A stretch of 55,366 bases of DNA, from NCBI GenBank assembly GCA_009839325.1, contig VXPW01000065.1, positions 49,609 to 104,974 on the forward strand. The letters run 5' to 3'. Positions 1 through 55,366 of this stretch are shown in pieces. A model generated the notes under the pieces. It ran no database searches, was not told the origin of the DNA, and saw only the letters and a list, made by a program, of their open reading frames with translations. How positions within the stretch are numbered: position 1 is the stretch's first letter; every line of letters starts with the position of its first letter. The DNA comes from Rhodospirillales bacterium. Lineage in GTDB: Bacteria; Pseudomonadota; Alphaproteobacteria; TMED109. Both the position numbers and the translations under genes were made by a program.

Positions 1-22
1 CAACCCGAGTGAGGAGTAGCGT

Positions 23-130
23 ATGGTTGAGTTTCTCGACCTGCTGGCGGGTTCGTTCCTGGTGTTGCTGTTCGTCGTAGTCTGCATCTGGGCAACGTGG
101 GCTTGGTGGCGGTCTTTCGACCGCTGGTAG
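23..130 (+). CDS. Small Trp-rich single-span membrane peptide (hypothetical)
   Basis: A 35-codon ATG-to-TAG reading frame with a strong Shine-Dalgarno (GAGGAG at 11-16, six bases before the ATG). Residues about 8-24 are almost entirely hydrophobic (Leu, Phe, Val, Ile) and form one predicted transmembrane helix. The C-terminal 13 residues contain five tryptophans plus arginine and aspartate. Asp and Glu near the N-terminus and Arg near the C-terminus flank the helix. It ends about 100 bp before the mnmG start on the same strand. I do not recognise a family. It could be a genuine small membrane protein, or a leader peptide for the downstream transcript. Its reality rests on the ribosome site and the membrane-helix pattern only. 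Confidence 0.45.
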   Translation: MVEFLDLLAGSFLVLLFVVVCIWATWAWWRSFDRW

Positions 131-232
131 CCGCCAGTTTGGGCATTACTCGATATAGTTCCCGAAGCATCGGCATGCCGTGACGTGCCCAGGCGTTGGC
201 GGGAGCGTCGTTCAACCAGAAGACAGGTTCCA

Positions 233-2113
233 ATGCGGAAGAATCTGATCAACCCACAGTGGTTTGATGTCTTGGTTGTCGGTGGCGGGCACGCCGGCTG
301 TGAGGCAGCTGCGGCCGCTGCGCGCATGGGGGCCCGCACGGGCCTGGTCACCCACAGCTTCGCTACCGTCGGCGCCATGTCGTGTAACCCGGCATTTGGC
401 GGGGTGGGCAAAGGTCATCTCATGCGCGAGGTCGATGCGTTGGATGGACTGATTGCCCGCGCCGCAGACTTGGCCGGTATGCAGTTCCGCGTACTTAACC
501 GCAGTCGCGGGCCGGCAGTGCATGGACCGAGATGCCAGGCGGACCGCAAGCTGTATCGCGCGGCCATGCAGGGATTGCTGCGCGAACAGGCGAACCTCGA
601 GATCGTGGAAGGATCCGTTGAAGATCTCGTACTAGACCGAGATCGGCAGGTAACCGGCATCGTATTGGGAGACGGCAGGACTCTCCGGGCGGGCGCCGTC
701 GTCATTGCCACGGGAACGTTTCTGAGGGGCATGATCCACGTGGGCGAGTCGCGGACGCCGGCTGGCCGTGCCGGCGAGGCTCCTGCCACGCGGCTTGCCG
801 AGCGTCTCGCTGCGTCCGGATTTCAAATGGGCCGATTGAAGACCGGCACGCCACCTCGTCTGGACGGCACAACCATCCGCTGGAACGATCTGGAGGTGCA
901 GGAAGGAGATCCCGTACCGGAACCATTGTCGCTGATGACTCAGCGAATTCGCCGACCGCAGATCCCGTGCCATATCACCTGGACGAACGACGCGATGCAT
1001 CGGTTGGTTCGGGACAACCTGCATCGGACACCGATGCATTCGGGCCAAATTGAGGGAAGCGGACCACGATACTGCCCATCAATCGAGGACAAGGTCGTGC
1101 GGTTTGCTTCGCGGCCACGGCACCAGATCTTTCTTGAGCCGGAAGGTTACGAGGATTCAACAGTTTATCCCAACGGGATTTCGACGTCATTGCCGGCGCC
1201 GGTCCAGGAACAGATGCTTTCGTTGATCAAGGGGTTGGAAACCGTGCGGATGGTCCGGCCGGGGTACGCCATCGAATACGACTACGTCGACCCTCGGGAA
1301 CTGCATCCAACGTTGGAGACCAAGCGGATCCGCGGGCTGTATTTTGCGGGCCAGATCAATGGCACAACCGGTTACGAAGAGGCAGCCGCACAAGGTGTGA
1401 TCGCCGGCATCAATGCGGCGGGTCATTCGTCAGGCCAACACGCGTTCGTGTTGGACCGGGCCGAGGCATATGTCGGTGTCTTGATCGACGATCTCACGAC
1501 CAGGGGCGCGCCGGAGCCTTACCGCATGCTCACGTCGCGCTCGGAATACCGGCTGCATTTGCGGGCTGACAATGCCGACGAACGCCTGACCCGAAGAGGT
1601 GAGGCGGCAGGCGTGGTCGGAACCTTGCGCTCACGCATATTCGCCGAGAAGTCAGCCAAGCTTGAGGCGGCGCGCCGGCTGCTTCAGGAAACTCGGGTCA
1701 GTACTTCGTCCGTACGGCGTCACGGCATCGCAGCTTCTGATGACGGCGGACGTCGATCGGCCATGAAGTATCTGGGCTATCCCGACGTGACCATTGCGAA
1801 GCTTGCTCAGATCTGCCCGGAGTTGAACGCCATTGACGCGTCGCTGCATGGCATTCTGGAGGCCGACGCGCTGTACGCTCCCTACAGGGCACGACAAGAC
1901 GAGGACATTCGTGCGTACCGGCGCGATGCGGCCGTCCGGCTTCCCGACAGCATTGACTACGACTCAGTCGGAGGCCTGTCCGCCGAGGCAACCGAGGCAT
2001 TGCAAACGGGCCGCCCGTCTACTCTGGCGTCAGCTTCGCGTTTACCCGGTGTAACCCCGGCGGCTTTGACGGCGGTTGTTGCACACCTGAGGAAGATGTC
2101 GATCCGGGCATGA
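233..2113 (+). CDS. mnmG: tRNA uridine-5-carboxymethylaminomethyl modification enzyme MnmG (GidA)
   Basis: FAD-dependent subunit which, with MnmE, installs the cmnm5 group on wobble uridine 34 of certain tRNAs, using methylene-THF and glycine or ammonium. The Rossmann FAD motif GGGHAGCEA is at residues 17-25, followed by the family signatures [15 protein letters not shown] and, later, [11 protein letters not shown] and [13 protein letters not shown]. The C-terminal region has the helical MnmE-binding fold signature ([17 protein letters not shown]). I chose the ATG at 233 over the GTG at 185 because family members begin just before the FAD motif; the product is 626 residues, a normal length. 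mnmE is not downstream; whether it lies upstream cannot be seen. A parS site follows 28 bp after the stop. Confidence 0.97.
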
Positions 2114-2140
2114 GCCGACATGTCCGTGGCCGCGACTTAG

Positions 2141-2156
2141 TGTTTCACGTGAAACA
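2141..2156. other. parS chromosome-partition site (ParB-binding centromere)
   Basis: The sequence TGTTTCACGTGAAACA is a perfect 16-bp palindrome identical to the consensus bacterial parS site. ParB loads on parS, spreads and recruits SMC, and ParA then segregates the origin region. parS sites usually sit within some tens of kilobases of oriC, often inside or beside the mnmE-mnmG-rsmG-parA-parB cluster. Here it lies in the intergenic space right after mnmG. A chance match to all 16 bases is very unlikely. I saw only this one copy in the window. Confidence 0.93.
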
Positions 2157-2224
2157 TGTGTCCGGCAATATCAGGCGCCGCGGACCACTGTTGCGAAACC
2201 TCCGGCAGTCGGATGTCGGCAATA

Positions 2225-2249
2225 GGCACCGAAATTCAATGTTGGTGCC
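2225..2249. terminator. Possible hairpin between convergent mnmG and the metallo-hydrolase gene
   Basis: GGCACC (2225-2230) and GGTGCC (2244-2249) form a perfect six-base inverted repeat around a 13-base loop, in the gap between two converging genes. There is no clear T-tract on either strand, so this may be a weak or Rho-assisted terminator, or chance. Confidence 0.25.
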
Positions 2250-2259
2250 GAGAATGGGT

Positions 2260-3060
2260 CTAGCGACCTCTAGGGTCGACGTCTAGCCGGAAGACAATCC
2301 CTTTCAGTGCGTCGCTGTAAGCCGGGTAGATCGTTGTCACCAGCGGATCATGGCCGGGAACGATGTGGTCGGCGCTGTCGGCAAGGCTGGCAATGCGATC
2401 ATGCCCCTTGAGCATGTCAGCGACGGAAAAGACGATCGGAAACGGCGCAGATTGTTCCATGTTTTCAAAGAAATGCGCTGCATCGGAGGCAAGTACTACC
2501 CATCCTCTTCGAGTGCGCACCCGAACGCACTGCAGGCCCATGGTGTGGCCGCCAAGAAGATGTACGGACACCCCGGGGGCGATTTCCCGATCACCGTCAT
2601 GAAACACAACCCTTCCTTGGAAGGCCTTTCGGACCAAATTGCACACGTGATCCGGCGTGTACGGCGTGGCGAATGCGCGACGCGCCATATGCGGGCCCGT
2701 CGCGAAGTGCATTTCCCGTTCCTGCAGGTGGAAGTTGGCCTCGGCGAAATGATCGATCGTGCCCGCGTGGTCATAGTGCAGGTGTGTGATGATGACGTCG
2801 CGCACCTTGGAGCTATCAACCCCAAGCATGGCCAGTCCGTCGCGCGGGGCCCGTTCCACGGTGCGGCCACGCCGCTTGCCCTCGGCCTCATCGAAGCCGA
2901 CATCCACCACAATGGATCGCTCTTCATTTCGAATCAGCCAAACGAAGTAGTCGAGCGGCATGTCTCCATCGTGCGGGTCCGCCCCGATGAAGTTTTCGTG
3001 GCGCTTCCGGTTCGCATGTGTTCCGTAGCGGACCGCCGTGACTTCCCAAGTGTCGGTCAT
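2260..3060 (-). CDS. Metallo-beta-lactamase-fold hydrolase, N-acyl homoserine lactonase-like
   Basis: A 266-residue cytoplasmic MBL-fold enzyme. The dinuclear-zinc motif HxHxDH appears as THLHYDHAG at about residues 92-99. Further probable metal ligands are the His in GGHTMG, the Asp in ASDAAHFF and the C-terminal His in VPGHDP. Length and layout resemble the AttM/AiiA-type N-acyl homoserine lactonase family, whose members open lactone rings of quorum-sensing signals. That substrate is an inference; other lactones or esters are equally possible. No signal peptide is visible. It lies 33 bp downstream of the DUF2461 gene on the same strand, so the two may be co-transcribed. No luxI or luxR homologue is present in the window. 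Confidence 0.85.
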   Translation of the reverse strand: MTDTWEVTAVRYGTHANRKRHENFIGADPHDGDMPLDYFVWLIRNEERSIVVDVGFDEAEGKRRGRTVERAPRDGLAMLGVDSSKVRDVIITHLHYDHAGTIDHFAEANFHLQEREMHFATGPHMARRAFATPYTPDHVCNLVRKAFQGRVVFHDGDREIAPGVSVHLLGGHTMGLQCVRVRTRRGWVVLASDAAHFFENMEQSAPFPIVFSVADMLKGHDRIASLADSADHIVPGHDPLVTTIYPAYSDALKGIVFRLDVDPRGR

Positions 3061-3093
3061 GGTGAACTTTCCCAGAGGCGTGTTGCGAGAGGT

Positions 3094-3780
3094 CTAGCAG
3101 GGAACTCCAACGGCGCGTGACAAGAATCGAACAAAGCCGGAGCCCTCTTGGGCGATGGAGACAAATTGACGGAAGAATTCGGGCCTGACCGCATCAGACT
3201 CGGAGAAGGTTGCCAACGCAATGAAGTCCTTGCGCTTGAGGTCTTCGATCAACGGGTGCTCGGGATCGTAACCCCTCGGTGGACGCCTGAGCGACTGGCC
3301 CCTGAGTTCAAAGATTTTCTGGAAGGCGGAAGCGGTCGTGATCGACACCCATTCCTTTGAATGATCGACGATCGCGTCGCGAATGCGTCCAAGCGTCCCG
3401 CTATCGGGGCGCCATACGCCACAGCCTGCGAAGCATGCGTCTGGCTCCAGATGGAGATAGAAGCCAGGTGCGTGCGCGTCCCGGCCGGCGACATGACGAA
3501 AGTGTGCGCCGACGTTGACCTTGTAGGGTGTCTTGTCCTTGGAGAAGCGCGTGTCACGGTAGATCCGGAATAGGGAGCCGCCGTGTGGCCGCGTGTCGGC
3601 GCGAAAATGCGGGCTGATTTCGGAAAGCGGCTCCGCAAACGCACCGATGAATTCAAGCATCGGGTCACGCACTTCAGACTGGTAGCGCTCCTTGTTCGCC
3701 TCGAACCATGGCCGGTCGTTGTTGGCCTTGAGGTCACGCAGGAAATCAAAGAGTGAGGGTGAGATCAGGCTCGACGTCAT
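3094..3780 (-). CDS. DUF2461 family protein
   Basis: A 228-residue protein matching the DUF2461 (TIGR02453) family. The N-terminal pattern FLRDLKANNDRPWFEANK, the central RIYRDTRFSKDKTPYK motif and a following GFYLHLEPD stretch are the family's conserved features. The function is unknown. It has no signal peptide or membrane span. It is probably the first gene of a two-gene unit with the downstream metallo-hydrolase (33-bp gap). Upstream on the minus strand two TATGAT hexamers lie close together near 3880-3900, possible -10 elements, but no convincing -35 is seen. Confidence 0.9.
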   Translation of the reverse strand: MTSSLISPSLFDFLRDLKANNDRPWFEANKERYQSEVRDPMLEFIGAFAEPLSEISPHFRADTRPHGGSLFRIYRDTRFSKDKTPYKVNVGAHFRHVAGRDAHAPGFYLHLEPDACFAGCGVWRPDSGTLGRIRDAIVDHSKEWVSITTASAFQKIFELRGQSLRRPPRGYDPEHPLIEDLKRKDFIALATFSESDAVRPEFFRQFVSIAQEGSGFVRFLSRAVGVPC

Positions 3781-3937
3781 GACGTGTCTTTCGAGGGAGC
3801 CGAACGGATTGATGGCAGGCGGCAGAGCGATCTGACAACGGAGTGCGCCGACACAACTGCGCGCGGCCAGATACAGATCATAGATGGATCATACTGTGAT
3901 CATGCGACCCATCCTGGAAAATTGCAGTCATCGCCGG

Positions 3938-5245
3938 TCAACGGCGTTCCGTCACTCGCTGGCGGAGCCTCCGGATCATCCACCAAACGACGCCGATGAT
4001 TGGGATTGCCACCATTGCCTGGAGCTGCGCCTCGTCTGCATTCAGATGCCGAGAAATCGGGGCCAGGATGTATCCAGTGAGACTGACGGCGTAATAGCTG
4101 ATGGCGACGACCGACAAACCCTCGACCATTTGTTGCAGCCGCAACTGGAGGGCGGCACGGCGATCCATGCTTTTGAGAAGGCTGCGGTTCTGTGCCGCGA
4201 TGTTCACTTCTACGCGCGTGCGCAGCAGCGTGGCTGCTCGCGTCGCACGCTGAGAGAGCTCGTCCAGCCGGTTCTTGGCGGAGCTGCAGGTTCGCATTGC
4301 GGGATCAAAACGCCGCAGCATGAACTCTGCCAGGGTCTGCCGCCCCTTTACTCGTTCTTCCCGTAGTGCACTGATCCGTTCGTGCACAATGGCCGCATAG
4401 GCTTCTGCGGCGCCGAAACGGAATGCCGAGGATGACGAGAGGGCCTCGATTTCAGCGGACATCGAGAGAAGCCTGTCCAGCGTCTCGGATTCGCCTCCGC
4501 CGGATGTGACCATGGTTCGAACCAGTGAGGTCATTTCCCTATCGAGTTCCGCCACGCGTGCGGCTACTTCCCGCGCCGCCGGCAAGGCCAACATTGCCAT
4601 GGACTTGTAGGTCTCGATCTCCACAAGGCGTTGGACGATTCGCCCCAGTCGGCGCGGGCCGATATAGGCACGCGCCAACAACGCAAACCGAACATGCCCC
4701 GCCGTATCGATGCGGAAATCGCTGGCAGCTATGGCCTGCTGGTCGACAACGCTGGACATGGCGAGGCTTTCCGGCACGAACCAGTCCCGCATCCGGTCAT
4801 AGTCGGCCTCGTCGAGGTCCGGCACCGATTCGGCCAGCTCGACCCTGACCAGCACTGACGTAAGAACCTTGCCGGGGGCTTGATTGAGCCAGTCACGAGG
4901 GAACGTCGTCGCGATCGAGCCGGTAAACGGAACCCCGGCCACGCCATCGGCATAGATCGTGTAGGTGACGAATTCGGTGTGACGTTCCCATTTCAGCAGA
5001 TTGCGGCCCAGCCGACCGGAAAAATGATTGCCATCCGGAGGGGGATGGTCCGCTCCGTGTCGGTTCAACAGGTCATGGAGATGCGCCCGGTCGGCTTCCG
5101 GGTCGCGGTTCTCAGCTTGGCCAGACTGTTTGATGGCGAGCACTACGGCGTGGCACGGGGCGCGCAATTCAGGAAAAGGACGGGCATGCAACTCGTTCGA
5201 CAGCGCATAGCGCTGCGGGTGGTCTTCAAGCCTTTCTGCCGTCAT
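3938..5245 (-). CDS. DUF3422 family protein with two C-terminal membrane helices
   Basis: A 435-residue protein. The start NELHARPFPEL and the later ERHTEFVTYT block are typical of DUF3422, a family found mainly in Alpha- and Betaproteobacteria with no assigned function. The middle (about residues 230-360) is rich in charged residues and looks helical, possibly coiled coil. Two hydrophobic segments near the C-terminus (around VVAISYYAVSLTGYILAP and MVAIPIIGVVWWMI) predict two transmembrane helices, with an Arg-rich tail. The large N-terminal part is therefore probably cytoplasmic. It is separated by 210 bp from hslU and may have its own promoter. Confidence 0.9.
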   Translation of the reverse strand: MTAERLEDHPQRYALSNELHARPFPELRAPCHAVVLAIKQSGQAENRDPEADRAHLHDLLNRHGADHPPPDGNHFSGRLGRNLLKWERHTEFVTYTIYADGVAGVPFTGSIATTFPRDWLNQAPGKVLTSVLVRVELAESVPDLDEADYDRMRDWFVPESLAMSSVVDQQAIAASDFRIDTAGHVRFALLARAYIGPRRLGRIVQRLVEIETYKSMAMLALPAAREVAARVAELDREMTSLVRTMVTSGGGESETLDRLLSMSAEIEALSSSSAFRFGAAEAYAAIVHERISALREERVKGRQTLAEFMLRRFDPAMRTCSSAKNRLDELSQRATRAATLLRTRVEVNIAAQNRSLLKSMDRRAALQLRLQQMVEGLSVVAISYYAVSLTGYILAPISRHLNADEAQLQAMVAIPIIGVVWWMIRRLRQRVTERR

Positions 5246-5455
5246 TCGCCGTACCCCCTTCTACGCAGCCGGCACAATACATTGGAGGGCCGTTCCGGCG
5301 GGCTGCGCGGACTGCAGGGTTGGCGCGGACGCTGCCAGCTCCCCGACCTACCGATGCCGAGTAGCGTCTGGCAGAGGAACGGCGGAAGGATTGCCGCGCC
5401 GCAGTTCCCGCAGTCAATGGCTTCCGGCAATCCGGAGCTTGCGCGGGTCAACGGG

Positions 5456-6763
5456 TCACAGAATAAATCGGTTCAGATCGCTCTGGTCGATTTCGTCACT
5501 GAGGGTCTTGAGCACAAACTGCTCATCGATGGTTACCACTTCGTCCGACCGATCTGTGGCCGAAAAACTGATGTCCTCAAGCAGCCGCTCGCAAATCGTG
5601 TGGAGCCGGCGCGCGCCGATATTCTCGACCGTGTGATTGGCCTCGGCGGCCAATCTGGCCAAGGCGCTGATGCCGTCATCCCGGAATTCCAGCTTGACGC
5701 CGTCAGTCGCGAGCAAGGCCTCATATTGCCGGGTCAAGCTGTTCTCCGGCTCCGTGAGGATGCGAACCAGGTCGGCTTCGGACAGCGGGTCCAGGCTCAC
5801 CCTGATGGGGAGGCGGCCCTGCAATTCGGGCAGCAGGTCGGAAGGTTTGGCGAGGTGAAATGCGCCGGAGGCAATGAACAGGATGTGGCCGGTTCGGACC
5901 TGACCGTGCTTGGTGGGTACCACCGTGCCCTCGATTAACGGCAGAAGGTCGCGTTGCACGCCCTCTCGGCTCACGTCCGCCCCGGCGCGGTCTTCAGCGC
6001 GCGTGATCTTGTCGATCTCGTCCAGGAACACGATTCCGTTCTGTTCCACCGCGTCAATCGCGGTGCGATGCAGTTCATCGTCGTCGATCAGCCGATTGCT
6101 TTCTTCCTCGATCAGGACGTTATGGCTCTCGCCCACCGTCATGCGACGCTTTTGCGTGACATTGCCGAACGACTTGCCCAGAAGTTCACCCAGGTTGACC
6201 ATGCCGACGTGTGTTCCTGGCACGCCCGGCAGTTCGAATGAGGGGAAGCCGCCCGGGCTCTCGCTCACCTCGATTTCGATTTCCTGCTCATCAAGCTGGC
6301 CGGACCGAAGTTTCTCGCGCATCTTTTGGCGGGTGTCACGCGAGGCCGACGGCCCCGCAAGCACATCGATGACGCGCTTCTCGGCGGCTGCCTCGGCGCG
6401 CGTCGCCACTTCATGCTGCAGTCTGGTCCGCGTGATCATGATCGCGCTTTCGACCAGGTCGCGGATGATCGACTCGACGTCGCGGCCGACGTAGCCCACT
6501 TCGGTGAACTTCGTCGCCTCCACCTTGATGAACGGTGCTTGCGCCAGCTTCGCGAGACGACGCGCAATCTCGGTCTTGCCGACACCGGTGGGCCCCATCA
6601 TCAGGATGTTCTTGGGGAGGATTTCCTCCCGCAGCGGCGGTTCCAGCTGCTGGCGGCGCCAGCGATTCCGAAGCGCGATGGCCACCGACCGCTTTGCCGC
6701 CCGCTGGCCCACAATGAATCGATCGAGCTCCGCGACGATCTCGCGTGGTGTAAACGCGGTCAT
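5456..6763 (-). CDS. hslU: HslU, ATPase subunit of the HslVU (ClpYQ) protease
   Basis: AAA+ unfoldase that feeds substrates into the HslV peptidase. Walker A is GPTGVGKT at residues 57-64, the Walker B region is [11 protein letters not shown], and sensor/arginine motifs follow. The pore-region and I-domain segments are present, and the C-terminus ends in ...LNRFIL, matching the conserved tail that inserts into HslV. At 435 residues it has the usual length. Its ATG overlaps the hslV stop by four bases (ATGA), so the two are translationally coupled. Confidence 0.97.
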
Positions 6764-7329
6764 TGGTGGATGACTTCGACGGAAATCTGGTGGTTCGTGT
6801 AGATGCAGAGTTCCGCGGCGACGGCCAGCGACCGCCGGGCGATGTCCTCGGCATCCAGCCCCTCGACTTCGCTGAGGGCGCGGGCCGCAGCCAGGGCGAA
6901 ACCTCCTCCTGACCCGATGCCGATGAGGCCGTCCGCCGGTTCCACAACGTCCCCGACACCGGATACCAGCAGTGACACCTCGCGATCCGCTACTGCCATG
7001 ACCGCCTCCAGGCGGCGAAGGTACCTGTCGGTTCGCCAGTCGCGGGCCAATTCAACACATGCCCGCATCAGCTGGCCCGGATGCCGCTCGAGCTTGGCGT
7101 CCAGCCGGTCGAAGAGGGTGAAGGCGTCGGCGGTCGCGCCCGCAAATCCTGCCAGCACGGCGCCGCCGGCGAGGCGGCGCACCTTGCGGGCGTTGGCCTT
7201 GATGACGGTGTCGCCCTGGGTGACCTGCCCGTCTCCGGCAATGACCACGGTTCCTGCCCGCCGAACCGACAGCACCGTTGTGCCATGCCACGGCGTCTTG
7301 ACGTTCGGGGTCTCGGACATGGACATCAT
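6760..7329 (-). CDS. hslV: HslV, peptidase subunit of the HslVU protease
   Basis: Proteasome beta-type Ntn peptidase forming double hexameric rings. The processed N-terminal nucleophile is the Thr in WHGTTVLSV, preceded by a short propeptide as in other alphaproteobacteria. GDGQVT and the basic [10 protein letters not shown] segments are conserved family motifs. Several ATG codons lie at the start (7329, 7326, 7320); none has a clear Shine-Dalgarno, so the exact start is uncertain but affects only the propeptide. It lies 37 bp after atpF on the same strand, so read-through from the ATP synthase operon is possible. Confidence 0.96.
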
Positions 7330-7366
7330 TTGGGGCAGGCAGGGAGCATGTTCACCACAGAAGGTT

Positions 7367-7876
7367 TCACGCTTGCCGCTGCTTCAGTGACCGTCCAAGG
7401 CTGTCAACTGTCTGCTGAACCAGGGAAAGCTGGGTTTCGGCGTCAATTCGTTCGCGAAGCAGGCGAGTCGATGCTTCCAGTACCAGGTCAGCCACCCGCT
7501 CCCGGTACATCTGCCGCGCGGCCTCCTCGGTGCGGGCAATCTCTTCCGTGGCGCGCGCACGCATCCGGGAGAGGTGCGCCTGCAGCCGCTGATCTGAAGC
7601 TGCGGCAATCTGCCCGGCAGTCTCTTGCGCCCGGGCCCGAATTTCCCTGGCCGTCTTCTCGGCTTCCGCGGCCTCGTCGGTGTAGCGGTCCCGGAGGGAT
7701 TGCGCCTCGGCGTGGAGAGCTGCCGCGCTGTCCAGTTCATCGCGTACCGCGTTCCGGTGTGCATCCAGAACAGCGGCAAGCTTCCGGAACAACAGGCGTC
7801 CGAAGGCGCCCACGAACAGGACGAACGATACCGCGACCCAGAAGGACGGATCCTGCGCCAGTACGGACCACGTCAT
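7367..7876 (-). CDS. atpF: ATP synthase F0 subunit b
   Basis: Peripheral-stalk subunit of F-type ATP synthase. One N-terminal membrane helix ([21 protein letters not shown], about residues 10-30) is followed by a long charged, Ala-rich helix that would dimerise with b' and reach subunit delta. Length is 169 residues. Its ATG overlaps the stop of the b' gene by four bases. Having two different b-type genes in tandem is the alphaproteobacterial and photosynthetic arrangement. Confidence 0.93.
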
Positions 7877-8454
7877 GACGTCTTCGCTCGGGCGGCCTGG
7901 GCGACGACCCGGGACAATGCCGCGTCGTCGATTTGCACGGTCGTCAGGGCGCTCGTGAGCGACCGCACGAGCTCCGTGGCCGCAGCCTCGGCGTCCCGGA
8001 GCGCCTCCGCGCGACTCGTTTCGATGCGAGCCTCCGCCTCGACCCTCTCGTTTTCCAGCGCCTCCTGCAGACGCTGGGTTTCCGTCCGGAAGGCCACGGT
8101 CGCCTGGTCGTGCGCTTCCCGGAGCAGCCGTTCGCTGTCGGCACGGGCGGCCGCAAGGGCCTCACTCCCGCGGAGGTGCGCCGCTTCAGCTTCCTTGCGA
8201 AGCTCGTCCGCCTGTTCCCTGTCAGCCCCGATCCGCGTTTCGCGGGCCCGCAGGGTGGTTCGCACCTGCGGCAGCACGATCCGGCTGATCACCACGTAGA
8301 GCAGCGAGAACGTAACCACCAACCAGAAAATCTGGGACGGGAACGTTTCCACGCGGAGTTGCGGCATGTTGCCCTCCGCGGACGCCACAACTGGGAGCAA
8401 CGCGGCGGTCGCAATCGAGCAAACGGCGCTGAAGCGGCGAGCCATCGGCAGCAA
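7873..8454 (-). CDS. atpF': ATP synthase F0 subunit b'
   Basis: Second peripheral-stalk subunit, 193 residues. The N-terminal 25 or so residues are hydrophobic. The main membrane anchor is FPSQIFWLVVTFSLLYVVIS at about residues 38-57, followed by an extended coiled-coil region rich in Glu, Ala and Arg. It lies six bases after atpE and overlaps atpF, consistent with one operon. The distinction between b and b' rests on order (c-b'-b) and N-terminal layout. Confidence 0.9.
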   Translation of the reverse strand: MLPMARRFSAVCSIATAALLPVVASAEGNMPQLRVETFPSQIFWLVVTFSLLYVVISRIVLPQVRTTLRARETRIGADREQADELRKEAEAAHLRGSEALAAARADSERLLREAHDQATVAFRTETQRLQEALENERVEAEARIETSRAEALRDAEAAATELVRSLTSALTTVQIDDAALSRVVAQAARAKTS

Positions 8455-8460
8455 TTCGGG

Positions 8461-8688
8461 CTAGACGGCGAAGAGAATCAGAAACGCAATCAGCAGTGCG
8501 AACAGTGCGATTGCCTCCGTCAGGGCAAATCCCAACAGCACGTTGCCAAAGACCTTGGGCGCGGCTGACGGATTGCGAATGGCGGCAGAAACGTAGTTTC
8601 CGAAGATGTTGCCGATGCCGATACCGGCTCCAGCGAGCGCGATGGTGGCAAGACCGGCGCCGATCAGCCTGGCAGCTTCTGTTTCCAC
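8461..8688 (-). CDS. atpE: ATP synthase F0 subunit c
   Basis: The 75-residue proteolipid of the rotor ring, two transmembrane helices. The first helix carries the GAGIGIG glycine repeat and the polar loop is RNP. The second helix contains the ion-binding Glu in [12 protein letters not shown]. The residues next to that Glu lack the Ser/Thr-rich sodium signature, so proton coupling is expected. The start is GTG at 8688, with AAAGGA upstream as ribosome site. Confidence 0.97.
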
Positions 8689-8736
8689 GGGATAATCCTT
8701 TCGGGAGGAGGGTGAAAGTGAAATGAAGAACGGAAC

Positions 8737-9510
8737 TTAGTGGTGAAGGTCCAGCGCGTCACTCAGGTACAGGCAGCTCAGGACAGCGAAGACATAGGCC
8801 TGAATGGCTGCTATCAGCAGCTCAAAGCCGGTCAGGATCACGATCAGGATGATCGACACCGGCGCCAGGAGCCCGAGGCCGGCGGACAGCAGGAGGCCGA
8901 CAAAGCCCCCGAAGACCTTGAGCATCGTATGCCCGGCCATCATGTTGGCGAACAGGCGCAGGGAAAGGCTGACCGGTCGGACGAAATAGCTGATGATCTC
9001 GATCGGCACCATCAACGGGATGAGCGCGATCGGGACACCGGACGGGACGAAGACCGAGAGGAACCGGACTCCGTGTCGCACCAGCCCGATGACCGTCACG
9101 CCGACGAATACCACGGCCGCCATGGTGAACGTCACGGCAATGTGGCTGGTGTACGTGAAGCTGTAGGGCACCATCCCCAGGAGATTTCCGAAAAGGATGA
9201 ACAGGAACAGGCTGAAAATAAACGGGAAGTAGCGAGCCCCCTGCGGACCGACGTTGTCCTGCAGCATGTTGGCCACGAACCGGTAGGTCAGTTCCACCGC
9301 CGCTTGCCATCGCCCGGGAACGATTGCGCGCCGCCGCATGCCGCCGGCGAACACCACCGCGATGGTGGCAACGGCAATCAGCATCCAGAGAGCTGAATTG
9401 GTAAACGAGAGGTCGAGCCCCCCGATTCGAATGGGTTCGAGGGCGACGATCTCGAACTGTTCGAGCGGGCCGTGGGCCGCGTCGCCACTCGCGCTGCTGT
9501 CGGTTGCCAT
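8737..9510 (-). CDS. atpB: ATP synthase F0 subunit a
   Basis: Integral membrane stator subunit that forms the proton half-channels against the c-ring. The 257-residue sequence shows five to six hydrophobic segments. The essential arginine is in SLSLRLFANMMAGH, the hallmark of the family, and the last helix contains the ELLIAAIQAYVFAVL stretch with its conserved Gln. It lies six bases downstream of atpI and 48 bp upstream of atpE. Confidence 0.97.
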   Translation of the reverse strand: MATDSSASGDAAHGPLEQFEIVALEPIRIGGLDLSFTNSALWMLIAVATIAVVFAGGMRRRAIVPGRWQAAVELTYRFVANMLQDNVGPQGARYFPFIFSLFLFILFGNLLGMVPYSFTYTSHIAVTFTMAAVVFVGVTVIGLVRHGVRFLSVFVPSGVPIALIPLMVPIEIISYFVRPVSLSLRLFANMMAGHTMLKVFGGFVGLLLSAGLGLLAPVSIILIVILTGFELLIAAIQAYVFAVLSCLYLSDALDLHH

Positions 9511-9516
9511 TGAGCG

Positions 9517-9882
9517 TTACGTTCCGGAGGGCGGATCTTGAGGCGGAGAATTCTGTTCTTGGTCCGGTTGCCGCCGGTTGAAACCTTGGGCAGTGCGAAA
9601 CACGTTGCGGAGACCAGCGGCGAACCCGAGCCCGACGCAGATGATCAACAACGTTGGCGACGTGTCCAGCCAGTCATCAAGCAGCCAGCCGGCCCCACCG
9701 CCCAGGGCGATACCCGCAATCATTTCGGAAGATACCTTTAGCGCCCCGCCGAAAGCCTTACCGCGAGCGCCTCGGTCAGATCGAACGTTGCCGGACGAAG
9801 ACGACTTGTCATCGGCCAGGCGATCCGCGAGACGGGAAAGATCCGGCGGAACATCGCGGCCGTTGGGCGTTTCGTCCGCCAC
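9517..9882 (-). CDS. atpI: AtpI/AtpZ-like F0 assembly protein
   Basis: A 121-residue protein in the classic atpI position before atpB. The N-terminal half is hydrophilic. Two hydrophobic helices (MIAGIALGGGAGWLLDDWL and PTLLIICVGLGFAAGL) follow, the second with the family's GxGFAAGxRN pattern. AtpI/AtpZ proteins assist c-ring assembly and have been linked to magnesium handling. The start is a GTG at 9882. It is the first gene of the F0 operon and the F1 genes are elsewhere, as usual in Alphaproteobacteria. Confidence 0.88.
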   Translation of the reverse strand: MADETPNGRDVPPDLSRLADRLADDKSSSSGNVRSDRGARGKAFGGALKVSSEMIAGIALGGGAGWLLDDWLDTSPTLLIICVGLGFAAGLRNVFRTAQGFNRRQPDQEQNSPPQDPPSGT

Positions 9883-9928
9883 GATCAGCTGATTCCCGCA
9901 CCAATACCCGTGGAAACGGGCAATTCGG

Positions 9929-9957
9929 ACGCTAACCGCCTCTCACGGAATCGTCAA
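9929..9957 (-). promoter_or_regulatory. Candidate promoter of the atpIBEF'F operon
   Basis: On the minus strand TTGACG (9957-9952) and TAGCGT (9934-9929) are separated by 17 bases, about 45 bp before the atpI start. The -35 is good and the -10 matches at three of six positions, so this is only a candidate. Confidence 0.35.
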
Positions 9958-10017
9958 GCGAACACACGGCGGCTCGGCGTTCGCGAACCCGGTCTGCACG
10001 CCGCCGCAATCTGCGGG

Positions 10018-13000
10018 CTAGCAGTCCTCCGGGGCGTACCCAAGATTGGCGGCAAGCGTTTCCTCGGCTTCCGGCACCGAGAACCCTTTTCGCCGGGCGT
10101 AGTCCTCCACCTGATCGCGGCCAATCCTGCCCACGCCGAAGTATCTCGTCTCCGGATGGGCGAAGTAGAGACCGGAGACGGACGCGGCCGGCATCATCGC
10201 GAAGTTGTTGGTGAGGGTAATGCCGGCGCGGGCGTCGGCGTCCAACAATTGAAACAACGTGCGCTTCTCGCTGTGATCGGGACAGGCCGGATATCCCGGA
10301 GCCGGGCGGATGCCTTGGTACGCCTCGTCGATCAGGGCCTCGTTGTCCAGGCGCTCGTCGGGCGCGTAACCCCAGAACTCCTTGCGAACCCTTTCGTGCA
10401 TGCGTTCTGCAAAGGCTTCGGCGAGACGATCGGCCAGCGACTGGAGAAGGATTTCGGCGTAGGCATCCTGGCCTTCCCTCGCGGCTTCCATACCGATGCC
10501 GGCCGTGACGGCGAACGCGCCGATGTGATCGGCAAGCCCCGTTGTCTTGGGGGCGACGAAATCGGCCAGGCAAAGGTTGGGGCGGCCGGCGGACTTGTCC
10601 ATCTGCTGGCGAAGGAAGACGAACCGCGCCCGCACGTCGGACCGGGTGGCGTCGGCGTACACCTCGACGTCGTCATCGACGGCGTTGGCCGGGAACATCC
10701 GGATGACCCCCCGAGCTTCCAACAGCTGCTCGTCCACGATCCGCCGCAGCATGGCCTGGGCGTCCCGCAAGAGCCCCTGGGCGGCCTCGCCGACCACCGG
10801 GTCATCCAGAATCTGGGGCCACTTGCCCGTGAGTTCCCAAGTGTGGAAGAACGGTGTCCAGTCAATTCGCTCCACAAGCTCATCGAGGTCGTAGGTCGCA
10901 AAGTGGAGCAGATCGGTGTCGCATGGAGGCGGCGGGATGCCGTTGTCCCAGTCGATGCGGATTCGCCGCTTCCGCGCTTCCGCAAGCGGCAAGCGGTTGG
11001 AGCGTTCGCGTCGATCACCGTGCTGGCGGCGGATCCTGCCGTATTCCTCCTGCACTTCGGCAACCAGCGTCGGGGCGCGCGCGCTGCTGGCGAGGCTGGA
11101 CACGACGGTAACGGCGCGCGATGCGTCGGCCACGTGAACGACCGGGCCGGAGTACTCCGGCGCGATCTTCACCGCCGTATGGGCCTTGGAGGTGGTCGCG
11201 CCGCCGATCAGAAGCGGGATGCGGAGCGCTTCGCGCTCCATCTCGCCGGCGACCAGGGTCATTTCACGGAGCGACGGCGTGATCAGCCCTGACAGTCCCA
11301 CCATGTCGGCGTCGTTGTCACGCGCGGCCTCCAGGATTGCCGCAGATGGAACCATGACGCCAAGGTCAATGATCTCGAAGTGGTTGCACCCGAGCACGAC
11401 GCCGACGATGTTCTTGCCGATGTCGTGCACATCGCCTTTCACGGTGGCAAGCACGATGCGCCCCCGGGCGCGGGCCCGCCCCTGCTTGCGCGCTTCGATG
11501 AACGGCTCCAGGTGGTTAACTGCCTGTTTCATGACCCGGGCGCTCTTGACGACTTGGGGCAGGAACATCTGCCCCGAACCGAACAGGTCGCCCACCCGGC
11601 TCATGCCGTCCATCAACGGGCCCTCGATGACGTCGAGCGGATCCTCCACTTGCTGGCGGGCGATCTCGACGTCCTCGACGATGAACTCGGTGATTCCCTC
11701 GACCAGCGAGTGCATCAGCCGCTCACTGACGGGCTTGCGGCGCCATTCGGGGTCCGTTTCGTCTTCGGTCTCGAGGGCACGGGCTGGTCCGGCCATCTCC
11801 AGCAGACGCTGCGCGGCGTCCGGCTGTCGGTTGAGGACGACGTCCTCCACCGTTTCCCGGAGCGGCGCGGGAAGATCCGCGTAGACGGCAAGCTGCCCCG
11901 CGTTGACGATCGCCATGTCGAGTCCGGCCGCGATGGCGTGGTACAGGAACACCGAGTGCATGGCCTTGCGGACGCCGTCGTTGCCGCGGAACGAAAAGGA
12001 GAGATTGGAGAGACCCCCGGACACGAGGCTTCCGGGCAGCGTTGCCTTGATCTGACGGCAGGCCTCAAGAAACGCGACCGCGTAATCGTCGTGCTCCTCG
12101 ATGCCGGTGGCCACGGCAAAGATGTTGGGATCGAAGATGATGTCCTCGGGGGGGAAGCCGACCTCGTCCACCAGGATCCGGTATGCGCGCCCGCAGATCT
12201 CGACCTTTCGTTCGGCCGTCTCAGCCTGTCCCTGTTCGTCGAACGCCATCACCACGACGGCAGCGCCGTGTCGCAGGACCGTTTCTGCCTGCTGGCGGAA
12301 CACCGCCTCGCCTTCCTTGAGGCTGATCGAATTCACGATGGGCTTGCCCTGGACGTTCCTGAGGCCCGCCTCCAGTACGGACCAACTCGAGGAATCCAGC
12401 ATCAGCGGCACCCGGCTGATTTCCGGCTCCGCGGCAATCAGGCGGAGGAACCGCGTCATCGCTTCTTCCACATCGAGCATCGCTTCGTCGAGATTGATGT
12501 CGATGATCTGGGCGCCGTTCCGGACCTGGTCGCGGGCCACCTCCAGCGCCGCGTCGAAGTCCCCGTCCAGCACCAGTCGCCGGAACCGGGCCGAACCGGT
12601 GACGTTGGTGCGCTCGCCGACATTGACGAAGCCGGTGTCCTGGTTGATGGCGAGCGGCTCCAGTCCCGACAGGAAGCAGTACGACATCGTCGGCGCCGCC
12701 GTTCGCGGAGCTTTGTCGATGACGGCTTCCCGGATGGCGGCGATGTGCTCGGGCGTGGTCCCGCAGCAACCGCCCGCGATGTTCAGCCATCCGTTCTCGG
12801 CGAACTCGCCGAGGTCGGCGGCCATGCTCGTCGGCGTTTCGTCGTAGCCGCCGAAGGCGTTGGGGAGCCCCGCATTCGGATATAGACACACCGGCCGGTC
12901 GGCGAGATGAGCGATCTCCTGCAGATGCGGGCGAAGCTCCCGCGCCCCCAGCGCGCAGTTGAAGCCGATCGAAAACGGCCGGGCGTGGCGCACGGACGCC

Positions 13001-13710
13001 CAGAACGCTGCGGGTGTCTGGCCGGTCAGCGTCCGGCCCGACGAATCCGTGATCGTGCCGGAGATCATGACCGGTAGCCTGATCCCGGCGCGATCGAACA
13101 CCTCGGCGATGGCATGCAGCGCGGCCTTGCCGTTCAGGGTGTCGAACACCGTCTCGACCAGCAGCATGTCCGCGCCGCCCTCGATCAAGCCGAGTACGGC
13201 CGTCCGGTACGCGCGGCGGAGTTCGTCGTAGGTGACGTTGCGGGCGGCCGGGTCTTCGACCACCGGTGAAACCGAAGCTGTCCGATTGGTCGGACCGAGG
13301 GCTCCGGCCACGAAGCGCGGCCGGCCGTCGGTTTCGTGGCGGGCGGCGACCTCCCGGGCGATGCGGGCCGCCGCGCAGTTGATCTCTCGGGCCAGATCTC
13401 CGGTCCCGTAGTCCGCCTGGGCGATGGACGTCGCGCTGAAGGTGCAGGTTTCGATGATGTCGGCGCCGACTCCGAGATAGGCGTCGTGAACATCCGCCAC
13501 CACGTCCGGACGGGTCAGGCAGAGGATGTCGAAGTTGCCCGCAAGGTCGTGCGGATGCTCCCGGAAGCGCCCTCCTCGGTAGTCACGTTCCTCGAGACCC
13601 CGCCCCTGCAACATGGTGCCGAACGCGCCGTCAAGCAGCAGAATCCGTTCGCGGATGCGGCGCTCCAGCTCCCGCCGCCGGACGGCGGCATCCGCAGCCG
13701 GCCCGCTCAT
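10018..13710 (-). CDS. metH: Cobalamin-dependent methionine synthase
   Basis: Transfers a methyl group from 5-methyl-THF through methylcobalamin to homocysteine. The N-terminal homocysteine domain carries the zinc cysteines (the Cys in FNCALG and the pair in GGCCGT at about residue 311). The pterin-binding domain follows, with the [11 protein letters not shown] motif. The B12 domain has [11 protein letters not shown], whose axial His falls at about residue 760, essentially the E. coli position. The C-terminal activation domain has [12 protein letters not shown], for reactivation by S-adenosylmethionine. I chose the ATG at 13710 because it overlaps the metF stop by four bases and leaves the family-typical N-terminus; the product is about 1,230 residues. 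Translational coupling to metF is likely. Confidence 0.97.
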
Positions 13711-14594
13711 GCGTTCGGGTCCGCCGCCCCGGCCGACGGCGCCTCGATGCGTCCCCGGAGGCCCAGCCACCAGCAGATCGCGTAACTGAGCCGGGCGCGG
13801 TTCAACGTGTAGAAGTGGAATGCGTTCACGCCCTCGCGCCGGAGATCTTCGCATTGCGACACCGCAGCGCCGGCGGCAATCATTTCGCGGGTGCGGGCGT
13901 CGGTGTCCAGGGGTTCGAAGATCGCCACCATGTGCGGCGGGATCGTCACGCCGCAGCGGCGGCTGAATTCCGCGACCCGCGCGAAATCGGTGACCGGCAG
14001 TATCCCGGGCACGATCGGCGCCGTAATGCCGGCGGTGCTACATCGGTCCCGGAAGCGCAGGAAACACGCATTGTCGAAAAAGTATTGCGTGAGAACCCGA
14101 TCGGCACCGGCGTCCACCTTGGCCTTCAGGTTCTCGATATCCGCTGCCGGTGACGGAGATTCGGGGTGTGGCTCCGGATAGCCTGCCACCGAAATCTCGA
14201 AATCGGCGGCAGCCCGGATGCCGCGCACGAGATCGGCCGCATGGCGGTAGCCGCCCGGTTCCGGGCAGTACCGATCGGTGCCTTTCGGCGGGTCGCCTCG
14301 GAGTGCCACGATGTGTCGGATCCCGAGCGACCACCAGCGCCGGGCCAGGGCGTCGGTCTGAGACCGGGTCGACCCAACGCAGGTCAGATGAGCGGCCGGC
14401 GGCACGGGAAGCTCCTGGCGGATCCAGCAGACGAGCCGTTCGGTGCGCGAGCGGGTGGAGCCGTCGGCGCCATAGGTGACTGAAAAGAAGTCGGGTCCGA
14501 GCCGGACCAGCAGATTCATGACCCGCTGCAGGCGCTGCACGGCGCCCGCATCCGCGGGCGGGAAAAACTCGAAGCTGATGGACGGCCGTGTCAT
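13707..14594 (-). CDS. metF: 5,10-methylenetetrahydrofolate reductase
   Basis: FAD enzyme that makes 5-methyl-THF, the methyl donor for MetH. ISFEFFPP at residues 5-12 and [16 protein letters not shown] contain the conserved catalytic Glu and folate/NADH-site residues. AAHLTCVG and [13 protein letters not shown] are further family signatures. Its 295 residues are typical of the bacterial enzyme. The ATG at 14594 has no visible Shine-Dalgarno, but it overlaps the TGA of a 49-codon upstream ORF that has a perfect one. metH follows with another four-base overlap, so the order is leader ORF-metF-metH. Confidence 0.96.
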
Positions 14595-14740
14595 CGTGAC
14601 CCGGACGGTGGTGCCGATGCGGCGGGCCCCGTCGGGACGCCCCGAAATGGCCGCGGCTGCCGAAGGCCGGCGGAACGCTCAGGGGCTGACGGCCAAACCG
14701 CGCGCTTGCCCGAAGACCCGGGCCCGGAGCCGTGCGACAT
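14591..14740 (-). CDS. Upstream leader ORF coupled to metF (hypothetical)
   Basis: A 49-codon ORF starting at ATG 14740 behind a near-perfect Shine-Dalgarno (AAGGAGGT at 14752-14745, four bases before the ATG). Its TGA overlaps the metF ATG (ATGA). The peptide is rich in Gly, Ser, Pro and Arg with no recognisable domain, so it looks like a leader whose translation, not its product, matters. Since metF itself lacks a ribosome site, ribosomes ending here would reinitiate on metF. A frame remains open upstream to a start at 14875, but that start would lie before the predicted transcription start. Confidence 0.5.
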   Translation of the reverse strand: MSHGSGPGSSGKRAVWPSAPERSAGLRQPRPFRGVPTGPAASAPPSGSR

Positions 14741-14868
14741 GAGTACCTCCTTCGGCGCGGCGCTGAGGAGGCTGACGCCCGTGATTGCCGTCCGGCCGCA
14801 TCTCCCCAGCGGGAAACCACCTTGCACGGGCTGCAGGTTGGTGGGGTGCGTCAACCCCTCAGGATGCA
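14741..14868 (-). promoter_or_regulatory. Candidate riboswitch-like leader RNA of the metF-metH operon
   Basis: As RNA on the minus strand, positions 14868-14797 can fold into a closed four-helix junction. P1 is GCATC (14867-14863) with GATGC (14802-14798). P2 is GGGGT/ACCCC (14858-14843). P3 is a 10-bp stem with two bulged A residues (14842-14816). P4 is TCCC/GGGA (14814-14803). Downstream, CCTCCT (14771-14766) can pair with the Shine-Dalgarno AGGAGG (14751-14746). Alternatively CTCCTCAG (14770-14763) can pair over eight bases with CTGGGGAG (14809-14802), which would break P4 and P1. The two states exclude each other, as in translational riboswitches. I find none of the core motifs of SAM-I, SAM-II or SAH riboswitches. 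The ligand is unknown. Folded by eye. Confidence 0.45.
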
Positions 14869-14874
14869 TTGACA

Positions 14875-14903
14875 ACTGTAGTGACGGGGTATCAACGGGT
14901 CAA
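14875..14903 (-). promoter_or_regulatory. Sigma70-type promoter of the metF-metH operon
   Basis: On the minus strand TTGACC (14903-14898) and TACAGT (14880-14875) are spaced by exactly 17 bases. The transcript would start near 14868, which coincides with the 5' edge of the folded leader and leaves a 5' UTR of about 130 bases before the leader ORF. Confidence 0.6.
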
Positions 14904-14910
14904 GATACGC

Positions 14911-15205
14911 AACGCCTGGAGGCGACCGTACCGAGCGGCCATCGTATGACACCGGTACGGCGGGTTGCCAGGGGGGCAGGAACGTCGGCGCCAACCGCAC
15001 GTCCCCTCGTCTCAAGGCCGCCCGCGGGCCCGGCCGGTGCGCTTGGCGTGACTGCACCGTGAGCGCCAGCGAGCCCCGGAAGGGTCACCGATAGGCCGCC
15101 GACCGACCGCACAACCGCTCCCGTGTGTTGCCAATAGAATGCCCCGGGGCGTGCCAGGGCATTCGTGCTCGACGTGGCCGTCGACTTCACTTGGACCCAG
15201 ATCCC
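14911..15205. other. Intergenic region between divergent metF leader and gamma-glutamyltransferase gene
   Basis: No gene is supported here. It holds two perfect eight-base inverted repeats. CCGTACCG/CGGTACGG (14926-14933 and 14953-14960) lies just upstream of the metF promoter. GAATGCCC/GGGCATTC (15137-15144 and 15157-15164) lies about 40 bp before the downstream gene and has the palindrome GCCCCGGGGC inside it. Either may be an operator or an RNA hairpin. Confidence 0.4.
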
Positions 15206-16795
15206 ATGCGTGACCTTCACCTGCCTGGCCGCTCCCCGGTGCGCGGAACCAACACCGCTGCCGCGACGTCTCATCCATTGGCCACCTTGGCCGCCGTCGA
15301 CGTGCTGCGCGAAGGCGGCAACGCGATCGACGCGGCGGTAACCGCGGCGGCCGTCCTGGCGGTGGTGGAGCCCCATTCAACCGGAATCGGGGGCGACGTC
15401 TTCTGCTTGTACGCACCGGCCGGCGGCGGTGAAGTCATCGCCCTGAACGGTTCGGGCCGCGCGCCCTCGGCGGCAGCGGCAGGCGCGCTGCGGGACGCCG
15501 GGTTAGGGGCGATCCCGTTCACCAGCCCGCACGCGGTGACCGTCCCCGGTGCCGTGCGCGCCTGGGAGCGCCTACTCGCGGACCACGGCCGTCTCGACCT
15601 CGACCGCGTGCTGGCGCCGGCCATCGCCTACGCGATCGAGGGCTATCCGGTCGGCGACGTGATCGCGGACGCCTGGAGCCGCGAACGCGACAAGCTTCAC
15701 GCGGACCCGGACGCTGCGGCCGTGTTTCTCCCGCAGGGAAGTCCGCCCGGCGCGGGACAGGTGCATCGCCAGCCGCGCCTCGGCGAGACCATGCAGGCCA
15801 TCGCCAGTCACGGGGCAAAGGCCTTCTACGAAGGGCCGGTGGCACAGGACATTGTCGGCAAGCTACGGACAGTGGGCGGCGTGCACACGGAGGACGACTT
15901 CGCGGCGGCCGCCGTCAACTACGTGACGCCCATACGTACGCGGTACCGCGGGGTGGATGTGTACGAGTGCCCGCCGAACGGGCAAGGCATCATCGCGCTC
16001 CTGATGCTGAACGTGCTGAGCGGGTTCGATCTGGCGCGGCTGGACCCCTTGGGCCCGGAGCGCTTTCACCTTGAAGCCGAAGCGACGCGACTGGCGTACA
16101 GCGAACGTGCGGCGCGACTGGCGGATCCGGAGCACGCCGAGGTGCCCGTGGAGGCCCTGCTCAGCGACGGACACGCCGAAGCGCTCCGCGCGCGGATTGA
16201 CGTGCAGCGGATGACTCCGGGCCTTGCGCCGCCGGAATTGCCCGAACACCGGGATACGGTCTACCTCACCGTGGTGGATGCCGACCGAAACGCGGTGTCG
16301 TTCATCAATTCGCTGTTCCATTCGTTCGGAAGCGGGATCCTTGCACCCGGATCCGGTGTGATGCTGCACAATCGAGGAGCGGGCTTTTCACTCAGCCCCG
16401 GCCATCCGAACGAGCTCATGCCGGGCAAGCGCCCCATGCATACGATCATCCCCGCGATGGCCGTGCGGGGCGATCGCGCCTGGATGCCCTTCGGCGTGAT
16501 GGGCGGGCACTTCCAGCCAGTCGGCCAGGCGCATTTTTTGACCAATGTCCTGGACTTTGGCATGGATGTGCAGGAGGCGCTGGATTGCCCGCGGGCATTC
16601 CATTTCGACGGTGTGCTGAGTTGTGAGCGGGGGGTGCCCCGCTCGACGCGAGACGCGCTGGAGCGCCTCGGACACACGGTTGACGTCCCTGACCTGCCGT
16701 TCGGCGGCGGCCAAGCCATTTCGATCGATCCCGACAATGGGGTCTTGTCGGCGGGCTCCGACCCTCGCAAGGACGGCGCGGCCATCGGCACATAG
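15206..16795 (+). CDS. ggt: Gamma-glutamyltransferase family Ntn hydrolase
   Basis: Cleaves or transfers the gamma-glutamyl group of glutathione and related amides. The proenzyme self-cleaves at a conserved Thr, here the Thr of HRDTVYLTVVD (residue 351), to give two subunits. GNAIDAAVTAAAVLAVVEP and GIGGDVFCLY are N-terminal family signatures; RGAGFSL and KRPMHTI are in the small subunit. The start at 15206 is chosen because homology begins at once (AAATSHPLATLA); the product is 529 residues. There is no signal peptide, unlike the periplasmic enterobacterial enzyme, so it is probably cytoplasmic, like YwrD-type members. A glutaredoxin and a Nit-type amidase follow directly. Confidence 0.92.
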   Translation: MRDLHLPGRSPVRGTNTAAATSHPLATLAAVDVLREGGNAIDAAVTAAAVLAVVEPHSTGIGGDVFCLYAPAGGGEVIALNGSGRAPSAAAAGALRDAGLGAIPFTSPHAVTVPGAVRAWERLLADHGRLDLDRVLAPAIAYAIEGYPVGDVIADAWSRERDKLHADPDAAAVFLPQGSPPGAGQVHRQPRLGETMQAIASHGAKAFYEGPVAQDIVGKLRTVGGVHTEDDFAAAAVNYVTPIRTRYRGVDVYECPPNGQGIIALLMLNVLSGFDLARLDPLGPERFHLEAEATRLAYSERAARLADPEHAEVPVEALLSDGHAEALRARIDVQRMTPGLAPPELPEHRDTVYLTVVDADRNAVSFINSLFHSFGSGILAPGSGVMLHNRGAGFSLSPGHPNELMPGKRPMHTIIPAMAVRGDRAWMPFGVMGGHFQPVGQAHFLTNVLDFGMDVQEALDCPRAFHFDGVLSCERGVPRSTRDALERLGHTVDVPDLPFGGGQAISIDPDNGVLSAGSDPRKDGAAIGT

Positions 16796-16803
16796 GAGGC
16801 ATC

Positions 16804-17073
16804 ATGGGCACGGCTCCCGACGTCGTTGTCTACACGCAGTTGCTCTGCGGGTTCTGCTATCGGGCGAAACGCCTGCTCGGCGACCGCGGCATTGCCTTCC
16901 GGGAGATCGACGTGACCGGCAACCTGGAGCTTCGGGCGGAGATGATGGCGGCGGCGGGCGGCGCGCGAACGGCTCCCCAGATATTCATCAACGGCTTCCA
17001 CGTCGGCGGTTCCGATGAGCTTGCCGCCGCCGCGGCATCGGGCGAACTCGACCGGTTGCTCGGGGATGTCTGA
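16804..17073 (+). CDS. grxC: Glutaredoxin 3 (GrxC)
   Basis: An 89-residue glutathione-dependent thiol-disulfide oxidoreductase. The redox motif is CGFC at residues 15-18, following VVVYTQLL. TAPQIFING (cis-Pro and glutathione site) and GGSDEL are conserved. The second Cys pair position of classical CPYC glutaredoxins is kept, with Gly-Phe between the cysteines. The ribosome site AGGAGG overlaps the upstream gene's stop, and the gap is eight bases, so it is co-transcribed with the gamma-glutamyltransferase. Confidence 0.95.
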   Translation: MGTAPDVVVYTQLLCGFCYRAKRLLGDRGIAFREIDVTGNLELRAEMMAAAGGARTAPQIFINGFHVGGSDELAAAAASGELDRLLGDV

Positions 17074-17914
17074 GCGCTCCAGACCTTTCCGCCTGGCCTG
17101 TGCGCAGCTCACCAGCACGCCAGATCTGCCTGCAAACCTGGGCATCATCGAGCAGCAGGTGCATGCCGCCCGGGCTGCCGGGGCGGACCTGGTGGCGTTC
17201 CCGGAAAACGCGCCGTTGCTTGCCCCGGCAAGCGCAATGCAGGCTGCTGCTGCCGCTGAAGAAACCCACCCCGCCACGCGTGCCGTGCGCGCGGCGGCGT
17301 GCGATGCCGGGATCTGGGTGCTGCTGGGCTCGCTCGCGGTCGAGTCGGACGACCCGGACGGCAGGTTGGCCAATCGTTCGCTGCTGATCGACGCCGACGG
17401 AACGGTGGTGCGCCGGTACGACAAGATTCACATGTTCGACGCCAATCCCGGGTCAGGCGAAAGTTACCGGGAATCCGAGCGCTATCGTTCCGGCACCCGC
17501 GCCGTCACGGCCGAGACGCCTTGGGGGATTCTGGGCATGACGATTTGCTACGACCTCCGGTTTCCGGAGCTCTATCAGTCACTTGCCAAGGCGGGCGCCT
17601 GGTTTCTCTCCATCCCCTCGGCGTTCACCCGCCCCACGGGGCGCGCTCACTGGGAAACGCTCCTCCGCGCCCGGGCGATCGAGACGGGAAGCTGGGTCTT
17701 CGCGCCGGCGCAGTGCGGCACGCATTACGGCCGACGCCGGACGTGGGGACACACGATGGTGGTGGACCCGTGGGGTCAGGTGGTCGCGGCGGCCGGGGAC
17801 GAGCCGGAACTGGTCGTAGCGGACCTGGACCCGGCTGCCGTCACGGAGGCCCGAGACATGGTTCCGAGCCTGGCGGTGCAGCGACGCTGGTCCGGGCCGC
17901 CGCCGACCTGCTGA
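17066..17914 (+). CDS. Nitrilase-superfamily carbon-nitrogen hydrolase, Nit1-like (deaminated glutathione amidase type)
   Basis: A 282-residue amidase. The catalytic triad is visible: Glu47 in AFPENAP, Lys120 in DKIHMFD and Cys161 in MTICYDLRFPELY. The motif set and length match the Nit1/NitFhit branch, whose characterised members hydrolyse deaminated glutathione as a metabolite-repair step. The start at 17066 gives an eight-base overlap with grxC and leaves the family-typical N-terminus (FRLACAQLTSTPD). Sitting behind a gamma-glutamyltransferase and a glutaredoxin supports a glutathione-linked role. The exact substrate is inferred. Confidence 0.92.
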   Translation: MSERSRPFRLACAQLTSTPDLPANLGIIEQQVHAARAAGADLVAFPENAPLLAPASAMQAAAAAEETHPATRAVRAAACDAGIWVLLGSLAVESDDPDGRLANRSLLIDADGTVVRRYDKIHMFDANPGSGESYRESERYRSGTRAVTAETPWGILGMTICYDLRFPELYQSLAKAGAWFLSIPSAFTRPTGRAHWETLLRARAIETGSWVFAPAQCGTHYGRRRTWGHTMVVDPWGQVVAAAGDEPELVVADLDPAAVTEARDMVPSLAVQRRWSGPPPTC

Positions 17915-17981
17915 CGGCTTTCGGCCGCGCGAGGCAGCGGCGGCAGATGGCGCCGGCCCTCGGTCGCGGTGCCGCGAGGTG

Positions 17982-18542
17982 TCAGCCAGGACCGGAAGTG
18001 TCGCGGACGGCCGCGATTCGCTGAACGCGGGCGGGCCGCGGCGTCTCGAGATCTTCGTATTCGAGCACGCGCAGGGAATTGCCGACCGCGGTCAGCAATT
18101 CACCGCGCCGCAGGAGAAACCTGGGGTCGCGGGGCCGGCCGAACCGCTCGTTTCCCGCAGCGAACGTCTCATACAGCAGCCTGCCCCCGACGGCGACGGC
18201 GGCCACGATGTGGGGAAAGAGCGGGCGATGCAGGTAGTTGGTCACGATGACCGCATCGAAGGTGCGCTTCGGAAACGGCCAGGGGCTGCCGTCTTCGAGA
18301 TCCTGCACAATGCGTTCGAAATGGTCGCAGCGGATGCCGGCTGCGGCGCCCGGATCCCGGTCGACACCGGTAACTTCACAACCCTGTGCCAGGAAATGCC
18401 GCACGTGGCGCCCGCTCCCGCAGGCGAGGTCAAGCACGGTGTGACCCCGGCCGATGTCGCGGCCGTGTCGCACGATCCACGAAGAGGGTGCGGCGCCGGG
18501 CTGCCTCGCCCGTGCGCCCTCCTCGGAGTTGGTCTCCCGCAT
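17982..18542 (-). CDS. Class I SAM-dependent methyltransferase
   Basis: A protein of about 186 residues with the class I motif I VLDLACGSGRHVRHFL, an acidic GVDRD at strand 2, and a motif IV-like DAVIVTNYLHRP. The short C-terminal half suggests a small-molecule methyltransferase of the TehB or UbiE-like type; the substrate is unknown. I use the ATG at 18542, but one at 18575 is also in frame. It converges with the amidase gene and is divergent from the DUF1178 gene, whose start region it nearly touches. Confidence 0.85.
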   Translation of the reverse strand: MRETNSEEGARARQPGAAPSSWIVRHGRDIGRGHTVLDLACGSGRHVRHFLAQGCEVTGVDRDPGAAAGIRCDHFERIVQDLEDGSPWPFPKRTFDAVIVTNYLHRPLFPHIVAAVAVGGRLLYETFAAGNERFGRPRDPRFLLRRGELLTAVGNSLRVLEYEDLETPRPARVQRIAAVRDTSGPG

Positions 18543-18585
18543 GGCCCCGTCCCCGCCAATTGGTCTAGAATGCAACAGTCTGGCA

Positions 18586-19020
18586 ATGGGGCGAACGCGT
18601 CCAGTGATCCTTTTCGACCTCGAATGCGACAGCGGCCACGTTTTCGAAGGCTGGTTTCCGAGCGGGGCTGACTATGACCAGCAATCCGCCAAGGGCCAGA
18701 TCCGTTGTCCAGTTTGCGATACGGTGAAGGTGAAGAAGGCGCCGATGGCGCAGCGGCCGGCCCGCGGGCAGGCCCGGGAGCCGGAGCGCAAGCAGGAGCA
18801 GGCTGCGATGCTGCAGGCCCTGCGCAAGCTGCGCCGGACGGTCGAGAAGAACAGCACGTACGTGGGTAACCGCTTTCCGGCCGAGGCGCGGGCCATGTAC
18901 GCGGGAGAACGCGAAGAGAAGAGCATTTACGGCGAGGCCACCTGCGAGGAAGCCCGGGAGTTGCGTGAAGAGGGCGTGCCGGTTTGCCCGCTTCCGTGGA
19001 TCGACCGGGCCGATCACTGA
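18586..19020 (+). CDS. DUF1178 family protein
   Basis: A protein of about 144 residues of the DUF1178 family. The N-terminal LFDLECDSGHVFEGWF pattern, the RCPVCDTVKVKKAPMAP-like region (here CPVCDTVKVKKAPMAQ) and the C-terminal GVPVCPLPWI are diagnostic. Paired Cys residues near the N-terminus suggest a small metal-binding knuckle. The function is unknown. The start is either ATG 18586 or GTG 18604; neither has a strong ribosome site. In many alphaproteobacteria this gene follows grxC and the Nit amidase, as here apart from the intervening methyltransferase. Confidence 0.9.
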   Translation: MGRTRPVILFDLECDSGHVFEGWFPSGADYDQQSAKGQIRCPVCDTVKVKKAPMAQRPARGQAREPERKQEQAAMLQALRKLRRTVEKNSTYVGNRFPAEARAMYAGEREEKSIYGEATCEEARELREEGVPVCPLPWIDRADH

Positions 19021-19098
19021 CCTTCGCGCCGGGCTTGTGCGCGGTACCGAGCCCCGACGCAGATCGGGCTGCGATCTGAAGGCAGTGCGAATTCAGCC

Positions 19099-21249
<2,151 letters not shown>

Positions 21250-21262
21250 GAGGCGGACGGGG

Positions 21263-22459
21263 GTGGCTAGCGACCTGTACTTGGTAGCCGCCATATTCGC
21301 GCCGCTGGCACTGGCCTGCGCCATCGGGTGGATCATCTACACCCGCAGTCTTCCCGCCCGCGATACCGAACCTGACAGCCCCGCCGGCCCGGCGGAAGAC
21401 GCCGCCGAGTCCGGCCACGACGCGGCTTCGGCGTTGCCGCCGCAGGCCACTGCTTCGCCGGCGATCCGGGAACTGGCCGAACAAATCCTCGGCGGCCATC
21501 GGCGGGCGCTCTCGCGCGGGATCACCTTGGTCGAATCCCGTCATCCCCGTGATCGGGCAGCGGCAGCCGGACTGGTGCAGGCGGTCTTCGGCAACGCCGG
21601 TTCCGCCATCCGGATCGGCATCTCGGGTCCACCTGGGGTCGGGAAATCGACCTTTTCCGAAGCGATCGGGCTTCATGCCATTGGCCAGGGGAAACGCGTG
21701 GCCGTGCTTGCGGTGGATCCCTCCAGCACGATTTCCGGGGGCTCCATTCTCGGAGACAAGACCCGGATGGAGCGGCTGGGCCGGTCCGACAGCGCCTACA
21801 TCCGCCCGAGCCCGTCTGGTGGTCTGCATGGAGGCATTGCACGCGGTGTGCGGGAATCGGTCACGCTGTGCGAGGCGGCCGGCTTCGACGTCATCTTGAT
21901 CGAGACCATGGGGGTCGGCCAGGCAGAGCTTGCCGTACGTGAGGTGGTCGACCTGGTTGCCCTGCTGGTGCAGCCAGGGGCCGGCGACAACTTGCAGGGC
22001 ATCAAGCGCGGGATCGTGGAGATCGCGGACTTCATCCTGGTCAACAAGGCGGATGGAGACCTGGCGCGGGCTGCGGAACTTACCGTCGGCGAGTACAAAC
22101 GGGCACTCCGGCTGATGTCTCCGCCGTCCGACTCCTGGAAGCCCGAGGTGTTCGCATGCTCGGCCGTTGAAGGGACGGGCATCAACCACGCCTGGGAACG
22201 CATCAAGGCGTTCGAGTCGGCCACCACGGGCGACGGAACCCGAGACGACGTCCGGGCCCGCCAGGCGGCGGAGGCCGTATGGAGCTACGTGAATCTCGCG
22301 CTGCGGGAGTCGTTCCGGGAAGTTCACGCGGAACCCCAGTCAGACGTGGCCCGCTGGGAAGCCGAGGTTCGCGGGGGCCGTATGGCTCCGGCTGCAGCCG
22401 CGGCGGCGCTGCTGGACATGATGCGCGATGGAAGGATCGCGACCGGGACGTCAGGATGA
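21263..22459 (+). CDS. meaB: MeaB GTPase chaperone of methylmalonyl-CoA mutase, with N-terminal membrane anchor
   Basis: A SIMIBI-class G3E GTPase that protects and reloads the mutase's B12. Walker A is GPPGVGKST at about residues 122-130, with DPSSTISGGSILGDKTRM, ETMGVGQAE and NKADGD as further G motifs. At 398 residues it is longer than usual. The extra N-terminal part has a clear transmembrane helix (residues about 5-26) and a Pro/Ala-rich linker before the conserved RELAEQILGGHRRALSRGITLVE start. The GTG at 21263 has GAGAGG upstream. A later in-frame start such as the TTG near 21433 would give the usual soluble form. The mutase gene lies 13 bp upstream. Confidence 0.92.
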   Translation: MASDLYLVAAIFAPLALACAIGWIIYTRSLPARDTEPDSPAGPAEDAAESGHDAASALPPQATASPAIRELAEQILGGHRRALSRGITLVESRHPRDRAAAAGLVQAVFGNAGSAIRIGISGPPGVGKSTFSEAIGLHAIGQGKRVAVLAVDPSSTISGGSILGDKTRMERLGRSDSAYIRPSPSGGLHGGIARGVRESVTLCEAAGFDVILIETMGVGQAELAVREVVDLVALLVQPGAGDNLQGIKRGIVEIADFILVNKADGDLARAAELTVGEYKRALRLMSPPSDSWKPEVFACSAVEGTGINHAWERIKAFESATTGDGTRDDVRARQAAEAVWSYVNLALRESFREVHAEPQSDVARWEAEVRGGRMAPAAAAAALLDMMRDGRIATGTSG

Positions 22460-22601
22460 CACTCTGCCCGCGGCGGAAACCGGCGCGACAGTGTTCCCGT
22501 AGCTCGGGCCGAACGACGGTGACCGCGGGCCCTGTACGGGACCCGCGCGTTGACCGATGCGGGAGTCGAGTGTCAGTGCGCATCCGGAGCAGGTTCGCCC
22601 A

Positions 22602-24008
22602 ATGCCGGTCGTGAACCGCAGGGGTCGGCGGCCGGGGTCAGCGCCCGTGCGCGCCGAGCGGCTCGGAGCCGCGCTCCTGGCCGCAGGGGTTGTCGTCGCG
22701 ACCACCGTCTGGGCAGTGCCGGCCCAGGGGCTCCCGCTGGTTCGGGACACGGAAATCGAAACGCACGTCCGCGCGTGGGCGGATCCCGTGTTTGCGGCCG
22801 CCGGCCTGGAGGCAAGCTCGGTCCGGCTGTATTTGGTGAACGAGCCGACGATCAACGCATTCGTGGCGGGCGGCCAAAACATTTTCGTCCACACCGGCCT
22901 GATCGTCCGCGCCGGAACTCCGGATGCCCTCGTGGGCGTGATTGCCCACGAGGCCGGACACATTGCAGCTGGACATCTCGTGCGGACCCGCGAGGCGGCG
23001 GAAAAGGCGGCGATCGCCGGACTGGCCACCACGCTGATCACGATCGGCGCGAGCGCGCTTGGCGGTGGGGATGATGCCATCTCGCTCGGGGCGGCCGGCA
23101 TGTCGCTGGGCGAGAACATTGCCAGCAGGATGTTCCTCCAGCATTCGCGCTCGGCTGAGTACGCGGCGGACCTGGCGGCGCTGCAGTACCTGGCTGCCGT
23201 GGGGCGACCGGCACGCCCGATGGTGGAGCTGCTGGTCGCGCTGCAAGCCAAGGAGCAAACGCAGGAACTCCTGGATCCGTACGCCCGCACCCATCCGCTG
23301 ACACAGGAGCGAATCCAGCAGATCCTGGATTGGACGCGCGGTGAGCAGGTGCCGCAGTCTCCAGAACGCGCCGCCGAGCAAGCCGCCTACGACCGCCTCG
23401 TTGCCAAGATCGTTGCCTTTACCGACCCGCCCGAACAGACGCTGCAGCGCTATGCCGGGGATGACAGCGTCGCCGGGCGGTACGCGCGCGCCATTGCCTA
23501 CTACCGCAAGTCAGACCTGAACGCGGCGTTGTCGTGGATTGACGAACTTATCGCCCAGAGCCCCGAAGACCATTACTTCCACGAGCTGCGCGGCCAGATC
23601 CTCCTCGAGCACGGCCGCGTTGCGGAGGCCTCCGAGAGTTATCGGCAGGCCGCGGAACTGGCACCGGAGGCGGCGCTGATCCTGGTTGGCTTCGCGCAGG
23701 CGGAGCTGGAAACCGGAGACGATTCAAGTCTTTCAGACGTGACAGCCGTGCTCGAACGCGTCCTGGACCTGGAACCGGCGAACGCCAAAGCCTGGCGCCT
23801 GCTCGCGGCCGCGCACGGTCGCGCCGGGAATGACGGGCTGGCCATGCTCGCGACGGCAGAACACGCACTCCTCCGTGGCCGTGCTGCCGATGCCCGGCGT
23901 TTTGCCGAGCGGGCGCTCAAGCACTTGCCCCCGGATTCACCCGCCTTTCAGCGCGCCGACGACATCGGGCAGTTGCTGAAGGACTCATCGGGAGCAACCC
24001 GGCGCTAG
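22602..24008 (+). CDS. M48 family zinc metalloprotease with C-terminal TPR repeats (BepA-like)
   Basis: A 468-residue envelope protease. An N-terminal hydrophobic segment (ALLAAGVVVATTVWAVPAQG) is a probable signal peptide or anchor. The zinc site is HEAGH in VIAHEAGHIAAGHL, with a third ligand expected in the SAEYAADLAAL region. The C-terminal half (from about residue 290) contains tetratricopeptide-like helices. The layout resembles BepA/YfgC, which degrades or assembles outer-membrane proteins. The ATG at 22602 is preferred over 22557 because it is closer to the signal segment and has GGAGCAGG upstream. A DsbA-like gene follows, a pairing common in alphaproteobacteria. Confidence 0.92.
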   Translation: MPVVNRRGRRPGSAPVRAERLGAALLAAGVVVATTVWAVPAQGLPLVRDTEIETHVRAWADPVFAAAGLEASSVRLYLVNEPTINAFVAGGQNIFVHTGLIVRAGTPDALVGVIAHEAGHIAAGHLVRTREAAEKAAIAGLATTLITIGASALGGGDDAISLGAAGMSLGENIASRMFLQHSRSAEYAADLAALQYLAAVGRPARPMVELLVALQAKEQTQELLDPYARTHPLTQERIQQILDWTRGEQVPQSPERAAEQAAYDRLVAKIVAFTDPPEQTLQRYAGDDSVAGRYARAIAYYRKSDLNAALSWIDELIAQSPEDHYFHELRGQILLEHGRVAEASESYRQAAELAPEAALILVGFAQAELETGDDSSLSDVTAVLERVLDLEPANAKAWRLLAAAHGRAGNDGLAMLATAEHALLRGRAADARRFAERALKHLPPDSPAFQRADDIGQLLKDSSGATRR

Positions 24009-24041
24009 ATTGTTGTCCTGGAACTGCTCGGAGAAACATCC

Positions 24042-24767
24042 ATGCTGAGAACCTTCGCTGCGTTTGGCGCGCTGATGCTTGCAGCGCTCCTCGGCGGCCC
24101 GCTCGGGGCCGCGGAGCTGAACCGACAGGACGTGGAAACGATTGTCCGCGAGTACCTGAACGAGAATCCCAACGTCATCTACGAAGCCGTCGAAAAGCAT
24201 CAGAGGCAGCTGGCGGAAGAGGCCAAGCGACAGCAGGATGCCGCGCTTGCCACCAATTACGAGACGATCGTGGAAGGCTCGCCGGCCGTGGGTGCTGCGG
24301 GCGCGGACGCCATCACTGTGGTGGAGTTCTTTGACTACAACTGTGGCTACTGCAAGCGGTCGATGGACGCCATTCTTCAGGTCCTCGACAGCGAGACCGA
24401 CGTACGCTTCGTCTTCGTGGAGTTCCCGATCCTGGCCCCGAGTTCACGAACGGCGGCACTTGCAGCTCTGGCCGCCGACAAGCAGGGCGCCTATTTCGAA
24501 CTCCACCGGGCGCTGATGCAGCATCGCGGAGCGCTGACGGACACCCGGGTGATGGAGATCGCCGCGGAGCTCGACCTCGATGTCGCGCAACTGGCACGGG
24601 ACATGGAGGACGCGTCGATCGTGGCCGCCCTGGAGCGCAACGCCGCCGTTGGCGAGGCCGTCGGGGTTCAGGGGACGCCGTTCTTCCTGGTCAACCAGAA
24701 GGCCTATCCCGGCTGGCTCGACGTGGAAGCGCTTCGGAGTGCCATTTCGGCCGCACGAGCCGGCTGA
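24042..24767 (+). CDS. Periplasmic DsbA-family thiol-disulfide oxidoreductase (Com1/ScsC-like)
   Basis: A 241-residue thioredoxin-fold protein with an N-terminal signal peptide (FGALMLAALLGGPLGAAE). A helical N-terminal region with YLNENPNVIYEAVEKHQ resembles the ScsC/Com1 copper-resistance N-domain. The redox motif is CGYC in FFDYNCGYCKRSM, and the cis-Pro loop is GVQGTPFFLVN. It would introduce or isomerise disulfides in secreted proteins. It starts 33 bp after the M48 protease gene, probably in one transcript. Confidence 0.94.
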   Translation: MLRTFAAFGALMLAALLGGPLGAAELNRQDVETIVREYLNENPNVIYEAVEKHQRQLAEEAKRQQDAALATNYETIVEGSPAVGAAGADAITVVEFFDYNCGYCKRSMDAILQVLDSETDVRFVFVEFPILAPSSRTAALAALAADKQGAYFELHRALMQHRGALTDTRVMEIAAELDLDVAQLARDMEDASIVAALERNAAVGEAVGVQGTPFFLVNQKAYPGWLDVEALRSAISAARAG

Positions 24768-24861
24768 GGAAGGCCTGCGTCGGCGGGTCCGGGCCGCCGC
24801 GGGACCGGGCCCACCGACCGCTGCCGGGCGAGCTTCCGCTTAGTTGACCGCGAAGAGCGCT

Positions 24862-24879
24862 GCGGCAAGGGCTTGCCGC
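24862..24879. terminator. Strong hairpin between convergent dsbA-like and quinone oxidoreductase genes
   Basis: GCGGCAAG (24862-24869) and CTTGCCGC (24872-24879) form a perfect eight-base inverted repeat. It lies inside a second one, GAGCTTCCG (24830-24838) with CGGAAGCTC (24880-24888). The position between converging genes fits a bidirectional terminator, but there is no T-tract on either side. Confidence 0.4.
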
Positions 24880-24886
24880 CGGAAGC

Positions 24887-25903
24887 TCATGAGTCGCCGG
24901 CGTCTCCACCGACCGTCAGCAGGATTTTCCCGACGCAGCTGCCGGCCTCCATTTCCCGGTGAGCGGCTGCCGCCTGATGGAGGGGAAAAGTACGCGCCGT
25001 CACCGGCCGGATTTGCCCGGAGACGAACAGGGGCCAGACATGCTCGAGCAATGCGTCGCGCAGTCGGCCCTTCTCGGCGACGCTGCGGGGACGGAGGGTG
25101 GAGGCGGTCACGGTGAGCCGCTTCTGCAGGAGCGGGAGCAGGTTCGCTTCCACCTTGAAACCGCCGAGGAAGGCGATGATCGCTAGTCTCCCCTCGACCT
25201 TCAGCGCATCGAGGTTCCGGGCGAAATAGGCCCCTCCCACCATGTCCAAAATCAGGTCGACGCCCGCGTCTCCGGTGCCCCCGAGGACGGCTGCGACGAA
25301 ATCCTCGGTCTTGTAGTTGATTCCCCGCTCCGCACCGAGACGCTCGCAGGCCCGCGCCCGATCATCGCTGCCGGCGGTCGCGAACACCCGCGCACCGAAC
25401 GCCCGCCCGAGCTGGATGGCGGTCGTGCCGATTCCCGAGGCGCCGCCGTGCACCAGCAGCGTTTCGCCGGCCTGCAAGCACCCGCGCTCGAAGACATTGG
25501 CCCAGACCGTGTTGAACGTCTCGGGCAGCCCGGCTGCGTCCGCGACGGAAACACCTTCCGGTACCGGCAGCGCCTGAGCATCCGGCGCGACGCAGTACTC
25601 CGCGTAGCCGCCTCCCGCAACCAGCGCAGCGACCGACTGGCCCACCGAGAATCGGTCGACGCCGGCCCCGGCCTTCACGATCTCGCCGGCGACTTCAAGC
25701 CCCGGCAGGTCGCTCGCCCCTGGCGGCGCCGGATACAATCCCTGCCGCTGCATGACGTCCGGGCGGTTGACACCAGCCGCCTGCACCCGAATCAGGACTT
25801 CGTCATGGCCAGGTTCGGGGACCGGCCGCCGGCACGGAACCAGCACCTCCGGACCGCCGGGCGCGGCGATCTCAATCGCATCCATCTGGGTGGGAACGAC
25901 CAT
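24887..25903 (-). CDS. NAD(P)H:quinone oxidoreductase, zinc-free MDR family (QOR/PIG3-like)
   Basis: A medium-chain dehydrogenase/reductase of about 338 residues. AGVNRPDVMQRQGLYPAPPG and the GLEVAGEIVKAG segment are typical of the TP53I3/QOR subgroup. The nucleotide motif is GGASGIGTTAIQLGRAFGA. The structural zinc cysteines of alcohol dehydrogenases are absent, so it should be a zinc-free NADPH-dependent quinone reductase. Start codons at 25903 and 25885 both fit and neither has a good ribosome site. It is divergent from the DUF1192 gene. Confidence 0.92.
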   Translation of the reverse strand: MVVPTQMDAIEIAAPGGPEVLVPCRRPVPEPGHDEVLIRVQAAGVNRPDVMQRQGLYPAPPGASDLPGLEVAGEIVKAGAGVDRFSVGQSVAALVAGGGYAEYCVAPDAQALPVPEGVSVADAAGLPETFNTVWANVFERGCLQAGETLLVHGGASGIGTTAIQLGRAFGARVFATAGSDDRARACERLGAERGINYKTEDFVAAVLGGTGDAGVDLILDMVGGAYFARNLDALKVEGRLAIIAFLGGFKVEANLLPLLQKRLTVTASTLRPRSVAEKGRLRDALLEHVWPLFVSGQIRPVTARTFPLHQAAAAHREMEAGSCVGKILLTVGGDAGDS

Positions 25904-26006
25904 CAAGGTTGTCCGAAACGGCTGATGAAGCGCGCAGTATGCCAGACGAATATCAACTGTTGTCCGCATTCTGGCGGCTGCCGGCACCTGTGGGTAAAGT
26001 GCCCTG

Positions 26007-26195
26007 ATGGCAATGGAAGACGACATCCTGGTTCCGAAGCCCGCGGCCAATTTCCCGCGGAACCTGGAACCGCTCTCGGTCGACGCACTGAAGCAGTACC
26101 TGGTCGAACTCGACCGGGAACGTTCGCGCACGCAGCAGGAGCTGGAACGGAAACAGCGGGCCACTGCCGCCGCCGAGCAGGTTTTCCGGTCCTGA
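26007..26195 (+). CDS. DUF1192 family small protein
   Basis: A 62-residue protein with the DUF1192 pattern: an acidic N-terminus (MEDDILVPKP), then LEPLSVDALKQYLVELDRE and a charged helix rich in Glu, Arg and Gln that may form a coiled coil. No membrane segment is seen. The function is unknown. The family is common in alphaproteobacteria, often divergent from a quinone oxidoreductase gene, as here. Confidence 0.88.
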   Translation: MAMEDDILVPKPAANFPRNLEPLSVDALKQYLVELDRERSRTQQELERKQRATAAAEQVFRS

Positions 26196-26246
26196 CCGCT
26201 GAGCAGGCCAGGCATTCCCTGTTCACGCTGCTGACCTGAGTTTTCT

Positions 26247-27542
26247 ATGTCCAGAACTGGCGACTACCACCTAGACACACTCGCTGTGCATGCGGGCCAG
26301 CGCCCCGACCCACAGCACGGAGCCCGCGCCCAGCCGGTCTACCAGACCACGAGCTACGTCTTCGAGGACGCCGACCACGCGGCGTCGCTGTTCAACCTGG
26401 AACGCGCCGGCCACATCTACAGCCGCATTTCCAACCCGACGGTTGCCGCCCTGGAAGAACGCCTTGCAGCACTCGAAGGGGGTGTCGCCGGAATCTGCAC
26501 CGCGAGCGGTCAGGCGGCGCTCCACTTGGCAATCGCGACATTGCTGTCCGCCGGTGATCACATCGTCTCCTCCGGCGCCCTGTACGGCGGCAGCCGCAAC
26601 CTGCTGGACCTGACCCTTCCGCGCTTCGGCATCTCGACCACCTTCGTCGATCCGCGGGATCACACAGCGATGCGCAAGGCCATCCGGCCGGAGACGCGAC
26701 TGGTCTTTGCCGAGACGATCGGCAATCCGGGCCTTGAAGTGCTGGACCTGGAAGCGGTCGCCGACATCGCTCATGCGGCGGAGGTCCCGCTCCTCGTCGA
26801 CAACACGTTTGCAACCCCGCACTTGTTGCGCCCGATCGAGCACGGCGCCGACATCGTGATGCATTCGGCGACGAAGTTCCTCGGCGGCCACGGCGTGGCC
26901 ATCGGCGGCGCGCTGATCGACGGCGGGAATTTCGACTGGGTGGGGAGCGGGCGGTATCCCACGATCACGGAGCCCTATGCCGGATACCACGGTATCCGCT
27001 TTGCCGACGAATTCGGTCCGGCTGCATTTGCCGCCCGGGCCCGCGCCGAGGGGCTCCGCGACTTCGGAGCCTGCATGAGTCCCCAGCACGCGTTCTACAT
27101 CTTGCTCGGAGTCGAGACCTTGGGGCCGCGCATGGACCGCCACGTGGCGAACGCCAGGGCAGTGGCGGAGATGTTGGAAGCCCGGGAGGACGTGCCCTGG
27201 GTCGCATGGCCGGGCCTCGAATCGCACCCCGACCATGCGCTGGCCGAGCGGCTGCTGCCCCATGGCTCCGGCGCCATCATTTCGTTTGGCGCGCCTGGGG
27301 GGCGCGACGGTGGACGTGCATTGATCGCCAAGCTGTCCGTGTTCTCGCACCTCGCGAATGTGGGCGACGCCAAGTCGCTGGTGATTCACCCGGCCAGCAC
27401 AACGCACGCGCAGCTCGACGAGGTCGGGCTGCGCGAGGCGGGCGTGGACGAAGGGCTGGTCCGTTTGTCGGTGGGTCTCGAGCACATTGACGACCTGCAG
27501 GCCGATCTCAAGCGCGGGCTGGACGCCGCGACACGCGCATGA
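26247..27542 (+). CDS. metY: O-acetylhomoserine aminocarboxypropyltransferase (sulfhydrylase)
   Basis: PLP enzyme of the Cys/Met metabolism family that makes homocysteine from O-acetylhomoserine and sulfide. [21 protein letters not shown] and [18 protein letters not shown] are typical of the MetY branch. The PLP lysine is Lys210 in [12 protein letters not shown], and the C-terminal substrate loop is [13 protein letters not shown]. The 431-residue length is normal. It would supply homocysteine to MetH, encoded elsewhere in this window. It overlaps the next gene by four bases. Confidence 0.95.
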
Positions 27543-28339
27543 GGATTCGGGTCGCCGGACGGGCGGTCTACCTGACGGACGGCGGGCGGCCGTTCGAGCC
27601 CGACATGCCGGCGGTTGTCCTCCTGCACGGAGCGGGCATGGACCACAGCGTGTGGAGTCTTCCGGCGCGGTGGTTCGCCCATCATGGCTACACGGTCTGC
27701 GCGCCCGATTTTCCCGGCCACGGTCGAAGCGAGGGGCCGCCCGCGGCGACGGTCGCCGATCTCGCCGACTGGTCGATGGCCGTGTTGTCGGAACTCGGGG
27801 CCAGCGTCGCCTGCGTGGCCGGCCACAGCATGGGCGCTCTGGTGGCGCTTGAAAGCGCCCGCCGGCATCCGGACCGGGTCAGCGCCCTGGCCCTGTTCGG
27901 GGCGGCGCCGGCAATGCCCGTGCACCCGAATCTCCTCGAGGCAGCCGCCGAGCGCCCGACTGCAGCGGCGGCGATGATGACGGAATGGGGGCACGCCTCC
28001 GCCGCGCGACTGGGAGGCGGGCGCAATCCCGGGATGTGGATGACCGGCGGCGCACTCCGTCTGCTGGCGCGTGCCCCGGCCGGGACGCTTCATGCGGCTC
28101 TTGCCCTCTGCAATGCCTACGAAGAGGGGCCGGCTGCCGCCGCGGCTGTCACGATGCCGACCCGGGTGATCAGCGGCTCGGACGATCGCATGACACCGGC
28201 GCGGGCCGGTCGGAAATTGAGTCTTGCCATCCCCGGCGCCGTGTTCGAGGAAATTCCGGAGTGCGGGCACATGATGATGACCGAGGCGCCCGAGCAGACG
28301 CTCCGGGCAGTCCGCACGGCTTTCGACGCTCAGCGATGA
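27539..28339 (+). CDS. Alpha/beta hydrolase
   Basis: A 266-residue cytoplasmic alpha/beta hydrolase. The oxyanion motif is LLHGAGMDHSVW, the nucleophile elbow is GHSMGA with Ser97, an Asp lies in ISGSDDRMTP, and the catalytic His is in ECGHMMM near the C-terminus. The substrate is unknown. It overlaps metY and the following thioesterase by four bases on each side (ATGA both times), a tight three-gene operon. A link to homoserine ester or methionine metabolism is conceivable only from this context. Confidence 0.9.
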   Translation: MRIRVAGRAVYLTDGGRPFEPDMPAVVLLHGAGMDHSVWSLPARWFAHHGYTVCAPDFPGHGRSEGPPAATVADLADWSMAVLSELGASVACVAGHSMGALVALESARRHPDRVSALALFGAAPAMPVHPNLLEAAAERPTAAAAMMTEWGHASAARLGGGRNPGMWMTGGALRLLARAPAGTLHAALALCNAYEEGPAAAAAVTMPTRVISGSDDRMTPARAGRKLSLAIPGAVFEEIPECGHMMMTEAPEQTLRAVRTAFDAQR

Positions 28340-28848
28340 ATACGGCCGCCCCGGAGCCGCGGGCGCTGCGTGCGCACTATCCGTACTGGCGGGAGCTTCA
28401 GACCCGCTGGGGGGACAATGACATCTACGGCCACATGAACAATGTGGTGCACTATCAGCTGTTTGACACGGTCGTGAACCGGTTTTACGCGGAGGACGCC
28501 GGGTGGAATCCTGCCACGTCAGAGGCGATCGGCATCACGCCCGAGACGCGGTGCCGGTATTTCAAGCAGCTTCGCTATCCCGATCCCGTCGATGCCGGGG
28601 TCCGCGCGGCGCATGTCGGGCGGAAGAGCCTCGTTTTCGATATCGGCTTATTCCGACGCGGCGATCCCGACCCCGCCGCAATCGGTTATTTCGTCCACGT
28701 GTTCGTGGCCCGGGAACGCCAGGAGCAGACGGTGGCGGTTCCGGCCGGCATTCTCGCCGCCGTCCAGCGCCTGATGGCTGGCGCCGACGGAGCGGGGCAG
28801 GAACCGGGCGCGGGGCCTACAGCTTCAGTCCGGCAAACCGCCGGTTGA
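28336..28848 (+). CDS. Hotdog-fold acyl-CoA thioesterase (YbgC/FadM type)
   Basis: A 170-residue thioesterase. [20 protein letters not shown] at residues 24-43 is the family motif; Asp27 or Asp29 is the catalytic acid. The central stretch [15 protein letters not shown] is the dimer-forming strand region. It probably hydrolyses small or aromatic acyl-CoA esters. Its start overlaps the upstream hydrolase stop, and its 3' end overlaps the end of the convergent rpmE gene by 32 bp. Confidence 0.92.
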
Positions 28849-29038
28849 ATCGCGCCACTTGGCCGCCGGACTCGCGCAACTGCACCGGCCCGCCGGTCCA
28901 GGCGGGATGGGTCAGCGGGTCCACGTCAAGCTTGAGGGTGTCCCCGGGTTTGCCCCACGTCGAACGTGTCGCGAACTCGGTCCCATCGGTCATGACCACG
29001 GTGATCTCGTGATAATCGGGGTGAATATCCTTCTTCAT
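28817..29038 (-). CDS. rpmE: Ribosomal protein L31, zinc-independent form
   Basis: A 73-residue large-subunit ribosomal protein. [19 protein letters not shown] and the [20 protein letters not shown] segment are typical of alphaproteobacterial L31. It has no cysteines, so it is the C-minus (zinc-free) type. The start at 29038 is chosen from homology; an ATG four codons upstream is also in frame. The last 32 bp overlap the convergent thioesterase gene. Confidence 0.96.
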
Positions 29039-29078
29039 GGCCTCGACCATCGTAAATGCGGGCGGGAGAACTCAAGCC

Positions 29079-29107
29079 TAAATACCGGATCGGCAACAGC
29101 CGGACAA
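29079..29107 (-). promoter_or_regulatory. Candidate rpmE promoter
   Basis: On the minus strand TTGTCC (29107-29102) and TATTTA (29084-29079) are 17 bases apart, about 40 bp before the rpmE start. It is a partial match to the sigma70 consensus. Confidence 0.35.
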
Positions 29108-29169
29108 CCCGTGTGTCGCCGGGGGCCTCGCGTCCGCACAGGTCCCGGTTTTTCGCGTAGGGTGCCGTA

Positions 29170-30123
29170 GTGGACACCGATCACAGCCAGCAGGCGGATC
29201 TCGCTGTGGGCGAGGGGCACGTGCTGCACGTGCGGACGTACGGAAGTGAAAGCGGAATCCCGGCCGTGTACCTGCACGGGGGGCCGGGCAGCGGATGCCA
29301 GCCGGCCCACGCGCGACTATTCGATGCCGCCCGTTTCCGGATCGTGCTGTTCGATCAGCGCGGTGCGGGCCGGTCGCGTCCGAAACGAGGCCTTTCTGCC
29401 AATACCACCGCGCATCTGGTGACCGACCTGGAACGGGTACGCAGCCATCTGGGTATCGACCGATGGCTGGTGGTGGGAGGGTCCTGGGGAAGCACCCTGG
29501 CGCTCGCCTACGCACAGGCCTTTCCTGAGCAAGTCCTCGGGATTGTCCTCAGGGCCGTCTTCCTGGGAACCCGCCACGAGTGCGAATGGGCGTTCCGCGG
29601 TGCGGCGGAAACCTTCCGGCCTGAATTGTGGGCAGCGTTTCGGGACCTGCTGCCCAAACCCGAAAGGGAGGACCCGATCCGCGCCTATGGCCGCCGGCTA
29701 GAAGATCCGGACCCAAGAATCCATCTGCCCGCTGCAGAAGCCTGGGCGGTATACGAAGGGACCCTCTCGACGATTTCGCCGCCGGAACCGAAGCTGCCGG
29801 CCCGGCTTGACCGGGGGCCTCGCTCCGACGACGGGAAAGGGCCGAATACACCGTACGTGGAGTGGCACTACATAAGGAACGATTTCTTTCTGGAACCCGA
29901 TCAGCTCGTGCGAAACGCTGACCGGCTCCGTGGCATCCCCGGGCGAATCGTGCAGGGACGGTACGACCTGCTGTGCCCGCCCGCCGCCGCCGCCGCCATC
30001 GCGCGGGCGTGGCCTGATTCGCAGCTCACGGTTGTGCCGGGCACGGGGCACGCCGGAACGGAGCCGCCGATCCGGAATGCGCTTACCGCTGCCATCAGAG
30101 AGCTGGGTGCGCGGTACGGATAA
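29170..30123 (+). CDS. pip: Proline iminopeptidase
   Basis: An alpha/beta-hydrolase peptidase of family S33 that removes N-terminal proline. LHGGPGSGCQPAH is the oxyanion-hole motif and GGSWGS holds the nucleophile Ser105. DQRGAGRSRP and WEGTLS-like AVYEGTLSTI are conserved, and the C-terminal His is in GTGHAG. The N-terminus is shorter than in Xanthomonas-type enzymes, beginning at a GTG. The length is 317 residues. It is followed closely by another alpha/beta hydrolase. Confidence 0.9.
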   Translation: MDTDHSQQADLAVGEGHVLHVRTYGSESGIPAVYLHGGPGSGCQPAHARLFDAARFRIVLFDQRGAGRSRPKRGLSANTTAHLVTDLERVRSHLGIDRWLVVGGSWGSTLALAYAQAFPEQVLGIVLRAVFLGTRHECEWAFRGAAETFRPELWAAFRDLLPKPEREDPIRAYGRRLEDPDPRIHLPAAEAWAVYEGTLSTISPPEPKLPARLDRGPRSDDGKGPNTPYVEWHYIRNDFFLEPDQLVRNADRLRGIPGRIVQGRYDLLCPPAAAAAIARAWPDSQLTVVPGTGHAGTEPPIRNALTAAIRELGARYG

Positions 30124-30128
30124 CGATC

Positions 30129-31061
30129 ATGCACGCTGACGAGACGCACGCGTGGACACCGCACGATGCCCAGCTCGGGGAGGTTTCGCTGCATTTTCTT
30201 CGCGGCCGCAACCGCCAGGGCCCGCCGGTCATGCTGGTGCACGGCTGGCCCGAATTCAGCCGCACGTGGCGGAAGAATCTTCCCGCGCTGGCGGAGCGTT
30301 ATGACGTCGTGGCGCCTGATCTGCGGGGCTTCGGCCGCAGTTCAAAGCCCGGTCACGTGTGTCCGCCGCAGGTGTATGCGGATGACCTGCTGGCTCTTGC
30401 CGATCATCTGGGCGGGCAACCGGATGGCGCCAGCTGGGCCGGCGCATTCACCGTGATCGGGCATGATGTCGGGGCGTTTGTCGGGCAGATGCTGGCACGC
30501 GCGCATTCGGAGCGTGTGCGGGGCCTTTTCTTCTTCAACTGCCCGTACGACGGCATTGGCGGGCGCTGGCTGCAGCACGGGCAGTTCCGCGAGATTTGGT
30601 ACCAGACGTTTCACCAGATGGAATGGGCTGCCGAACTCGTGGGCACCAGTCGAGACACCTGCCGCACCTATCTCTCGCATTTTCTGCGTCACTGGAGCCA
30701 TGACCCGCATGCCTTCGATGAAGACCTGGAGGCGTGGGTCGACAACTTTTTGCAGCCGGGAGCGCTGCAAGGCGGCTTCAACTGGTACCGATCGATCGCG
30801 GAGGAGCGCCGCCGCGCAATTGCGGGTGAGGCGCCGGCTCCGCAGGTCATCCACGTCCCGGCCTACGTGCTCTGGGGGCGACACGATCCCGTATTGCGGA
30901 GCGAATGGACCGACGGGCTCGAAGACTATTTCTCGGCCCTGACGATCGAGCTGGCCGAGTCGGCGGGCCATTTCGTGCATTTTGAGCAGCCGGACCTCGC
31001 GAACGACCGAATGCTGGCGTTTCTTGAACGCGTGCATGCACGGGCGCCGGGTCCGTCTTGA
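30129..31061 (+). CDS. Alpha/beta hydrolase, epoxide hydrolase/dehalogenase type
   Basis: A 310-residue hydrolase. HGWPEFSRTWRKNLPALA and APDLRGFGRSSKP are typical of the soluble epoxide hydrolase and haloalkane dehalogenase branch. The nucleophile is Asp113 in GHDVGA, which fits that branch rather than serine esterases. The catalytic His is probably in SAGHFVHFEQP. It begins five bases after pip, so the two are probably co-transcribed. Confidence 0.88.
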   Translation: MHADETHAWTPHDAQLGEVSLHFLRGRNRQGPPVMLVHGWPEFSRTWRKNLPALAERYDVVAPDLRGFGRSSKPGHVCPPQVYADDLLALADHLGGQPDGASWAGAFTVIGHDVGAFVGQMLARAHSERVRGLFFFNCPYDGIGGRWLQHGQFREIWYQTFHQMEWAAELVGTSRDTCRTYLSHFLRHWSHDPHAFDEDLEAWVDNFLQPGALQGGFNWYRSIAEERRRAIAGEAPAPQVIHVPAYVLWGRHDPVLRSEWTDGLEDYFSALTIELAESAGHFVHFEQPDLANDRMLAFLERVHARAPGPS

Positions 31062-31197
31062 TTGGAACGGGCGCCTGCGCCGCCCTGCAGTCGGCGGCCG
31101 GCCAGGAACCGTACCGACGTTTTCGACGCCCGTGCACGCTGTCACCGACAAGCCTGCGCCAACGCCCCCGCCTATCTGCTGAGCCGTTGTGGGCCCG

Positions 31198-31226
31198 TTG
31201 ACACGGCACTTTCGTATCCGCATGAT
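31198..31226 (+). promoter_or_regulatory. Promoter of the M23 peptidase gene
   Basis: TTGACA (31198-31203, perfect -35) and CATGAT (31221-31226, four of six) are 17 bases apart, about 85 bp before the peptidase ATG. Confidence 0.5.
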
Positions 31227-31311
31227 CCGCTTGGGCTTTAGATGATGGTCTAGGTATTTGCTCGGACCTGGGCCATGCGCCCGCGTTGTGTGTTGCCTGC
31301 CCGGACTTCGC

Positions 31312-34053
31312 ATGCGTATCCAGGTCCCGCTGATCGCTGCTGTTTTTGCTGCGTCTTTACTGGTTACGACAGGGACTTCTGCGCGCGAGCCGCTCACCAA
31401 CATTGATGGCATGGCCGTGCAATCGGATGCACTGGCCCCCGGCGAAACCCTGTCGCGACTGTTTACGCGAGAGGGAATCTCCCGTGTAGAAGGCGAGCTC
31501 TTTGTCCGCACGCTGCGGCGTCATCTCAACTTGCGGCGCATGGCTGCCGGACAGGCCGTCATCCTGTACCGGTCATTACCGGTTGTCGGCGATTCGGTCT
31601 TGCGCGCGGTTGCCATTCCGTTGCGTCGCGGACGGTCGGTTGTAGCCGTCCGGGAAGGCGAGAGCGACCGGGTTCGTGGCGGCGTCTACGTCGATGAGGA
31701 AGCGGCCGACTGGATCGAAGTCGCTGTCGGCACGACGCCGGAGACGGCGCGTGCGGGATCAAGACGGCTCAAACTCAGGCGGGGCGACAATCTGGTCATG
31801 GCGCTGTTGCGGGCAGGCGCCACGCGTGATGACGCTCACCGTGCCGCGACGGGTCTGCGGCACCATGTGAACTTGCGCCGATTGGCAATCGGTGAACCGA
31901 TCGACGTCGAATTTTCGGCACAGGACGGAAAGGCCGTCCTCGAGGCAGTCGCGCTCCCGAACCGTGGGCGCAATGCGGACATGCGCCGCGATGCGTTCGG
32001 CGTCTTCCGCCCGGTGGCTGACGTGGCAGCGGCCGAGCCCGCCCCCCCTCTGCCTCCGGTCGAGCCGACGCGTGCAACGCCGACGGGTCAGGCCGACGAG
32101 TTCGCCGGCATCAGCGACCGCCTGGCTTCCCGGGGGATCGGCAGACGCGTGGACGAGACCTTCAAGCGGGGGGACACGCTGGGCCTCCATCTGCAGCGAG
32201 CCGGGATGTCGCTCACCGAGATTCGGGGCGCCGTTCGCGCATTCGCCAGGGAAAAGCGGCCTACGTCCATTATCGCCGGCCAGCGTTTTTCATACGGCGT
32301 GGAAGGCGGTGCGGTAACGTACTTTGCGGTATCCGACCGCCGCCGGAAGGCGGTCTTGGTGGCGCGCACTGCGACGGGCGAATGGACCGCGCAGCGGGTC
32401 AACTGGGCGCAGGTCGACGTCACGGCTGAACGCTTGGCGAGTCGGGCATGGCCACGGGATCTCGAGGACCAACAGGCTGCGGTCCAGGAAGAGCGCCTGC
32501 AGAACGCGCTTGCACAGACCCATATTCGATCGGGAGACTTCCTGCTGTCCGTGCTGGCCGGAATCGGGGAACGGCGTAGACACGCGCACGCTGCGGCAGC
32601 CGCCTTCGGGAAAGTCGGTCGCCTCGACCGGCTTCAACCTGGCCAGAAGCTGATCTACCCGCGCGCACCAGCGGACGAGCCGCTGTCGGGGTTTTTCCTG
32701 GAAACCCTGGCGAAGAAAAAGCGCGGCGTCCTGGTCCTCAGGGACGCACGCGGTCAGTACAAGGCAGCCTGGACAGATACCGCGGAGGCGGAAGCGCAAC
32801 TCGCGGCTCTTGCTCCCGAGCCGCAGCAGGGGCTCGCCACCGAGCTGGGCCCCGACCCGTCGCTGGACGCCGATCCGGTCCGTTCCTTTTCCAGCCTTCC
32901 GGACGGGGACCTCGTGGAGCGTTTCGAGGTCGAAGCCAGGCAGGGCGACACCCTGGCCAAGATTCTCGTTGCCACGGGGGCGAACCGACTGCAGGTCGAC
33001 AAGGCAGTCCGGGCCATCAGCGGGGAATTCGATCCCCGAACGCTCGACATCGGGCAGGTTCTGCACGTTGCCGTCGGCGCCGGTGACAAGGGAGCCCGTC
33101 CGCTGGAAGGGTTCTCCATTCAACTGGATCCGCTGCGCAGCGTCGAAGCGGTCCTCGAAGACGGTGCTTACGTCACCCACCGGGTGGAACGCGAATTTCA
33201 CGTCGTGTTCAACCGCACGGTCGGCACCATCGACACGAGCCTGTACCAGGCTGCCAGCCACATGGGACTACCGCTTCCGGTGCTGGAGCAATTCGTGCGA
33301 ATATTCAGTTTCGACGTCGATTTCCAGCGGGACCTGCAGCCCGGCGACGAAGTCGAGGTCATGTACGAAGGTCAGGTGGTCGACAGCAAGATGGTCGACC
33401 ACGGGCGGATCGTATATGCGGCCATGGTTGTCCGTGGCGAGAAACGCTCGCTGTACTATTACGACCCTGTGAGCGCGCCGGCGGGCTACTTCGATGGCGA
33501 AGGCCGGAGCGCGGCCAAGGCGCTGATGCGCACGCCGATCGACGGCGCGCGCATCTCCTCGCGATTTGGCATGCGCCGTCATCCGATCCTGGGCTTCAAC
33601 CGGATGCATCGTGGGATGGACTTTGCCGCGCCGACCGGCACGCCCGTCTATGCCGCAGGGGACGGGGTGGTCGAGCGGATCGGACGGTATGGTGCCTATG
33701 GCAAGTACATCCGGATCCGGCACAACAGCGAGTACAAGACGGCCTACGCGCACCTGTCGCGGTACGCGAGGGGTCTCCAGCAGGGAACTCGCGTGACACA
33801 GGGCCAGGTGATCGGACGCGTCGGTTCAACCGGCCGGTCCACGGGACCGCATCTGCACTACGAGGTTCTTTATCGGAACAAGCAGGTCAATCCGCAGAGC
33901 ATCGACCTGCCGAGCCCCGTGTTCCTCGAAGGGGACGGCTTCGCGGCGTTCCTAAGCGAGCGCAACCAAATCGATGAAGCATGGAATGACTTCGGTCCGG
34001 GGGCTGCTCGGTTGGCCGTCCGTCGGTCGGCGGGCGGACCCGCTTTCAACTGA
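31312..34053 (+). CDS. Large secreted M23 metallopeptidase with five LysM/OapA-like modules
   Basis: A 913-residue cell-wall peptidase. Residues 1-24 are a signal peptide (LIAAVFAASLLVTTGTSA). The C-terminal M23 domain (about residues 745-880) has SRFGMRRHPILGFNRMHRGMD with its zinc His and Asp, and GPHLHYEV with the HxH pair. It should cleave peptidoglycan cross-links or act as an activator such as EnvC if degenerate, but all metal ligands appear present. Before it lie five modules, each opening with a G-[DE]-x-L motif (about residues 41, 154, 286, 407, 541) and most closing with a Gly-x-x-hydrophobic strand, resembling OapA/LysM-like domains that bind glycan. The ATG at 31312 is chosen because it opens the signal peptide. 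Confidence 0.9.
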   Translation: MRIQVPLIAAVFAASLLVTTGTSAREPLTNIDGMAVQSDALAPGETLSRLFTREGISRVEGELFVRTLRRHLNLRRMAAGQAVILYRSLPVVGDSVLRAVAIPLRRGRSVVAVREGESDRVRGGVYVDEEAADWIEVAVGTTPETARAGSRRLKLRRGDNLVMALLRAGATRDDAHRAATGLRHHVNLRRLAIGEPIDVEFSAQDGKAVLEAVALPNRGRNADMRRDAFGVFRPVADVAAAEPAPPLPPVEPTRATPTGQADEFAGISDRLASRGIGRRVDETFKRGDTLGLHLQRAGMSLTEIRGAVRAFAREKRPTSIIAGQRFSYGVEGGAVTYFAVSDRRRKAVLVARTATGEWTAQRVNWAQVDVTAERLASRAWPRDLEDQQAAVQEERLQNALAQTHIRSGDFLLSVLAGIGERRRHAHAAAAAFGKVGRLDRLQPGQKLIYPRAPADEPLSGFFLETLAKKKRGVLVLRDARGQYKAAWTDTAEAEAQLAALAPEPQQGLATELGPDPSLDADPVRSFSSLPDGDLVERFEVEARQGDTLAKILVATGANRLQVDKAVRAISGEFDPRTLDIGQVLHVAVGAGDKGARPLEGFSIQLDPLRSVEAVLEDGAYVTHRVEREFHVVFNRTVGTIDTSLYQAASHMGLPLPVLEQFVRIFSFDVDFQRDLQPGDEVEVMYEGQVVDSKMVDHGRIVYAAMVVRGEKRSLYYYDPVSAPAGYFDGEGRSAAKALMRTPIDGARISSRFGMRRHPILGFNRMHRGMDFAAPTGTPVYAAGDGVVERIGRYGAYGKYIRIRHNSEYKTAYAHLSRYARGLQQGTRVTQGQVIGRVGSTGRSTGPHLHYEVLYRNKQVNPQSIDLPSPVFLEGDGFAAFLSERNQIDEAWNDFGPGAARLAVRRSAGGPAFN

Positions 34054-34104
34054 ACGAACGCCGCCTTGGGCTGGGGCGAGCCTCCCGGCCCGGTTCGAAG
34101 CCGC

Positions 34105-36666
34105 CTATTGCAGCGAGAGCGAGTCCCCGTCGCATGACACGCGAACCGGGCCGCCTTCAGGAATGCTGCCGGCCAGCACGAGCGCTGCGAGCGGATTCTC
34201 GACTTCGCGCTGGATCACGCGCTTGAGCGGCCGGGCACCGTACGCGGGGTCATAGCCTCGCCGGGCCAGCCACTCGCGCGCATCCTCGGTTACGTCGATC
34301 GCGAGGTCCTGCCGGGACGCCCGCTTGATGAGGCGGTCGAGCTGGATGTTGACGATCCGACCCATGTGCTCTTCCGCGAGACTGCGGAACAGGATGATCT
34401 CGTCGAGCCGGTTCAGGAATTCAGGCCGGAACTGGGCCCGGACTGCCTCCATGACGGCGAGCCGCTTGGCCTCGGCATCCATTGAATCGCTGCCGAGAAA
34501 CTGGCTGCCGAGATTCGAGGTCAGGATCACGAGCGTATTGCGGAAGTTGACCACATGGCCCTGGCCGTCGGTCAGGCACCCGTCATCCAGGACTTGGAGC
34601 AGCACGTTGAAGACGTCCGGGTGCGCCTTCTCGATCTCGTCGAACAGGATGACCTGGTAGGGCCGCCGCCGCACGGCTTCCGTAAGCGTGCCTCCGTCCT
34701 CGTAGCCGACGTACCCCGGCGGAGCGCCCAGCATCCGGGCCACCGAGTGCCGCTCCATGTACTCCGACATGTCGAACCGGAGCAGCGCACGCTCGTCGCT
34801 GAACAGGAACTCCGCCAGCGCCTTGGCAAGCTCCGTCTTGCCGACCCCGGTCGGGCCCAGGAACAGAAAGGACCCCAGCGGTCGATTGGGATCCTGCAGG
34901 CCTGCCTTGGCGCGCCGGACGGCGTTGGCGACCGCGCTCAGGGCGTTGTCCTGCCCCACGACCCGAGACTGCAGTACCGATTCGAGACGCACTAGCCGTT
35001 CAGCTTCGCTCGCGAGCAGGTTCTCCGTGGGGATGCCGGTCCACCGCGCCACGCCCGAGGCGACGTCGGAATCCAGGACGGCCGTCCCGGTCAAGCTGCC
35101 TGCGCCTTGCTGGTCCGATTCGGCCAGCCTCGCCTCCAGTGTCGGAACGGTTCCGTGCGCCAGCTCGCCGGCTCGGGCCAGGTTGCCGTCACGCTGGGCC
35201 AGCTGAAGTTCGGACCGCGCCCTGTCGAGCTGCTCCTTGAGCTTGTGGTTGGCGGCCATGACGTCCTTGGCTGCCAGCCACTCTGCCTTTTGCTCAGCGG
35301 CACGCTCCTCGAGTTCCGCAAGCTCGTCCTCCAGCTTCGACAGGCGTTTGGCGGCTCGGGAATCGCTCTCCTTGCGGAGCGCCTCACGTTCAATCTTCAG
35401 TTGAACAATCCGGCGATCAAGCTCGTCCAGCGCCTCCGGCTTGCTGTCGAGTTCCATGCGTTTGCGGGAGGCAGCCTCGTCGATCAGGTCGATGGCCTTG
35501 TCCGGCAGGAAACGGTCGCTGATGTAGCGGTCCGAGAGGGTTGCTGCCGCGACCAGCGCCGCGTCGGAAATCGTCACGCCGTGATGGAGGTCGTATTTCT
35601 CCTTGATGCCTCGCAGGATCGACACGGTGTCTTCCACCGAAGGCGCGGCCACGTACACCGGCTGGAAGCGGCGCGCGAGCGCGGCGTCCTTTTCCACGTG
35701 CTTTCGGTACTCGTCGAGCGTCGTGGCTCCGACACAGTGCAGCACGCCCCGTGCGAGCGCCGGCTTGAGAAGGTTGGATGCGTCGGTTGAACCGGACGGT
35801 GCGCCGGCACCGATCAGGGTGTGCATCTCATCGATAAAGAGGACGATGCTGGTCTCGTGTTCGACTTCGGCCAGCACAGCCTTGAGTCGTTCCTCGAATT
35901 CGCCCTGGTACTTCGCGCCGGCGACCAAGGCACCGAGGTCGAGCGAGCAAATGCGGGCGTCCCGCAGGGCTTCCGGAACATCGCCATTGACAACCCGCAT
36001 CGCCAATCCTTCCACGATGGCCGTCTTCCCGACTCCCGGCTCGCCGATCAGCACCGGATTGTTCTTGGTGCGGCGCGCGAGAATCTGCATGACGCGTCGG
36101 ATTTCCTCGTCGCGTCCGATGACGGCGTCCACGCGCCCCTCTCTGGCTTCGCTGGTAAGGTCCCGAGTGAACCGACGGAGCGCCTCGTAGCCGCTTTCCG
36201 CCTGCGCGCTGTCGGCGGTGCGGCCCTTGCGGAGCTGTTCGATCGCCGCTTCCAGGCGGGACCGCTCGAGGCCCGCGGCCTGCAGGATCCGGGCGGACGA
36301 CGAGTTCTTGAGCACGGCGAGCGCGGCCAGCAGACGTTCAGCCGTGACAAAGCGGTCGCCCGCTGCCGTCGCCGCTTTGTTGGCTTGTTCCAACACCCGC
36401 AATGTCTCGGGATGTGGTGTGAGGTGCCCGGCGCCGGGGCCGTCCACGACCGGCAGTGCCGCAAGCCGCTCGTCACACCCCGCCAGCGCCTGTTCCGGGG
36501 AGGCACCTGCGCTTCGCATGAGGTTGGCTGCCAGACCGACCGGGTCGGACAGCAGCTCCCGCAGCAGGTGTTCCGGAATGAGCGACTGGTGGCCCGCGGC
36601 CCGGGCGCGTGTCAGCGCCGACTGCACGAGGCCCTGGCAGCGTTCGCTCAGCGACTGAAGATCCAT
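34105..36666 (-). CDS. clpB: ClpB disaggregase chaperone
   Basis: Hsp100 AAA+ protein that resolubilises aggregates with DnaK. The N-terminal Clp repeat ([20 protein letters not shown]) is followed by the first AAA domain with Walker A GEPGVGKT (about 208-215). The long M-domain coiled coil comes next (about 390-530), then the second AAA domain with GPTGVGKT (about 602-609). The start at 36666 is the family-typical [14 protein letters not shown] lies upstream. The product is 853 residues, a normal length. A sigma32-like promoter precedes it. Confidence 0.97.
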
Positions 36667-36729
36667 ACGAGTTTCCCTTGTGTGCCGACCTGCAGCACGT
36701 GGTGCAGCCAATCAGGAGCCGCGTCTTTC

Positions 36730-36757
36730 ATATGGGGAGGCTTGGCCCGTTCGCAAC
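36730..36757 (-). promoter_or_regulatory. Heat-shock (sigma32) promoter of clpB
   Basis: On the minus strand CCCCATAT (36737-36730) is a perfect heat-shock -10. Thirteen bases upstream lies GTTGCGA (36757-36751), resembling the CTTGAAA -35. It is about 65 bp before the clpB start. Confidence 0.6.
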
Positions 36758-37337
36758 TTGAACCAGTTTTGCGAGGAGCGCCCCGCGACCGGGCGACCGA
36801 TCTGGAGGACCGCCATGCGGGCGCTTCCCGTCCCTGCAGCGTGAATTGACCGTGTCTCTCGGAGCCCGGCCCCAAGTCTCCGGAACGGAAAGGATCGGGA
36901 ACGGCCCGACGGAACCGCCGTTGGCTGGGGGGAGGGCTCTCGCCGGGTGCGGACCACGCACCGCGAGCAGACGTCCTGCCCCCGTCAACCCGACGCCAGC
37001 GCGGCTTCCAAGCCGTGCTTTGTCAGCGGAAACGGGCGAACTTTCCGGCCGAAAACAGAGCGGCTCAGCCGCTCACGGTGCTTCACGAAGCGTCTGCGGG
37101 TTTCGGCTGTGCCGACGATCGGCGCGGGGGCCGGCGTCTTATTCCCGCGGCGCTCCCCGGCTCTGCCCGTCGGCCCGTTGCACGCAAAGGCGCAGACGCC
37201 ACTTCGCGACGAGGCGATACGTCACCAGACCGACAGCCGGAATCGGCATGGCTAAAGGCCCCGGACTCCGTCCGGGATCCGGGAGCCGGTTACGGACGCG
37301 GCGGCGTCCGGTGGTCAGGCGGTCGTCAGGCGACCGG
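36758..37337. other. Long intergenic region between DUF4167 gene and clpB promoter
   Basis: About 580 bp with no gene I can support. Open frames here have Arg/Pro/Gly-rich compositions typical of GC-rich shadow frames. It contains a 17-bp palindrome GAGCGGCTCAGCCGCTC (37058-37074) and a strong hairpin near 37260. The length of this gap stands out in an otherwise compact window. Confidence 0.4.
37260..37276 (-). terminator. Candidate terminator after the prfA-prmC-DUF4167 unit
   Basis: CCCGGAC and GTCCGGG form a perfect seven-base stem with a three-base loop, about 60 bp after the DUF4167 stop. On the minus strand a short CCTTT run follows. This is weak but plausible. Confidence 0.4.
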
Positions 37338-37706
37338 TTAGCGGAAGGGGCCGTCGGCCGGGAGGGGCTCTTCGTTCTGCGGCCGGGCGTCCCCGTCGTG
37401 GCGCCGGTCGGCGCGGCCATTGGAACGCACTGGATTGGTCGGGGCAGGCGCGTTCAATGTGGCCTGGATCCTTTGGTAATGCTCGGCGTGCTGCAAGAAG
37501 TTTTCCGCGGCAACGCGATCCCCGGACGAGAGCGCGTCGCGAGCCAGCCCGTGGTAACGATCCGCAACTTGGCGGGCCGATCCCCTTACCTTGATGCCCG
37601 GGCCGCCATTGCTTTCGAACGTCTGGTTTGGACCGCTGCCGCGTCGAGCCTGAGGCCGACCGCGATGGCGGCGGGGACCAGCGGGAGATTTAGGTCGGTC
37701 GTACAT
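37338..37706 (-). CDS. DUF4167 family protein
   Basis: A 122-residue protein. The conserved core is TFESNGGPGIKVRGSARQVADR with GLARDALSSGDRVAAENFLQHAEHYQRI, the DUF4167 signature, which is partly TPR-like. Both ends are low-complexity, rich in Arg, Pro, Gly and Asn, suggesting nucleic-acid binding or disorder. The function is unknown. The family is alphaproteobacterial and its gene commonly sits between prmC and clpB, exactly as here. Confidence 0.9.
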   Translation of the reverse strand: MYDRPKSPAGPRRHRGRPQARRGSGPNQTFESNGGPGIKVRGSARQVADRYHGLARDALSSGDRVAAENFLQHAEHYQRIQATLNAPAPTNPVRSNGRADRRHDGDARPQNEEPLPADGPFR

Positions 37707-37911
37707 GTGGGGTCGTGCTACTCCTGTTGGGTCTCAAGAATGAAGTCTGCTTGCGTGGTCCGTGCGCGAGGCACATGCATCTGGCAAAACACGAGTCGAT
37801 CGGAAGTGCGCGGGGCCGTGCAACAGCAATTCGGCCAGCACCGATACAAGGACCAATTGGGCGTACTATACATGAAGATGCGATCCGTCGACGGCTTGAC
37901 CGGCGGCGGAC

Positions 37912-38760
37912 TCAGCCCGCCAAACCCGGAAACCGCGCGATCAGGCCGCGGCGACGGCCTGCCAGGTCGGGGATGCAACTGATGTCGCGCCCGCCATGCT
38001 GCTCCGTGAGCGCCGCCAGGCCTTCCCACAAGCGGGGATCGGTCTCGAACACCGCACGGGCGCCCGGCTCCAGCATCCGGACCAGCCGGGGGAGCAGTCC
38101 TCGCACGGAATCGAGGCCATCCGAGCCCCCATCAAGGGCCAGGCGGGGCTCGTAGTCGCGCACCTCAGGATCCAGCGTTCCGATCTCGTCGGTCCGCACG
38201 TAGGGCGGGTTGCAGACTGCAAGGTCAAAGGTCGGGGCAGCCCGGAGCGCACCGGTCCAGTCGGAGGCCAGCAGCAAGGCGCGTCCATGGAGTCCGAGCG
38301 CCGTTACGTTGCGACCGGCGACGGCCAGCGCCGCCACGGAGCGGTCCACGCCCACCCCCCGCGCGTCGGGCCACCGATCAAGCAGCGACAGCAACATCGC
38401 CCCGGTGCCGGTGCCGAGATCAAGGATGTGCCGCGCCGGCCGGTCCCGAAAAAGGGCTTCAATGAGACATTCTGTTTCCGGCCGGGGGATGAGCGCTGCA
38501 CCGGACACAAGGAAACGCAGTCCCATGAACTCCCGCTCTTCAGCTAGGTGTGCATACGGCTCGCGCGCCGCCCGCCGCGCGACCAACACTTCAAGCCGTC
38601 CTGCGGCGTCCGGCGACAACCGTGTGTCGGTGGGGAGGAAGGCGTCCAAGCCCGAGGCCAGCCCCACCAGCAGGCGCGCCTCGCGCCTCGGGCCGTCGAC
38701 TCCGGCCTCCCGCAGCAAGGCCTGCGCGCGATGAATCGCTGCTCCGACCGTGAGGCTCAC
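37912..38760 (-). CDS. prmC: Release factor glutamine methyltransferase PrmC
   Basis: Methylates the Gln of the GGQ motif in release factors 1 and 2. The SAM-binding motif is ILDLGTGTGAMLLSLL and the catalytic NPPY motif is at about residues 183-186 in AVCNPPYVRTDEIG. The N-terminal helical domain (REARLLVGLASG) binds the release factor. The length is 282 residues. prfA, encoding its substrate, lies eight bases upstream. Confidence 0.96.
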   Translation of the reverse strand: MSLTVGAAIHRAQALLREAGVDGPRREARLLVGLASGLDAFLPTDTRLSPDAAGRLEVLVARRAAREPYAHLAEEREFMGLRFLVSGAALIPRPETECLIEALFRDRPARHILDLGTGTGAMLLSLLDRWPDARGVGVDRSVAALAVAGRNVTALGLHGRALLLASDWTGALRAAPTFDLAVCNPPYVRTDEIGTLDPEVRDYEPRLALDGGSDGLDSVRGLLPRLVRMLEPGARAVFETDPRLWEGLAALTEQHGGRDISCIPDLAGRRRGLIARFPGLAG

Positions 38761-38768
38761 GGGTCGGG

Positions 38769-39851
38769 TCAGGTACCGCCGGTCAGCCGCTGGCGTTTCT
38801 CTTCAGCCATGAGGGCCTCAACCAGCTTGTCCAGCGTTTCCCCGCTCAGCACCTGATCGATGCGATGCATCGTGAGGTTGATCCGGTGGTCGGTAATCCT
38901 GTCTTGCGGAAAATTGTAGGTACGCACGCGTTCGGAGCGGTCCCCTGAGCCGACCTGGGTCCTGCGCTGGTCCGCCTGTTCCTGTTCCTGCGCGCGGCGT
39001 TCCTGCTCATAGAGGCGGGCCCGCAGGACGCTCATCGCCTTTTCCCGGTTCCGGTGCTGCGATTTCTCGTCCTGGCACACCACGACCGTATTGGTCGGAA
39101 GATGGGTGATCCGGACTGCACTGTCGGTCTTGTTGACATGCTGGCCGCCCGCGCCCTGGGCGCGGAAGGTGTCGACCCGGAGGTCTCCGGGCTCGATGAC
39201 CAGGTCGACGTCTTCAGCCTTTGGCAGGACGGCCACGGTCGCTGCCGACGTGTGGATGCGCCCCGACGCTTCCGTCGTGGGCACCCGCTGCACCCGATGC
39301 ACGCCGGATTCGTGCCGCAGTCGGCCATAGGCGCCCCGCCCCATCACTTCCGCCATCGCCTCGCGCGCCCCGCCGAGAGCGTTTTCGCTGAGCGAGAGGA
39401 TCCGGAACTTCCAGTTGTGGACTTCGGCGTACCGCTCGTACATGCGGAAGAGATCGCGAGCGAAGAGGGCGGCCTCATCGCCACCGGTGCCCGCTCGCAC
39501 CTCGAGGATGACGTCTCGCATGTTGGCTTCGTCCGCCGGCACCAGTAGCTCACGAATGTCCTTTCCGCAGGTGTCGATACTTGCCTGGATGCGGGCGTGA
39601 TCCTCTTGGGCAAGCGCCCGCAGCGCCGGGTCCGTGTCCGGGTCTGCGAGGATCTCGTCGAGCCCGCTGCGCTCCGTAGCGAGGCTGGCGTACTCGTCGA
39701 TCTTCTCGGCGATCGGCTGGAGCTGGGCATGTTCGCGGGCAATCTGCCCACGGCGGTCATGGTTGAGGGCAGGGTCGCCGAGCGCCGCCTCCAGCTCCCG
39801 CCGGCGCTTCAGGATCCCTTCGAATGCATCCTCGAGGCCCGGCTCAGCCAC
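38769..39851 (-). CDS. prfA: Peptide chain release factor 1
   Basis: Recognises UAA and UAG stop codons and triggers peptide release. The GGQ motif is in [15 protein letters not shown] (about residue 233), and the codon-recognition tripeptide is PTT in [16 protein letters not shown] (RF1 PxT type). The 360-residue length is standard. It overlaps the hisS stop by eight bases and is followed by prmC. Confidence 0.97.
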
Positions 39852-41103
39852 CGTCGATCATCTCCAGGACGTGGCCGGGAAGCTGCGCAATCGCAATCTC
39901 CGACTGCTCCCCGGAGTCCAGATCCCGCACCGAGACGACACCCGCCTCGAGTTCGCGCCTTCCCAGGAGAACGGCAGCCCGGGCCCCGATCCTGTCCGCA
40001 TGTCGCAGCTGACGCTTGAGACTTCCCTGCAAAGCGAGTTCGGCGGGGACACCTGCATCCCGCAGGGCTTCGGCGCACCGGAGCGCCTGCGTCGTGGCGT
40101 CCTCTGCAACGCGGGCGACGAGCACGGGGCGGGGCGCCGCCGGCAAGTTGTCACCGGTCAGCATGCTGAGACGCTCGATTCCCGCTGCCCAGCCGGTTCC
40201 GGCGAGGGAAGGCCCGCCCATCCGCTCGGTGAGGCCGTCGTAACGGCCGCCCGCCAAGACGGCACCCTGGGCGCCAAGTCGGTCCGTGACGAACTCGAAG
40301 GTCGTATGCATGTAGTAGTCGAGACCCCGCACCAGCAGCGGATCAATCTCGTAGCCAATTTTCAACGCGTCGAGCTGGCACCGGACTTCAGCGAAGAACC
40401 CGGCCGAGTCCGAATCGAGATGGTCGAGCAGGCGCGGCGCCTTGTCCGCGACCTCGCGATCCTCCGGAGCCTTCGAATCCAGCACGCGCAGGGGGTTCCG
40501 GTCCAGCCGCCGCTGCGAGTCGGCGGACAGGCTTCCGCGGTGCTGGTCGAGGTATGCCACCAGCGCGGTCCGGTAACGGTCGCGGCTGGCGCCATTGCCG
40601 AGTGTATGGAGATGCAAGGTGACGGAATCCGTCAGTCCGAGGCGCTCGAGCAGGCGCGCGCCGGCCGCGATCACCTCGACATCGCCCACCGGCGACGGCT
40701 CGCCGATCAACTCGATGCCGACCTGGTGGAACTGGCGCATCCGGCCCTTCTGCGGCCGCTCGCGCCGGAACATGGGCCCGTCGTAGAACAGCCGCGCCGG
40801 CAGCACCTGCAATCGTCCGCCCGAAACCAGGGCGCGGGCCACCGGAGCGGTGCCTTCCGGGCGCAACGTCACCTCCTCGCCGGAACCGGAGGCGAACGTG
40901 TACATCTCCTTGGTGACGATGTCGGAAGTCTCGCCCAGCGTGCGGCGGAACACCTCGGTGAACTCGAACGCGGGCGTTGCCATCGGCGCATAGCCGTAGC
41001 CGGCGGCGACCGATCTGGCGGCGGCTACGATGTGGTCAAATCGGCGCTTGTCGTCTCCGAACAGGTCATGGGTCCCGCGCACCGGCTGCAATCCTCTAGC
41101 CAT
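39844..41103 (-). CDS. hisS: Histidyl-tRNA synthetase
   Basis: Class II aminoacyl-tRNA synthetase of 419 residues. Motif 1 lies near [16 protein letters not shown], motif 2 is [13 protein letters not shown] with [22 protein letters not shown], the histidine-specific peptide is [15 protein letters not shown] (about 258-272), and motif 3 is [23 protein letters not shown]. The C-terminal anticodon-binding domain is complete. It sits nine bases after ispG. Confidence 0.97.
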
Positions 41104-41112
41104 GACGCTCTC

Positions 41113-42228
41113 TCAGGCTTGTGCGGCATGGTCTTCAAGAACTCGTGCGCGCTCCTCCACTAGTTGGGCCACGTGTTCGACGAAGTCGTCGCCCTGAAGC
41201 CGGGTGTGCGGTTCTCCGTCCACGTAGAGCTGGTGCACCCCGCGACCGCCGCCGGTCACGCCGACATCGGAGGTGCGGGCTTCCCCGGGACCGTTGACCA
41301 CGCATCCGATGATGGACACCGTGATCGGCTGCGCGATGTGCTGCAGTCGTTCCTCGATGCGGCGAACCGTGTCGATGACGGGAAACTGCTGGCGGGCGCA
41401 ACTTGGACAGGCGATCACGGTTACGCCTCGGTGCCGGAGGCCGAGCGACTTGAGAATCTCGTTGCCGACACGAACCTCTTCCACCGGGTCTGCGGACAAC
41501 GAGACGCGGATCGTGTCGCCGATGCCGTCGGCCAGCAGCATGCCGAGGCCGACCGCCGACCGCACGGAACCCGTGTCGCGACCTCCGGACTCGGTGATCC
41601 CCAGGTGCAGTGGCGCGTCGGTGGCCTCGGCCAGGGCGCGATAGGCTTCGACCGCCAGGCGGACGCTCGACGCCTTGGCACTGATCTTGTAGTTGAAGAA
41701 TTGCTCTTCATCCAGCATGGCGGCGTGGCGCATCGCACTCTCGACCATGGCTGGCGCCGTCGGTTCACGGTATCGCTCCAGCAGGTCGCGCTCGAGCGAT
41801 CCGGCGTTCACGCCGATTCGGATGGAGCACCCGTGATCGCGGGCTGCGCGCACCACTTCCCCGACTCGTTCGCGGCCGCCGATGTTTCCCGGATTGACCC
41901 GTAGGCACGCCGCCCCGGCCTCGGCCGCCTCGATCGCACGGCGATAGTGGAAGTGGATGTCCGCGACGATGGGGACGGGGGAGTCACGGACGATGGTCCG
42001 AAGCGCCTCGGTCGACGGTTCGTCGGGGCACGAGATCCGGACGATGTCAGCGCCGGCGGCAGCCAGCGCCTTGACCTGCGCCAGCGTGGCAGCAGCGTCC
42101 GCCGTCGGGGTGTTGGTCATGGATTGAACGGAGATCGGCGCGTCCCCGCCGACCGTCACCGGCCCCACTTGGATGGGGCGCGAGCGACGACGTTCGGGCG
42201 GCGCACTTGCCTGGCCGGGAGAAATCAC
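41113..42228 (-). CDS. ispG: 4-hydroxy-3-methylbut-2-enyl diphosphate synthase (IspG/GcpE)
   Basis: 4Fe-4S enzyme of the MEP isoprenoid pathway, 371 residues. The TIM-barrel part has [18 protein letters not shown], and the cluster domain has [11 protein letters not shown] and [10 protein letters not shown] with the conserved cysteines. The GTG at 42228 overlaps the TGA of the HTH gene by four bases and leaves a normal N-terminus; a longer frame upstream to 42360 overlaps that gene and is unlikely. Presence of IspG implies the MEP route. Confidence 0.95.
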
Positions 42229-42815
42229 TCGCTGAACTCGCCCTGTATCCCAATTCGTTGCAGCGAGCTTGCAGGTACGGTCGCCGTGGGCGATTCGAGG
42301 CCGGCGGCCTCGACGCCGTCCGCCGGCAAGTAGGCTTCCACTGCCGACAAACGGTCCCACGCCATGATCAAGAGGACCAGGATGACCAGCGAAATGCCCA
42401 TCATGACGTAGGCCAGGGGATTGCGGCGTGGTGGAGGCGGATAGAGGGGTTCGTGCTCGGCGGCCGCGTCGTCCGCGGCCTGGCTGTGCACGGCATCCAT
42501 GATCGGTTGCAGGTCAAGACCGAGGTACAGCGCGTACGTGCGCACGTGACCGTCGCGAAGCGCGGGGACAGTGGAGATTCGTTCGAATTCCCCTGCCTCC
42601 ATGTAGGCGAGCTGGGTTCGGGATATCCGCAGGTCCCGGTTCACCTCGGCCAGGGAAAGGCCAAGCTGTTCCCGAGTGCTCCGCAGCAACTCGCCCGCCT
42701 CCGCGAGCTTGTTTCCGAGTGCTGTCGAGGGGGTCCGGGGCAGCCGCAGTTGGAGCTGATTTGCAACTACGGCGGGGGAAATTACCGGCATAACGACCGA
42801 TCGTGGCCCAGTCAC
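42225..42815 (-). CDS. RodZ-like helix-turn-helix membrane protein
   Basis: A 196-residue protein. An N-terminal HTH_25 domain (about 30-100) has [25 protein letters not shown] and [24 protein letters not shown] linker and one transmembrane helix ([19 protein letters not shown], about 134-152) follow, then a short periplasmic tail. This layout resembles RodZ, but the periplasmic domain is much smaller, so a shape role is uncertain. The HTH-ispG-hisS order is common in alphaproteobacteria. The start could be 42791 rather than 42815. Confidence 0.85.
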
Positions 42816-42914
42816 CCATGTTCACATGCAACGGCCACCGCGCAGGAGCGTTCGCTGCCCTGCATCCCGGCGGGCGTCACCCGTGGCGGTGCGCCAGCAT
42901 ACAGCAGCCAGGCG

Positions 42915-45182
42915 CTAGATGCGAACTCCGTGGTCCCGCACGAAATTCTGAAACTGGGGTCGGAAGTTACCGGGCGAGGTGCGGATGAGCCGTTTGAGGT
43001 AAGACTCGGCTTTCCCCATCCAGAAGCTCCGGATGGCGGTCTTGACGGGACCGACTGATGCCGGGCTCATGGACAGGCTGCGCACCCCGATGGCGATCAG
43101 CGCCAAGGCAGCCAGCGGCTGGCCGGCTACCTCCCCGCAGACCGACAGCTCGACGTTGCGGTGGCGGGCGCTCTTGACCAGGGTCCGGAGCGCGGTCAGC
43201 GGCGGGCCGGACAGGAACGGGTACCGTTGGGTAAGTACGGGATCGCCCCGGTCCCGGGCGTACAGGAACGCCGTGAAGTCGTTGGTCCCCACGGATACGA
43301 AGTCGACGTCGCGCAGGACAGTTCCGGCCTGCCAGACAAGGGCCGGCACCTCGATCATGACGCCGACCTGCAGGCGATCGGGGGGGACGCCGCCGTCCGC
43401 CTTGTGGGCGGTCAGCGCGTGCTTCAGCACGGCCCGCGCGCGTTCGAGATCCGTCCCGTTGGCCACCATCGGGAACATCACGCGCATGGGCCGGCCCGCG
43501 TGCGCGCGAAGCAGCGCGCGGAGCTGTTCCTTGAGGAGCTGCGGCTGGTCGAACGCCGTCCGGACCCCGCGCCAACCCAGCGCCGGGTTGCGGGCTCCAT
43601 GCCGGTAGGTCTCGAGCGAGTCGATGCGTTTGTCGCCGCCGAGATCCAGCGTGCGAAACGTCACCGGATGGCCGGCCGCGCGCCTCAGCACGTCGCTGTA
43701 GAGCGCCTCTTGCCGGTCCGCGTCAAGATGCGTGCGCTGCAGGAGGAATGACAGCTCGGTGCGGTACAACCCGATGCCGTCGGCGCCGGTGGCCACGATC
43801 TGGTCCGCGTCCGCGGCAAACCCCGCGTTGATCTGCAGCGAGACCGAGACCCCGTCGAGGGTGGATGCCGGGAACAGGCGGATCTGCTCGTGCCACTCGG
43901 CGTCGGCAGTGCCGGCCCGCAGCAGGCTTCGGAACTGTTCCAACACGTCTTCCGGCGGGTCGATGAACACTTCGCCGGAATCGCCGTTCAGGGCGAGGAG
44001 CGTCGCCTCCTCGCAATGCAGCGTTGCCTCCCGCACCTGTCCGACGACGGGAATGCCGAGGCTGCGCGCAAGAATGGAGACATGCATGGACGGGGAGCCG
44101 CCTTCCAGCACCAGTCCCCGGATTCGCTCGATCCCGTACTCCAGCAGGGCGGCGGGCCCGATTTCACGCGCCACCACCACGACGTCTTCCGGATAGGGCT
44201 CACGCTCGCTCTCATTGGCCAGCAGGGAGCGCAGGCGGTTGGCCAGGTCATCGAAATCGGCAAGACGCTCGCGGAGGTAGGCGTCCGGCAGATGCAGCAT
44301 CCGGGCGCGCGTCTCCTCCTGCACCTGAATGACCGCGCCATCCGCCGTCAATCCCGCTTCGACATGCTCGTGCATGCGGCGAATCCAGCCGGAGCTGGCC
44401 ACGAACAGCCGAAAGGCGTCGAGGATCTCGCGTTCAACCCGGCCGCCCGTCGATTCGACGGTGGCCGCCATGTGGTCGAGATCGGCGGTCAGCTCGGCGA
44501 TCGCGGTGCGCAGCCGTGCCCGCTCGACATCGGGGTCCTCGGCGACCGTGTTGCGTGACACCGTCGCCGGGCCGTGATGGACAACCTGGCCGAGCCCTAC
44601 GCCGCCGGCCAGTGGCGTTCCCTGGAACCGGCGGGGAAGCATGACGTTCCCGCTGACCTCGGCCAGCTCCACCGGGTCCACGAGGCGTTCGCGGCTGACG
44701 AGGTCGGCCAGCACCGTGGCCACGGTCTGCAGCGTCTCGATGTCGGCGTCGACGTAGGTGCGGGTCTCGCGGCTTTGGATGACGAGCACCCCGACCGATC
44801 GCCCGCCGCGCAACAGCGGCACGCCGAGGAACGCATGGAACGGTTCCTCGCCGGTCTCCGGCCGAAAGGCGAAGCGGGGATGCGAGGGCGCATCCTCGAT
44901 CACCAGGGGTTCCCCGTGGGCGGCGACCGCGCCGACCAGTCCTTCGCCGAGGCGCAGCCGGGTTCGGTGGACCGCCCGGCGGTCAAGCCCCTGGGTGGCG
45001 AACAGCTCCAGCAGATTGCCGGCCCGACGGAGGTAGCAAGAGCACACGTCCGAGCCCATCGCCTCGGCCACTTCCCGAACCACCTGCCGGAGGCGGGCAT
45101 TGGCCGATCTCCGGCCGCCCATGATCTTCTGCACGCGGGCCAGGAGGCGGCGCGGTTCCGGCGGCGCGGGCGGCGTTGGCAT
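42915..45182 (-). CDS. ptsP: Phosphoenolpyruvate-protein phosphotransferase PtsP (nitrogen PTS enzyme I)
   Basis: The first enzyme of the regulatory nitrogen PTS. An N-terminal GAF domain (about 15-160) senses nitrogen state. The EI N-domain has the active His367 in SMHVSILARSLGIPVVG. The C-terminal PEP-binding TIM barrel has GIGLYRTELSFLLQ, FRTLDLGGDK and a C-terminal CGEVAG with its catalytic Cys. The ATG at 45182 has a strong GAGGAGG ribosome site. The length is 755 residues. lysC lies about 100 bp upstream, a conserved alphaproteobacterial pairing. Confidence 0.95.
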   Translation of the reverse strand: MPTPPAPPEPRRLLARVQKIMGGRRSANARLRQVVREVAEAMGSDVCSCYLRRAGNLLELFATQGLDRRAVHRTRLRLGEGLVGAVAAHGEPLVIEDAPSHPRFAFRPETGEEPFHAFLGVPLLRGGRSVGVLVIQSRETRTYVDADIETLQTVATVLADLVSRERLVDPVELAEVSGNVMLPRRFQGTPLAGGVGLGQVVHHGPATVSRNTVAEDPDVERARLRTAIAELTADLDHMAATVESTGGRVEREILDAFRLFVASSGWIRRMHEHVEAGLTADGAVIQVQEETRARMLHLPDAYLRERLADFDDLANRLRSLLANESEREPYPEDVVVVAREIGPAALLEYGIERIRGLVLEGGSPSMHVSILARSLGIPVVGQVREATLHCEEATLLALNGDSGEVFIDPPEDVLEQFRSLLRAGTADAEWHEQIRLFPASTLDGVSVSLQINAGFAADADQIVATGADGIGLYRTELSFLLQRTHLDADRQEALYSDVLRRAAGHPVTFRTLDLGGDKRIDSLETYRHGARNPALGWRGVRTAFDQPQLLKEQLRALLRAHAGRPMRVMFPMVANGTDLERARAVLKHALTAHKADGGVPPDRLQVGVMIEVPALVWQAGTVLRDVDFVSVGTNDFTAFLYARDRGDPVLTQRYPFLSGPPLTALRTLVKSARHRNVELSVCGEVAGQPLAALALIAIGVRSLSMSPASVGPVKTAIRSFWMGKAESYLKRLIRTSPGNFRPQFQNFVRDHGVRI

Positions 45183-45278
45183 GGCGGACCTCCTCGGCGT
45201 GTCGGAACGCCCGATCCCGGTCATGGCAGGAGGCCCATTGTGCCCTTGATTCGCCGGCCATGCGCCGGCAGGGGGGTG

Positions 45279-46499
45279 CTACGCCGAATCGAGCCCGTAG
45301 GCTGCGTGCAGGGCGCGGACGGCTTCCTCGGTCGCGGTCTCGTCGATGAGCACGCTGATCTTCAGTTCCGAGGTGGAGATGACCTGGAGATTGATGCCGC
45401 GTTCGGCCAGCGTCGCGAACATCGTCTGCGCGACGCCGGGTCGGGTGCGCATGCCCAGCCCCACGATCGAGACCTTGGCGACGTTCGCATCGGCCACGAT
45501 CGAGTCGAATCCGATCTCGTTCCGGGCGTCCTCGATGGCGCGGACTGCGCGCTCCATGTCCCGCTCGACCACGGTGAACGTGTAGTTGATCCGTTCGCCA
45601 CCGTGCGAGCCTGACTGCACGATCATGTCGACGTTCACGCCTTCCGCCGCGAGCGGCCCGAAGATGCTGGCCGAGACGCCCGGCTTGTCGTGAACCCCCG
45701 TCAGCGTGAGCTTGGCTTCGTCACGGCTGTACGTGACCCCGGTGACTACGTCCTGTTCCATGATCTCGTCCTCGTCCACCAGCAGCGTGCCGGGCGTGTC
45801 GTGGAAGCTTGAGCGTACCTGGACGCTCACGCCGTTGCGCATGGCCATTTCGACCGCCCGGGTCTCCAGGACGCGCGCGCCGAGCGAGGCCAGTTCGACC
45901 ATTTCCTCGTAGGCAATGCGTTCAATCCGCCGTGCCGACGGGACAATCCTGGGATCGGCGGTAAAGACCCCCTCGACATCCGTGTAGATGTCGCACCGGT
46001 CGGCGTTGAGGGCCGCGGCAATGGCCACCGCGGAGGTATCCGAGCCGCCGCGTCCGAGGGTCGTGATGCGGCCGGTCGACGCGATGCCCTGGAAACCCGC
46101 CAACACCGGGATTTCGCGGCGGGCAAGCCGATCTTCGATCCCGGCGGCATGAATGTGACGAATCCGGGCGCGGGCATGGGCGTCGTCGGTTTCGATCGGC
46201 AATTGCCATCCCAGCCAGGACCGGGCCATCAATCCTTCCGACTGGAGCGCCAGCGCCATCAGGCCGGCGGTGATCTGCTCGCCGGCGGCGACGACGGTGT
46301 CGTACTCGCGCGCGTCCATCATGCCGCCGATCGCGCGTGTCCAGTGGTCCAGCTGATCCGTCGTCCCGGCCATTGCCGACACCACGACCGCGGCTTCGTC
46401 ACCGGCCTGAAAGGCCTTGGCCACACGGGCCGCCGCCCGCCGAACGTGGGCCACGTCCGAAACGGAGGTTCCGCCGAACTTGAAGACAATGCGTGCCAT
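45279..46499 (-). CDS. lysC: Aspartate kinase
   Basis: First enzyme of the Lys/Met/Thr pathway. FKFGGTSV at residues 7-14 and GRGGSDTSAVAIAAAL are kinase motifs. Two C-terminal ACT domains (about 265-400) suggest lysine/threonine feedback control. The 406-residue length is normal. It is the first gene of the long leftward run to clpB and is divergent from ubiG. Confidence 0.96.
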   Translation of the reverse strand: MARIVFKFGGTSVSDVAHVRRAAARVAKAFQAGDEAAVVVSAMAGTTDQLDHWTRAIGGMMDAREYDTVVAAGEQITAGLMALALQSEGLMARSWLGWQLPIETDDAHARARIRHIHAAGIEDRLARREIPVLAGFQGIASTGRITTLGRGGSDTSAVAIAAALNADRCDIYTDVEGVFTADPRIVPSARRIERIAYEEMVELASLGARVLETRAVEMAMRNGVSVQVRSSFHDTPGTLLVDEDEIMEQDVVTGVTYSRDEAKLTLTGVHDKPGVSASIFGPLAAEGVNVDMIVQSGSHGGERINYTFTVVERDMERAVRAIEDARNEIGFDSIVADANVAKVSIVGLGMRTRPGVAQTMFATLAERGINLQVISTSELKISVLIDETATEEAVRALHAAYGLDSA

Positions 46500-46678
46500 C
46501 CGCGCCGGACCCGCCGGGTGCCGCGGATTCCGCGGTCCGGACCAGTGTTGTCATGGAGACGGCCGAGTCCGCATGCGGGGCCGCACCGTCAGAAAATGGC
46601 ATAGTACGGACGCGGATTCGACTCCTGCCGTGGATCCGCGCGCCGACAGGAAGAGGAATCCTGCCGAGGGAGTCCGTC

Positions 46679-47427
46679 ATGGCCAGTGCCGACGCATCGT
46701 CCGTCGACGTCGATCCGGACGAGATCGCCCGCTTCGACAAGCTTGCGGCCGAGTGGTGGGACCCGAACGGCCCCATGGCACCGCTCCATGCCATGAACCC
46801 GGCGCGGCTCGCGTTCATCCGCGATCAGGTCACCGCGACCCGGGGGTCGGACCCCCGTGGGCGCGCCCCCCTGCGCCGGGTACGGGCGCTCGACATCGGC
46901 TGCGGCGCGGGCCTGGTAGCCGAGCCACTGGCCCGCATGGGCGCGCGCGTGACTGCGATCGACGCGGCGTCAGCCCAGCTGGAGGTGGCGCGCCGCCACG
47001 CTGCCGTCGAAGGGCTCGAGATCGACTACCGGGACTCGTCCCTGGCCGACCTCGCCGCGCGACGCCGCAGGTTCGACCTGGTGACCGCTCTCGAGGTGGT
47101 GGAGCATGTTCCGGACCCGGCGGCGTTCCTGCGCCAGGCGGCGGCATGCCTGGCGCCGGGCGGCGTACTCGTCGGATCCACGCTGAACCGGACTCTCGCG
47201 GCGCTGGCCAAGGCCATTGTGGGTGCGGAGTACGTCCTGGGGCTGCTGCCGCGCGGCACGCACCGGTTCTCGCAGTTCGTCCGGCCGTCCGAGTTTGCGG
47301 GCCCGCTCGAGGCAGAAGGCCTGCAGGTGACGGCGATTCGGGGATTGAGCTACCGCGCGCTCGGCGGTGGCTGGGAGGTCAGCGACGACGTGTCGGTGAA
47401 CTACATTCTGGCCGCCGTCCGCCCCGG

Positions 47428-47431
<4 letters not shown>
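46679..47431 (+). CDS. ubiG: Ubiquinone O-methyltransferase UbiG
   Basis: SAM-dependent O-methylase acting at both methylation steps on the ring oxygens of ubiquinone. [23 protein letters not shown] at the N-terminus is characteristic. Motif I is [19 protein letters not shown], and [13 protein letters not shown] and [12 protein letters not shown] follow. The ATG at 46679 has GAGGGAG upstream; the product is 250 residues. Its stop overlaps the secA stop by four bases in convergent orientation. Confidence 0.95.
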
Positions 47432-50064
<2,633 letters not shown>

Positions 50065-50441
50065 TGCGGCCTTTTCCGGGGGAGCGCGAGCCCCGGCAAC
50101 AGCTTGCGATGGGGACCTATATAGGACCGTCGGGAACGACTTCCGATACCGCTCCGGCGGCGCGCGAAGGCACTGCTTCGGTCACCCGGGGATGGACCCC
50201 GCGTTCTGCCGCTGCCACGGAAGACGGAAGTCCCCGTCCTGTCCCGCCTGTACCCGGGCCGAACCGAACCCGTCGCAGGCGGTCGCAATCGTAACACGTT
50301 TTCGGATTCCGCCACGCGAGCCCCTACAATGCGCGCCCGCTCGGCGCGTGTCGATGGCGTCCGGAAACCCGGAAGGGCATTCGTCCCGCGAGGGCGTTGC
50401 CGAGCCAGTACCCGTGCTCGGGCCGCCGCTCGGTTGATGTG
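50065..50441. other. Intergenic region between divergent secA and argJ
   Basis: About 377 bp with no gene I can support. In many alphaproteobacteria a peptidyl-prolyl isomerase gene lies between secA and argJ; none is seen here. A perfect inverted repeat CCGGGG/CCCCGG (50076-50096) abuts the secA ribosome site, and the palindrome CCTATATAGG (50116-50125) could be an AT-rich promoter element for secA. Confidence 0.4.
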
Positions 50442-51674
50442 ATGTCTGAACGCGCCCCCCTCGCCCCGCCCCGCTTCCCGGACATGCCCGACATTCCGGG
50501 CGTCGTCCTTGCGTCGGGCCACTGCGGCATCCGCACGCCCGGGCGGCACGACCTGCTGATCGCCAGCCTGCCGGAAGCCGCGACTGCGGCGGTGCGCCTG
50601 ACCCGGTCGCGGACGGCTTCACCTGCGGTGCTTTGGTGCAGGCGGGTGCGGCGGTACCGCCGGGCCCGCGGCCTGGTGGTGAATTCGGGCAACGCCAACG
50701 CCTTCACCGGGCAGCCTGGCCGCGCCGCGGTGCGGGCCACGGCCGAAGCCGTCGCCGCCGTCCTCGGCTGCAAGCCGCACGAGGTCTACGTGGCGTCGAC
50801 CGGGGTCATCGGCGAGCCGCTCCCGTTGCCGGCAATCGTGAAGGCGGTGCCCGCGATCGCTGCCGGGGGCGGCGAATCGGGCTGGGAGGCCGCCGCCGAA
50901 GCGATCATGACGACGGACACGTTTCCGAAGGGCGCGTGTGCGGAGACCAGCATCGACGGGCGCAGGGTGGCCATCGGCGGTATCGCAAAAGGCTCGGGGA
51001 TGATTGCTCCGGACATGGGGACCATGCTCGCCTTCGTGTTCACCGACGCGGATCTCCCTGGCCACGTCCTTGACGACCTGCTTGGCCCACTGACGGACCG
51101 GACGTTCAATTCCATCACCGTCGACAGCGACACGTCAACGAGCGACACATGCGCCTTGTTCGCGACCCGCGCGGCGCCGGCCGAGACACCCATCGAAGCG
51201 GCGGACGATGCCAGGCTCGCCGCGTTCCGCGAGGCGCTGGAGGGCGTGATGGCTGACCTGGCGCGCCAAATCGTTCGGGACGGAGAAGGCGCCACCAAGC
51301 TGGTGACGGTGACGGTTCGGGATGCCGTTCGTCAGGCCCACGCACGCGCCGTGGCGTTCTCCATCGCCAATTCGCCGTTGGTGAAGACCGCGGTCGCGGG
51401 GGAAGACGCGAATTGGGGACGTATCGTGATGGCGGTGGGCAAGGCTGGCGTGCCCGTGCGCGCGGAGCGCGTCGGGATCAGCATCGGCGGCATCCCGGTT
51501 GCGCGCGGCGGCAGCGTCGTGCCCGGCTACGACGAAGCGCCCGTGGCCCACCACATGCAGGGTTCCGAGATCTCCCTGGAGGTGTCCCTGGGTGCCGGAA
51601 CCGCGGACGCCACGGTCTGGACCTGCGACCTCACGCACGGATACATCGCTATCAATGCCGACTACCGGAGCTGA
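50442..51674 (+). CDS. argJ: Bifunctional glutamate N-acetyltransferase / N-acetylglutamate synthase ArgJ
   Basis: Recycles acetyl from acetylornithine to glutamate in arginine synthesis. RGLVVNSGNANAFTG, IMTTDTFPKGA and GIAKGSGMIAPDMGTMLAF are family motifs. Self-cleavage occurs before the nucleophile Thr194 in MGTML, where the preceding residue is Gly rather than the usual Ala. The ATG at 50442 gives 410 residues, close to the family. mutT overlaps its 3' end by 20 bp. Confidence 0.94.
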   Translation: MSERAPLAPPRFPDMPDIPGVVLASGHCGIRTPGRHDLLIASLPEAATAAVRLTRSRTASPAVLWCRRVRRYRRARGLVVNSGNANAFTGQPGRAAVRATAEAVAAVLGCKPHEVYVASTGVIGEPLPLPAIVKAVPAIAAGGGESGWEAAAEAIMTTDTFPKGACAETSIDGRRVAIGGIAKGSGMIAPDMGTMLAFVFTDADLPGHVLDDLLGPLTDRTFNSITVDSDTSTSDTCALFATRAAPAETPIEAADDARLAAFREALEGVMADLARQIVRDGEGATKLVTVTVRDAVRQAHARAVAFSIANSPLVKTAVAGEDANWGRIVMAVGKAGVPVRAERVGISIGGIPVARGGSVVPGYDEAPVAHHMQGSEISLEVSLGAGTADATVWTCDLTHGYIAINADYRS

Positions 51675-52080
51675 TCTGCCGCTGGTACTGGTGGTTGCCG
51701 GAGCACTGGTGAACGCCGAGGCGCGGCTGCTGCTGACGCGCCGCCCTCCCGGGAAACCGATGGCCGGCCTCTGGGAACTGCCCGGCGGCAAGGTCGAACA
51801 AGGGGAGACGCCGGAGGCCGCCCTGGTGCGGGAATTGGCGGAGGAGCTCGGCCTGGTGGCGGAGCCGGCTGACCTGGAGCCGCTGACCTTCGCGAGCCAT
51901 GGGTACGACGCCATGCATCTCCTGATGCCCGTGTTTGTCCTGCGCCGCTGGATCGGGGAGCCCAGGCCGCGCGAACTGCAGGAACTGGCGTGGGTGTCGA
52001 CGGCCCAGCTCGACGCGCTGGCGATGCCGGCTGCGGACCGACCGCTGACCCCGCACCTGAGGGCCCTGCTGTCTGCCTGA
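51655..52080 (+). CDS. mutT: 8-oxo-dGTP diphosphatase MutT
   Basis: Nudix hydrolase that removes oxidised dGTP from the nucleotide pool. The full Nudix box GKVEQGETPEAALVRELAEE is present, followed by LGL, in 141 residues. The start at 51655, inside the end of argJ, begins just before LPLVLVVAGALV, the typical first strand. The argJ-mutT pairing is common in alphaproteobacteria. Confidence 0.94.
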   Translation: MPTTGADLPLVLVVAGALVNAEARLLLTRRPPGKPMAGLWELPGGKVEQGETPEAALVRELAEELGLVAEPADLEPLTFASHGYDAMHLLMPVFVLRRWIGEPRPRELQELAWVSTAQLDALAMPAADRPLTPHLRALLSA

Positions 52081-52179
52081 CATCATCCGGGGCCTGATGC
52101 CGCCGGCTTGCTGTCAGCCATTTCACGCCGCGGCACAAGCACTGAGCCAACGCCGCGAACCGGCACCTCGGGCGGGCGG

Positions 52180-53031
52180 CTAGCGTGGTCCTGGCGGCAC
52201 TTGGCCCGTCAACGTCACGAGATCCAGCGATGCCGTGATGCCGCCGCCGTGATGCGGGTAACGCGCCTCGTAGAGACGGCATGCCTCGAGGAACGTCGGC
52301 CGCTCAAGGCGGTCCGCCACCGACGTGCGGAGCCCGCCTCGCTCGCCGGCGCGGGCCAACGTCCGCAGCAGGACGCCCACGCTTTTGAAGCCGAGCTGTC
52401 GCCGGTCGATGTCGGCTACGGGGAAGGCAAATCCGGCCCGCGGCAGCAGGTTGCCCAACGTCTGTACATCGGCGAACGGCGGCACCCGCAGTGCGGCCCC
52501 GCCGGTGGTGGCTGCTTCGGCCTCCAGCAGGACCTCCCTGAGTTCACGCAGCGTTTCCTCCGCGGGAAGCGAAGCCAGGAATAACCCGCCCGGGCGGAGA
52601 ATGCGACGAATTTGGACGAAGGTGCCGGGCAGGTCGTTCACCCGATGCAACGCCAGCGGCGCCAGCACCGCATCAAAGGCCTCGGCGGCGAAGGGAAGGA
52701 GTTCCTCGTCGCCAACGACGGCTTCGGCTGGCGCGGCGACCGTGCAGACGGCGTCCGGGGTGAGGACCGTCAGGTGATCGATCCGGGCGTGACGGCGGAC
52801 AGCGTGGACCAGCGAGCGGTGCCGCGCACCCAGCAGGAGGCACGCTTTCGGCGAATGCTGAAATTCGTCAAGCCGCTCCAGCAGCATTCGGGCCGAAGCA
52901 CGGAGCAGGTCGGGCGGCTCCATGCGTGCGCTGCGCGCCAGGCGTCGCCGCACCGCCCGTCGGTCGAAGAGTTGCGGGACCTTGGACGAGGCGGCCGGCG
53001 GGCGACCAGCGGCACTCACGCCGGCATGCAT
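52180..53031 (-). CDS. SAM-dependent methyltransferase, NDUFAF5/BioC-like
   Basis: A 283-residue class I methyltransferase. PQLFDRRAVRRRLARSA near the N-terminus is typical of the NDUFAF5-like alphaproteobacterial group. The Rossmann motif around KACLLLGARHRSL is degenerate compared with the usual GxGxG. AFDAVLAPLALHRVNDLP and RRILRPGGLFLASLP are motifs II-III. Relatives are mitochondrial NDUFAF5, which hydroxylates a complex I subunit, and BioC. The function here is unknown. It usually lies next to argJ-mutT, comF and grxC genes; here comF is missing. Confidence 0.85.
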   Translation of the reverse strand: MHAGVSAAGRPPAASSKVPQLFDRRAVRRRLARSARMEPPDLLRASARMLLERLDEFQHSPKACLLLGARHRSLVHAVRRHARIDHLTVLTPDAVCTVAAPAEAVVGDEELLPFAAEAFDAVLAPLALHRVNDLPGTFVQIRRILRPGGLFLASLPAEETLRELREVLLEAEAATTGGAALRVPPFADVQTLGNLLPRAGFAFPVADIDRRQLGFKSVGVLLRTLARAGERGGLRTSVADRLERPTFLEACRLYEARYPHHGGGITASLDLVTLTGQVPPGPR

Positions 53032-54002
53032 CCCTTCGTGACTGCGCGCTGCCGGACCAGGGCGTAGACAAGGTCGATCGTCGGAGTATCGATCCCGACC
53101 AGCTTCCCGACTTCGGAGACGGCAAGGGTCAGGGCGTCGATTTCGAGGGGCCGGCCCTGTTCCAGATCCTGCAGCGTCGAGGACTTGTGCGGACCGACCG
53201 CGCCGGCGCCATCGATCCGGGTCTCGATGTCGAGCGGGAACTTGACGCCGAGCGCGTTCGCGACCTGCTCGCCTTCCTGCATCATCGCCCGGATGACGCT
53301 GCGCACCGCCGGATCAGCGGCGAGCTCCTCCAGCGTCCCGCCCGTAAGGGCGCTGACCGGGTTGAAGGCGAGGTTGCCCCAGAGCTTCATCCAGACGTCG
53401 CCACGCAGGTTGCGGCGAACCGGTGCCCTGAAACCGGCCTCGGTCAGCATGCGTCCAATGACCCGGGCGCGGTCGCTGACCGCGCCGTCGGGTTCTCCGA
53501 CCAGCATGCGGCTGCCCTCGGTATGGCGCACGTGGCCAGGGGCCGGCAGGTCGGCCGCGGGATACACCACGCAGCCAACCACCCGGTCGGGACCGATCGC
53601 ATTCCATTGCGCCCCCCCGGGGTCGACGGCATGGACCTGATGTCCCTCGTACGGATCACCGAACCCATGGAAGTACCACCACGGAAAGCCGTTGACGGCC
53701 GGCACCACAGCCGTGTCGGGACCGAGGAGCGGGGTCATCGTTTCGGCGGCTTCGGCCGCCGAGTGCGCCTTCAGGCCCACGAACACGATGTCCTGGACGC
53801 CGAGTTCTGCCGGATCGTCCGTTGCCGGAAGCTGCACGGTGAAATCGTCGTCGGGGTCGATCCCGCTGCAGCGCAAGCCGCGTTCGCGCATGGCCGCGAG
53901 GTGCGGCCCCCGGGCGATCAACGAGACATCAACGCCGTTCTGCGCGAGCCGGGCGCCCACGAGGCCCCCGATGGCGCCTGCCCCGAACACGCAGACCTTC
54001 AC
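53016..54002 (-). CDS. 2-dehydropantoate 2-reductase-like (PanE/ApbA) oxidoreductase
   Basis: A 328-residue NAD(P)-dependent ketoacid reductase. The Rossmann motif GAGAIGGLVGARLA is at residues 6-19. The conserved catalytic Lys is in VWMKLWGNLAFNPVSALTG. PanE members make pantoate, but family members reduce other 2-keto acids, and the neighbouring CoA ligase points to a catabolic role. The GTG at 54002 overlaps the ligase stop by four bases. Its 3' end overlaps the start of the methyltransferase gene by 16 bp. Confidence 0.9.
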   Translation of the reverse strand: MKVCVFGAGAIGGLVGARLAQNGVDVSLIARGPHLAAMRERGLRCSGIDPDDDFTVQLPATDDPAELGVQDIVFVGLKAHSAAEAAETMTPLLGPDTAVVPAVNGFPWWYFHGFGDPYEGHQVHAVDPGGAQWNAIGPDRVVGCVVYPAADLPAPGHVRHTEGSRMLVGEPDGAVSDRARVIGRMLTEAGFRAPVRRNLRGDVWMKLWGNLAFNPVSALTGGTLEELAADPAVRSVIRAMMQEGEQVANALGVKFPLDIETRIDGAGAVGPHKSSTLQDLEQGRPLEIDALTLAVSEVGKLVGIDTPTIDLVYALVRQRAVTKGCMPA

Positions 54003-55366
54003 GATACGAGCCCGAGTTGCTTGGCGAGGCCGATTCGCTGGAGTTTGCCGGTCGGTCCCTTGGGGATCTCGTCGACGATCAGCACCTTTCGCGGCACCTT
54101 GAACGCCGCCACGCGCGCCGCGACAAACTGCCGAAGTTCCTCCGGTGTCGGCTCCCTGCCGTCGGCGGCAACGACCGCCGCCGCAAGATCTTCGCCGAGC
54201 TTGGGGTGCGGCACCGCGAACGCGACGGCCTGCGCCACGTCGGGATGCGCCAGCAGGGCCTCGTCGATTTCGCGCGGACTGATCTTTTCGCCGCCACGAT
54301 TCACGATTTCCTTGATCCGGCCTTCGAGGAACAGGTAGCCGTCGTCGTCCAGCCGTCCGAGGTCGCCGGTCCTGAACCACCCGTCGGTGAACGCTTCGGC
54401 GTTGGCTTCTGGGCGCTCGAGATAGCCGGCCGTGACGTTGGAGCCCCGGATTACCACTTCGCCGACGGTTCCGCGCTCCAACAGGGTTCCGTCCGGATCC
54501 ATGATGGCGACGTCCGGTCCCGCAGCCAGGCCCACGGAGCCCGGCTTCCGGACTGCCGGCGGCAGCGGGTTCGAGGCCATCTGGTGGGCCGCCTCGGTCA
54601 TCCCGTAGCTTTCGATCACCGGTACCCCGAAAGTCTCCTCCAGCTCGGTCATGACGATCGGGGGCAGGGAGGCGCTGCTCGAGCGGATGAAGCGCAGCGG
54701 GCTGTCGCCGATGGCGGCCCGGTTCCGGGCGGCGCGCGTGAGGATCGCCTGGTGCATCGTCGGGACCGCGGAGTACCAGGTCGGGGCCGCGTCGGTGAGC
54801 CAGCGGAAGAAGGTGAACGCATCAAAGCCCGGCGGCACGACCACCGATCCACCGGCGGCCAGCGGCGCGGCAAGACAGGCGACCAGGCCATGGATGTGAA
54901 AGAGCGGCATCACGTTCAGGCAGCGGTCCCCGGAGGTGAGTTCCAGGGTGCTGGCGATATTGCGGGCGGACGCCTGCAGGTTCGCGTGCGTCAGGGGCAC
55001 CAGCTTTGGCCGCGCCGTCGTGCCCGACGTATGCAGCAACAGCGCGATATCGTCGAACGATGCGGGCGCCCGGTCCGGAGGGACGGCGCCCTCCGGGCCT
55101 TCCACGCGAAACCCGCCGGCCGTGGCCACAGCGGCGTGCACGCGGATCACCGGGATGTCGAGTGCTTCTGCTGCCGCGACCGCGGGACCGTCCGCCTCGG
55201 CTTCGGCGATCAGCGCCGCCGCCTTGGTATCAGCGAGGTAGAAGTCGCATTCCTCCCGGCGGAGCGCCGGATTGAGGGGCGCGGCGGTCCCGGTGGCGCT
55301 GGCGGCCAGGAACGCCGTTGCCATGACGGGCCCGTTGGCCAGCTGGAGCGCGATCCGCATCCCCCG
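53999..55366 (-). CDS. Acyl-CoA synthetase, oxalate-CoA ligase-like (5' end outside the window)
   Basis: The C-terminal 455 or so residues of an ANL-superfamily AMP-forming ligase. The P-loop is HTSGTTARPKLVPLTHANL, then the adenine motif VIESYGMTEAAHQM, FRTGDLGRLDDDGYLFLEGR and the C-terminal catalytic Lys in GPTGKLQRI. MPLFHIHGL and GFDAFTFFRWLTDAAPTWYSAVPTMHQAIL resemble the plant/fungal AAE3 and bacterial oxalate-CoA ligases. The start codon lies beyond the right edge. It is coupled to the PanE-like gene. Confidence 0.9.
   Translation of the reverse strand, partial: RGMRIALQLANGPVMATAFLAASATGTAAPLNPALRREECDFYLADTKAAALIAEAEADGPAVAAAEALDIPVIRVHAAVATAGGFRVEGPEGAVPPDRAPASFDDIALLLHTSGTTARPKLVPLTHANLQASARNIASTLELTSGDRCLNVMPLFHIHGLVACLAAPLAAGGSVVVPPGFDAFTFFRWLTDAAPTWYSAVPTMHQAILTRAARNRAAIGDSPLRFIRSSSASLPPIVMTELEETFGVPVIESYGMTEAAHQMASNPLPPAVRKPGSVGLAAGPDVAIMDPDGTLLERGTVGEVVIRGSNVTAGYLERPEANAEAFTDGWFRTGDLGRLDDDGYLFLEGRIKEIVNRGGEKISPREIDEALLAHPDVAQAVAFAVPHPKLGEDLAAAVVAADGREPTPEELRQFVAARVAAFKVPRKVLIVDEIPKGPTGKLQRIGLAKQLGLVS

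Follow-up and report, generated by a model that had tools for sequence, protein, structure and literature searches.

The metF-metH genes of this Rhodospirillales bacterium are preceded by a leader that, judging from its sequence, almost certainly belongs to the SAM-I/IV riboswitch family (RF01725). The leader probably works as a translational OFF switch that acts on metF and metH by way of a coupled upstream open reading frame (uORF). This settles the leader as a known riboswitch type. As a riboswitch it is unremarkable, and what it controls is slightly out of the ordinary: it seems to provide an example from the SAM family of a riboswitch whose direct target is a coupled uORF rather than the main gene. 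Should this hold, such switches would be missed wherever the regulated start is sought at the annotated gene alone.

Family identity and aptamer architecture

Rfam 15 was scanned with cmscan over the entire window (the whole stretch of 55,366 nucleotides that was analysed) and over positions 14700-15000. A single family, RF01725, reached its threshold, with a match at 14872-14771 on the minus strand (57.1 bits against a gathering threshold of 41.1, covering model positions 1-99 of 99); this is the reported match, overlapping families of the same clan, SAM-IV included, being suppressed by the tool, so that there is no separate SAM-IV score. All features of the leader, uORF, metF and metH described below are also on the minus strand. 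On this match, the leader is an already catalogued riboswitch type and a new class is excluded. The original prediction had proposed a new class, a reading that is rejected because the scan gave a strong match to an existing family, above its curated threshold. The prediction had reported no match to SAM-I, SAM-II or SAH riboswitches; this leaves out SAM-I/IV, which it did not name and which does match.

SAM-I/IV was described in 2010 as a variant that mixes features of SAM-I and SAM-IV and is without the P2 internal loop (PMC2864571), and a later paper ascribes to it an undivided P2 plus a P4 (PMC6890682). As in these descriptions (PMC2864571, PMC6890682), P2 consists here of five stacked pairs (14858-14854 with 14847-14843, within a hairpin at 14843-14858) and has no internal loop. 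The closing helix P1 (5' strand 14863-14867, 3' strand 14798-14802) had been predicted at exactly these positions and is the consensus P1 of RF01725, as seen in its alignment and in the pair counts given below. The other helices of the claimed four-way junction can form as well: P2 and P3 according to the RF01725 alignment, and P2 and P4 (14803-14814; 14814-14811 with 14806-14803) in a constrained fold. P3 (14816-14842) contains an AA/U internal loop. In SAM-I structures, the core of the SAM pocket consists of the AA of P3 and GGUGG; both are present here, and CCAACC and GGTGG are invariant in 34/34 aligned aptamers.

The prediction had overlooked P5, PK-2 and a longer competing helix. P5 (14787-14796; 14796-14794 with 14789-14787) is placed by the RF01725 alignment and by two counted pairs. 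In SAM-I/IV, the loop of P3 and the 3' tail also pair with each other as PK-2, and here GCCCGUG in the P3 loop (14825-14831) faces CACGGGC in the tail (14777-14783), giving seven pairs (14831-14825 with 14783-14777). In SAM-IV, PK-2 joins the same two elements (PMC6890682).

The J1/2 segment reads CUGAG, against AAGAG in the RF01725 consensus, a consensus position that is not counted as family-defining; relatives scoring above the RF01725 threshold differ among themselves at its first two positions. SAM is presumed to be the ligand on the strength of family membership.

Covariation and distribution

The aptamer was found in 7/7 genomes of the genus, in 12/28 of the order and in 35/385 sampled from the class, where one genome (G311) has four SAM-I/IV matches. 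A narrow motif search placed it upstream of 5/79 named metF loci, a count that is not independent of the same-genus loci already included.

Thirty-four aptamers, this one among them, were aligned, with three same-genus copies (L005, L008 and L009) omitted as identical to that of L001. Across the 15 pairs of P1, P3 and P5, 96.1% of cells are paired and six pairs show changes on both sides, values that none of 500 shuffles equalled in either case, while the count of further pair types gave a less clear signal (19/500 shuffles); these shuffles ignore the relatedness of the aptamers. P1 is paired in 100% of cells, with both-side changes in two of its five pairs, and the two P5 pairs that were counted are paired in 98.5%. 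P2, P4 and PK-2, being poorly aligned, were kept outside the count. PK-2 was instead assessed by swapping loops and tails among 31 loci, the genus being represented by L001 alone: the mean loop-tail score was 12.47, compared with 10.30 (s.d. 0.38) after swapping, and 0/5000 swapped sets scored as high. A cruder count found at least four contiguous pairs in 29/31 loci, where swapped sets averaged 22.8 with a maximum of 29. P1, P3, P5 and PK-2 covary across relatives.

Promoter and leader conservation

A promoter-like TTGACC-17 nt-TACAGT (14875-14903) is the only sigma-70-like match in 14600-15130 (shuffle mean 0.0, s.d. 0.2), and both hexamers are present in the alignment of all seven same-genus genomes. 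Transcription presumably starts near the first base of the aptamer. Identity between the two clades of the genus is 92% in the leader, against 59% in the uORF and an average of 54% in the 150 nt that precede the aptamer. A gamma-glutamyltransferase gene (15125-16795) lies divergent from the leader.

Expression platform

The anti-Shine-Dalgarno sequence CCUCCU (14766-14771) and the Shine-Dalgarno sequence AGGAGG (14746-14751), the latter 5 nt upstream of the uORF AUG, are as originally described and are invariant in 7/7 same-genus genomes. In unconstrained folding, CCUCCU is covered by a helix of 15 pairs and one bulge, in which 14862-14848 pairs with 14778-14763. The 5' strand of this proposed SAM-free helix, CUGAGGGGUUGACGC (14848-14862), is made up of J1/2, the 5' strand of P2 and part of the P2 loop; the 3' strand, GCGUCAGCCUCCUCAG (14763-14778), has a U bulged at 14769 and includes the anti-Shine-Dalgarno. 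Since the helix uses up J1/2 and the 5' strand of P2, it excludes the aptamer fold. Both J1/2 bases that depart from the consensus are paired within it.

The helix is whole in six of the seven same-genus genomes and has 14 pairs and one mismatch in the other (L010). The duplex of the first 35 nt of the aptamer with the tail has an energy of -33.2 kcal/mol, compared with -20.3 (s.d. 3.3) in 500 shuffles; across the genus it ranges from -32.1 to -37.5 kcal/mol, and in none of the seven genomes was this matched by more than 0.2% of 500 shuffles. By the cruder measure of contiguous length, the longest match between platform and aptamer is 10, which 53/1000 shuffles equalled. In eight non-genus loci, the shuffle fractions for the duplex run from 0.018 (L094) and 0.058 (L112) up to 0.990, and the SAM-free helix thus looks mostly, perhaps not only, genus-specific. 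Within the genus, the platform is too invariant to give a covariation signal, the seven genomes representing one genus.

The switch had originally been sought in an octamer (14770-14763) pairing with 14809-14802. It forms eight pairs at -11.5 kcal/mol, but contiguous matches of at least eight occur in 404/1000 dinucleotide shuffles and the pairing drops to five pairs in three of the seven same-genus genomes (L004, L010 and L012). As the main switch, the octamer is displaced by the longer conserved helix 14862-14848/14778-14763.

When P1 was imposed and the strands of PK-2 were held single, CCUCCU paired with AGGAGG at a probability of 0.91-0.92 in 7/7 genomes, a constrained calculation and not a prediction of the bound state. 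Unconstrained folding of RNA that ends just before the AUG paired the anti-Shine-Dalgarno with the 5' part of the aptamer at 0.80-0.83 in 7/7 genomes and left the Shine-Dalgarno open at 0.66-0.68. When the RNA was extended 12 to 90 nt past the AUG, again unconstrained, four genomes (L004, L008, L009 and L010) gave the covered Shine-Dalgarno a probability above 0.5 for at least one length; in L010 it was favoured at every length from 12 nt onwards. Because the folds of longer RNAs are mixed, co-transcriptional folding is assumed.

A probably coupled uORF ahead of metF and metH

The start codon at 14740 opens a uORF of 49 codons (14591-14740), whose TGA (14593-14591) overlaps the ATG of metF as ATGA. 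The methylenetetrahydrofolate reductase gene metF (13707-14594; TIGR00676, 316 bits, cut-off 293.7) overlaps in turn the methionine synthase gene metH (10018-13710; NF007024, 1977.7 bits, cut-off 1497), which was scanned as a longer ORF (10018-13854) with a match from residue 58 and has its start set by the overlap. The original prediction is upheld in that this is a metabolite-sensing leader of metF-metH whose sequence agrees with translational OFF control; the prediction missed that 14740 belongs to the short ORF and not to metF, and the first controlled gene would be the overlapping uORF.

The uORF-metF ATGA is found in 7/7 same-genus genomes, although the length of the uORF varies (49, 58 and 59 codons) through indels of 30 and 3 nt. 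The overlap of the metF stop with the metH start (13710-13707) is ATGA in 4/7 and GTGA in 3/7. Across the seven genomes, anti-16S energy is -12.3 to -12.6 kcal/mol at the uORF (-12.6 here), compared with -1.7 to -4.4 at metF and -3.9 to -5.8 at metH. Among 800 positions inside the metF of L001, 34.6% match the energy of the metF start and none matches that of the uORF; the metF gene's own Shine-Dalgarno is thus at background level.

The uORF has a dN/dS of 0.43-0.81, below 1 in 9/9 within-clade pairs, and of 0.69-0.78 in the two between-clade pairs computed, values far above the 0.07-0.15 of metF (10 pairs). In the other two frames (six pairs each, without L001), 8/12 values exceed 1 and four are lower (0.94, 0.56, 0.95 and 0.66). 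The frame stays open in all seven genomes in 387/5000 shuffles of alignment columns, and the other frames are often open too, so an open frame is by itself unconvincing evidence. The frame and the end of the uORF are kept and its peptide hardly, a pattern that suits a landing track for ribosomes. The peptide has no NCBIfam match.

Two other roles for this ORF were rejected. An amino-acid attenuator was considered; Pro, Ser, Ala and Gly are abundant in the peptides, and beyond the start Met, only the peptide of L008 contains a Met, and just one. An in-frame N-terminal extension of metF could begin at ATG in L005 and L009 and at TTG in L008, and is absent from 4/7 genomes, hence not conserved.

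Among the best 80 of 115 matches to the MetF protein, the nearest from outside the genus reach at most 59% identity, and most are labelled Proteobacteria, Gammaproteobacteria or Steroidobacteraceae, with one Alphaproteobacteria at 58%. These labels may point to a transfer of metF.

Riboswitch loci outside the genus

A first ORF with a Shine-Dalgarno-like word lies within 160 nt in 28 of 30 non-genus SAM-I/IV loci, L094 and L105 having none. It overlaps the next ORF by 4 nt in L098, L106, L110 and L116, where the first ORFs are 113-307 codons long. In L007, an ORF of 51 codons runs 8 nt into the next, which has its own AGGAGG. By eye, none of the 30 loci links a short uORF to a recognised methionine gene through a 4-nt overlap.

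The contexts of these riboswitches are varied. In four AT-rich relatives from the same family (L006, L007, L011 and L014), the aptamer is followed by small ORFs or by another gene, not metF, and the hairpin-like sequence and T run after it probably form a transcriptional platform. In L003, from another genus of the family, the riboswitch adjoins a metF-like gene and there is no uORF; CCCTTCT and AGAAGGG face each other around the Shine-Dalgarno. The riboswitch of L013, L113, L115 and L116 precedes a gene whose product starts MPIKIP-D-LPA, which we take to resemble the start of homoserine O-succinyltransferase.

Proposed mechanism and alternatives

In the absence of SAM, the aptamer's 5' part (14862-14848) would pair with the tail (14778-14763), hiding the anti-Shine-Dalgarno and leaving AGGAGG open. 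With SAM, P1-P5 and PK-2 would form and release the tail, and CCUCCU (14771-14766) would cover AGGAGG (14751-14746) and turn translation off. The covered site would be the start of the 49-codon uORF. Ribosomes that finish the uORF at AUGA would restart on metF, and those that finish metF would restart on metH; because the restarts are chained, one switched site would set three coupled genes. We infer the folding order, translation of the uORF and reinitiation, and consider the mechanism as a whole to be probable. It might be extended to a two-input device, in which SAM is read by the aptamer and termination-reinitiation through a nearly sequence-neutral uORF is obligatory. metF and metH would then also depend on the capacity to reinitiate, for instance through initiator Met-tRNA, and methionine would be sensed twice; we regard this as rather doubtful.

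The uORF is dispensable if the SAM-I/IV riboswitch controls metF directly, with the short ORF arising by chance in GC-rich DNA and the start at 14740 unused. Open frames are common in this DNA, as the column shuffles indicate, the peptide is poorly conserved, and the metF-like gene (identified by eye) that adjoins the L003 riboswitch has a Shine-Dalgarno-like AAGG of its own. However, the uORF AUG follows the strong Shine-Dalgarno by 5 nt, while metF starts about 150 nt away and has a site of its own that is equalled by a third of the positions inside the gene; the ATGA overlap also persists throughout the genus with indels in multiples of three. These points make direct control of metF unlikely. 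Control at the level of transcription, by a terminator or Rho, has a precedent of sorts in L006, L007, L011 and L014, where the T runs lie at most 40 nt from the aptamer, and a blocked uORF could expose the RNA to Rho. At the metF-metH leader, by contrast, 14600-15130 holds no intrinsic-terminator-like site, the 120 nt after the aptamer hold no six-T run in any of the seven same-genus genomes, and the platform covers a Shine-Dalgarno; a transcriptional switch therefore seems improbable.

A variant aptamer with a changed ligand would explain why J1/2 is off consensus at two positions; in the spermidine riboswitches, which derive from SAM-I, the distinguishing changes lie in J1/2 and in the internal loop of P3 (PMC10853860). 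Those two positions, however, read GA, AG, UU and others in alphaproteobacterial relatives, the AA of P3 and GGUGG are preserved, the leader stands before metF and metH, and both altered bases also pair within the SAM-free helix. We find a change of ligand very hard to credit, and retain a translational OFF switch acting through the uORF.

Comparison with known systems

The leader has the aptamer sequence and secondary structure of SAM-I/IV as catalogued (RF01725) and described as the SAM-I-IV-variant (PMC2864571), including the undivided P2, P5 and PK-2. It differs in its J1/2 (CUGAG, where the family has AAGAG) and in that the switched ribosome site is that of a uORF, an output seen in none of the 30 non-genus loci. 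With SAM-IV, as presented in PMC6890682, it has in common the binding core, P5 and PK-2; SAM-IV, however, has P2a/P2b and PK-1 and lacks P4, while here P2 is undivided and P4 can form, so that the combination marking SAM-IV is not what is seen. In the titles and abstracts surveyed from the open-licence literature, no SAM riboswitch acting through a coupled uORF is named, and in a review that covers SAM riboswitches and uORFs, the uORF passage concerns attenuation.

In Mycobacterium tuberculosis, a B12 riboswitch covers the Shine-Dalgarno of uPPE2, a uORF that overlaps ppe2 by AUGA; according to the same source, translation of ppe2 depends on uPPE2, mainly via termination-reinitiation, as reporter fusions support (PMC11260477). 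The two systems are alike in placing a uORF's Shine-Dalgarno under a translational OFF switch, here a proposed one, in the AUGA overlap and in a main gene without an obvious Shine-Dalgarno (PMC11260477), and this layout, with the uORF Shine-Dalgarno in the platform and the uORF stop overlapping the next start, is found in 7/7 same-genus genomes. The aptamer and the ligand are different. In ppe2, the site is freed by a purine-rich stretch overlapping the B12 box (PMC11260477), whereas here this part would be played by the 5' half of the SAM aptamer, and a second overlap extends the arrangement to metH. The resemblance to ppe2 is one of working, not of aptamer kinship.
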